Part shown: in pieces, positions 1 to 64,000 of the stretch
How positions within the stretch are numbered: the stretch's first letter is position 1
Layout of the letters: the number at the start of each line of letters is the position of its first letter
From: Daucus carota subsp. sativus
Taxonomy: Eukaryota; Streptophyta; Magnoliopsida; Apiales; Apiaceae
Length of the DNA stretch: 64,000 nt
Reading direction: 5' to 3'
Assembly (NCBI RefSeq): GCF_001625215.2
Contig: NC_030385.2
Span: 31,583,598 to 31,647,597, forward strand
Notes under the pieces: model-generated
Databases searched by the model: none
Told to the model about the DNA's origin: nothing
The model's input: only the letters and a program-made list of their open reading frames with translations
Program-made: the position numbers and the translations under genes

Positions 1-540
1 ATCATCCATCAATATCATGTCAATACTAAATTCCTCTCCCGTGCTTGGATTTGTCGACTCCCACATAGCGGTTTATAACTACCATTGCTTGCAACGACCT
101 TTATTTTTTTTTTAATACCGTATAAACAGCCTTCACTTATCGTTGCAGAAGAACGACACTACCGAGTTAGAAATCGAGCAAGAGAACTATCACCAGAGAG
201 AGGTAGGGTTGTAGTATTGAGAAAGAATAGGTTGTGTTTAGATGATCCAAAACTATAGGAGTATTTATAGGTGCAGAGAGACTTGTGTGCTACTCTTTCC
301 CATAATTAAATAATCTGAAACAAAATCAGATTAAAACTTTCAAGCTTCTATATCCCATAAATAATCTGTAATAAAATCTGATTCTGAAACTTGCTTCCAA
401 TACATCCGAAATTAAAAAAGGTAGTTCTAATTTTTGATATTTTTCATCCAAAAATTCTCGAAAATTAGAAAAATAGAACGGAGCGATGTGAGAGGCGCCA
501 CCTAAACGCCCCATGCTTCTCCTTTATATAAGTATATTGA
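1..540. repeat. Dispersed repeat, copy 1 (cut by window edge)
   Basis: This stretch is closely similar, in the same orientation, to 42786-43410. Shared blocks include the words 'ggatttgtcgactcccacat', 'gagttagaaatcgagcaaga' and 'gtgcagagagacttgtgtgc', and both copies end in a cluster around 'gaggcgcca'. A TATA-like 'gtatttatagg' lies in the middle, so an LTR or other promoter-bearing element is possible, but I see no coding capacity and no target duplication because the left end lies outside the window. Confidence 0.75.
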
Positions 541-1229
541 TACCTGACATTTTACCTATTTTAAAGAAGGGAATAGCTAAAAATTACTAACAAGTAACAA
601 ACCTCTTATCCTTTAATAGATAAAATTCGTTTCATTGTTTAATCTAAAATCTTGTTCATAGACATGAGCTGGTGAATAAACAGATAACAGACCAAGTATT
701 GATAACTCTTATTTATACAACCAGATTTGATATAGTTTCGGGATTTATTAAGAAAGAGTGAAAGACATGTAAGTCAACTTGCTCAAATAACATAATTTTT
801 AAAATTCATTACTTGCTATGATTTTTAACATTTGAGGTTTTATTGTTAACTAACATGTTTTTAAAAAAAAAGTTCATCTATGCTCTCCACATAATATATC
901 TTAGTTATCGGATTACAGGAATCTTTTAAATTATATAATAAAAATTATAGAATAAATTTTAAATTGTTAAAGTCAATTCAATAATAGGATAATACTCCAC
1001 TGAACGTGCTCGTATATTTTACTAATTTATTGCTTTTCTCCCGCGTAGACCGACACCTTTATAAATTAAAAAAAAATTCGTTCCTCCCATTCAAAGCAAA
1101 GACCCCAAAATAACTCATAAACCAGCGCGTACAGTTCAAGTAATCAACCAAACAGGCCCTTAATCTCTCTCTACAGACACCTCCGTTTCTCTCACTCCTC
1201 TGACTTCTTCTCCCACTCCCTCCTCCTCC
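541..1229 (+). promoter_or_regulatory. Upstream region of the RING-finger gene
   Basis: There is no open reading frame of note. A TATA-like TATAAAT lies at 1060-1066, about 165 bases before the ATG. It is followed by a C/T-rich leader at 1160-1228 typical of plant 5' untranslated regions. The promoter assignment is inferred from position. Confidence 0.5.
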
Positions 1230-4200
1230 ATGGAAGAAGAACAACAAACCCCATTACAATCCCCACCTCTACACACACATATACACACAGAAATGCAAGA
1301 AAACAATAATAATGATGATAATAATAATATGAATAATTTAAGAACATCAAGAACAAGATACTCATCACTTGTGTCAACATTTCGGTTCTTGCAAGCCCCT
1401 CTCTCCTCTCTAGTCTCTCACTACTTCCCCGTTCCTCAAAGCCCTAATTTCACTTTCTCCAATGAGATTGATGTTAGTAGTGTTGACAGTGGTGGGGCCG
1501 GTGGTGGGCCCACTGAGGTTTCTATTGAAATCATGGCTGATCAGAGTGATGATCGTGATGGGGGTGGTGTATTACGTGGGAATGGTGGCGGGGTTGTGGG
1601 GGAGATTGGTGTTAGTGAGGGTGATCAAGTTGGGGGAGATGAAGGTGAGTCTTTGATTAGGAGTTCAGGTGGGGCCCACCAGAATGTAGGTTCTGGGGGT
1701 GATGAATCTGCTCAGTCTTCGTCGTCGTATGAGCATCGGTATGATTTGCAGCAGGCGGCGAGGCTGATTGAGCGGGTTATTCCGTTTTCTTTTCTCTTGT
1801 TGCTTGTTTTTATTCGTCAGCATTTGCAAGGTATCATCCTCATTTTAAGTTAGTGCCTTTTTTTTTTTTGATGATTTTATGGCTCGTTTTAGCTACTTTG
1901 TTCATGTGTCGTAAAATTAACAGTATTTTCTGTTTAGTGTTTAGAAATGACTTGATTAGGAATAAAGAATGGAAGCTTAGCTTAGTTTGTTTCGTTTGGT
2001 TAAATACTGAATTTCACTTGTACGTTCTGTGTAAACTCCTCTTCGACTATGCCACAAGTGCTCTACTTGGTTGCTAATCTTATTTGCACACAGATATTAG
2101 TTTAAAAGCTGGAAAGAATGTGTAGGCATCACGAATGGTTATGTTTGATGATGTAAAAATGTTGTCAATTGTTTATGAGCCAGCTGTTATGTATAAGATG
2201 CCATGGATGTGAAGTGTAAAGATATGCTTACCTTAGAACTAAAGAGAGATAAGGCATGGGGTTGGGGTTCGCTGTGCAAAAAATAATGTATTCAAGGGAC
2301 TTAGGAGTCGTTTGGTTGATGGTTAATGAGCCCAGATAACGGGAACCGGAACCTCAAATCCATGTGTTGTGTTCGGATTATTAATTTTGTGATATGGAAT
2401 GGGAACTTAATCTCACTTGGAGGGTCAATCATTCCTTACATTCCATTGGGATACCCATTCTCATACCCCTCATTCTCATACCCTTCATTCCCATTCCCGA
2501 TTCTCATTCCCACTCACGATCTGAAAGCCCCCCTAAATAATAGTTACTAAGGTAATAAATATTGAAGAGAGGCAATCTGTTGCTATTAATTTATTTTTGT
2601 CTTGAACTCATTTGGTAATCTTCCCATTTATATGAATTCAAAATAGATTTATTTAGTTTATTCATTAGTTTTCCCATCTTAAGTGTAGTTATATTACATG
2701 TATAAATTAATTTTTATGTACTTTTGATTAATTAAATTAAAGACTGAAACTTGTTTACAAGAAAACAAATATCAGGTAAATGTCGTACATGTATGAATTA
2801 ATCATACATTTATACTCTGGTTCAGTTGTTTACAGCATCATATATACTTCCTGTGTGTAACTTAAAATATCTCTGCATGTAAGTTCCAAGTTTGCATCTC
2901 TGCGTTGCTCTTGTTATTTCCCAGATTCAAATTTACGATTGTTATGTTTTTCATGAATATCTAGGATTCTTTGTCACAATTTACATAACTGCGTTCATGT
3001 TCAAGTCGAATGATATTCTTAAGAGGCAAACTGTTCTAAAGGTAAGATAAATCTTTCTTTAGACTAATGCAGTTTCTATATTGATAGGAAACTTTATCAT
3101 TTCCTCTTGTCTCTTTCTTCTGCAAGTAAAACTGATGAAAGAGATACCTATGTATAATTTAGGCTTGATGATTACTATTTTTTGCTCTTTTTTGGGGCAG
3201 GGGGAAAGGAAACTGTCAGTTCTGGTTGGATATTTCTTAGTTTTTGTACTTCACGTAATTGGGCTCCCTTGGTGGTACTGGAATGAGGATATGTTAAACC
3301 CATTAATCATGGTTCCTCCAAAAGCAATACCACCCTTTTGGCATGCTATGTTTACCATTCTGGTTAATGGTATGAATTACTCTCTCTCTTCCACGGTTAT
3401 ATATTTGTTAGAAATACAATTGAGTGTGGTACTTATATGATATAGGTGTATCTTCCTGGACTGCCTAATACATTTGCATACATTTGTTAGTCATGACAGA
3501 TTGAAAGCGAATAACTGGATACAATCTACTTAAAAAATATAAATCCAGTAGAATATCTATGATTTAGTAGCGCCATTTAACTCCTTGTCGACTGCTGAAA
3601 TGTTCTGGCAATAACTTCTTCCAGCTTGGTCTTTCAGCTTTAGTTGATCATATTATCTTTAATCATGTACTACTGCAATATAAAGTGGTGTATTGTCACC
3701 CTTCCCATCGTCATCTAAGTCTGTGTTAGACACTGTAGCTACTTTTACAGTTTACATTGTACTCCCTCTGTCCCTCTAGGTTGTTTACATTCACTGTTTG
3801 CACGCATTTTGAGGCTCCTGTAAAATATAGTTTCACAGCATTTTTTCAAATTTTCTTTTTTTTAATAAAATTTTAAACACCAAACTTTTATTTAGAGAAA
3901 ACAAATTTAAAAATATATTATAGAACTATACTTTAAATGAGTCTTAAAAAGCGTGCCAAAAAGTAACATAAAGAAATGAGAGGGACAGAGGGAGTAGTTT
4001 CTTAGGTCACCTATTGTGTAATTTCTATGATTTATTCTTTGTTGATTGTGTAACATGTTATGTCCTAATAATATTTTTTTCTTTATTTTTTGAAACTTGC
4101 AACTCTCCAGATACTATGGTGCGGCAAGCAGCAATGGCTTTTAAATTGATTCTGCTAATGTATTACAGGAATGGCAGGGCTCATGATTTTCGTAGACAGG

Positions 4201-5899
4201 TAGGTATAGGTTATTGATGCCCTATTTAAGCTTAGTGCGCACAGACACACACACACAAAGGACATATTTTGAGAACGTGATAAACATTCCTTTTGTTTGC
4301 CTTTGTGGTTCAGGGCCAACTGCTGACTCTAGTTGAATACACATTGCTGCTGTATCGTACACTGTTGCCAACACCTGTCTGGTACCGATTCTTTTTGAAC
4401 AAAGATTATGGAAGTCTTTTTTCGTCACTGACAACAGGGCTATACCTAACCTTTAAGCTAACATCAGTTGTTGAAAAGGTTAGTTTTTTGTAGTCTTACT
4501 TCACTTAGCTATATGGATTATATTTTTCATCTTATTCTGAGCAATACTTTGACTCTGATATTGACTTTATATGCTCTGCCTCCCTCTATCTCTCTCACAG
4601 GTCCGATCCTTCTTCTCTGCCTTTAAAGCTTTATCCCGAAAGGAAATGCACTATGGGTCTTATGCCACACTGGAGCAGGTATTTAAGTTGATCTTTGATT
4701 GAACAGAAGTTCTTTAGCTTATTATAGCAACTACCTGATTTGCATGACAAACACTAACGGAATTTGCCTTTTAATGGCTAGCCTTTTCAAATCTTTGCTG
4801 CTATTTTTTTCTTTTTTTTCCTCCCTTCCATCCCAAACGTATGAAATATAAAACATATCATTTTGATGAAAACTAGAAATTCACAATAACAATTCTATAA
4901 TATATAAACATTAATTGCAGTCTTACTAATTTACTGAGTATAAGCATGCCAATTACTTTTGATAGGTAAAGGATGCAGGTGACTTGTGTACTATTTGCCA
5001 GGAAAAGATGAGTGTACCAGTTCTGTTGCGTTGTAAACATGTGTTTTGCGAGGACTGCGTTTCTGAATGGTTAGTTTCTCACATTTGTTTTTTATTTCTG
5101 AAACCAAATTAATTTTATAAGTAAAACTGAAGTTAGCCTGCAAAAGTATATTTAGTTTATCTTTATGTCACATAATTAGTCTTATATTCAGTTTGATAAA
5201 TCATCTTTTTATTGCTAAGTAGATGAATCATATTTTTCTTTTTGCTAGATTCGTTTACACATATAAATTTATATGGTAAATTATATTTGTATTTGTAATT
5301 TAATATGGTTGATAGAGGAACTTGAGCATGTATACATGTATGCATGCACAACATTTGTAATAATATACACATATACATACTTTGCCCATGGTTTTGTCGT
5401 ATATGCCATCAAGATGCTGATTTGACTACCATCTGGTAAATTCCCATATTCGCCACTGATGTTGATAGTCTTTTATAATTCCTTGAAGTTATGATAACAC
5501 ATAGACCTGATTTATTACCTGCTGATGCCAATTGCCAAACCATGAACGTTTGTTCTAATATAAAGCTGTATAATAATACTATCTCTGTAATTTGTACAAT
5601 ACTACTACAATTATTTATAATCAGGAAAGTTTTTTATTATGCATATAGATGGGTTAATGCGAGTTCCTTCTTGTTTAACCTTCATTGGCTTGTGTTCCTT
5701 TCTGTGAATGCAACCTCTTGCAACTGGTATTACCTTAGCTTATGCCTTAATGGTATTGAGAAAACCAACTAATTGGCACTTTTAAATTTACAGGTTTGAG
5801 AGAAAAAGGACCTGCCCTTTATGCAGGGCATTAATTCGACCAGCTGATCTGAAATCATATGGCGATGGTTCTACTAGTTTGTCTGTCCAGTTATATTAG
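1230..5899 (+). CDS. RNFT-type RING finger, multi-pass membrane protein
   Basis: Eight exons give a 462-aa protein: 1230-1830, 2965-3041, 3201-3369, 4111-4199, 4314-4478, 4601-4678, 4966-5069 and 5794-5899. All introns are GT-AG and the reading phase holds throughout. Residues 1-180 are low-complexity, rich in Asn, Gly and Ser. Residues ~185-390 hold several hydrophobic segments, including one rich in Leu/Phe at the end of exon 1 and others in exons 2, 3, 4 and 5. A C-terminal C3HC4 RING follows, with Cys401, Cys404, Cys416, His418, Cys421, Cys424, Cys435 and Cys438. A membrane region followed by a C-terminal RING matches the animal RNFT1/RNFT2 family and its plant relatives, which are thought to be E3 ubiquitin ligases of internal membranes. 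The catalytic role and location are inferred from the family. Confidence 0.92.
2304..2545. repeat. Low-complexity repeat in intron 1 of the RING gene
   Basis: The intron holds an imperfect C/T-rich array of 'cattctcatacccct'-like words at about 2455-2515. The left side carries 'gtcgtttggttga', a word common at plant transposon ends. No convincing terminal inverted repeat or target duplication was found, so its nature is uncertain. Confidence 0.35.
3762..3994. mobile_element. Stowaway-like MITE in intron 3 of the RING gene
   Basis: The element begins CTCCCTCTGTCCCTCT and ends with the reverse complement of that sequence, flanked on both sides by TA (3760-3761 and 3995-3996). About 233 bp, non-coding, with TA target duplication and CTCCCTC termini: the hallmarks of Stowaway (Tc1/mariner-type) MITEs. 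It appears related to the one at 45406-45709. Confidence 0.9.
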
Positions 5900-7577
5900 A
5901 AATTTTGTTCTACTTCACAGATTGCATTTTCTTTGCGGTCAGGGACTGTCGGCTGTTCATAATTTATCTCTGTGTTGCTCTGAAAGAATCAGCATAACCA
6001 ATAAGAGAATTGGATTGACAAGGCCGTGGATACAACAAAGAGATGAGGAAATTCCAGATGAAACGATCCCGCCTGATGTACATATGTCTGGAAACTTGAC
6101 GATTCAATAATTTTAGTCTATAAAGTGTATACATGTTCATAAAATCGATAGAACCATTTTTTAGTGAATTTATTGATGTTTCAGATTTGGTTGGTTCGAA
6201 AGAGTAATTGTATTAGAAACTGTGATTTTATGAGAAATTATTTTGGAATGACTGGGTTTAAGTGCGGGTCCAGAGTCCAGAGAGTGCCCTTTCACTTTGA
6301 TTATTCATTGCACGTACCATAAAGCAAATTTATCACATCTTCACTGTTCACGTTCACGGTTATGTGTTTGATATTTGCTGTTAAGGCAGATAAAAATATC
6401 GTTGCTTTTCGGAGTTAAAGTTGTTTTCAGAGAAAGCATATCTTTAAAAAATGTGGTTTCTCAACTCCCCTATTAAACATCACCTAAAATTATTATTTAA
6501 TACGTGATTTTATAATAACAAAATATTATAAATTATCTTAGTCCCCGAGAGTCTCTCGGAACTTAATTTTTAATTATTCTCTTTATATCTTAAATTAGTA
6601 ATCTATTAACAATTTCTTGAAAATGCTTTAAGTTATTTTTAGTTCTCCCAATCTTTTTCTACAAACATGTTATTTATAAAAAAAATAAAAACCCTTATAT
6701 GTTAAATTATATTATTTATTTTAAATCTCTTTAAATAATAGTTAATTATTATTTTATCAATCTCACGTTACTATTATACCAAATTTGTATGAAATGATTA
6801 TATTATTATAATATGTCTCTTAGTATTCATATTTATTATTATATTTACACTTTTATGTGCATTATTTTAGTAGTTGTTGTAATTCTGAAATGATAAATAT
6901 CATATAAATTTATTTAGAGAAATTTTTTTAATTATTTTATATTCTAAATTTTATTACTTACTTCAACTAAAAATGTTTATTCTTAAACATACACAAACCG
7001 CACCACATCATATCGTATTTTTGTGGTGCGGTTTACGCGGTTTTTGTTGGCGGTTTGAGTTTTCAGCGAAATTCGTAAGTATTTTGTTTGCGGTTTTGAA
7101 GAAAAATGGGCCTTCCTCAATCCTCGTTAAGGTTTCCTGGCATTTCATATCTACGTGGCAGGCAGCAACACATCAGCTGCTTATATGTGTAGCCTGTAGG
7201 CATCTATTCCTCAAAACCTCACAGACAACTGGAACTATACCAGTCATCATTAGTAGTGCTGAAAAATCTAGGCATTGGGAAACTATACTTCATTAACTTT
7301 GTTCTAGTCGGGGTCTTAACATAGTAGCGGATTGTTTTTCATCTTCTTCGGTTTCTCCGAAACACCATTTGAAAAATTCCCATAAATAAACCCCTCTTTG
7401 TTTCCCATTCTTTTATCCTTTCAATTTATTAATTTCCTCATGTGGGCTGTTTTTCTTGATTCATATCTTCTTCTTCTTCTCTCATCACTGAGCTAAAGAT
7501 CTTTGCTTTACTGATTTTCTTGCTTGTTTTGATCTTTACATCTTTCTTGATAGATAGACACACAGATACATACACAA
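5900..7577. other. Intergenic region between the RING gene and KASIII
   Basis: The first ~220 bases are probably the 3' untranslated region of the RING gene. From 6440 to 6980 the sequence is very AT-rich with no features. From about 7330 to 7577 there is a C/T-rich leader with CTT repeats (around 7467-7480) just before the KASIII ATG. No other gene was recognised. Confidence 0.6.
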
Positions 7578-10500
7578 ATGGCAAATGCATATGGGTTTCT
7601 TACACCTTCGGTGCAGAGTGTAAGAGGGAGGATTAATCCATCGATTGGTGTTTATGGATCTGGGTTTTGTTCTAACAAGGGGATTGCTACAAGGGTGTTG
7701 TGTTCAAGCAGTGTTGAAGATGTAGAGAAGCTTGGCTCTAGTGCTTCTGCTTCTCAATCTAGGGTGCCCAGGTGAGTCTTAGGTTGTTTTTTCTTGGTTA
7801 AAAATTATTTGTAGGTGTTTGGTTTGGTGCAGTTTAGCTTCAAGTATGTTGTTAACTAGAAATGTTGAATTGTTAACTAGAAGGGTCTTTTATGTTGGTT
7901 GGTATGTGTTTTGAGATTCTTGGTGTTGGTTCATTTCGGGGGAGCTGGATTTATTGCCAAAAAAAAAGTGCATTTCATGGTTTTTCTGACTCATTTCGGG
8001 GGAGCTGGATTATATTTTTGAAGCTTGTGTATACTGGAATTCGATAAAAAGACAGCTTAATTAGCTTATGTTGATCAAGGTCTTCGTATTCTGCCTGATC
8101 AACAGATGATTGCATTTATACTATATTAGAGTTACAACAATTGAACTGGTATTTCCAAAAATTAGAGTTTTAGAAAAGTGATATGTTAAGAAATGAAAAT
8201 TTTCTATGTCTCTCTGATTATTTTTAAGTATCATGTATTGGAAGCTGTAAAGTATAGGCAGTATCAGAATTTACGAAGGTAATATATATACTAGACACTT
8301 CTTAGTGACAGTTAGCCGGGGTTTTTGACCATTGGTAACTCTAATGAAAGAAAACATTCAAACAGAAGTACCAGCTTATAATAGGTGGTAAAAGAAGGTA
8401 ACTATCAAATCTAATCAATGACAAGATTGTACATTTGTACTAGATTCAAACTTCTGAAATCTGAAAACGGTTGGTGTAGTAAATGAACACATGTGCATAA
8501 GGGGTTGATAAGATTTTTTAAAGTGGTAACTGTTTTATCCTTAACAATTTAATACTTGTAGTATCCAAGCTGTGTTGTATGGGTTATTGCGAAAGATACT
8601 TATCCATAAGTCTATAAACTTGACAATGTTGTGAGTATGCATAAGAATCACGAGTAGCTCTATTCCATGTGATGTGGTGTAAACAAGAAATTTAGAAATG
8701 ATTTAAGATCCTGAATGCGTAAATATATTCTGTAGAAAAATGAAGCAATTGGAATTGAGGTGATTTTGTTTGCCTGCTCTAGGAGATTCATGTTAATTAT
8801 ATTTTTAGACTTGCAAGGGGTCCATTTAATATACATTCAAGACATTATTAGTTGTATTTCATTCTTGCTGTAAGGTTGATAGTTTTACTTCAGTCTCCCA
8901 ACTTTAGGGCACTCTTTTGACTTTGGCGTTAATGTTCCTTCTAAGTTGTTTTCATTCTTTAGGCAAACCATTTGAAATTTACCATTCGTAGTCAGTGTTA
9001 GATATATTTTTGATTTCACGTTTAGCATGAAATTGGTCAACAAAAGAAAAGTGCGTGAAAATTCCTTTCCCCCATGCTGATTCTAATTACTAATGTTTAC
9101 AGATTTGTCAGTAAAGGCTGCAAACTTGTTGGATGTGGTTCTGCAGTACCAAGTTTAAAGGTGTCCAACGATGACCTTGCAAAACTTGTAGAAACTAATG
9201 ATGAATGGATCTCTACCCGCACTGGAATACGAAACCGACGGGTTATTTCAGGTAAGAATTTTTTTCACTTCCATGATTGCTTTAATAGATCTGGAGATGA
9301 ACAATTCGAAGTCCATTATTTAAGAATGATCTCCGTTGCCTTTCCAGGATAATGTTTAGGAATCATGAAGCAGTTAAGTGCTAATCTGTGTCCAGTAATT
9401 GACTCTTTTGTGAAACAAATTTAGTGGTTGCTGCACATTAGCATAGTAGACTATGTTTTGAACAATGTTGCTTATCTTGGTGTGCTTCAGAATTGGAATT
9501 AATCTACAACAACATTATCTATTAGCCACATGGGGCATGGGTCCTGCCTGTTTAGATATGATAGGCAGATGCCTTGGGTATTATATGTTTCTGTAGGTTT
9601 TTAGTTTTCTTTCTACAGTCTACAGGGATTTAATTTATCCTTACATGCTGCTGAGTTTATTTATGAGCTCTATTCGTTTTGATTTGTAACTACAGAACTG
9701 AAGTTCCATTGACTTGAGATTCTTTTTACAAGCAAGAATGTAAGCTAAAGTTCTTTCCTTCAGAACTGAAGTTCAGTAACCTGAGATATTCTTTACAAGC
9801 AAAGCTAAAGTACTTTCCTTTCTTTACACCTCTATGAAGTAATTTTACCAAATAACCATGTGTTTGATGATCAGCTCAAGAATGACTAGCACAGTTTCAA
9901 TTGCTCAGTCACACTGAAACATAGAGAGAACACAAACTAGTTGATCATCTTATGCAAAAATTCCTATATGATACGTATAGGTCAGCCAAAATAAGGATTT
10001 TATATTATTTTGTGTGCACTATCTAGTATTGGCATCATGGAAGCATACATCTTGCAAGAATAATGAAATAGTGACAAGCAAAGTATGCTCAATTTGGTAT
10101 GTACATATCACAGGGGCAGATAGCTTGACAGGTCTAGCAGCGGAGGCAGCAAGAAGAGCTCTTGAGATGGCAGAAGTTCACCCTGATGATGTGGATTTAG
10201 TCTTATTGTGTACATCAACTCCAGAAGATCTATTTGGAAGTGCTCCTCAGGTATTGATTAAAGATTTATCATCTCCAGACATAGATAGTGGAAATGTGAA
10301 TATATGGTGTGTGATCGAAACACTTTAGTCAAGTTGGAAAATTGAATTTACATGAGTGTTCTGCTAATCTCTTCCCCCACCCCTCCACCCACTATATGCC
10401 AAGTTTGTTTCGTCTTAAGTTTTAGGTTTTCAGCTTGATACATGTCTTCTGTACAATGAGTCTTGTTTTTACAATCCTCTGCCTGTTTAGGATAATTGTA

Positions 10501-13500
10501 TCTACCAAATGCTTAATTTTGCTGCTCTTCCTATTGATATCTAGATCCCAAAGGCACTTGGCTGCAAAAAGCATCCACTCGCTTTTGACATAACTGCTGC
10601 TTGTAGTGGATTCATTTTAGGTCTTGTATCAGGGTCTTCTTATATACGAGGTAAAAAAAATTAGAGCTGTGTTTTGGCAATGGTCTAATATGTCAACTTA
10701 TTTAGTGCGCAGAAAAAAGTTTGCTGATAAATGAACTTGCAATGTGTTTGCAGGGGCAGGATTTAGAAATGTTCTTGTAATTGGGGCTGATGCACTTTCC
10801 CGTTATGTTGATTGGACTGATAGAGGCACTTGCATCCTCTTCGGGGATGCTGCTGGTGCTGTATTGCTGCAGGTATTGTGTTAAGGCTTTTTCTTTATTC
10901 CAAATGTCACTATATAAACTATGTTACCCGGACTCTCCATTTTTGTGCCTATACTCGTGTCCCCTGGACATGACATGGGTGTGGGTATGAGATCTGAGTC
11001 GGATCCTTCTTACTACAACCGGACACTTCACCTTGTAACATCCCAGGTCAAAATGAAAACTTAGGTCTTGTTTCAACTTGTTTATAGAGATCAAGATCCA
11101 AGAATGACTTGTTTCTATGTTGTTCTACTGATTTTATGCTTCAATTTTCAGTGTATGTGATTTATGTGCAGTAGCACTATTTTTGTGAATATAAAGTTTT
11201 ACTTGCGTGGAGCTCAAGTGCCAAGTCCCCGTACCCGAGTCTAATTCTGGATCCATGTCCACGAATCCTAATTATCCTAAGACTACGAATCTGACTCTTG
11301 GATGTGTACCCATGTCCGATACCCATACCCGAGTCCGGGTATCTTAGTATATAAAAATAAGCCCCCACTGTCACTTCAAAACACAACTTAAAGTTGCGTT
11401 TTCATTTTTAGTCAAATCGTAACATGAAGTTACGTTTTCCTCTTAAACCCATTCTCTCTTTCTCTCGCTGCCGACTGGAGGGAAAACTCTGCCCCCCCCA
11501 CCCCCCCTCCCTCCCTCTCCCTCCCGAGGCTGTCGCCACCGTCATACCCAATTAACTAACACACAATCAACACATGCACAGTAGTACCTCACCTCTCTTC
11601 CTTCCCTTTGTCAGTCCATCCCTACCCCCTTTGATTGCTTTCTTGATCACAGGCGTCACTGCCATTTGTCAGAAACCTTCCCTACACTGCCACGTATGAT
11701 CTCTCCGAAAACTCACGTAAACTGAGCTTAAAGTTGCGTTTTGGGTGCTGAAAATGCAAATCCACAACTTGAAGTTGTGTTTTGGCATCTTAAAACATAA
11801 CTTGAAGTTGCGTTTTCATAAACGTCAGACGAAGTCACATTTTAAAGTGACATTTGGGACCGTATTTCAGGATCATGACATTCAGGTCATTTCCCCCTAG
11901 AAAGTGACATATGGGGCCAACACCTACATGAAGTATGCCTTTTAGATATTCTTTTCTTGGTGTATACTTGGCTAATGGTCCTGTTTGGTAATTAGCGGTT
12001 AGCGGATTGGATAAACTGTTTTGACTAGCATATTGTGGTAGCAGTTTTGACTAGTGGATTGAATTAGTTGTTTTGTATAAAGCTGTTTGGTAAATAGCTG
12101 TTTACTTAGCTTTTTGCATCTTAAATAGACACATATCAAACCTCTAATTTAAAAAGCTCCTCAAAGTAGCCTTTTGAAAATTAGTTTTTTGAGTCCAAAC
12201 CGCTATTTTAATCCACCAACTGCCAAACACCAAATTAGATGATTCTCTTGGTCAAACTTCTAATTTATGCCCAAACCTCTAATTTATGCTCAAACCTCTA
12301 AGTTTCAAACATGGCCAATGTCTTTTTAAAAGCCCCTCAACACTTAGCAAGGCATCTACGCCTACAAGGTTCACCAAATCTGTCTAGAAAACTTCTACCT
12401 TATTAGCTGTGCTGTAAAAGTCAAAAATCAGTTTTAAATCATCGAGGGAAGCACATATGATTTTCCGGATTGATAGGGTAGTAATGATTAATCAGTGTCT
12501 AAATTGGACGTGTAAAGATATTCATAAATTTATGCAAATTGTGACTGTTTCCTTATTGCATAGTTGCAATATATTGGCAACAAGCACCAGACAAGTTTGG
12601 CATTGTCTGGCATCTATTAGGTTAATTCTGTGAATCATCATTATATATGTGTATGTCCATGATAAAGTCAAAGTAGTGGAAAGAATTAGCCATTTAAAAG
12701 TCTCCACGAGCTCCTTTATTATTAGTATTATCACCTGACACCTTTATTTGAACCTAAAATGAGCTTGTACCTAGTAACCAAGATAGTAATCAAGATAGCT
12801 ATTTAGGGCATGGCCTGTTTAACTTTTCTGGGGGTGATATTCTCTCAATTAAAGCAGATAAGAGTATGTGGGTTACAAGGCTCAAGAGACAATGATGAGT
12901 TGATGACCGTATTGTGACTTGTGAGACCTGTATTACTATTTCCTTGCATGATAGGATTAGTGCATACTGCATACTCCACGTGACATATTTTGTGTTTAAC
13001 CATGCGCACTACTCTAGTTTGCTTCAACTCTTTAAGTAATGCTTATATTAATTATGCAATTTTGTGCTAATGCTTTCATCTAAACTGGTTTAAAAATACT
13101 TTGCAGGCTTGTGATATTGAGGATGATGGTTTATTTGGTTTTGACTTGCATAGTGATGGTGATGGCCAGAGGTTTGTTCCATTACCTTCGTGAAAATAGG
13201 ATCCTTTATTTTATGTATATATTTGTCTTACCTTCAAAAGCTTTTGCAGGCATCTGCATGCCACAATGAAACAAGAAGAATTGGATGATCCAGCAGCCTC
13301 TAATGGTTCAGTATTAGGGTTTCCTCCTAATCGGCCCTCTTATTCATGCATAAAGATGAGTGGTAATGAGGTGTTCCGTTTTGCTGTTCGTGCGGTGCCA
13401 CAGTCAATTGAATATGCACTACAGAATGCTGGTCTTACCGGGTCTAGTATTGATTGGTTACTGCTCCATCAGGTATGAACCACCGATCATAAGATATACT

Positions 13501-14228
13501 TGATGAAACTATCTGACTACACGATTCAGACGTTCATATTAAATGTGCACATAAATTACTTTTTAATATAAGAAATATGTAAAATTTGTAGCTGTAATGC
13601 TGTATATTGTCTACAACACCTTTTTCTTCCTTATGAACTTGCATAATGTGAACAAGCTTAAGTTGTAATTTGTAAACTGACAACTTCGCAACACTGAATC
13701 ACCGCCCAACTTTCTCTTGGTAAAAACAGATTCTGTCAAGTATACTATTACTGAATTCAATGAAATATAAATTATTGTTATTCCTTGTGCGGCATTTTTT
13801 ATTCTTTCATCCAAAATTTAGCATATCATTTCCAATTTAAAAAAGGTCGAAATTACAATATATAATTTGCACGTTCAATTCATTAACAATTTTATGAGTT
13901 CTATACTATCTTTGATTTTACTTAAAAGAAGTCATTGCATTTCGAAATGGCTACAACTCATTGTGTTCAGTGCTATTTATATAATTTCTTGTTCAATCCA
14001 TTGCAGGCAAACCAAAGAATCCTTGATGCAGTTGCCAATCGTTTGGAAGTTCCATTAGAGCGGGTCATCTCGAACTTAGCCAATTACGGTAACACAAGTG
14101 CAGCATCGATTCCGTTAGCATTGGATGAAGCTGTTCGAAGTGGGCAGGTGCAGCCAGGCCACACTATTGCAACAGCAGGATTTGGGGCGGGTTTGACGTG
14201 GGGTTCAGCTATCATAAGATGGGGGTAA
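7578..14228 (+). CDS. KASIII: Beta-ketoacyl-ACP synthase III, plastid
   Basis: Eight exons give 404 aa: 7578-7771, 9103-9251, 10114-10250, 10545-10650, 10754-10872, 13107-13171, 13250-13472 and 14007-14228. All introns are GT-AG and in phase. The enzyme condenses acetyl-CoA with malonyl-ACP, the first condensation of plastid fatty-acid synthesis (FabH family). The Ser-rich, acid-poor N-terminal ~60 residues look like a chloroplast transit peptide. The catalytic triad is complete: Cys180 in AACSGF, His330 in LLHQAN (split across exons 7 and 8) and Asn360 in NYGNTS. The C-terminal GFGAGLTWG block is typical. The length fits plant KASIII. Intron 5 (2.2 kb) is swollen by nested transposons. A polyadenylation-like AATAAA lies at 14407-14412. 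Confidence 0.97.
10893..11890. mobile_element. Older inverted-repeat element in KASIII intron 5, interrupted by a hAT MITE
   Basis: Its left arm is split. 'aatgtcactatataaa' sits left of the hAT element, and 'aataagcccccactgtcact' continues on its right. Joined across the 8-bp duplication, the arm matches the left end of the shorter relative at 14933-15083 and the inverted right end near 11830-11890. Inside are several copies of the word 'acttgaagttgcgtttt'. The exact outer ends are uncertain by 10-20 bases. No coding capacity. Confidence 0.7.
10919..11347. mobile_element. hAT-type MITE with 8-bp target duplication (KASIII intron 5)
   Basis: The termini are CTATGTTACCCGGACTC on the left and the inverted CTAAGATACCCGGACTC on the right. 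They are flanked by a perfect 8-bp direct repeat TATATAAA at 10911-10918 and 11348-11355. The interior repeats words built on 'gtgtcc' and 'acccg'. An 8-bp duplication with short inverted repeats points to a non-autonomous hAT element. The element at 16264-16695 is the same family and nearly the same length. Confidence 0.88.
11982..12230. mobile_element. Possible inverted-repeat MITE in KASIII intron 5
   Basis: The left side reads 'tgtttggtaattagcggtta' and the right side ends 'aaccgc...accaactgccaaaca', an imperfect inverted repeat of the TGTTTGG type often seen in hAT-like plant MITEs. No clear target duplication was found. Confidence 0.5.
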
Positions 14229-14932
14229 AACCAATTTCAAAGATCCTTGCAGATAAAGAACTTAAAATGTTACATATCACAGCTCTTTAGGTCTTTCTTA
14301 GAGTTAAGATTAATGCATTTGCTTTAGGGTGGTGGCCATTCCACCATCTTATTCGTGCATTTTTGTTTGTTTGTTAGTCCAAAAGTTTCCGGAACCATTT
14401 AGGATCAATAAACTGTAATTTCCCCTCTAATCTTTAGTTTTCCCCAGAGATCTCCCCATAAAACATTTTTGTATCTATTTTAAGAAATTTGTTCAATTAC
14501 AGCCATCAAATTATTTTGTTTTGAGCAAATGACACTTGTGTTATTATGGCATTGTCAAGAGTCCAGACATTTGTGTAAACAACTCGCACAACTTTAAGGT
14601 GTTGGAACTAGGAGTTCTACTTCCTTCACTGTATGCTTATATCCTAATGTCCATCACTAGGAAAGAGATATAGTATTTTTCCGATGAAATGAGTGAATTT
14701 GTAACACCCAGTTCCATGTTAAGTAGAGAGACTCCAGTTCCATGTTGAGCAGAGGGGAGTGTAGTCCCACGTTGCAAAGTAGTGGGGACAAATTAGTCTC
14801 TCGTTCTACATTCAACAGAGGGAAAATTGTAGTCCCACGTTGCAAAGTAGAGTGTAGTACCCGTAACGATTTATTGCTGGTGTAATTAACTTTCAACGAG
14901 AAAAAGTCTAAAAAGTCATTATTTTAAGTCAA

Positions 14933-15083
14933 ATAACCTCAATGTCATTTTCTGAAAAAATACCCCAACTGTCACTTCAAAACACGATTTGAAGTTGCGT
15001 TTTCAGGAATTTCAGCTGAAACCACACAAGTTGTGTTTTAAAGTAACAGAGAGGACAATTTTTTCAGAAAATGACTATAGAAG
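14933..15083. mobile_element. Short inverted-repeat element
   Basis: About 150 bp. Both ends carry the word 'gtcattttctgaaaaaa' in opposite orientation, continuing inward with 'ctgtcacttcaaaacac' against the inverted 'ctgttactttaaaacac'. It is the compact relative of the element in KASIII intron 5, sharing the internal 'gaagttgcgttttca' word. The target duplication is not clear. Confidence 0.7.
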
Positions 15084-15423
15084 CTTTTTGCTACTAAATA
15101 ATGACATCTGAACACCCACTTTCAACAACCTTCAGCCGGAATAAAATAATTTTCCGGATAATGTCGAAAATATTATACACATTCTGCTTGTGTTCATCCA
15201 ATGGTTTAAGATATTAGTTCAGACTTATTATTACTTCAGATTATTGAAGAAAAAACCATTGTTTTACATCAAGGCTGGTGTATAGGCTTACTAATTTGGC
15301 AAAGAAAGAATGGAAAAAAGAGGCTTAAAGTAACTTAGTTTGAAAATTCCCCAATTAAACTATTAAAACTGAGTCCATAACCTGATAGTTGTATACAGGT
15401 AAAAAAAAATTTGCAGCATATTA

Positions 15424-15655
15424 CTCTCTCCGTTCCGTTTTGAAATATCGATCGCTTGACTTTTTGACACACACTTCTAAATCTTTTGACCGAATAGCTA
15501 AAATCGTAATTTTTAAAATTTTCTTTCTCTAAATTATAATATTAATCATATATTTTATTCAAAAAAAAGAAAATTCCGAAAATAATGACTTTAACTATGC
15601 GGTCAAAAGACTTAGAAGTGTGTGCCAAACGACTTATATTTCAAAACGGAGAGAG
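15424..15655. mobile_element. Stowaway-like MITE
   Basis: The inverted ends are CTCTCTCCGTT-type with a nearby 'ttgaaatat', flanked by TA on both sides (15422-15423 and 15656-15657). About 232 bp and non-coding. Confidence 0.85.
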
Positions 15656-16025
15656 TATCAACTAGGCATCCAGCCAGGGGCGGAGCCACAGCAAAGGCTG
15701 TGCTGAGCTGGAAAAAAAAATATTTTAAAATTTTTTATAATGCAGTTCAGCTTTTTTGAAGTTAGCTCAGGATAAATAATGCCCAACCCATTTACTTTAT
15801 GTAAAACATTGGGAGTTAGGGAAGAAAATAAAAAAGAAACTTGAAAACAAAACTCCAGGTTTTCAAGCAAGGGAGAAGATTAGAAATTTAAAGATAATTT
15901 AACAACAAAATTAAGCAAGATTTGTCCTTTGACAAAGAAATTTTTTTCCAAAGTTAGCCCAGGTGAATTTTGTTTCCTGGATCCAGCAATGCTGAGATCA
16001 ATGTGCATCCAGACTCCATTATAGA

Positions 16026-18934
16026 TCAAAGCTTAGAGTGGCCAGTTTGCAGATCATCGAAAACAATCATCACCTTTCCAATAGCATTTCTCTCCCTTAA
16101 CGCCGCAAAGGCAAGGTTGATCTGCCAACAGTAAGGAAATTAGATTAGTTATGCTTTGAAATTTTAAATAAAAACGAAGTCGTTACAGGTAAGGACTGCC
16201 ATGGTTACACTGGCTATTGAACAACTTGCCAGAACAGAGTTTCCAAATAAGAATGATTGAACTCTATGTTACTTTGACTCGGGTACAGAGTGTCGGACAC
16301 AACACATATTCGAGTGTCAGACTCAGGAACTTTAAAAATTAGGGACACGGGGACACTGTCCTATTTTTGGACATGGGTACGGGGACACGTCGTGGTATAG
16401 TAATAAAGAAGTATGGTAAGTTAGTCATCTTAACAAAAAGTAACAATAAAACTCAAATTAGACATGATTTTGTTGGGGGTTTTGCAAATTAAGCATCTTC
16501 TATACTTTAATCCCTTTCTTGCTTCTTTCTTTTTTCTCACATAATTCTTTGGAATTGTAAGTTTGACTCATATTTGATTTTTAAATTGGTCAAAGTGTCC
16601 ACATTTTAGTCAAAGGATCCAACACGAAATAAGTGTCGTGTCCGAGTGTCCGACACGGGTACGGCAACCAAAATAGAAGAGTCGGAGTAACATAGATTGA
16701 ACTTTCCAAAGCTTCTGGATTAATCATAGCATATTATGTTTGACAAGCAAAGGCCACAAAGGAGCAAGATTGTTGATTTATCATCTACTTTAAACATCAA
16801 TAACAGTGTTGATTTACCATCTCCAAGACTCTTTGAAGCAAAGAAGTTCAATTCAGTATGTTTCCCCGAATAACATAATCTGAATAATTAGTCAGTCTGC
16901 TGTAATGTTGTTTTGAAACTATAACAGTGTTGTGTATACCTAGGAGAATAACTAAATCAATAAAATCTTGCTGAATTTGAAATCATAACCTCTGACAGGC
17001 CGTAAACATGAGAAGCGTGAACAGTGAGTAAGCCCTTCGCTAACCAGGACAAAAGCTCCTTCACAGAATCTTCTTGCGCACCAGGACGGATTACATCATT
17101 ATAGTGTCCCCAGTAGAATCCATGAATTGTCCAATTCTGAAATCAGCAGATGTTATAAGAAACAATCACAGATGTGCTATGGAAAGACTAACATACACAT
17201 TAATAGCAAATCATGAGCAGTACCTTAACTAGGGCAATATTTAGAAACGATTTTTATAAAGACACTGGACAGGATCATGAAAAACTCATGAGCAGTACCT
17301 TGACTAGGGCAATATTTGCAGGTATGATAGGAACTTCGCCGCTTGCAAAACCAATGACTAAGATTTGTGCACCCCAATTCAAGAGCCTTAAAGATTCTCT
17401 CGTCAACTTACCTCCAACTGGATCATACAAAATATCAACTCCTTTAAGCTTTCTTGACTTTAAGAACTCCTTAATACTTGCAGTTACATTCCCTTTGTTC
17501 AAGTCCACTACATGATCAGCGCCAATTGATTTCAATATGTCCGCCTTTTCAGTCCCCCTAAATTTAAAAAACATAAACGAAAAATCTGCATAATATCAGT
17601 TGATTGGTCCCGATGAAGGGTATTGCAAATGCTTGAAGGCTTCATCAGACGTACTAAATCAGTACCTAGCAACTGCAATGACAGTGGCACCACGAATCTT
17701 TCCGATTTGCACAGCTGCAAGCCCAACTCCCCCTGCTGCTCCAAGAACAAGCAATACCTACAACAAAGAAGACGGTAGATATTAATAACAATGACAAAAC
17801 ATTTAATCTGATTACTCATATAAGGTGCAAGAAAACTGTTGGCAAATATGAATAACTATAGCTAAATGAAGTAATCAGAAAGTATCAATGGCAATAATCA
17901 GCAAATACTAATATCAGATTGTTAACAGATATGAATAACTATTGCTGAATGAAGTAATAGCAAATATCATAGCAATCACCAGCAAATACTAATATCAATA
18001 TATGCAAATTTAATTTAATTACTCATGTAAAGCAGGACAGGGCGGAGTAAATACCTGACCAGAATGTAAGTGAGCTCGATGAATCAGGGAAGAATATGAT
18101 GTTCCATATGCAAGCGGAAGTGCAGCAGCTGCAACCAGATCACACCCATCAGGTACTCGATACCTAATATATGTTTCACAGTTAGACCTGTTTCCACTTA
18201 AACGCCCTCTATGAGGCAATTACACAGATGATTTATGTTGGCATCTCGGATCATATACAGTATTCTAGCATTCCCTACAATTTTTGGAGTCGAACTTGAG
18301 TCCCCCCTGACACTGAGTGCTAATACTATGTTAAATGACCCGTTCTCCTAAAATTTCAAGATGTTAACAGGAGGATGACTTAACTGGATCATATAGTATT
18401 CTAGCAATATGTATATAGTTAAATCCCACAAAAGAACTCAGAGTTACAAGCCAAATAACCAAATTCAATTGAACATCAGTCAAGAACTTAAAAAAATTAA
18501 TACTTAAACGTGCAGAACTCAAAACACTCTCTCCAGAGAAATCTCCAAAAAAGAAATAAATCAGTATTACTTGCAACATAAACTTACAGTTTAGCCTGGT
18601 CAACTACAAGGAACTGAGCAAAAGAATCAACATCTATGGCACCACAGACACGATCACCCACTCTAAGTCTACTAACATCAACTCCAACTGCTTCTACCAC
18701 ACCCGAAAAATCCGAGCCAAGTACAAAAGGCAGCGCTGCTTTCTCTTGGTACTTGCCCTCAACTTTAAGCATAGTAGCAAAGTTGAGAGTGTTGGCTCGA
18801 ACTCGAACTCGAACACAAGTTGGCGAGGCCAATGCAGGGACAGGGTGAGACTTGGAGATAGTGAGCGGCGAGTCAGGTGATGAGTCTGGAGGGATTGTGG
18901 GGTCTCCAAGATTTCTGCATACTAATGCTTCCAT
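16026..18934 (-). CDS. Quinone oxidoreductase-like (zinc-binding dehydrogenase family) protein
   Basis: Six exons on the minus strand give 349 aa: 18934-18588, 18163-18055, 17757-17666, 17557-17299, 17136-16990 and 16121-16026. All introns are GT-AG and in phase. It is a medium-chain dehydrogenase/reductase: an N-terminal GroES-like half (exon 1, with GSDFSGVVEAVG) followed by a Rossmann NADPH-binding fold with the glycine motif LGAAGGVG at about residues 157-164. It resembles the quinone oxidoreductase-like 2 group, which normally lacks the catalytic zinc site, so NADPH-dependent reduction of quinones or enones is the likely role. The substrate is unknown. Intron 5 contains a hAT MITE, and a broken copy of this gene lies at 23347-23808. 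Confidence 0.93.
16264..16695. mobile_element. hAT-type MITE with 8-bp target duplication (oxidoreductase intron 5)
   Basis: The element starts CTATGTTACTTTGACTC and ends GAGTCGGAGTAACATAG. It is flanked by a perfect 8-bp duplication ATTGAACT at 16256-16263 and 16696-16703. The interior is rich in 'gtgtcc' and 'gggtacgg' words. Length (432 bp), termini and interior show it is the same family as the insertion in KASIII intron 5. Confidence 0.92.
17212..17317. repeat. Duplicated splice-donor segment in oxidoreductase exon 4/intron 4
   Basis: A 31-base segment covering the last coding bases of exon 4 and its donor (17287-17317) recurs with one mismatch at 17212-17242, 75 bases further into intron 4. 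The second copy preserves the donor context as a decoy. Confidence 0.85.
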
Positions 18935-20527
18935 TTACTCAAAGAGCAGAGAACAACGGAGAGTGGTTCAGTGCAAAGATTAGATTACCGGATATTATTC
19001 TGGTGTGCGCTTTTTTTTATTACTCCTATCAGATTACTTAAAGTTGTGTGCATGTTAAACAATCGAATAAAATAACGGAAGAATCATATAACAACATGTG
19101 CAGCGTGTTCTTCCGAGGCTCCAAGTTTGGCTGCATTATGTATAGAGAGTAGAGACAACTTGTCTAGGTTCATTTGGTATCTTCGAGGATGTCTACTTGT
19201 AGAAACATGCATATATGAAGAAAATATACTACTTTCCCGATTATTTGTTTCCCCACAATTTTAGATTGGGAAATATAATTTCGTTAATTATTTCATTAAA
19301 TATGTTATTAAAAATTATATTATTTAAAATTTTGCATTAGAAAAACACCAAGCAAAGGATAAAGACATGATATTTTGAAATTCAGAATACATGTAAAGGA
19401 TGATGAAGTAGCTAATTTTAATAATTTTTGTGATTTGAATTTTGAAAGACGAAAGGGTGATGGATATGATCAGATAATCTCAAATATTTATATATAAAAT
19501 ATATGTTTAATACTTTCCGATTTGTAATAAATATCACCTAAAAGCAATGTTATAAAAATAAGAATCAGACTTAATCGGTAAAATCACTGAACAAAGATTA
19601 ATCGAAGATTAATTGAATTTATTGATAATTAATCAGAGAGATTAATCCATTCGATGAGTTACGAAATAGAGATTAATCATGGTTAACCATCGTAAGAGCA
19701 TCTCCAACCATCTAAAACCCTTAGCTAAAAAGTGAGTTGGCATACTTAAAATAAAAAAATTTAGCCAACAGCTTCAAAAACTCAACTCCAACCATGTTCA
19801 GCCGTTTTCTATAAATTTAGCCAACCTCCTATGGATGGCTAAATTTGTCGAACCTCTACAGGTCTGTAGGAAAATCTGTAAGAAAATTGTACATCATTTA
19901 TTACCATATTGAACTGATATATTCTACTTTAACAATTTAAAATATTAAAAACATACTATGTTTAAATTATAGGCAACCAAAATAGCCAATACCATTGAAG
20001 CAAATATCTTACAGGTTCAGTAAATTTTGCATAATGTTTTACAGATCCAATTTAGCCAACGATTATAGCGAATGCCGTTGGAGATGCTCTAACATGTCTA
20101 AAAATTATTATATCATTAATAATATTATCTCTTAGCATCCACCATATTTGACTTGTACGAGTTGCACTTGCACGTTGTCACCCGCCTCCTTTGACTTAAA
20201 TTGTGTTGAGTTTATAAAAAATGCATAACCCTAACTTGTAATGGGAATGCTGGTAAAGTGATCTCACTGCTTCTGATGGAGCAAAAGTATATCAGTTTAA
20301 AATAAAGACTAATAACAGAGTCTGGCATAATATTTTAAAGACTCAGAACTACTTGGCAAAAAAAAAAAAAAAAAGACTCAGAACTAAAAAATATAATAAA
20401 CTCTTGAATTCACTGAATTACTCCTATATAGAATAATAACGGGAGATATCACACTCAGAACGAACTCGACTCAAATATAGTCACGCATTAAATATAAATA
20501 TAAGAATCTTGAATATTAGTCGACACG
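18935..20527. other. Intergenic region upstream of the oxidoreductase gene
   Basis: The first few hundred bases are the likely promoter of the minus-strand oxidoreductase. The middle is AT-rich and contains the Tourist-like MITE at 19696-20089. There is an A16 run at about 20358-20373. No gene was recognised. Confidence 0.55.
19696..20089. mobile_element. Tourist-like (PIF/Harbinger) MITE
   Basis: The element begins GAGCATCTCCAAC and ends GTTGGAGATGCTC. It is flanked by TAA on both sides (19693-19695 and 20090-20092), the usual 3-bp target of PIF/Harbinger elements. The 394-bp interior is non-coding and repeats 'tttagccaac'. Confidence 0.88.
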
Positions 20528-21345
20528 TTATTCAGAAGATAATGTTGATGATGATCTCACAGATGAAGTTCTGGGTGATCCCCCAGCCGCCTGCTTTAAC
20601 ACCACTGCAGACAAAATGCCAGTCTTTCTCCTTTCATGCTCCTTGATCAATTCTCCAGAAATTGATTCCAGTTTATCCAAGTTAGTAATTTCCACCAATT
20701 TCTTGCCTTCGAACAATGCTGATTCTAAATTCTTTTGTCTCAACATTTGATCTACCGATGCAACACTACCATTCGCTTGTATACGGACATAATCATCACC
20801 GGTTTTAGCCTCCCTGAATACCATTGACACAGCTTGATCAACCTACACACATAATAAACAATCATAAGACTTTTTCGTATTCATGTGAACCACGTTCCTT
20901 CTTAGATGTCCCAAAAAAATGAATCTTCCATTTATAACATATATTTAAGATTATTACAACCACACATTTATAAACTACTTATTTAATACCTCCTAACTCT
21001 TTTTATGTGATTCAGATTAGGTCAAGTATTCATTTATTAGAAACCGTGTTAACAGAGAGAGTAATACTAAGCACAATATTAGTGATGACGTAAATGTGCG
21101 TGGATATTTAAATTTCTACGACTAATCGTAACAAAGTAACAAGGGTAAAGTAACATTACCATGTCTGAAACACCCTCTCGAGCAATTTTGATGAATGATG
21201 TTGCTGATTTTCGAGCAATGCTTCCATTATAAATTTCGCCATTACCCAAGGACACGATCAATAAATCATCAACACCGTTACAAAACGGAAACTCTAGCTT
21301 GTTATTAAGCACGTGAGTGATCGCGGTGGCTGTCGGATTATTCAT
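20528..21345 (-). pseudogene. 5'-truncated patatin-like phospholipase (pPLAIII type) fragment
   Basis: Two exons, 21345-21160 and 20842-20528 (GT-AG intron), encode 166 aa matching only the C-terminal part of plant patatin-like proteins of the pPLAIII group, with the diagnostic MNNPTATAITHVLNNK, EFPFCNG and VSLGNGE motifs. The ATG at 21345 corresponds to an internal methionine of the family. Two codons upstream is an in-frame TGA, and the next 580 bases hold no coding sequence. The oxyanion-hole, nucleophile and catalytic Asp regions that lie upstream in the family are missing, so lipid acyl hydrolase activity is not expected. What remains is open and correctly spliced, so the truncation may be recent. 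A solo LTR lies 0.6 kb upstream. Confidence 0.8.
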
Positions 21346-21932
21346 ATGTCATGTTTATGTTGTAATATTATATATATACATAATATGTTACAAAACACAT
21401 GTAAGAAATTTTATATTTTTTATTATATGTAAAATATTTTTACAAGTCGCCAATTAGTATTCTGTGCAAAGAACTGAGCTTAAGTTTCTTTAATTGTATT
21501 GTCATAATAATTTATATCAAGAATCCCTGCCTATTAATCCTGCAACTACATCTTCCAGTTTCATTATACTACCTATCGTCCTCATAATTCACTGTGATTA
21601 ACGCTCACCATTCTAAAAAGATGCCGAAAATGTTATACTATATCACTTATTCTGCATGCTTGTTTCTTAGGAATGTCATGAGATTTTTTCTGGTATGGAA
21701 CGTGGATCGGAGAAAATTTAATAAAAAATTAGGATTGGAACGGGTTCGAGGAGTCACGAAGTGACCTGATACCCGTCCCTAGTAATTCTTGATGAATGCT
21801 CTTAATGGTTGAATACTTCAAGCCTTGCAAAAAAGCTGAGAGTAACAACGAAAGGAGGCAAGCTTAGATCATTATATTACTGGTACTTTTATCCACTGTA
21901 GTCTTAGTAAACATAAGGAGCAAGTTTTTTAG
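21346..21932. other. Non-coding stretch upstream of the patatin fragment
   Basis: AT-rich with 'atatatata' words near 21370. No exon for the missing patatin N-terminus is visible. A G-rich patch at 21700-21780 ('gaacgggttcgaggagtcac') is unexplained. Confidence 0.5.
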
Positions 21933-23110
21933 TGTTAGAAAATGGAGTTATTAAGTTCATAATTTTATTATGTTCTTGTTGTTAATTTCATAATCTAATG
22001 ATTGGAAGTTGGTTCTAGATATCGGGACTTAAACTTTCATGTATGAGTTTAAGAATTTTTTTAATGAAATCCATAAGAGAAATGAAGTTGAAGTTAGTAG
22101 TTTGAAAGAGCTTGTTTTGAGAATGTGTTGTTTGTCCCACATAGAAAGAAATAAAGTGGGTGTTGGCTTTATATAGTATAACACACATGGGTAGTGCATA
22201 ACTACTAAGGTGTGCTATGGTGCATGGTGTTCTCACGAGCCCACGCGCCGCCGCCGCCGTCTCGGCACGTCACGACTCGGGTCGGGTCGAAGGACGATTT
22301 GGGAGAATGTCTCGGCGTCTCGCGTACGCGAGGCGACCTGGGCGGGGAATTTTATTTCGGTTTTGATTTAATTTAATTAAATTATTTAATCAGTTGGGCT
22401 GGGTTAGTGCCTCTGTTGGGCTCTCTTGGACTGGGTTCGATTCTTATGGGCCGAGTCAAAGCCAAGTCAGATACACTGAATCTGGACATGTAACTGATAT
22501 AAATTAATTATATATATATATATATCAAAACGACTGGTTCAATGTGGGTTTTAATGTATAAAATCATAAGTTTTTGATTTATTTAATTAATTGGACGGTT
22601 TTTATTCGATATTAAATGGAGGTGTATCAGTTACACTTAGCATCTCCTATAAATAGAGGCCTAAGCAGCTGATTGTATACACACTACACCTTACATTCTC
22701 TTCCTCACTTACCTCTCTGCTCTCTCTCCCTCTCCCATACACAAGTCAGTTCGTGGTTTCCCGGCGAGTGAGGAGCCAGTCGTTGTTGAGCTTTGGAGGT
22801 GCTGCTTAACCAAAGTTCTGAGCTGTTTTATCCTGGAGGAGGTGTTGCAAGCATCCCCAGTGCAGCAGGTGGGGGCAATAATCTCTTCAAGAGCAGTCAG
22901 GTCTTCGTATAAGGCCTGACGACTCAGCTGTTCTTGTGATTTTTTTGTTGTACATGTTGTTGGCTCAAGCTATGGCTACTGGTACAACTTCTTTCCTTTC
23001 TCTATTCTTACAGTCACTGATATGCATGTGTTTCAACTTGCTTGGCCTTGGCTTGTTTAATATGATATATAACTGCCTCTATGTTGCTATAATAATCAGT
23101 ATTTCCAACA
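21933..23110 (+). mobile_element. Solo LTR with 5-bp target duplication
   Basis: The 1178-bp unit starts TGTTAGAAAATGG and ends TTTCCAACA, so the ends form TGTTgg/ccAACA-type inverted termini. It is flanked by a perfect 5-bp duplication TTTAG (21928-21932 and 23111-23115). A TATA box 'cctataaatagaggcc' lies at about 22650-22665, followed by a C/T-rich leader, as expected of an LTR promoter on the plus strand. No internal retroelement domain or second LTR is present. This is the product expected from recombination between the two LTRs of an inserted element. Confidence 0.88.
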
Positions 23111-23346
23111 TTTAGGACATATGTTCTGCTATTTTATTTGTAATAATCAAACACAATACCACATAGCAATACAAGAGTTTTGATATTTCTCTTGATTTCT
23201 TGTTCAGTTTCAACTTTCACCATTTCATTATGCACACATTGTCTATACAATATAGATAACATCATCCAATATAAAGTTCTTCAGCATATTTAGTGCTGGA
23301 AATTGTTTTTGGCAGCCCAACAACACTGAGATCGTAGGCATCAAGA

Positions 23347-23808
23347 TTCAAGAGTAGATTAAAGCTTAGAGTGGGCGACCTGCGGGTCATCGAAGACAAT
23401 CATCACCTTCCCATAGCATTTCTCTCCCTGAGGGTGGCAAAACCAAGGTTGATCTTCCACAATAAGGAAAATAAATTAGTTATACTTGGTAATTCGAATA
23501 TAAATAAATTCGTTACAGGTAAGGCTGGTACATTGCATGCCAGAACAGAGTTCAAGTCCACTACGAATTCAGCACCAGTTGATTTTAATAGGTGCAACTA
23601 TTCAATTCCCCCAAATTAAAAAAAAAAAAAAATTGAAAAAAAATGCTCTAATGCAGTTCAATGGTTTTATCAGAAGATATTGCAAATGCTAAAAAAGCTA
23701 CATGAACTAAACCAGTACCTAGCAACTGCAATGACAGTGGCACCGCGGATCTTTCCAATTTGCACAGCTGCAAGCAAAACCCCCCCTGCTGCTCCAGTAC
23801 TAGCAAGA
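23347..23808 (-). pseudogene. Rearranged pseudogene of the oxidoreductase
   Basis: Minus-strand pieces align to the intact gene at 16026-18934. About 23347-23455 matches exon 6 plus some 3' flank. About 23460-23550 matches the adjoining part of intron 5. It then jumps at 'ccagaacagagtt' to the 5' part of exon 4 (about 23550-23615). Intron 3 sequence (about 23640-23720) and exon 3 (about 23721-23808) follow. Exon 5 and roughly 1.2 kb are missing. Retained introns show that it arose by DNA-level duplication, not retroposition. Many substitutions, including loss of the GAAGG glycine motif's integrity, make it non-functional. Confidence 0.9.
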
Positions 23809-23986
23809 CCATTCTGAGACCGGCCAACTAGGTCCGGACAAAATCTTGAAAATGTCCAGGCTCGCATATCAAATACGGAGAGTCACTTAGATTTAAGGCC
23901 TCCCCGGCAACACCATGCGTACCTAACACCATGCTGTTCACAAGGCAACTCATACGTATACAACTTAAAGGATGGCTTCTAAATTA

Positions 23987-24214
23987 CTCCCATCATCCCA
24001 AATTAGATGACCTCGTTGATTTTGGACACATAATTTAAGATGAATTGTTCGTATAACTACATAACTTACTTTCTAAATTTTACTTTTACAAATGAAAATA
24101 AATAAATATACTAAAGATTTTTTTTTTTTTTTTTAAATACTTAACTAGACGGTCAATGCACCTTAAATTGCATGCCCAAAATCAACTACCTCATCTAATT
24201 TGGGATGGAGGGAG
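23987..24214. mobile_element. Stowaway-like MITE
   Basis: The inverted ends are CTCCCATCATCCCAAATTAG against the complement of CTAATTTGGGATGGAGGGAG. The left flank is TA and the right flank has decayed to CA. About 228 bp with an oligo-T tract, non-coding. Confidence 0.85.
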
Positions 24215-24433
24215 CAGTGATAAACTTAACACAGTGTCCATGGGATATATTTGAAGCTACTGCAAAGGATCATCTGAAAACTGATGACCGATGCCACACT
24301 CGTCAATTTACTTATTACATTGCCGGAGTAAAAAATAAAACAAAACAAACTTCCCAGTTTTCAGACTGTCATCACAAAGTAACATTTATTATGGGACAAA
24401 CACTGATATGCATAAAAATAAAGTAGCCCTCTC

Positions 24434-25595
24434 TCAGAATGGAAGATCAGTAGATATGTTGAAACTCGCACTCGGCAGATCATATCCTGACATAAAATCA
24501 TCTCCAAATATGACCGCGCCAGCTGCTAATGCTCCAGCACCCAACCCCAGTCCCAAACCAGGGCGGCTGTTATGTCCAGGGGCTGCTCCAGATGAAGGCA
24601 TGTTTATGTAACTCGGAGGCAAATTATCCGTTCTTGGATTAAATGTTGAAATATAACCAACATTGGATGGCGGAGGTGGAGGTGGAGGAGTTTTTGGTGG
24701 TTGATAGCCAGGTCCTACTGCTGAAGGTGGTGGTCTTGGAGTTACCTGTGGTTGATAGCTAGGTCCTGCTGATGATTGGTAGCTTGGACCTCCTGCAGAA
24801 GAATTGGAATAGTTTGTAGGAAATGACATTGGATGCTTGTAAGGCACATTTATTTGTGATTCATTCTCTGGTTGTTGAGATGACGGGGCCAAGGGCAACT
24901 TTGGTGGGTACGATTGTGCTGGTCCATATGGATTAGCCATGGCATTGCTGTTTCTGCGATCATGAAGTCTAAATCCTTCCCCATCACCTGCAAGATCTTA
25001 ACATGTGGGGTTCTAAGCTTAGAATAAGTCCCTTACTAATGCTTATGTTAAAAACAGAAGAGAAATGATCTATATATAAAAAAAATGAAAAAACTAGAAA
25101 TCATGAGAAATTAGATCCAAGTGGTAACCAGATTTACATGCCTGGGTAAGAATTCAATTCTTCTTCTTTCTCTGAAATTCGAATTGATACATCAACAAAC
25201 CCTTGAGGTTTATTGGAATTCCTTTTCCGCAACTGAAAGCTCCCAACTTCTTCAACTGGCTTCGAAACCTCGGAATTCTTAGAGTATTTGTCTAGAAATT
25301 CTTTCAAAACAATAGCTGCTGTTCCCTGGAGCCTTTCTCTAAGGAATATCGGTTCCCGGCTGTACACTTCAACAGAGAGGGCGCACTCATTAAAATTGGA
25401 CTCCGAGCTGTCGACTAATATAGAAAACTTAGTCTTCCAAACAGGATTTGCATTCCCTGATGCATCAATCTTTGTACAGTATTTATTATTCGGATCAATC
25501 CATCCAACAGCAAACCATTGAAGCTTCCAAAGAGCTGAGGTACGCCTCAGCCCCCTTGCGGATATTAAGCAGATCTCAACCCAGATTTTTCCCAT
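24434..25595 (-). CDS. C2-domain (CaLB-type) protein with Pro-rich and Gly-rich tail
   Basis: Two exons on the minus strand give 335 aa: 25595-25142 and 24987-24434. The start is the ATG of MGKIWVEICLISARGL; the reading frame opens 12 codons earlier but with no upstream ATG. Residues ~1-130 form a C2 fold, ending near VDVSIRISE. Residues ~155-280 are Pro/Ser/Tyr-rich, with a run of seven prolines, and a Gly/Ala-rich segment (GLGLGLGAGALAAGAVIFG) follows. It matches the plant SRC2/BAP-like calcium-dependent lipid-binding C2 proteins; membrane or stress signalling is a family-based guess. The only phase-consistent intron begins with GC (AG|GCATGT) rather than GT, because the nearby GT would create an immediate stop codon. 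Confidence 0.85.
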
Positions 25596-26074
25596 CACAC
25601 AAAGTTTTAGGTGTTGAAAAGAAAAGTCCAAAGCTTGTTGGTGTTTCAGTAAAGTTGATTAGAGATTAAAGATAAAGTGAAGATGCTTTACATCAATCAG
25701 AAGGCTACTTTACCTTGATACCAGGGTGTTATATATATTCTTGGACTTATCTTCAACTATTTTCCTGCCCATGACTCATAAAGGGGGAAATGAATCTAAA
25801 TGAGTCAAAAGTTTACAGTACAAAGATAGGGTAAAATGTCCTGAAGGTGATGAAAAATTACTGAGACAGCCAGACAGGCCATCATTATTTTCTTCTAACA
25901 GTCCCTTCCTAGTCTCTTCTTCAATCTATCAGATATTTTGTTTATTTCACTGTTGAAAATAACCCCAAATTTAAAGAAATTTATTTAGTAAGAAAGTTTC
26001 TGAAGAGCCCTGAATTTCTACACAAATTTCAGTGAAATCAGTGGACCTTATAATAGCAGGTTTATAAGATTATA
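25596..26074. other. Spacer between C2 and acetyltransferase genes
   Basis: This holds the presumed 5' leader and promoter of the minus-strand C2 gene and the 3' flank of the acetyltransferase gene, which are transcribed in the same direction. A TATA-like 'gttatatatattc' lies at about 25728-25740. Nothing else was recognised. Confidence 0.5.
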
Positions 26075-28237
26075 TCATGATTGAAAGGGCTTTCGATCTG
26101 GTGGCAATAAGAGCGATTTTCTACCAGCACGCTGAACCATCTGTTTGGCCTCAGAAGTAGAACTGGTTCTGGTATACATCATCGTGGTAGAACCCATTAT
26201 GTCATTTTCAAATCCACATGCCTTGAAGAATTGCCTGAGATTATTGTAGGATAATAACAATTTACCATGAAATTTCTTATGGCGGCTACACAGATATAAT
26301 ATAAGCTGATGTATCAGCAGAATCCATCCACAACACTATCTAACTTGTTGCTTTATACTCTAGCATCCTGACCCAGTGCATGACCACATAAAAGTGCTAG
26401 CAGTATTATAGTAAGTCAAATATAAAGATGATGATCAACAAGAAAAAAAGAGCTATATCTATAAAGAAATGATTTTCCAAAGGCAGAGTTAAGTGATGCT
26501 TGAGGTCTTGAATGCTTGTTGTAACTATTACCAGTACAGGTGTTACCAAAATTATATTATGCTTTTACTCAAGATTGGCATTATGCTGAAACTTTAAAGT
26601 AGTTTAGATGGGCCGTTTTCATGAATAAATTCACAATAAAACTAAGTAACTAACTATATAGGCTTTCACTTGTTTTGGCAATTTATTCCGATGGCACGCT
26701 TGTGGTCGGATAAAGAAAGTACCAACTTTGTTAAAATCTCTTAAGTTTTATGATATAAAAGATATAACACCAGATCGAGTTGCACGTGTTCCTAAGATTA
26801 TGAGAGAAAAAATTAAGCAGAATACCGATTACTAGACAGTGTCTCATAAATTAGGAGGTTACCTCTCTTCTTCAGAGCAGAGGGCAGCAATATCATATAT
26901 GCCTCTGTTGGTCAGTGATCTGCGAAGAAAAAATAGAGTGGTAAGAGAGTTACGCCATGGACAATGGATGACCGGAAATTTTAAGAAAAAAGGGACTGAA
27001 AATTCTGCCGCACAGCCTACAATTAGATTATTAGATTGTCGCTAGTAAATACGTCATATGTGTCAAAACACGAATTAATTCAAGAGTGGACAACAAAATT
27101 ATACAGCAACTAACATATCTTTACAAAAAAAACTTTTTTTTTCTTTTTAATTAGTAATATGAACTTCGAAGTTAACAAATGATTACACCAAAAGAGAAGT
27201 CAAGGAACCAAAAAGATGAGCCGCAAGCCCTTTCTGGATGGCAAAACCAACCATTTCAAAGAAACTGCTTAAACTACAATAGACATTACCATCTAATATC
27301 ATAGAATGAAGCACCAGTTACATCTAACTCGCTATAGCACAATAAATATTGTGAAGCAATTGTACCACACGGAAGTACAGAAATTGATTTCTGACAAACC
27401 TTATTATCTTCTGAAGTATCTTCCTCCCAATTCCTCTTCCTTGCAGGGCTGGAAGAACCTGACAACCGAGATCATATATAAATTACTATATGCAACAAAC
27501 TCTAACTCTCACTCCTTATATCAGGAATCAAAGGACAGGAAAGGAAAGTTAATGAAGTGAAACAACTTTTGGTAATTTTACCCTATTCAAAGCTAATTTC
27601 CCCTATTAAAATCAGACAAGTCAAGAACACATATAAGAGCAAAAATTCACTCAATTTGCTTCCTTATCACCTGCTTTCCTCTCTACTTAAAACCCGAAAC
27701 CACAATCTAATCATCGCGCTCAATCAAACACTTTAATTAAAAGTAATCCCACAATTAAAAGAACTATACAATCAGTTTAGGTTTAGATATTACCATAACA
27801 TCATAGATAGAAGCAGTCAGACAAAAATCTGAAACAGCCCGGCCAAACCCCACCAACCGTCCATTCGCAGGTGACAAAGGCATCAGTTTTCGAAACCAAT
27901 CTCCACCCTCTTCAACCCCTTCCAAACCCTCCAGCTCCCCTGGCAGATCAAGCTCTGGTCTAGTAAAAACAGAAACCACAACAGTACTGTTGGAAAGAGC
28001 AATGCTGAGCTTATTAACCTCAACAGGCTCAACCTGGTTTTCGGAATCTCGAAGTGGGAAACGGTGGGGAGAACGGTTGCATTGGCTGTAAAGATCTCTC
28101 AGGTGAAAAGGGTTGATGTCTGATGGATTAGTAGATATGAAAGTTGGCAGAGGTGATTGTTTGGGTGTTTTTCTTTTGTAGTTGCTTAGTTTTGCTGAAA
28201 AATTGGAGGGAAAGTAACGGCCATGAATAACTGCCAT
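26075..28237 (-). CDS. GNAT-family N-acetyltransferase, plastid type
   Basis: Four exons on the minus strand give 239 aa: 28237-27794, 27458-27400, 26919-26863 and 26234-26075. All introns are GT-AG and in phase. The GNAT core is visible: the strand LVGFGRAVSDF (about residues 128-138), YDVMVLPALQGRGIGRK with the acetyl-CoA pyrophosphate loop Q-x-x-G-x-G (QGRGIG, residues 154-159), IYDIAALC and RQFFKACGFE. The ~95-residue basic, Ser/Pro-rich N-terminus resembles a plastid targeting region. It most resembles the plant plastid GNAT proteins near Arabidopsis GNAT6, which can act as dual lysine and N-terminal acetyltransferases; that assignment is from memory and moderate. The substrate is not known from sequence. 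Confidence 0.88.
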
Positions 28238-31200
28238 TTTTGTCGCAAATCAAGAAGTGTTGGTTCGTGTTCTTGTTTTGAAGATGTGATTATATGCATA
28301 TGGTCTTTGTGTGACTTGGTTTTGGCCAGGTGGGCTCCTTTTCTAACAATATCCAGATTATCTTTTGGTTTATTAATGTTTTGGCCCTCCACTTGTGTCA
28401 TTATTAACGCATACATGGATTCCAAGATATTTTCGTGTACTTAAATCCTTCGAGCACAAGTTTTGTATGCATTTCTTCGATGTATTTTGAAATTATTATA
28501 AAATATACACCTTCTGTTTCTTTTTAAGAAAAATTTGGAAGAATGAGGGGAGAGTGCTTGAGAACCCAGAGATGTAAAAATGAGCTCCCCTCCTTCCACG
28601 TATAGAAGAAAAAAGGACTAAAATGTTAAAGATTCTTATATGAGCTTGATAAAAAAGCCGAGCACAACAATGAACAAGAAAGCCTTTAGAAGGATCTGGA
28701 ACAGTCTCTGCAAATTCTGCAACAGAAAATGGGATGGGAGTCTATTTGTTTCTTAAGCCGAGCAGAAGCTACAAAATGAAAGAAACAAAGGCCCAACCAA
28801 AGCATCTATTCCCCAAAAGCCAACCAGAAAAGCTAATATATATAGGTTACCAACTTACAAATTTTTTTTTAACACATATATATAACTCAAGTTCAAACAT
28901 TTTTTAAGATATGTTGTTGAATATCGATTAAAATTGTGTTGAAGAATTACATAAACTAAAATTTCAATGTAAAAACTAATTTAAACGTATTATATAACCA
29001 ATATTTATCTTTCTAGACCCTACCCAAACTCCAGGGGTATAATTTAAGTATCTGTATAAATATATTCAACATGATAATTAATGTTCTGCACTCAATGTTA
29101 AACTCCAATTACAAATGTGTTGAATGCACGATTTATCTATGTGTTATTTTTAAAATTGTGATGTTTTTTCAATAATTTTCAATATAAATACTTTCGATAA
29201 CTAAGAATAACAGGTTGCGAGAATAAAAAAAATTCAAATTATTTTTTTGTAAGTTTGTAACTTACAAAATTTTTGTTTGATCCAATACCTATATATACAC
29301 ACACACACACCACCTAGAAGACTATAGTTAGTATGAGCAAAAAACGACCGGGCAAGTGCACCCTGGTCATGATTTAATTTAGGATGAGCTATAAAGATTT
29401 CTTTTTTTTTATATAGGAGAAAATCGAGGGACCTTACACCTAGCCTTCAGGTTCCGTGTTGAGTAGCGTAAAAGGAAAAGGGCCCCTTGAAATCCGACCG
29501 GGGATCCCTTTTTCAGTTAGGTTTTCATGTTGAGCGGGAACAAATTTGAGTAGAAAAGAGGAAACTATCAAAAAAGCGCTACTTTCGAAAAGAATGAATC
29601 ATTATCCCTCTTTAAAAAATCAAGGAAAGAATATACATATTAAAAGACAAGAAAACTTCCGTGCAAATTTCGAGAAATTTCCCATAAGTTGGGCGAAGTT
29701 GATATGGGCTAAAAATATCCTATATGACATAATAGATGCTATAATTAAATACGATTATTGGTTCGAATATTGATTAATTAGGCCCGTGAATCCCTAATTT
29801 ATTATTAAATTCTTGGGTAATTAATTAGCTAATAAAATGTTTAATTAAGAAATGTAATATGATTCTACAAAAGGGTGGATTTCAAAAATTATTATCCTAT
29901 AATGAAACTAACTCCTATATCAGAAGACGAAATTTGACCTCCAAGAAAACTTAAAATGAATCGAAGATTGTCTCTTGGTAGCACTATAAATACACCTCTT
30001 CCCTCATCTACGTCTTAACTTGATTTTGAACGCAAGTTTGAGATATAATCCGTTATTCTAAAACTCTGTAACATAATTTCAAGTAAAAAAGAAAGATAAA
30101 ATAATTAATTAAAAATCCTAAATTAGTGCAACAACAAATACACTGTAATAAATTGATATATACAAGTGCAATAGTCCAAATATGAAAATATTTGTGCATC
30201 AACAAAAATAAAGTAATATGAAAGAAACCTAAATCTATGTATGTCTATATTTACGAGCAACTACTCACGACTCATCCCTCTATAATATAATATTATGGTT
30301 GTTTACAAACATTAGCAAATTCGTAAGCAATGGATACCAAGTCATATCTAGATAAAATATACTATAAATATATTGTTTTATACTAGAATTTATTGAACTT
30401 AAAAAACATTTATTCTTTGTTCAGACCGTTCTAGGAAAAATGAATATGATATGTACATATATTATTGGGACTTTGAATTTGGTTTATTATCCAATTCATG
30501 ACTCAAATAAAGTTGATTGACTACTCTTAACCGTAGTTTGTCAGAGCATGTTATGCATTAAAAAAAATTAGTCGCCATGACTATCTTCAACACTTATCCA
30601 TGAGTATGTGAAAGATTAAAATATAGACCATAAAATGTTGTTTAGTCTATTTTCCATAAAAGAACTACAGCTACACATACTTTTTGAACAATGTGGACTA
30701 CATATCATTCTTCCACCCACATTAATACTAAACATCATCATTTGTAATTATCTTGTACAAGGACGGAACTACACTCGTGGTAGTGGAGGATGTGCCCCAC
30801 TCAATTCTGAGCCCAAACTTTATTTTTGATAAAACTCAATCCGTTCTCATTTATAATTTACAAGTTCTCCTGTAGTTTATTCTCATAATGAGTAACCCTT
30901 GGCCATTAAATTGTAGTTCATTAGCTTGGTTTAGGTTCTTCAAAATATTATGTGTGTGTGGTTGATTTTGATCATTTTCAAAATCTAGAAGGTTGTTTAA
31001 CTTAGTTTTACTTGTGTCTATCAGATATTTTTCTTATTCTTGTTATATTTCATTGTTTGTTTCTTTATATTTAAAATATTATTATTTCTTAATTTTTTGT
31101 TAGTTTATTATGGCCCCAATAAAATTTATTTCGGGATCGGTTATGGATTCCCAACTTATGACCCCACTAAAATTTATTTGTGGGTCCATCAAGATTTCCC

Positions 31201-31674
31201 AACCAAAAAAGAGAGTTTGTCATTTTGTGCACATACACTCAATATATAATGTACATAGTGTATCATAACTTAGTATTGTCATTCTCAATCATTTGAGAGA
31301 ATTATAATGAAGACAGGCTCCATTATTCAAATACTTGTCAGGAGAGAAATTGGTTTTAATCGATGTTTTAGAATAGCTAGTACACATGAAAGATTTAAAA
31401 GCAATTTTTTACAGGTATGATTGATTTCACAACATCATCACATCATTTTTATTTCCTATATGTGTGATTGTTATGATAGAAGTGTAAGCTTCTATGATAT
31501 ATATATATACATATATATAACATATCTATATATACATCTCTATGTATATGTGTGTGTTATTTTTTTATGTGATCAAATTATAAGATATCGTTATGTTTGA
31601 TTATAATTTATGTGACATATGCGCCTTTTTGTGTGTGTTCATACTTTTATATGATAATATTATAAATTTTTGTT
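28238..31674. other. Long intergenic region without recognised genes
   Basis: After the promoter of the acetyltransferase gene (to about 28600), the sequence is AT-rich. A less AT-rich island at about 29410-29770 holds a 75-codon open frame of unknown meaning and has a different texture from its flanks, containing 'cgaccggggatccct' and 'aaaagggcccctt'. At about 30765-30800 a fragment containing 'acggaactacactcgtggta' looks like a degraded repeat. No tRNA or rRNA was recognised. Confidence 0.5.
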
Positions 31675-31867
31675 CGGTTTTTCTGGTGTGTGCCCATGGG
31701 CACATGCTAAGCGCGGAATTTTAGAAGATTGAGAGATTTTGATTGGCTCTCATATTTTAATAATGGTGGACCCTCCTGCAAATACAACAACCACACCAAT
31801 CAAAACCTCCCAAACATATCAAATTCCGCGCTTAGCATGTGCCCATGGGCACACACTAGACAAACCC
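31675..31867. mobile_element. Mutator-type MITE with 9-bp target duplication
   Basis: This 193-bp palindromic element has inverted ends of about 45 bases, built on GTGTGTGCCCATGGGCAC and 'atgctaagcgcggaatttt'. It is flanked by a perfect 9-bp duplication ATTTTTGTT (31666-31674 and 31868-31876). Nine-base duplications with long inverted ends are typical of Mutator-like elements. The word GTGCCCATGGGCAC is itself a palindrome, so each arm can also fold on itself. Confidence 0.85.
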
Positions 31868-32113
31868 ATTTTTGTTTTATTAGATGATTGTTGATATAAA
31901 TCTGACACAATACTAGTGCGATGTGTTCAATATATGAAGGGAATGAAGCTATTAAGATTTTGTTACTATTTTGATGAACAATTGAAAAAAAAAACTAGTA
32001 ATATTGAACTATGTTCATAATTTGTAGTGGGTTAGTATCTTTTTTTTTGATCAAGTGATTTACTCATGAAAGATATGTGTATCTATATATTTGTGTCATG
32101 ATAAATGAATTAA

Positions 32114-32215
32114 GGGTTTGTCTGCCCTTGGGCACCTGCTAAGCGCGGAATTTTATATGTTTGGGAGATTTTGATTGGTGTGGTGGTTTTATATGCAGGG
32201 GTCCACCATTATCAA
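32114..32215. mobile_element. Half copy of the Mutator-type MITE
   Basis: It begins GGGTTTGTCTGCCCTTGGGC and contains 'ctgctaagcgcggaatttta' and 'ggtccaccattat'. It therefore matches the inverted right half of the element at 31675-31867 and then stops. The other arm is missing. Confidence 0.8.
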
Positions 32216-32771
32216 GATAACAAAGTTCTATAATCTTTTCCTGGATAAATTAAAAATATCACCAATTTTATATACTAAATTGAGACTAAGTTTGTCATAT
32301 TTCTATATTCTGATATTAGTTATTCTAGACTGATATATTGAATATGAAATGTCAATTAAAATGTTTCTTTGTTAATTTAATAGACTACCGGTGGTTTTTA
32401 ATTTCGGGGTGGACTTGCATATTAGTGGATATCAAACAAATCGGTATTAATGAATTAACTAATATTCTGTGCTTCAAAAACTAAAGTAAGAGTATATATT
32501 TTATATAATAACACGAAGAAAGAAATTCTTCAATTTGGAACTATAATTTTTACATATTCTGTACTTGGAGTCTGCTATGCATTTGGGAGGTTACTATCCA
32601 ATAATTGTTAAGTAATCGACTTGTGGAGAACATAGATCTTTATATTTTATGTTATAGTTATATCAAATAATTATATAATGAATTATTTATTCTAATTCTA
32701 CCCCCAAAAAAATCCTTTGCGTTATTCTTTATGTGAAATCCACCCCATCTGCCGTGTTCAAATTATTGCAG

Positions 32772-35700
32772 GCTGAATATGATACTCAAGTTCCAGAGAG
32801 ACAGTCCGCCATAGTGCTACCGTTTATGAGAGAACGGTCAAAAGTTGTTGAGATATTATCTGCACGCGGAGTTGTCTTTGCTCGTGTGGAGTCTGGTGTT
32901 TGTGTTGCATTTAGTCGAGGTAATCTATTTTCTTAGAGGGGATACTTGCTGGAAGAACAGTTTCTCATATGGAAATATTGGTTGTAAACTCTTGATACAT
33001 TGATGCAGGAACTAATCAAAGGTTATGCTTTCTGAATGTTTCGGGTGAAATTATTCAAGACATATTTTACAATAAATGCGATGATTCGATCATCACCGTC
33101 TCAATTTCTGAATCAGACAATTTCAGCTCCTTCAAATGCAGAAGCACAGGAATTGAGTGCGTGAATTACTTGTATTTCAGTGTGTATTTTGTGGTTTCTA
33201 AATTTTGAATTTACTCATGCAATGCCCTTATATATATGGTGACAGATACATTCGACGTGCTCAACCAAATGCTGGCTTCACCCTATTTGAATCCTTGTCA
33301 CTGAAACGGCCTGGTTTTGTCGACTTTGATGATTTGGATTCAAATGCAGTCACTTTTTCTGTCGAAGAAAGGTAAGATTACTACCATTTTTTGTTTATTC
33401 TATGAAAAGAATTAAGGTTATTCTTTGAAAAGCATGATTCTTAATCTTGAAATAATACACTTTCTGGCTTCTTTTTTCTCAGCATCTACAGGGTCTTTGA
33501 CCTAAGCAACTACACGATGCTATACTCCATCATTAATAGAGATTTGCATGAAATTGATTTCAGGTGAGGTTTTATATGCATATAACTAGCATTATAATAA
33601 TGTCCTAGAGATTTTTTTTGTGAGGAATGTCCTAGAGATTTTAAATTATAGTTTACTAATGTTATTTCATTGTTCCAATCTATTGTCATTATAAAAAATA
33701 AAGCAAAACCGACCTGATATAGAAAAGATGAAAAATAAGATAGACCGAGACCGATGCTAGGTCAATTATGTCAAAGACAATATCATTTTGATGACGTGGG
33801 AGGCTCTCGTAACTGACCGATTTTACCAGCCGGCTTTGCCTTATATTTTCGTAGTGTATATTGTTACCTACTGTTACCGTATCTGTATCGTTACCTTCTG
33901 TTACCGTATCTAACGCTTGTATGAGAACTTTAGTTAACTTTTATAAGTTATACAGATTTTGTTTTCTTTAAATAATTAATTTGGAAATATTTTAGCAATT
34001 AAGACCCAAAGTGTACTATTTTTAAATGTGTGTGGTATAACTGTGCATCTGCGACATTAATTTGACACATCTTCATGACAAACAGCCCAGGAATGATGTT
34101 GTTCATTTATCCACCTAGATCTGGCAATAACATAAATCGTTTTAAGATTCATTCAATAGAGGACGGATCCGTTCTTAAATCCTTTACTTATCGCCTTCAT
34201 CGGGAAAGAAAGGAGGAAGTAATTGCACTGTGTAATGAAAAGTTACTTTTCAAGCAGGAGAATGAGAAACTACAAATTCTTGATGTATGTATTCTGTGTC
34301 CTTGTTATATAAATTGCCCTATTGTTTCTTTTCTCTTTATGAGCAACTCCAACAAGCTGGAAATTGTGATATGCAGGTTCGAACCTCAACTGTAATTAAA
34401 GTCAATGGAACTGAATTCAAGGACATGCAGTCGGAATTCCTTTTTCTTTACAAGAAACATATGTTCCTGACATTCAGTAATCGAACAGTAGCTATGTGGA
34501 ATTTCAGGGGTGAGCTCGTGACTACATTTGAGGAACACCATTTTTTGAATCCTGCAGATAGCAGCTTCAACAACACTATATATACCACTAGTGACGAGGA
34601 TCTTATCATTTCTTACGGCAAGGCGGAGACCAATGACCAACAACGAAATGGTAAAGATCTATTCATTCTCAGTACTTGATGCAATTTTAAACGATACCAA
34701 TAATTATATTTTAACAACATATAATTATCAAAATTCACGAAACAATTAATTCTTGTAAAAAACATATGATTACAAAATTAATTGGAATCGAGGAGAAAGG
34801 TTTGAGAAAACAAACGGAGATCAGATTTAATCTCGAGTTCAAGAAATCTGTCTCTTTACCGTCTGTTAAGAGACCTTTCTCTTCGGATAAAATGAGATAT
34901 AGTACAATTGATAAAATCGACAATGCTCTAAGCTAACTTGAACTGAAGACACTGATAACTTTAAGAGCGGCTATAAGTTTCTCGACTTAGATTAAAATGC
35001 CCTAAAAAGCTCAGTTTATAAAGATAGACTCCAAAGACTGGATTAAAATGCCCCAAAGCTCAATTATAAAAATAGACTCCAAAGGATTTTTCACCTGTTT
35101 TTCCACATGAAATAATCTACGTAAAAGAGAAAATTAGGAATATGTTTGTGCTCTTCTCGATGTGGTACAAAACTTAATAGTCACCTCAAAGAGTCAACTT
35201 TGGAACATCAGTTCGCATTCCCTCTTTATTCATTTTTTAGCGTGGAAATATTCAGGAGAATACAATCTAACCAAAACACACCACTGAAACATAGCTAGTG
35301 TATTTCACTTAAATTGTGTTTGATAATGATCCACAACTTAGTCTAATATACTAAGTTTTTCCAACAATCCCCCACCAATGAGATTGATGGTCTAGTGGCA
35401 CTCACCACACAAACACGAAGCTTGACTTGGTTGATAGATATAAACTATGGTAGACAGAGAATGCTCCTTGAACCTTCACCCAAGTAAGTATACCGATTGA
35501 CTGTACCGGTAGATAGTAGACATGTTGTCTTGAACTGTTCAATCGTATGTTTAAGCAATGATATACTTATCATCATACCTTAATTTGTCTGAGATAAGAT
35601 GCCTTAATTTGTCTGAGATAAGATGCAGCAGTCAATGAATGGAGGCATCTTTTTCATTGCAGAGCTAGAAATTACAAAATTTGTTATTCTTACTTAGGCT

Positions 35701-36094
35701 ACGAAAACCTCTTGCACTGTAGCATGATTATAAAATTCTACAGGCTACTTTCGGCATAATTTTCCGGTTGAAGATTTTGTATGCTATTTAATGTATCTCC
35801 ACGGTATATTTATTCCTTGGCATTTCATTTGTTCATTCTGCAACAGGTTCAATAAATATCAGCAGTATTTTGACGGGCAAATCTATAGCCAAGATTGATG
35901 CTGGTAACAGTCGCATGCTTAAGGAATGCACATGCAGTGGTCGAAGGTGCAACTCAAGTAGTCACCAAGCAACTGAAATTACAAGCACAGTTGCACAAGC
36001 ATTAGATGATGTCACTGCACTATGCTATGATGAAGAACTCAATGAGTTATATACTGGTAACCAGGCTGGCTTACTTCATGTTTGGTCTAGCTGA
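32772..36094 (+). CDS. 5'-truncated tandem copy of the WD40-like gene
   Basis: Seven exons stay open and in phase over 408 codons including the stop: 32772-32919, 33009-33156, 33246-33371, 33483-33563, 34086-34284, 34377-34650 and 35847-36094. They correspond one-to-one to exons 2-8 of the complete copy at 38204-42060, with identical lengths for three (148, 126, 81) and small in-frame differences in the others. Exon 1 and its ATG are absent in the ~4.5 kb upstream; the frame merely runs back to a GTG at 32733. The first in-frame ATG is at 32826. The last intron is about 1.2 kb against 0.4 kb in the other copy, with a short tandem duplication at about 35583-35625. It is either a relic decaying only at its 5' end or a gene using a new promoter and start. 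The role of the family is unknown. Confidence 0.85.
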
Positions 36095-38203
36095 AGGTGC
36101 TAACGTCGGATTGTATAACGACTCTCTATTTGGTCTTGCAATTTCATTTAATTTTGTTCAAGTCTGCACCTGAACCGATCTTTTTAAATATTTTATTGTT
36201 TTAGTGGTATTTAATTTTTTTAGTCTAATTTCATTTTTAGTCATATGTTAACACCGTGTTTTTAGAATATTTATTTGAAAATTTGATTTCATATGAGTTT
36301 GCTATCCACAAATCTTCTTTAAAATTTATTATATTTTTATTTTATTTTATTAGCTATGTAATAGTTTGGCTACAAATATTTTCAGAAATAAGAATTTATT
36401 TACGGAGAAAAGTATATGAAACTCCACTCCTTCTTTTTTGAAATATTGCCTTTTTTTATCATATAATGAATATGAAGCACCTTCTTAATATTTATACCAA
36501 AAAATTAGTAAAATATACATTTTTTAGAAAAAAATATTAAGTCCTTGATAAAGAATTTATATTACCAAACACACCTATGCATTAAGTATGATATCATTTA
36601 GATCAACTGACTTCTTTTTTGCTCTATCAATTAGAATCCAATAATATAAGTGGTGAAAATAAGTCATAAAAAAAATTATGATTTTGAACTAATATATTCT
36701 ACCTTAAAAGTTGAAAATTGACTTTGTAATTTCCCAAAAATGACACAACTAATTAAGTTATTTTTGATTTATAATCCCGGAAGCTCCAGACCAAACACCA
36801 CCCATATATTTATATTTATATACATTATGTAAGATCAATTTAGAAAGATATTTATATAACTGTTTATTACTTCTTACCTTCATCATTCTAAAAAAATCGA
36901 AACATTACAATTTTATTCTCACACACTTCTATAATAATTAAATTAACTATCAAACATTTTTGTAGAAATATAAATATTTCAAAACTAATAAATGTTCTTC
37001 TTTTGTAAAACTAATCAAAACCACAAAGGAAAACAAAAGCTCATTTACGCTCAAAAATTTTATATACTCAAATTCGATGATTTTTAGTTTTGTTAGGTCA
37101 AATTCAGTATGAGTCAATGACTTCCGGACATATTTGATGTCTTTACCTATTTACATTGAATCAGTTAAGGATCATGAGAATTGATCTGATGATGATAGTA
37201 TGAGTTCAAAATCTTAAATCTTCGTGTATTTTAATATTGTATTTGATATGTATAATATTTGTTCGTTATTCTTTATTATATATTATATAGTTCATAATTT
37301 TATTGTTTTTTGACTTGTTTGTAGTTAAATATATAACACTATTGTAAATTGTGTTCATGTCTTTGTTATCATCTGTTTAGATTTCCTTTTAATTGAGTAT
37401 TATAATTGTTGGGATTATTTTGTTTTGTGTTTTAAAAACAATCGTGTTGTTATAAATGACTTTGTTTCCTTACATGGCATGAATCTATGCCCGGTTCTTT
37501 TTTCTATTCTCATATTTTTCCTCCTCTTTGTTTTCTTTTTTTTCCGCAGATTCTGTGCCATTTAATTAGATTTTCTTTTAAGTCATTAAAATTTTACGGA
37601 TTAAATTTTCACGGTTATCTCTTCATAATCATTGGTTGGCCGGCAAACATTTTAAAATGACATTTCTCTTTTTCTTTATTAAATCGTGAAATTTTATTTT
37701 TTTTTTAAGATATTTTTTCCTACATCAAAATCTTCATCTTAATGTCCACGAGACAAATCTGCATGTCCTATAATTAGATGAAATACTTCTATATTTTAAC
37801 GCCCTTTAATATTATACTTTCGGGACGACAAAATAAAATAAAAATTTGAAGTACCCGTGAATATTTTGATATGCATTTTGCAGTTTTTTTTCTGTAAAAA
37901 AGGGAGGGAGCAGCGAAATCACAATCAAATCAAAAACAGTTCAAATTCGGATTTCAAATAAATCTAATCAGACCCCAAACACACCCTCCTAGTTCTTTCT
38001 AACTCCGGCACTTTACTCCCCTTTTCGCCGGGGATACACACATAGAAGCCCTAAATACAGTTAGGGTTTATCAATTAGGCATCTAATTCATCTCAAAATC
38101 ATGTCTTTACAACTCTGCGGTGCTTAATTCTCCGTTAGTTTGTGACCCTTTTAGTGTGTTGTGTATATAGAGAAAGTTTAGGGTTTTAATTTGGGGGTCT
38201 GAA
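36095..38203. other. Intergenic region between the two WD40-like copies
   Basis: AT-rich with no recognised gene or clear transposon. The final ~250 bases (including 'gccctaaatacagttagggt' near 38050) are the likely promoter and leader of the downstream copy. Confidence 0.5.
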
Positions 38204-42060
<3,857 letters not shown>

Positions 42061-42785
42061 AGGTGCTCTTACCTTTATAACTGCAACTGGTTGAATTCAC
42101 CCCACAAGCCCAGCTAGAGCAACCGTAAGGAAAATGTTGTGTTCGAAGTTGGTTAAGGTTGTTTTGTGTCCCAACTGTTCCATGCCCTTGTGGTTAATAT
42201 TTGCCCCTTCTTTAATTTGCTCCCTCCTATTAGGGGAGTTTTATTTATTATCAGGGCATATAACGGGTTTTGCAAATTGAGATGTTGAAGTGACACCTGT
42301 TGTAGATGTGTTTTATGAAGATGGGCATACTATGTAAAAGGAACTATGAGTGCTTGATGGACATTTGCATGCAGGAAAGCTCTAACTTCTTCCATTCACA
42401 ATTATTTTTGAAGATATGTGCGTGTGTGCGTGTGTGTGTCCGACGAATCTTAATTTTATTTGTGTTTTTTTTTTTGAAGTAATCATGTTCTTATATCGTC
42501 ACCTTCCTTCAATTTTTTTGGATTGATTGTGCACAAAAACATCTAACTTAAATTCGTGAGATTGTGGTTTATAACTACTCTTGCTTGTAAATTTTTAATA
42601 CTGTATAAACAGCCTTCACTTAAAAGTTGCTTGAACGGAGCAAACAGATAATGCATGAATAATTTTTTCCCATATACAAAATAAATCATATAAAAATTAA
42701 CAACAACAAACATGTCCGATGAACAAAACAAATATTATAAAAGAATAACCAACAAACATACATCAATAATAGTTAATTTATTGAT
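42061..42785. other. 3' flank of the WD40-like gene with a repeat remnant
   Basis: The first ~400 bases are probable 3' untranslated region, with a GT microsatellite near 42422-42440. At about 42566-42640 the words 'tggtttataactact' and 'gtataaacagccttcactta' match part of the dispersed repeat of 1-540 and 42786-43410, a third, partial copy. Confidence 0.6.
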
Positions 42786-43410
42786 ATCATTCATCAATAT
42801 CATGTCAAGACTATATTCTTTTCCCGTGTTTTGGATTTGTCGACTCCTTCATCAATATCATGTCAAGACTATATTCTTTTCCCATGTTTGGATTTGTCGA
42901 CTCCCACATAGCGGTCTAATATTACCTTTACTTGCATGTTTGGATTTGTCGACTCCCACATAGCGGTCTAATATTACCTTTACTTGCAACAACCTTTATT
43001 TTTTTAATACTGTATAAAAAGCTTTCACTTATCGTTGTAGAAAAACGGCATTACCGAGTTAGAAATCGAGCAAGAGAACTATCACCAGAGAGAGGTATGG
43101 TTGCGGTATTGAGAGAAAGAGGAGGTTGTGTTTAGATGATCCAAAGCCCTACAATCTATAGGGTATTTATAGGTGCAGAGAGACTTGTGTGCTACTCTTT
43201 CCCATAATTAAATAATCTGAAACAAAATCAGATTAAAACTTTCAAGTTACCATATTCCATAAATAATGTGAAACAAAATCAAACTAAAAAAGGTAGTTCT
43301 AATTTTTGATATTTTTCATCCAAAAATTCCAGAAAATTAGAAAAATCGAACGGAGCGATGTGAGAGGCGCCACATATACGCCCCTCGCTTCTCCTTTGTA
43401 TAAGTATATT
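42786..43410. repeat. Dispersed repeat, copy 2
   Basis: This matches 1-540 in the same orientation through nearly its whole length. Its left part has expanded. A ~57-base unit starting 'tcatcaatatcatgtcaaga' is present twice (42791-42890), and a ~62-base unit starting 'gtttggatttgtcgactccc' is present twice (about 42887-42990). Confidence 0.85.
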
Positions 43411-43929
43411 GATTGATATATTGATATATTGATTGTCCTTTTTAACTAAAATTATTATCTTTTTTATATTTTTTAACTAAAAAAACTCAACTTTGTAAAA
43501 TTAACATTGTACAACATAGCAGCTACTCTTTTCAAAAAAAATATGTGAAGCTGATCCAACATTAAATAAAAAATGAAGGGAGAGAAAACATTTTCACAGA
43601 AGTATTTTCAAGAAAGGAGTATTATCAAGATATACTTGATCGGGGTGATGTTCAAATTAGAACCAATATTAAAATTAGAACTTAGGACCACACACATCCA
43701 TTAGATGAATTTGAATTCAATGGTCATGATCTGCCTAGCTATATTATATAAATTACAACTTAATGCTATTTAATATACCTTATCTTATATGTAAATCATT
43801 ATTACAAATCATAATAATCATTAAATGCTGCCTACTCATTATAATAATCAGTTAATATATATGCACTTTGTTATAAATGCAAATCAAACCTACAACTTAT
43901 GATTCTCAATCAATTTTAATAATATAATA
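43411..43929. other. AT-rich spacer
   Basis: No gene or defined repeat seen. Confidence 0.4.
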
Positions 43930-44226
43930 TTGTAAAACACGAGATTCTGTTGCAGTACATGTAATATTACAAAAATGAGCTGTTGTTGCAGTATATATCT
44001 AACTAAAATAGATTATAAAACACGAGATTCTGCTACAGTACATGTAATATTACAAAAAACAAGATTATGTTGTAGTACATATCTAACTAAATATATTACA
44101 AAACACGAGATTCTGCTGCAGTACATATCTAGCTCATATAATATTACACAACACGGTATTCTGATGCAGTACATATCTAGCTCTTATAATATTACAAAAT
44201 ACGAAATTCTGCTGTAGTACATATTA
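43930..44226. repeat. Minisatellite, ~47-50 bp unit, about six copies
   Basis: The unit is built on 'aaaacacgagattctgctgc' + 'agtacatatctaactaa' + 'atattac'. Six degenerate copies run head to tail. The 80-codon open frame across part of the array is a by-product of the repeat and I do not regard it as a gene. Confidence 0.85.
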
Positions 44227-45405
44227 ATAATAATAAGACATCAAAACATACACATTCGAATTCTTCGTATTTTACTAAGATATATGAATTAAATATTAAA
44301 TATATTTTTATTGTAAAATGATCAAATAAATTAAGAATGTGCATTAATTGAAGGCATGTATATTTAAATATGTACCATATTAAAACATATTCATATGTTT
44401 AATTTCACATATTAAAATTACTTTCATTTAATGACTATTAATGTGGTTCTAAGGTTCTAAGTTTAAGCGGTTCTGTCTGGAACCTGACCCATTTATTGTT
44501 CGATCGAGTTTTATCAACCGGTCGGTATTATTCTACGGGTCTCCTTAATATATAACATGTTGTAATAAATTCAGTCAGTATGATCGGTTTGTATTTCAAA
44601 TTAAATTTTAATTATAGACGATAAAAATTACAAATGTTATAAATCGGAGACTAATTTTTGTGGCTATAGAGACTTAATCACAGCCATCTATTTCTCACCC
44701 ATCTTAACATAAAATAATAATTCCATAATATATATTGGTGTTCAATCACCGAAATCTTAACAAATAAAAATAATAATTGCATACAAAACAAAGATGTAGT
44801 TGGACATTGATATGATTGGCACCGAACTCATTGTCATTGTCCTGCAACGAATTGAATTTGTTGCAAGACAAAATAACACTTAGATATATCACAAATATAC
44901 GGGACAAATTATTAATATTACATTACTAGAAATGTATGACAAGAATAGTGTAAATTATAAAGATAGTTTTAAATTAAAATTAAAACAAGAAAAGCAGGAC
45001 AAGAATATTAATAATACATTACTAGAAATGCTGGACAAGAATAATTTAAATTATTAATATTACATTATTAGAAATGCAGTACAAAAAATATTTAATCATG
45101 TCCATTAATTGCTAGATTATTTTAATGGTAGATCTTGTAGTCTTTAAGAACTCCAAAGTTTTTGGTCTCCATTGAACCCAACTCTCTCTCTATATATATA
45201 GTGGTGTTCAAAAGGGTAATGTATGAGTGCTTCGCTACGTATCTACATCAAGATTATAGTGGGATCCAGATCTTTATAGTTAGGCAGATCTTAATTACAA
45301 AGATTTCTCTTGATTAATGAGATATCATTGCTTTACTTTGCATTTACATATATATTTAATTTTTAGATTTTCTAATATTAAGAGTGGATATTGTCTTTAA
45401 TGTTA
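44227..45405. other. AT-rich spacer with a diverged tandem repeat
   Basis: At about 44916-45085 the words 'attacattactagaaatg' and 'gacaagaat' recur three times at roughly 70-90 bp spacing. Otherwise no gene or element was recognised. Confidence 0.5.
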
Positions 45406-45709
45406 CTCCCTCCGTCCCCCTCAATTGTTTACATTGGAGGGGGACACGGAAACCAAGACAATGTATGAAAAATGAGTAAAGTTAGATGAAAAGTGGGTAA
45501 AGTGGTGGGACCCGTCAATATTTAATAATAAATTCGAGATAGTGGAGGAAAGTAGTGGGTGTAATAATAGTTTTTATTGTTAAATATGAGATAGTGGGGG
45601 AAGATAGTGAGTGTAATGATGGAAAAAACTTACTATTTATAGTAACGTAAAGAAATGAGAGGGACATCTCAAAATAGTAACTGTAAAGAAATGAGAGGGA
45701 CAGAGGGAG
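45406..45709. mobile_element. Stowaway-like MITE
   Basis: The inverted ends are CTCCCTCCGTCCCCCTCAATT and the complement of ATGAGAGGGACAGAGGGAG, flanked by TA (45404-45405 and 45710-45711). At 304 bp it is longer than the copy in the RING gene. An internal duplication of 'aaagaaatgagagggaca' near its right end explains the extra length. Confidence 0.9.
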
Positions 45710-45729
45710 TATTTGTTATCTTTAAGTTG

Positions 45730-45737
45730 TATAAATA
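45730..45737 (+). promoter_or_regulatory. TATA box of the putative small peptide gene
   Basis: TATAAATA lies 80 bases before the ATG at 45810 and 20 bases after the end of the Stowaway element, in a position that suits a short 5' leader. Confidence 0.5.
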
Positions 45738-45809
45738 ACTACCCAAAGTTCATTTTCTAAGACACATATTAATAGTCTAAACTTTAAAGTACGTACATTA
45801 GGCAAAAAA

Positions 45810-46001
45810 ATGATGAAGAATGGTATTAAATTTAATTTTGAGGGGCTATTAATTATGATGTTACTTATTTTTCGAGAAAATATAAAGGTTTCAGGTGATG
45901 AATGTTGTCAACAATGTGTTGAAGTGTGTGAAGGGAGTTATAGATGTATGTATGAATGCTTTTTACACTGTCCTTACTTCTGCGCTATGTATATTCTTTG
46001 A
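45810..46001 (+). CDS. Possible small cysteine-rich secreted peptide
   Basis: A 63-codon frame starts ATGATG. Residues ~8-27 are hydrophobic (FNFEGLLIMMLLIF) and end near VSG, resembling a secretion signal. The remaining ~34 residues hold eight cysteines spaced C-C-x2-C-x3-C-x5-C-x3-C-x3-C-x3-C. The paired C-x3-C pattern recalls disulfide hairpin peptides of plants, but the linkers differ and I cannot name a family. A donor-like GT at 45989 and an acceptor at 46119 would replace the last four residues (MYIL) with MRKIC, adding a ninth cysteine. A TATA box lies 80 bases upstream. It could be a chance frame in AT-rich DNA. The cysteine density argues otherwise. Confidence 0.45.
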   Translation: MMKNGIKFNFEGLLIMMLLIFRENIKVSGDECCQQCVEVCEGSYRCMYECFLHCPYFCAMYIL

Positions 46002-47463
46002 TTATATACATATATTACTTATATTTACAATTAATAATATATCATATCTTCTTAAATAATATTAAGTTACGATGGTTTTTGTTTGTTGATTAATATCGAT
46101 TATACTTTAAATGTTGCAGGAGGAAAATTTGTTGAAAAGTCAAATGTTGAAGACAGTTCGAATATGAAAGAGAGAAATCAAGAGAAACGAGTAGTAAAAA
46201 ACATTTAGCAATCTTTGTTGATGTTAAATGGATTTTTTTTAAATTAGTTTTGTTGAGGTTATATGACATACTTTTGAAATAAATCAAGATATTTCTTAAC
46301 TCTATATATTTCTAATTTTATACATTTAGTTTATTTATCAATTAATAAAAATATGATATATTTCATATTTTAGAAAATAATGCAACCCATTTTATCATCT
46401 TCATGATTGATTTATACACATCATAAGTATTGTAAAATTTTAAAAACCGAAATTATAGAATAAGCTCAAAAACCATATAAAGAATGAATTTATAATAATT
46501 ATGGGAGGAGGTACATAAAAATTTGATTTACAGGTGCACATTTCTGTTGGAATAATGATTAAAATATTAGTATTGTGTAAAAGCGTGAGAGATGAAGATG
46601 TGCGAGGTAATTTTAGCACAATATTAACAGAAAAATTAAAATTTGATGGGTAACTTAATCATTGTAAATGTGCTTGGTAACTTAATAATAATATTAATAT
46701 AATATGCTCATAATTAATTAATATTGAATTATCTACTAACAATATGCAAAGACTTTTCATTATTGAATTATTTTCTTTTTTTAGAAAAAAAACAATATAC
46801 AAAGACTATATACAAAACAAAATGATATTAATTACCAATTTGAATTATCTTTTGGAGTGGTCGCAACTTAACACATATTACTTTATATAAGAGTTGGGTT
46901 GCTTGAAGTTAAATTGTAGATTTTAGAGTATGAATTTGTAACATTGTAATTAGACAACAACAATGTTGTTATCAAGAATTTAATTTAAAAAAATTAAAAT
47001 ATAAAATATTAGCAATCACTCTCACCACCGTCCAGTCATCAATCTGGATTTATGAACATAGTATACAATAATTACGATAATCAATTAACATATCCATTAT
47101 AACAGACTCAATATGACAATGTCTCCCGTTTTACTATATGTCTTGCAATTCTTGTATAATTATCTTACATTCCAATTAAAATAGAATTGTATGATTAATT
47201 TTTAAAGTGAAAAATGTATGATTATTAAGAAGGGGATTGGATATGTATGAGTTATTATCGTGCACACGAGATTGAGGTTGAACAAAAAAAAACTACAAAG
47301 AAGAAATGAATAAATAATTTCAATAAAATGTTCAAGCAACAATAGGAAAGATCTCGGTACCAACGATACTGAAAGATTATCAAACATACCGTAAAAAATA
47401 TATTTATAGTACTAAAATCATGTGATTCATGTAACTGTACTATATATATATATATATATATAC
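46002..47463. other. AT-rich spacer
   Basis: After the possible second exon of the peptide gene (46120 onward) I see no gene. A (TA)n tract at about 47442-47461 abuts the foldback element. Confidence 0.4.
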
Positions 47464-48478
47464 AATAAATCTTAGCGTACATACATATCCACTACTAATT
47501 CACTACCTGGTTTTTAGGGTAAAACGTGGACCCACTTTGTCACTTGTTTTCATCAACTGTTATCAATTTCCGTGTATTTCAACAAAATTTTTTTGTGACA
47601 AAACAGATTCTTATTTTTAACTTAGCCAAATTTTCACTTTCAACTTCATCCCCAAAAAAACCTCCTTTATATTTAAATTTTACAAAATATATACCGACCA
47701 TAATATAATTATATTTTAGTATATAATATGTAATTTATATAATATTATATTATGCCTTTCATGATTAAATATCAAATTTATCTTGTATCATGTGTCAAAA
47801 ATTATTTTTAAAATTTAATATTATTTGTCTGTATGTTTTTATTGTTAGCAAAATTCTGATAAATACATTACTTAAATAGTAAAAGAAAGAAAAATAACTA
47901 GTACACAATAAATTTATATAGCTCCTGGACTTTTTTTCATCGACAACTTTCACATAATTTTTAAATAAAATCTTAATATACATATATTAATAAAATTATA
48001 TATATATTAATAAAAGTTATAATATTATATGTATAATTATTAATATTATATAATTTTTATTTAAAAACTATGGTCAGTAAATATTAAGCCATATTAAATA
48101 TATAATTATATATATATTAAATATATAACCTCATATGATGATACATCCTCTATAATTTTTTAAATATATATATGATGGATCAAATGCGTATATACTAAAA
48201 TTATAATTATATAAACTCATAATATAATTTTATATAAATTACATATTATATATTAAAATATAATTATATTATAGTCGGTAAATATTTTGTAAAATCAAAA
48301 TTACATAAGAAAGTTTTTCTTGAAATTGAAGTTAAAGGTGAAAATTTGACTAAGTAATAAGAATTTGTTAAAACACACGTAAATCGATAACAAACAGAAG
48401 TGAGAGAGGGGGTCACATGTTACCCTAAAAAGCAGGTAGTGTATTAGTAGTGAATAAGGATGTACGCTAAGATTTATT
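47464..48478. mobile_element. 1-kb foldback element with ~260-290 bp inverted arms
   Basis: The left arm (47464-47755), beginning AATAAATCTTAGCGTACAT, matches the inverted right arm (48218-48478, ending ATGTACGCTAAGATTTATT) along almost its whole length, with substitutions. The 460-bp middle is AT-rich and non-coding. Both ends abut TA repeats, so any target duplication is hidden. The length of the arms suggests a foldback or Mutator-type non-autonomous transposon. Confidence 0.85.
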
Positions 48479-48490
48479 CATATATATATA

Positions 48491-49476
<986 letters not shown>

Positions 49477-49831
49477 ATATATATATATATATATATATAG
49501 GGTCGAGTTCCAGGGAGACCTCACATCTTGAGAGACCCTAGAGACCCTCTAACAGCCGTTGATTACATCAGTAGAAAGTGTATACACTCAAGGGCACGCT
49601 GGTCAGAAACCGTGACAAAATACAGGGCTAAAAACAAAATACGAATTTTATACGAATTCTAAAAAGGGAAGATTCTGAATTGATTATACACCAGCGTCAA
49701 TCATGCGATACTGTAATATTGGAAGGTTTGATTTCAGTTGACAACTACATTATTAGAACAAAACGAAAAAAAACTACAGACGCAGAAGAACTCTCCATAG
49801 AACCCTAGAAGAGACGACGACTGAAACAGGC
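49477..49831. other. TA tract and repeat-like sequence upstream of Ulp1-like copy A
   Basis: A (TA)11-like run (about 49477-49498) is followed by 'agggtcgagttccagggaga' and 'ctctaacagccgttgattac', wording typical of plant transposon ends. No matching inverted end was found downstream. The last ~100 bases are the probable leader of copy A. Confidence 0.5.
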
Positions 49832-52607
49832 ATGGATGAAAAAAGGTTCGTTCTATAAGACAATATTCTGCATACTGTTCCTTTTCATGACGACTTGTTT
49901 ATGGAACCCTAACTAGAATCGCTTATGTTACTTTTTCGTTTTTTCCAATGTACAGGCATGATCGATCGATTGTTAGATTTAGACCTTGTTTGCTTGCAGA
50001 CGTTTTGTCCTCTCTGACCCAGGATCAGAAATCATGGATTTGCTCGACGGGTTTTGGTTTTGTACTAAGTTTTGAACTGAAGGAGTATCCCCTTGAGATA
50101 TCCAGGTTCTTATTAATGGCATTTGAACCAAACCCCCCCTTGTTGAGGTTGGATGAAAGTACTTTTCCTGTAAACGAACAAGATGTTAGTGAGATTCTTG
50201 GTTTACCTATTGGTGAAACAGATGTTGATTTTGGTCTTTCAACCGATGCCATTAAAAGGTGGGCAATCTCTTATGGTCAGGTCGGAAATTGCTACAAGGT
50301 TACACCAGTTGACATTTGCAAAAAAATTGCTGCATGTGACACAGTCAATGAGCCATTTAAAATAAACTTCATATTGCTTCTGAGCAATGTATTTTTTGAG
50401 GGGTCATCCACTCCTTATATTAATACGCGAATGATTCAATTTAATGGTGATTTTGACAACTGCAAGAAATATAATTGGTGTAAGTATCTTATTCAGTGCT
50501 TACAGGAGCAATATGTTGTTTGGAATGAGAATAGGGAAAAAAGGTTCTTCAAAGGATCCCTCGTATTCCTGCTTGTGAGTAGTTTCTTGCAACTATTCCA
50601 TTAAAAGTTCCCCTTCTTTATTAGTTAAAATATCATTAATTTTTTTAACAATGTCTTTGCAGTTTTTTTCATTTGAGAGAGTACTTTTGCATTCTAACAA
50701 GCTTCCAATGGTTCAGCCATCTTTTAGAAGATGGCCAAGTGAAACAGTCTCTGTGATTACATTAGATTGTTTTAAAATTCAAGGCATCTCTCAAACAACA
50801 AATGATGTTCCAACTGATGATAAGGTATGTAATAAATTTCGAATTCTTAAATTCTTTCGAAAACTTGTTAAGTTTTTAAATTTAATTTTTATTACACATT
50901 ATTAGGTAAATCCTGCTGATGATATGGTTACGTCAATCATTCGCGGTGTTTGTAATGACATTAGGAAGGAATTTGATAATGATCTTGATGCAACACCTCA
51001 GGTGCTTTTAAATTCTTTTAAGGTTTTGTATTATTTTTTTTTTGAAATAGTGTTTGTTACCTGTATAATTTTTTTTTTTTGGTTGAATGAGGAATGTAGA
51101 TTCTGATTTCAAATTTAAAAGAGGCACTGGATGATTACAACTCAAAACAAGAAAAATGCATGAGGAACTTACTTTACATTTACGAGCAGTACCCTGGTAG
51201 TGATTCTATTGATGTAATGAAGAATAAATTCGTTAAAATAAATGAGAAGGCTACATGTTTCCTTTATAAGAATTTAGTTCGTGGACTTTTGAATGAAACA
51301 AAAACATCATCTGGAGATCTTGAGCCATTCAATGGAAAATTCAAAAAGCAGCCCACGATTCTATGGGATATCGTGAATTCTGAACAACATGACGACAAGT
51401 AAGAAAAATTTGAAATGCAGTCAATTCTAGATAGCACAGGATTTTTATGTGGCCTCCTCATTTTTTCTTTCATCTGTTTCAGTATGGTTTTTTTCAAATG
51501 GAGGTCTGTGTTTGCTTGCAAGATTGATTTCATGTCCCTGAATTTTGGAGAGATGGTACTGTCGTCAGTAATAGATGTCTGGAGCTGTGTATTGAATTTG
51601 CTTGTCCCAACTGCGGATAATTCTTCAGCAAGGAGGCTTTTTTGTTTCACACAGAACACAGTGAGTTTTTTTTCCATAAAAAGTGAAAAACAGTCATAAT
51701 GAACCTATTATACTTGTCATTTGGCTAATAGAAGATGACTTGAATTAATTTTAGATTGGTATCATAAATGCAACCAAACAAATACCATATGAGAGGATGA
51801 ATCAGGTTTTCGTGGAAAACATAGAAGATACAATGAGGCTTTATGATGTCCGTCTTGAGGATCTAAGCATGGTACTGGGAACTCTGCCTTTAAATTTGCT
51901 TTTGTAATGCAATTTTAAATTCACTGACTAGTTGAAATTTGTTTCATGTAGATTTTCTTTCCAATGATTGCATCGAACCATCATTATGTTGTTGTGTATG
52001 ATTTACGTTCGCCTAGCAGGGAAATTTTAGACAACAGAAGATCTGATAGAACATTACTTCAATTGTATGGTGATCAGATAGATGTCTTGGTAAACACTGA
52101 AACATTAATTCAAATTTTGTGAATCTATTTTAATACCACATTTAATTTTTTCATCTATTTGATGCTTCTATCTTTTTATATTCAGCATAAACACTTCACT
52201 ATGTTTCTGAACAAGAAGAAAGCTTCGAAAAGTATTGATTACTTTTCCATAGTGCCTGAACGTTTAGAGATGGAGTGGCAGACTGTTTACAATGATGTTG
52301 ATTGCGGTGTTTTCGTTATGCATCATATGGGGACGTATTTTGGTGGAGGTACTTCAAGTTGGGATGCTAAGATCAAAAAAGAAAGTGTATGTGTTGTGTT
52401 TTTTTTTTACCGAATTCGTTATTATGCATTTACCTTTTACTAATTGCTGGTATTTATAATAATTTGTTATGCACACAGTATGAACAAGTGATGCAGCTAA
52501 ATGATCTAAGGCAGGACATGTTGCACACAATACTGACTTCGAACAACAATGAGAAGTCTCGGGAACTGCACGAACTCTGCGTTACTTTCCATGGAGGGAA
52601 TTTTTGA
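49832..52607 (+). CDS. Ulp1-like protease copy A: plant N-terminal domain + C-terminal C48 protease
   Basis: Ten exons give 650 aa: 49832-49845, 49956-50574, 50663-50824, 50906-51001, 51100-51398, 51483-51660, 51755-51871, 51952-52089, 52186-52386 and 52479-52607. All introns are GT-AG and in phase. Exon 1 has only 14 coding bases (MDEK). Residues ~12-211 form a plant-specific domain with STGFGFVLSFEL, EQDVSEILGLPIGE and a YNWCKYLI segment, reminiscent of plant-mobile-domain/DUF1985-like regions. Residues ~400-608 form a Ulp1/C48 cysteine-protease fold with His505 (SNHHYV), Asp522 (EILDNR), Gln573 and Cys581 (VDCGVF). Such enzymes remove SUMO or related modifiers. Many plant relatives ride on Mutator-like transposons. 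Copy B lies tail-to-tail 0.6 kb away. Confidence 0.88.
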
Positions 52608-53209
52608 TGATAAAAATGGAATGTAGTACTATTATTTAAAACGCCTATTATCTAGCAGACCATTTCTTACTGTTAAGAATTAGACTCGCAAGATTTATTG
52701 CTTTAAGTTTTGATGTTTTCTGGATACTGATGTTTCTATTTTTAATAAATCTTTTCCATTGAATTCTAATTTAGTACAATTATTTTACAAACAAATAACG
52801 TTTTGGCAAATAGTTATAAGTTTATATCACGAATTCAGAAATAATATACTCACACATGTTTTTCGTTCATGAAAAAAAAAGCAATATGTTTTTCATTAAA
52901 AGATTAAATTGTCTCTTATATAGGAACATTTAATTTATTTGATACATGTCAAAGCAGTATCTTTCATCAGTTTAAAAGAAATCACTAAAACAGAACAAAA
53001 GTTTATGTTTGTATTCCTGCGAATAAATATTTTAATATATTAAATGTTGAAAACAAAATATAAGTAAAACATCTTTTTATTATATTAAACTCAGGAAATT
53101 CTTATAAGGAGCACACAGGAACACAAAAAAAAAAAGACGGCAAACCGGGAAATATGTCCATCAAAAACACTAAGAACAAAATACGCATGTTTTAAAATCC
53201 AGAAAGCTT
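52608..53209. other. Spacer between convergent Ulp1-like copies A and B
   Basis: AT-rich 3' flanks of both genes, with no recognised repeat or gene. Confidence 0.5.
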
Positions 53210-56200
53210 CTAAATCTTCTTCGGTTTCTGCATAGATGCACGAAGAACATCTTCATCGGGAACCAATGATGGGTCTTTCATCTCGTCCATTATCATGCCA
53301 AAACAACAATTGTTTCGGCTCGAAATCATATTGTATGTGTACAGAATCCGAAGCCTCCTTATCTGAACCTTTTGAGTATACTACAAATGAAAATATGGAA
53401 AGACGTTAGCTTTCGATATGTCAAGCCGAATTATCTTTTAAACTAACAAGTCATTCAGAAGATTACACTCTCAGGTGCAAATTTCGCATCCCAATTCCGT
53501 GATCCTCCTCCAAAGTATGTCTCCATGTGACGCATTGCAAAAACACCACAGTCTATCCCATTTTCTTTTGTTTGCCACCTCATCTTAAGGCGCTGAGGCA
53601 CAAGCTTCGATATATCACCAAACTTGTAATGATTCTGGGTTTGTAGATACTTCACAAAGTGTTTTTGCTGAGAATTTTGAAGACATGATTTCAGTGTGTG
53701 TCTGATTCTTGTAAAACAACATCTAAGAACACAAGAACAAAACAGTTTTAGGAAATTTTACCAGAACAATTAGTGGCTGACCATACAGATTCTTGATTGG
53801 TCGCTCCGAGGCTCTATTATCAAGGATGTCTATAGATGAATTCTTCAAGTTGTAACAGACAACATAGTAATGATTTACATGGTGAACTGGGAAGAAAACC
53901 TGTCAATTATACAACAATGATTTTTTTATCTTTCATAATAGAAGACAAAATTTGATAATGATAAAGACATGAAATATTACCAAATCATAATCATGTATTT
54001 TGGTCTTGTATGTTGCAAAAATATGATCCATGTTCTCTGCAAATGTTGTGAATTTTTTTTTTGTATGGATTCGTCTGTGAACCCATTCAGCGTTCCAACC
54101 TGAACATGTTTTTCTAGTTAAATTTTTACATGTTGATGAAATATAAATAAAAGAACCCGAAGGGAAAAGCGTAAACATACAGTTGTCTCTGTGTAACAGA
54201 ATAGTCGTCTTGGAGACGTTGGAGATCTTAGTTCTTCATAATAATTCAAATAGCAGCACCATACATCCAACGCTGAAGTCATTTTTATCTCACCTTCTTT
54301 CATTGACTGGAAGTCAATTTTATAACACATGATGTTCTGCCACTTGAACAAGACTCGACTGCATGGATAAAATAATAATAAATATCAACTCATACTTGGA
54401 ACCTTTTAATGAATAACACTAAGAACACTTACTTTGGGTACTGTTCATTTTTGTGAAGCCATTCCCAAAGTTCTGTTTCTTCTTTGCTGAAATTCTTTCC
54501 ATTTATATTTGTTATTCGGTCTATGTATGGTGATCTAAAGATATTAGCAATCTTTCTGTCTCTTTCTGGTTTCTGCATTGCAAGGCCAGGAACTCTACTC
54601 GAATCTGGATTTGGCTCTTGATTTTTGAACTCTTCTCCTAAGTCAAAGGTTGGGATTGTTGCATCCAAATTAACTTTAAAAAAGCGCCCATCACCTGGTG
54701 TCTTTAGATCGTTTGACAAACATTTCTCTTGTATACTTAGGAACTTTGATTGTGATTCCATACTCCTGAAGAGTTCTGACTTGTTTTCTTCGACCATGTC
54801 GTTCGTGGTAACCAAATTATCAGGACACACAGACTTCTTTGTAGTAAAATTGATGAGACCATCACCAGCATCAACCTTTTCATTCGATGAACCAGTATTT
54901 TCACGTCTCATACTCACATAGTTGAGAACTGAATTATTGAACAGAGTTTTATAGTTCTGTATATTCAGCTCCTTCTCAACAAACTCGTTTGCTTTGACTA
55001 TTAGATCAACAAATCTTTTCTGCAGCCCATCAACAAGATTATTGTTACTGAACAATTCTTTAGAAGACAAGAGATACATTATACACTTCCTTTGAATATT
55101 CTCGTATCCAACAATTGAATCTTCCAGTTCACTGAGGACATACTCAGGCACCTAGAAAAAAGAAACTTTACATAGTTATTCCCTGACCCTTTTACAAATG
55201 TATGATATTGTTATATTCGATTTTATCTTGTGCTTGAATTTTACCTTTTTCCCAAGAATTTTTTGTTCTCCTATTGATTGAACAAAGTTTCCTGTCAGAG
55301 TAACGCCAGCATCTTTCTGTATAAATATTACACAAAAAATTAATATCACATTGTGTCATCATGTAAAAATAAATAAATTATAACAGTGTGTGATTACCTC
55401 GTAATGTGCTTCACTAAGTTTTCCATCAGTTAATATTTCAAACTGGTTTAAATCTTTTCCAGCCTGTGATACGTTTGGAACACTGTTAAAAGAACCATGT
55501 TCATCATTCCTATCACATTGTACCTCGTCGTCATCCGATGATGCTGCTGAAACAATGTTCCATGTGTTGTCCTATTCATAAAATTTAAACATTTTTTATA
55601 TAATAACACATATTAATTCCTATAATATATTCAGATCAGTAAAACTGGTGTGCTAATAAAAACACCTCATAGCTGCTCTCATCATCCGAATGCTTGCTTC
55701 TCAGTGGTAACGCAACACGTCCATTGAAAAATGTCTTGAGGCTGCCTGTTGCGAGTTCTGAAATCTGTCTGTCAAGTATGAGGGAATCTGACCATCCTAC
55801 AAAAGTTGGTTTTTTACGCCTGACTTGACGTTTCCCATTTACAACTCGATCAACATAGAGATACTGTAAAAAAATAACAAATTACACGAAGTTCACAGTT
55901 TTGAATAAAAAGGATAATTAATTATTTCAGAATCAGAATTTTTATCATTAAAAAAGATTGAAAAAGATCTATGAGAAAAACTTACAACAAGCATTGGGAT
56001 AGACCCAGTGAAGTACTTGCTGTCTGGTTTTTCACTCCATGCCAGAATTGCATTTCTTAGGTTCTCAATCAAATAATCACACCAATTATAGCTGCTGCAA
56101 TTATCTAGATTGCCGGAAAAACCTAGTATGTTTTGCTTAACATAAGGATTTGTTGGTCCTTCAATAAGAACATTATACATCAACACCAGAAAATTCAGCT

Positions 56201-57294
56201 TAAACAATCTATCAGCTTCATTGGAATTTTTTATTGCATCGCAGACCATGTTCGCTGTCACTTTCCATCCATCCTTTACAAGTTCCTTAAACTGATCTCT
56301 CCATCTGTCCTCAATATGTGTACTACGTATTATTTGTACGTTCACCACCGAGAGGTAACCCAAGTACTTCATTTACATCTTCTTGTGTTATTGGTATAGT
56401 AATGTTACCGAACACCAGAGATGTTAAATTCACATCAAAACAAGAAGCCAAATCATAACATAATGCTTGTGGATACTGGTTCATTCTGAATGAAAGCAAA
56501 GAAGCAAAACCTGTGTTCTTGACCCATTTTTTTGGATCGGAGAAAGAGACCTGACAGCATCAACAAGAACTTTAGGCTGATACCTTACTAGTAACCAGTG
56601 TTCAAAATCTTTTTTGTTCCTTTTCCTCGTTCTAACAGTGATCATTGCAGATTTTTTTATTTGGTGTTTAGGAACCTAGAGAACAATACCAAAAAAAATA
56701 TATTTAAAATGTGAATCATATTCCTCAAAAACAAATAATTAATATATAGAAACTAGTACCTCAACAATTTTCCCCACTTCAACATATGTTTTTTCTTTCA
56801 TCACGTATTCCTGAAACTGTTCACCAACCAATCCATCTTTACATAATTCTTTTTGGTTCGAATATACTGGAATCAACTGTTTTTCCAATGAAGTGGATTT
56901 CAGTTGTGCGACTTCTTCTAGAGGTGTTACGATCCTAACTCTCTTTTTCGAAGGTGTAACACTGCTATTGACGTTGACAGGAATAGAAGTTTCATTATTC
57001 GCATTATTCTCTGTGTTGTTTCTTGTACGTTTTAGAATTGAACCTAATGAAGCACAAAAATAAGGCTTTTATCAGACTTTTTTTTGATTTTGAACTGTGG
57101 AAGAATAGATGTTATATCCAAAAAAAAAAAGAGATGCAACCTGAGAGAGAAAGTTTGTTCCCTTTAGATGGTGTGAATGCTGGTACCCGATTAACATTGT
57201 TGACTATAGTTGATAGAACTTCACGAGTTGCCGGGTATGGAGTTCCTCTAAATACCGGTGTCCTATGTACATTTTCTTTGTCATCGTTCACCAT
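53210..57294 (-). pseudogene. Ulp1-like copy B, disrupted by three single-base indels
   Basis: Twelve exons are recognisable on the minus strand: 57294-57141, 57043-56760, 56675-55986, 55863-55666, 55571-55398, 55316-55245, 55151-54433, 54358-54181, 54099-53981, 53899-53762, 53667-53467 and 53380-53210. Exons 8, 10 and 11 have exactly the lengths of exons 6, 8 and 9 of copy A (178, 138 and 201). A basic N-terminal extension (exons 1-2) precedes the plant-specific domain (exon 3), a long charged middle and a C-terminal protease fold that keeps His (VNHYYV), Asp (DILDNR), Gln and Cys (IDCGVF). Exon 3 lacks one base in an A7 run (56527-56533) and regains frame with an extra base near 56320-56345. 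Exon 9 lacks one base in an A10 run (54053-54062), leaving the catalytic exons out of frame. Either true decay or homopolymer sequence errors. Confidence 0.8.
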
Positions 57295-58466
57295 CTTCAA
57301 AAACTGGAAAAAAAAAAAAGAAGAAGAAATTACAGTAAAAGCACGTATAATATATTCTGGAAAATAGTTTTGATGCGAGGTAAACAAATACGACCTAATC
57401 AGCGCCACCAAACAGAGTTTTGGCCAAGTATTAGAGAAAACGTATCTTTGATTGTCTGAACAACGATGAAGAAATGAGAATAATTTTTTTTTCAAAATAT
57501 GAGTTACGGATGAAATCAATTAAGCGTTCTGAATATTACTAACAACCTTGATTAAAGGAGTGACATAAGGTTAGTTTGAATTTTTGTGTCATATTTATTA
57601 TGCATGCATCCTTATTTATAGCATGTTCTATTTTTTAAAATTTAGAACGTACACCTTGTGTTTAATAGACAATATCTTTTTGATACATTTTATGTTTCAA
57701 AAAAAAATGGAGTATTCTAAGGGAAATCAGTTAAAATATTCTCTAATAACACCAGAACAACTATTAGAGGAAACATGTTATTAGCTTGTATGTAGAATAA
57801 TATTATTTTTCTGATTGATAAAGTAATGGAAAGAGATGTATCCTTTTTTTGAACACTGTTTGGAACTCAAATAAATTTGAATTGTCTTAACACACATTTG
57901 TTCTCTGTATATAATGGGAAATTTTTATGTTATTTGTATGTGAAAAAAAATCAAGTTTTTTTGCTTTGTCTTTAATTTAAAAATCTTACTATTATGAGTT
58001 AGAACACTAATGAATATCGGTTACGTAACGTAAATTACCCAGAAATTTAATATTAAAAATTTTCGAAGCAATTATTTTTTTTCACAAAAACGTCACTATA
58101 TGTATTTGAGGTATGATATAAGGAAATGATGGAGACATAAACGAGATTTAATAAAAAATATTTAATTTGAGAGAATTACTATTAAAAATTAATGAATATA
58201 TTTAGTTATAGATTTTTATCATGGAATATGCTGTAAAAAGACTTCCTTGTGGATAGAACCTGACTTCTTGTGTGGTCGTTTTAATGTAATCGACTTATCA
58301 AAGAGTTCACAACACCAATCTAAAGAGATTCATATTACACGTCGAGTACAAGATCAAATTAAAAATGCAAAAGTCTACTGAAAATTAAATTAATCAAAAA
58401 TTATTGATAAAGACAAATAATTAGTCATTTACCTTTTTTGAAAATATGGGACTATTTCTTAGAACT

Positions 58467-59559
58467 AACCAAAACAAATTTTTTTTTATTTACATAATAT
58501 CTTAGATTTTTATAAAAAATGTTAGATCTTTATAATTTAACCATAATTTCTTTATTTATTTTTAAGAAAAATTCAAAATCCTAATAATTTTTCATATTAT
58601 TGAGATTGAAATTATGTACTGTTAATGATTATACTATTATGTTGTATAGTATTTTTCATAATATTTCAAATTTTGGTAGAAAAACTAGTAATCTTCGTTA
58701 TCATACCACAGTCTTGTAGTCTTTTTTCAATGCATTACAAACTTTTTTTTTATTAGGACTGTAATTCAGAAAGATGACATTAATACTCCTCGAAGGGGAA
58801 AAAAAAACCGAAATCAATGTTGTGTTCTACTTAGTTTTTTCAAACAAGTCGAATACATATGCAAATGTTTAATGAAAATTAAATCTTGAAAAAGGAAAAG
58901 TTTTAGTCAATTTTTATTTCCCTAAAACAAATCAAATCACAAATTTTTATTTTCATAATATCTTAGATCTTTATAATTTCCTATACTATTTTAATTACTT
59001 TTTAATAAATACTAAAAATCGTAATAATTTTACTCAAAAATTGAACTTAGGCATTGTTAACGATTATTTTTTTTTATGTTGTATAGTGTTTTCATAATAT
59101 TAAAAAATTTTAGGAGTCATTCTAGTAATCTTCCTTACCATATACTCCCTCTGTTTTTTAATATATGACGTTTGACTTTTTGGCACACACTTTTAAGTGC
59201 TTTGACCGGATAGTTAAAAATATTATTTTTGAATTTTTCTTTTTCTGAATAAAAATATACAATCAAAATTTTAATTCACAAAAAAATCAATCAAAAATAA
59301 TGATTTCTACTATCCGGTCAACCCACCTAAAGTTACGTGCCCAGGTCAAAAGTGTCATATAAAAAAAACAGAGGGAGTAACAGTCTTGTATTCTTTTTTA
59401 CAATGCATTGCAAGAGTGATATTTATTAGACCTGTTGTTCAAACAGATGACATTCACACTCCTCATTTATTGCTGAATAATGGATACATCGGTACGGTTA
59501 ATAGTGGAAAAAAAAAACGAATTCAGTTTTGTGTTCTACTTTATTTCTTACAAGTTGTG
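58467..59559. repeat. Tandem duplication upstream of copy C
   Basis: Unit 1 (58467-58851) and unit 2 (58921-59559) share 'cataatatcttagat', 'ttatgttgtatagt', 'acagtcttgta', 'caatgcatt' and 'tgtgttctactt' in the same order. Unit 2 is longer because it carries the MITE at 59145-59377. Without it both units are about 385-405 bases. Confidence 0.88.
59145..59377. mobile_element. Stowaway-like MITE inserted in the second duplicate unit
   Basis: The inverted ends are CTCCCTCTGTTTTTTAATAT and the complement of ATAAAAAAAACAGAGGGAG, flanked by TA (59143-59144 and 59378-59379). The duplicate unit at about 58705-58715 shows the uninterrupted site. Confidence 0.92.
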
Positions 59560-59625
59560 TTGTCTTTCTTAGAATCCCTAAAAGAACTTTACCAAACCTG
59601 ACCAAAGCATAGTTGGGAGCAAAAA

Positions 59626-62600
59626 ATGGCGAGGAACTTGCGTTCGTCCAAGGCTATTGATATAGGTATAATATCATCCCAATCTAATATTCTACTTAGA
59701 TTAGGGTTTATTCTTTGTATATCTTACTAGTTTCGATCTGTTTCAGCTTGTCCATTTGACCCAGAGAAGCTTAATGATGATCAAGCTGAGCAATATTTAA
59801 GGTAACGAGCTTATAATGTTTACACCACCAATCCATTACTCTAACAAAAGTTCTCACATTCTTCAAATTTGTTCATTATTTATAGGCGTTTATGGATATT
59901 AATGGGGAAAGAGAAAGCAAAACACTGTCTGTATATAGATCCCCTTGTCATCAAAGATTACTATGACAACAGAAAGGGCAGGGATAAAGTGTTAAGTTGT
60001 ATGCTAAAAAATAAGTTTTTTGAGAAGAGATACATTTTCTTCCCAATATGCTTGTGGTAAAGCTGAAATATTTATTCTAATTGACAATGATTATTTAGTA
60101 CTCTGTATTTTATAAGAAATTCGTAAAATGTATGGATTTTCAGGAATCACTGGGTTTTAATGGTTTTTTGCAACCCGTGTAATGATTTTGAAGTAGAGAT
60201 CGAAAAACCGGCTCTTATTCTCCTAGATTCACTAAAGGATTCTGTGAAAAAAGATGTTATAGAGTTCATCCATGGGTAATGCTTCATTATGATTTTTGTT
60301 GTTTTTTTATATATGGTTTTAATCAGTGTGTGATGTTTGTATCGTGTTTTGGTTTGTTACAATTTAGGATGTTGGTATCTCTTTACAAACTTGCAAATAT
60401 AAACTTTTCTCCGACAACTGTGAAGAACATTCCTGTATTAATCCCAGAGGTATCTTAAATTAACAGATCAGGTCATTTTTATATTTAAAATGAGAAAGAA
60501 ACTAACTGTACCAAAAAATGTTATGCAGGTTCCGAAACAAAATGATGCTAAAAGTTGTGGTTTCTTTGTGTTGTTTTATGCAACCATGTTCTTAAAGATG
60601 TGTCCACCAGTGTTCTGCACGAAAGAGCACTATCCTAGTTTTGTAAGACTTTTATGCATTTACTTTTGTTTTTTCCTATAGCATCGGTTTCCATAACTTA
60701 TTCATGTTATTCTATTTTAGATGACAAAGAATTGGTTTTCTACCAAACAAATCAAGGATTTCCGCAAATCAATTCTCGGCATCTTTTCACACATATGTAT
60801 GGTTTTGGTCTATAAGCAAAAATCATTCCTTTTTTCTGTTTGGAAACCTGTTTCACTGTTTTGATACACAGACTGTTTTTGTCTTGTTGTAGCCATGTTT
60901 GATTGCTCATCAACTGAAGACTATACCATCAAGAAATCCAAAGCAGATGTTGAAATAGACATGGTTATAGAGTCACTTCGTAGCAATTGTCAGTGTCTCA
61001 TAATATTTTTTAATTTTAGTGATTCATTTTTCATTGTTAAATATTTCCTAATTGTTTATACTCCAGTATAAATATTTAACAATATCCTTTTTATGTAGCT
61101 TGTTCTGTTCATTACAATACTGAGGAAACAAGTAAAAAACGGAAGTTGGGGCAAAAAAGTAAAGATCTAGTCGTTGAGGTTTGTAATCAATTTTTGTATA
61201 TGTGTAAAATGAAGTTACCTGTATTGTTTATATACTGACATCAATTAAAAAACAGAAACAGATTCCTGATGTTAAGAAGAAAAAGAAACTTTCAACCGAA
61301 GGTCCTGAGAAAGAAGAGATCGAGCTAGAAGCAGAGAAAAACGCAGATCAAGAACATAAGATCTTGATTAAGATAAGTCCTTCGCTGTTCACCAACTTGG
61401 TTAAGAATTTAACTGAATCTCAAAGAGAATGGGTGATTAGTACAGGTTTTGGATGTATTCTTGATTTCAATCTTACTAGTTATCCAAAATATCTAGGATA
61501 CAGCCTTGTTAACAGTTTTGTTTCTAATGATTGTTCAATTGTATTGGACAAGAGGACAATAAAAATCACTGATAAAGATGTTCATCGTATTCTTGGTCTC
61601 CCACTCGGGACAATCCCTGTACCTTTTGTTAACAGCAAACAACTTTCTAAAGAATGGAGGAAGCAGTTTAAAAACACTGACAAAGCTTTCAGGGTTGGCG
61701 TGAAAGATGTATTGGATGCCATAAAGGATTCTACGAGGGTTGATGTGAATTTCAAGAAAAATTTCATCCTCGTTCTTATCTGTTTTTTAATCCAGCCATC
61801 ATCAAACTCTTACATTAGGCAGAATTTCCTGGGTATTTGTTGTGATCTTGACAAGTGTTTTCAGTATAATTGGTGCCAGCTTGTTGTTAGCTACTTGAAA
61901 GAATCCTCAAAAGTTTGGCTACGGAACACAGAAACAAGGTTCTACACAGGGTCGTTGTCTTTCTTGCTGGTATGTTTGTTACCGTATTAATTTTAAACCA
62001 TTTTATGTTTTTGAAAAAATTTTCGTTAAAAACTCTCTTACATGCAAAAAATTTCCACAGTATTTGTTTCTGGATACCTTCATTGGAAGAAGGGCTTTCC
62101 CAACAATTCCAAGCCCCAGATATGTTTCATGGAACTGCTACAATTTGGATGTTCTTGAGGAAATCATGATTCAAAAAAATTGCATACAAAATGGGGAGCT
62201 GAGTATTCCTGAGATTGACTATTCTGCACTGCAAGGCTGCCAGAGAAAGGTCTTAGAATAAATTATTATATAATGTTTTTGTATTGGTTAATAAACGTCT
62301 CTTTAATTTTTTTTACGTTATATTTAAACTCATCACGAAAACACTTTTTCTGAATCTCTGCAGTGCTTGACTGATCCCATCGAGCATGAAGATGATGACA
62401 GTAGCATCATACCAGAGGTGAAAAACGTTTGTTACCGCATGTACTCTCAAAATAATTTCAAGGACATATTTTTTTTTATATTTTTTTGCCTTATACTTAT
62501 ATGAATGTTATTTTTTTCAAACATCTGTCTTTATTTTCTATTTTTAAGAAGGACAAAGAAATTAATTCTTCTTCAAGGGAGCATTTGGGTGAACCAGAGA

Positions 62601-63168
62601 TGGACAATATCACAAAGGTTTTTGTCCATAAACTATTATTGTCACAAATACGGTTATCATCTTTTTTTAGATGACTCCATTGCTCTAATTTTCAGGACCC
62701 AAGTGTCAAGGACACTGTTGAGAACAAGTGCGAAGCAAGTTCTGAAAGACATAATCATCAGGTTCCTACTAGATAATTCACTTATGTCCTTTCCGAAAAA
62801 TTCTCAACACTGCCTTATTTCTGTACAATAAAAAATTCTCAACACTGCAATATTTCAACTTGTAGTATTGCTAAATAATCTTTAAAACACTATTAAAAGA
62901 TAACATTGAATGTGATATAACTAAAAATGGTAAGTATAGGTAATCAATGTTTTATTTGGATTATTAATCAACTTTCAAATTTGATTTGTTTTATATACAG
63001 GGGAATCTAATTGTGTTGGAATCTCTGTTAGAGTCATACAAGAGACTTCAACAAACGTTCATGCTACAGATGTCATGTCTAAAGAATGAAATGATAGAAG
63101 ACGAAAATGTTGAACGTATAAGGAGAGCTTTCATCAACATGAATGACACTGCAAATATGTCACTGTAA
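59626..63168 (+). CDS. Ulp1-like protease copy C: N-terminal C48 protease + plant-specific domain (reversed order)
   Basis: Fifteen exons give 701 aa: 59626-59665, 59747-59801, 59886-60056, 60144-60275, 60368-60449, 60529-60642, 60721-60796, 60893-60988, 61099-61178, 61256-61969, 62061-62249, 62364-62417, 62549-62617, 62696-62761 and 63001-63168. All introns are GT-AG and in phase. Residues ~15-240 form a Ulp1/C48 fold with His91 (WNHWVLMV), Asp117 (LILLDS), Gln164 and Cys170 (KSCGFF), closer to ordinary ESD4/SENP-type proteases than to the protease half of A and B. A Lys-rich linker with two likely nuclear signals (SKKRKLGQK, KKKKKL) follows. Residues ~318-583 are the plant-specific domain of A and B (STGFGCILDF, DVHRILGLPLG, YNWCQLVV). 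A charged tail and a possible coiled coil (~647-701) end the protein. Confidence 0.87.
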
Positions 63169-64000
63169 TAGATCAGTTTTTCTCTTATCATCAAAATTTG
63201 GCGTGGAATGTGAAGGAGTGTATTGATGTTATTAATCTGGCCTATCGATATGAACAGGCATTATTTCTTTTGGTTTTTTATTAACCAAATCGAATTACAA
63301 GATGGTTCTGTGTTGCAGGGACGGCCAAAAATCAGATTGCCCCTTTTTGAAGTCATTTTACTCGTCAAATGTTGTTATTTTTAGTTTGTTTGTTCAAGAA
63401 CAACACGCTGATGAATTTACTGAACACCCAGAAGAATATTTGTATAAGGAAAAAACGATATAATGTTGTTTTTTAACATTTTTGAATGTGTTTTTGTATT
63501 GGATATAAGTGATTTTTGAATCTTTGTATAATTGATTTTTGTTAGATGTTCTTCGAGGCTTTTATAGAGATAAAAAAAAACTGACTATTGGACTACCCCC
63601 AGGATTTGCCCACAACTTTCTCCACGCATTTAATACATGCATGTATTGGGTTGTTTTTTTTTTTTTAAAATGTTGCACTATTCATTTTAATTTTTTTACT
63701 AATTATAACTCATTTTTATCACAAATAATGAATACAAAAAGTCTATTTTTTTAAATTAGGAGTATCTTTGAAATAGATTTACATCAGAATACGTAAGAGA
63801 ACACTAGAGTAAAATCAAACTGACAAGATTTTAAGACCATTCTGGGTTTTTTCCTATATAGAAGTTATTATGGCTACAATGCCTACAGCCTCTATTTTAT
63901 TCTCTTATTTGAAATGTATCTTGTGATAGTCCATTATAATACTAAATACTTACCATATAATAAATAAAGAAGATCAAAAGTCAATTCTAAATTTATCTTT
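63169..64000. other. 3' flank of copy C to window end
   Basis: AT-rich. A short stretch at about 63320-63465 containing 'tgttgcagggacggccaaaa' is less AT-rich but encodes nothing recognisable. No gene seen up to the edge. Confidence 0.5.

Follow-up and report, generated by a model that had tools for sequence, protein, structure and literature searches.

Ulp1 domains have been described in MULE transposons of Arabidopsis (Kaonashi), melon, rice and grapevine; Jittery-like MULEs and CACTA elements have been found to carry them too (PMC2528002, PMC13317346; here and below, the literature is cited from excerpts of the sources). A review describes the KIU genes as VANC genes with an Ulp1 domain, the role of which in MULEs it gives as unknown (excerpt of PMC13317346). 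In the excerpt of PMC5735166, DUF1985 is a domain of VANC, the proteins by which VANDAL MULEs counter silencing in a sequence-specific manner. Fusions of plant mobile domains with protease domains have been noted (PMC7156037), and one paper, PMC5821449, contains both DUF1985 and Ulp1. Within the open-licence literature we found no published account that places a C48 protease in front of DUF1985, none with C48 proteases on both sides of it, and none that names DUF1985 together with peptidase C48. MULE-borne Ulp1 genes (KIU, VANC relatives) have precedents; the reversed order and the two-protease form reported here are apparently unreported.

We analysed a stretch of 64,000 nucleotides of the carrot genome (Daucus carota subsp. 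sativus, NC_030385.2; C5:31583598-31647597), referred to as the window, whose coordinates are used below unless a contig is named; the assembly searched comprises 441 Mb in 11 contigs. Three neighbouring genes, A, B and C, are considered. As in the KIU genes of Arabidopsis KI-MULEs, a C48 protease is carried by a MULE, and A and B, where a DUF1985-like domain is followed by C48, fit the KIU picture if its order is taken to be the one they show. Unlike KIU, the protease of C precedes the DUF1985-like domain and belongs to another subtype; and unlike KI-MULEs, described as non-TIR MULEs in the excerpts of PMC13317346 and PMC2528002, the element here is bounded by terminal repeats and carries a FAR1-type transposase. 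C resembles VANC of VANDAL transposons in that a DUF1985-like domain is found in a MULE accessory gene, and differs from it in that C adds a protease, in that its DUF1985 match lies below the cut-off and in that its DNA binding and anti-silencing are putative. The ULP domain lies outside the MuDR/VANDAL group, as in the Jittery-like ULP MULEs of melon (excerpted via PMC2528002), here with a FAR1/MULE/SWIM transposase, but unlike those MULEs as excerpted, the element is about 45 kb long, with several protease genes and two domain orders. Finally, the best PDB matches of the C protease are SUMO proteases of the ULP2/SENP6-7 kind, as is the carrot gene L069 discussed below; unlike these, C's protease is fused to a DUF1985-like domain and is transposon-borne. 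We consider it very probable that C is a MULE accessory gene of A/B descent to which a SENP7/ULP2-like protease was added in front and from which the rear one was lost.

Domain order in genes A, B and C

Gene C (59626-63168, plus strand) was rebuilt from the sequence as a model of 15 exons, 2106 nt and 701 residues, in which all introns are GT-AG and all exon junctions are in phase. Its product consists, in this order, of a C48 protease, a basic linker, a DUF1985-like domain and a short coil. The protease lies in exons 2-7 (59747-60796, plus strand), as given by the PF02902 (Peptidase_C48) match in Pfam over residues 67-201 (E=9.9e-14, 52.1 bits against a cut-off of 20.7) and by a complete catalytic set: His91 (60148-60150), Asp117 (60226-60228), Gln164 (60538-60540) and Cys170 (60556-60558), all on the plus strand. 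The linker (60893-61354, plus strand) contains the basic stretches KKRK and KKKKK; the DUF1985-like domain (61355-61969, plus strand) precedes the last exon (63001-63168, plus strand), which is homologous to the coil between the DUF1985-like domain and the protease in A and B. The exon end "...FLL" that closes the DUF1985-like domain is common to A and C. The initial annotation had described C in these terms, with the protease first and the plant-specific domain second, fifteen exons in phase, all four catalytic residues and a shared FLL junction, and the rebuilt model and the Pfam matches bear it out on each of these points.

Gene A (49832-52607, plus strand; 10 exons, 650 residues) gives an intact model with the DUF1985-like domain first, then a coil, then a C-terminal C48 protease (E=5.2e-5). 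Gene B (53200-57294, approximate bounds, minus strand) has the same domain order; its DUF1985-like exon is broken in the window by frame-breaking indels and is still open in a copy elsewhere in the genome. The earlier assignment of this order to both neighbours stands, with an intact model for A but a frame-broken B.

On sequence similarity, the plant-specific domain of the three genes seems best called DUF1985-like. In the whole C protein the DUF1985 (PF09331) match is weak (Pfam, residues 380-496, E=0.0089); scanned alone, the domain reaches E=4.8e-4 and 20.6 bits, below the curated cut-off of 35.1 bits, which counts against our explanation of C. Fourteen of the 19 domain copies scanned matched DUF1985 and 5 of the 19 matched the plant mobile domain (E<=1), the best value being 4.8e-4. 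Structure prediction of the DUF1985-like part, for two sequences from the window, gave a mean pLDDT of only 34.7.

A genome search with C returned at least 85 exon matches, and the best 30 DUF1985-like loci were extracted together with 1.5 kb on either side. By an exon-anchored count, 27 of these 30 loci, the window's own included, have a front protease upstream on the same strand, and all four catalytic residues are present in 25 of the 27, the exceptions being L018, with only Gln and Cys in reach, and L022, in which the Asp stretch is degraded. Three loci are without a front protease in the cut (L010, L016 and L021). For L010, front-protease exons are found at C7:24340452-24341375, upstream on the same strand and beyond the 1.5 kb flank; for L016, where the cut reaches late exons only, they are found at C4:10971662-10972448, again upstream on the same strand; the distance in these two cases is 12-15 kb. 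L021 starts within the DUF1985-like domain. A copy at C5:16.13 Mb has all 15 exons of C open, and copies of 62-66% identity retain most of its exon boundaries, while at least six of the copies examined (L012, L013, L015, L016, L019 and L020) are broken by stops, frame breaks or lost exons. Thus, C is no lone fusion: order, exon boundaries and catalytic set recur genome-wide, more than chance would give, and the earlier statement that the order is not a gene-model artefact is upheld.

Constraint was estimated by the Nei-Gojobori method between C of the window and the copies of 62-66% identity, exons of unequal length being left out. In the protease (exons 3-7), dN/dS is 0.15-0.16 in five copies and 0.11 in L018 (63 codons); in the DUF1985-like exons it is 0.26-0.32 in five copies and 0.21 in L017 (63 codons). 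The linker (exons 8-9) gives 0.88-1.40 and the tail of C 0.47-0.56. Close copies, which differ by few changes, give mixed values (protease 0.08 and 0.61, DUF1985-like 0.96 and 0.63), and we count the values of 0.61-0.96, together with the broken copies, against our explanation. Over the longer term, these estimates indicate that protease and DUF1985-like domain are both constrained and that the linker is not. Short exons and a linker evolving freely would suit a reading in which two adjacent genes, one for the protease and one for the DUF1985 domain, had been misread as one. This is very improbable, since all 15 exons of C are in phase, all 15 recur in a second intact copy, the spacing is similarly close at most of the 27 loci, and no gap resembling a stop or terminator is needed between the halves; we rejected it on this evidence and treat C as one gene.

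A MULE transposon carrying the three genes

A single MULE of about 45 kb carries A, B and C, as well as one more C-like gene at window coordinates of about 87.7-91.3 kb. Its part in the window (49500-64000, no strand assigned) is continued beyond the window to a right end at window coordinate 94910 (C5:31678507). A second copy lies on the same contig at C5:16.12-16.16 Mb, in collinear pieces 95-99% identical to window coordinates 49480-94925; it measures about 37 kb versus about 45 kb, the window copy having extra stretches and repeats in between. The two copies share their start and end sequences, which lie inside (TA)n runs, and the bases beyond them differ. The ends form a degenerate terminal inverted repeat: the 75-base ends score 33, a value reached by none of 1000 shuffles (maximum 14), and a cruder local comparison is borderline (25 versus a maximum of 23 in 200 shuffles). 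Near the right end, on the minus strand, are transposase exons with FAR1 (8e-18), MULE (3.8e-21) and SWIM (6e-5) matches, the transposase being identified from these domain-bearing exons rather than from a full gene model. Jittery elements carry FAR1-like transposases. By coordinates, the order A (plus), B (minus), C (plus) is found in at least 12 clusters, that of the window among them, on seven contigs.

Could A, B and C instead be a cluster of host genes? The genes are intact and constrained; the target-site duplication, about 9 bases in FAR1-type MULEs, is unreadable where both copies sit in (TA)n; and the left end of both copies adjoins a similar repeat of about 0.5 kb, in opposite orientation, all of which would suit such a cluster. 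We nevertheless regard it as very improbable and rejected it, given that both ends are common to two copies whose flanks otherwise differ, that terminal repeats and MULE transposase exons are present, and that the A-B-C cluster recurs as described. The initial annotation, right in excluding an artefact and as to the subtype and origin of the C protease (see below), missed that A, B and C belong to one mobile element, as it missed the recurrence of the order at 27 of 30 loci, the descent from an A/B-type gene with loss of the rear protease, and the two-protease relative.

Several other features of the element and its surroundings were observed. About 233 bases upstream of C (59145-59377) are missing from the copy at C5:16.13 Mb; the ends of this stretch resemble those of a Stowaway-type MITE. 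Between about 64.0 and 77.5 kb (L039 and L040), a partly duplicated region of the element contains a number of small, mutually related coiled-coil ORFs, the one scanned giving sub-threshold Pfam matches only. An RNase H-like ORF (RVT_3, 3.4e-11) is found within the element at 79158-79688 (L040:5158-5688), and an open frame of 261 residues that has no Pfam match at 84002-84784 (L041:2-784). The latter is flanked by two identical 77-residue open frames (81.6 and 86.2 kb), suggesting a terminal or direct repeat. To the left of the element, a long (AT)n run (48917-49050) adjoins another repeat, whose inverted arms span 49025-49106 and 49418-49499.

Origin of the front protease and the change of order

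Against the PDB, the C protease matches SENP7 at 5.5e-10 and SENP1/2 at 0.21 or worse, and a six-copy profile matches SENP7 at 4.4e-14 and Ulp2 at 3.2e-4; with the protease of A, no PDB chain was matched at E<=10. Within a small set of 16 sequences, for which the E-values hold, C scores 141 bits against L069 (C7:39.814 Mb; 35% identity, E=4.9e-46) and 20 bits against the protease of A (E=0.40). L069 is apparently a standalone ULP-type gene, ending soon after the protease in the 1.9 kb read, and itself matches SENP7 and Ulp2. L069 and C have in common five inferred intron positions (phases 2, 2, 2, 0, 0) and two exon lengths (82 and 114), and, by eye, none of the introns in C's protease matches those of A's protease. 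A tree joining the C proteases with that of A is rejected (p=0.029, for groups named after the first tree had been seen). Together, these comparisons indicate that C's protease is SENP7/ULP2-like, of another subtype than A's and of separate origin, and the different subtype and independent recruitment proposed in the initial annotation are both sustained. L069 may be an ancestral host gene or may itself derive from an element of this kind. A second L069-like gene, L070 (G000:C2:50133501-50135400), agrees with L069 in its early protease exons; the 1.9 kb read did not show the exon with Gln and Cys.

The same data bear on circular permutation, in which tandem duplication and fusion of an A/B-type gene would have placed the old rear protease before DUF1985. 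Permutation is a usual way of inverting a domain order, and tandem C-like genes are present in the element. A permuted C should then carry a protease of A's kind, but it is L069 that C resembles in score and in introns, and the tree that permutation calls for is the one rejected above. We hold this route to be most improbable and have rejected it as well.

An addition in front and a loss at the rear fit the tail of C. Its last exon aligns ungapped over about 50 residues with the coil that separates the DUF1985-like domain from the protease in A and B; shuffled sequences did as well in 2 of 2000 cases against A and in 17 of 2000 against B, and for the tail of the 65% copies in 4 of 2000 and 0 of 2000, respectively. 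Against the coil of the second family described next, the C tail was not significant (459 of 2000 shuffles as good), a point against our explanation. Given the homology to the A/B coil, C looks like an A/B-type gene ending where the rear protease began, with one protease gained in front and the other lost.

Among the matches listed, 10 DUF1985-like loci with 36-38% identity to C form a second, diverged family. A C-type protease exon lies upstream in at least 8 of the 10 and an A-type exon downstream in at least 8; at least 6 have both, on one strand and within about 5 to 8.5 kb. This two-protease family is known from coordinates and from two partial reads, one of the front and one of the rear. 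The front read, L068 (C9:32.607 Mb), shows a protease with His, Asp, Gln and Cys followed by the DUF1985-like domain. In the rear read, L071 (C9:38.852 Mb), the protease scores 110 bits against that of A (16-sequence set) and keeps His and Asp, with Ser for Cys and Arg for Gln. The family is a possible intermediate in the change of order. In trees, its front protease groups with L069 (99/99), and a tree uniting it with C to the exclusion of L069 is rejected (p=0.017); its DUF1985-like domain takes no supported position (68/28), and neither a union with A nor one with B is rejected. Capture of a front protease may thus have occurred once or twice.

The course of events would then be as follows. 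The ancestor would have been a gene of the A/B kind, in which a DUF1985-like domain and a coil precede a Kaonashi-type protease at the C-terminus. A SENP7/ULP2-like enzyme of the L069 class would have been inserted in front, introns included. The rear protease would subsequently have gone missing after the coil in C, the second family retaining both.

A possible role of C in SUMO removal

SENP7 and Ulp2 act on SUMO chains. By its DUF1985-like half, C would be kept at the DNA of its own element, where the protease half would remove SUMO, possibly as chains, from silencing proteins; the element would thereby escape silencing. A joint action of the two halves would fit the constraint estimated for both. 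From the sequence we infer a single transcript of C as well as its substrate, its DNA binding and its anti-silencing effect. This reading of C as a targeted deSUMOylase, which couples DNA holding with SUMO removal, is put forward tentatively, at slightly less than even chances; the explanation as a whole, taking anatomy, origin and likely work together, we regard as probable.

The same anatomy could also serve another use, the protease acting on another ubiquitin-like protein, on proteins of the element or in host stress signalling, instead of on silencing factors. The KIU proteases of Arabidopsis are judged unlikely to act on SUMO (excerpt of PMC6117577), which favours such a use and speaks against the deSUMOylase reading, although the protease of C is of another type. 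Its likeness to SENP7 and Ulp2 rather than to SENP1/2, and its distance from a DEN1-like protein (28 bits, 16-sequence set), argue the other way, and a different use seems unlikely, if far less so than the alternatives rejected above.

A turnover of enzymes may also be envisaged, a conjecture we hold more loosely than the targeted deSUMOylase itself. A SENP7/ULP2-type deSUMOylase captured in front would have superseded the Kaonashi-type rear enzyme, possibly on more than one occasion; a two-protease family with a dead rear enzyme would have survived, and C would have dropped its rear one. Were this true, SUMO removal would be indispensable to the element, no matter which enzyme provides it. 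C48 proteases of two origins at opposite ends of one domain come close to a natural replacement experiment, to which a possible intermediate with a catalytically depleted old enzyme adds, and this suggests that what the element needs is the enzymatic activity itself. With an intact gene and Cys170, C offers a handle on SUMO removal versus silencing. Elsewhere in the assembly, an open frame with a C48 protease is found at L003 (G000:C7:39.202 Mb), where the protease looks like the NEDD8 protease DEN1/SENP8; L001 is similar.
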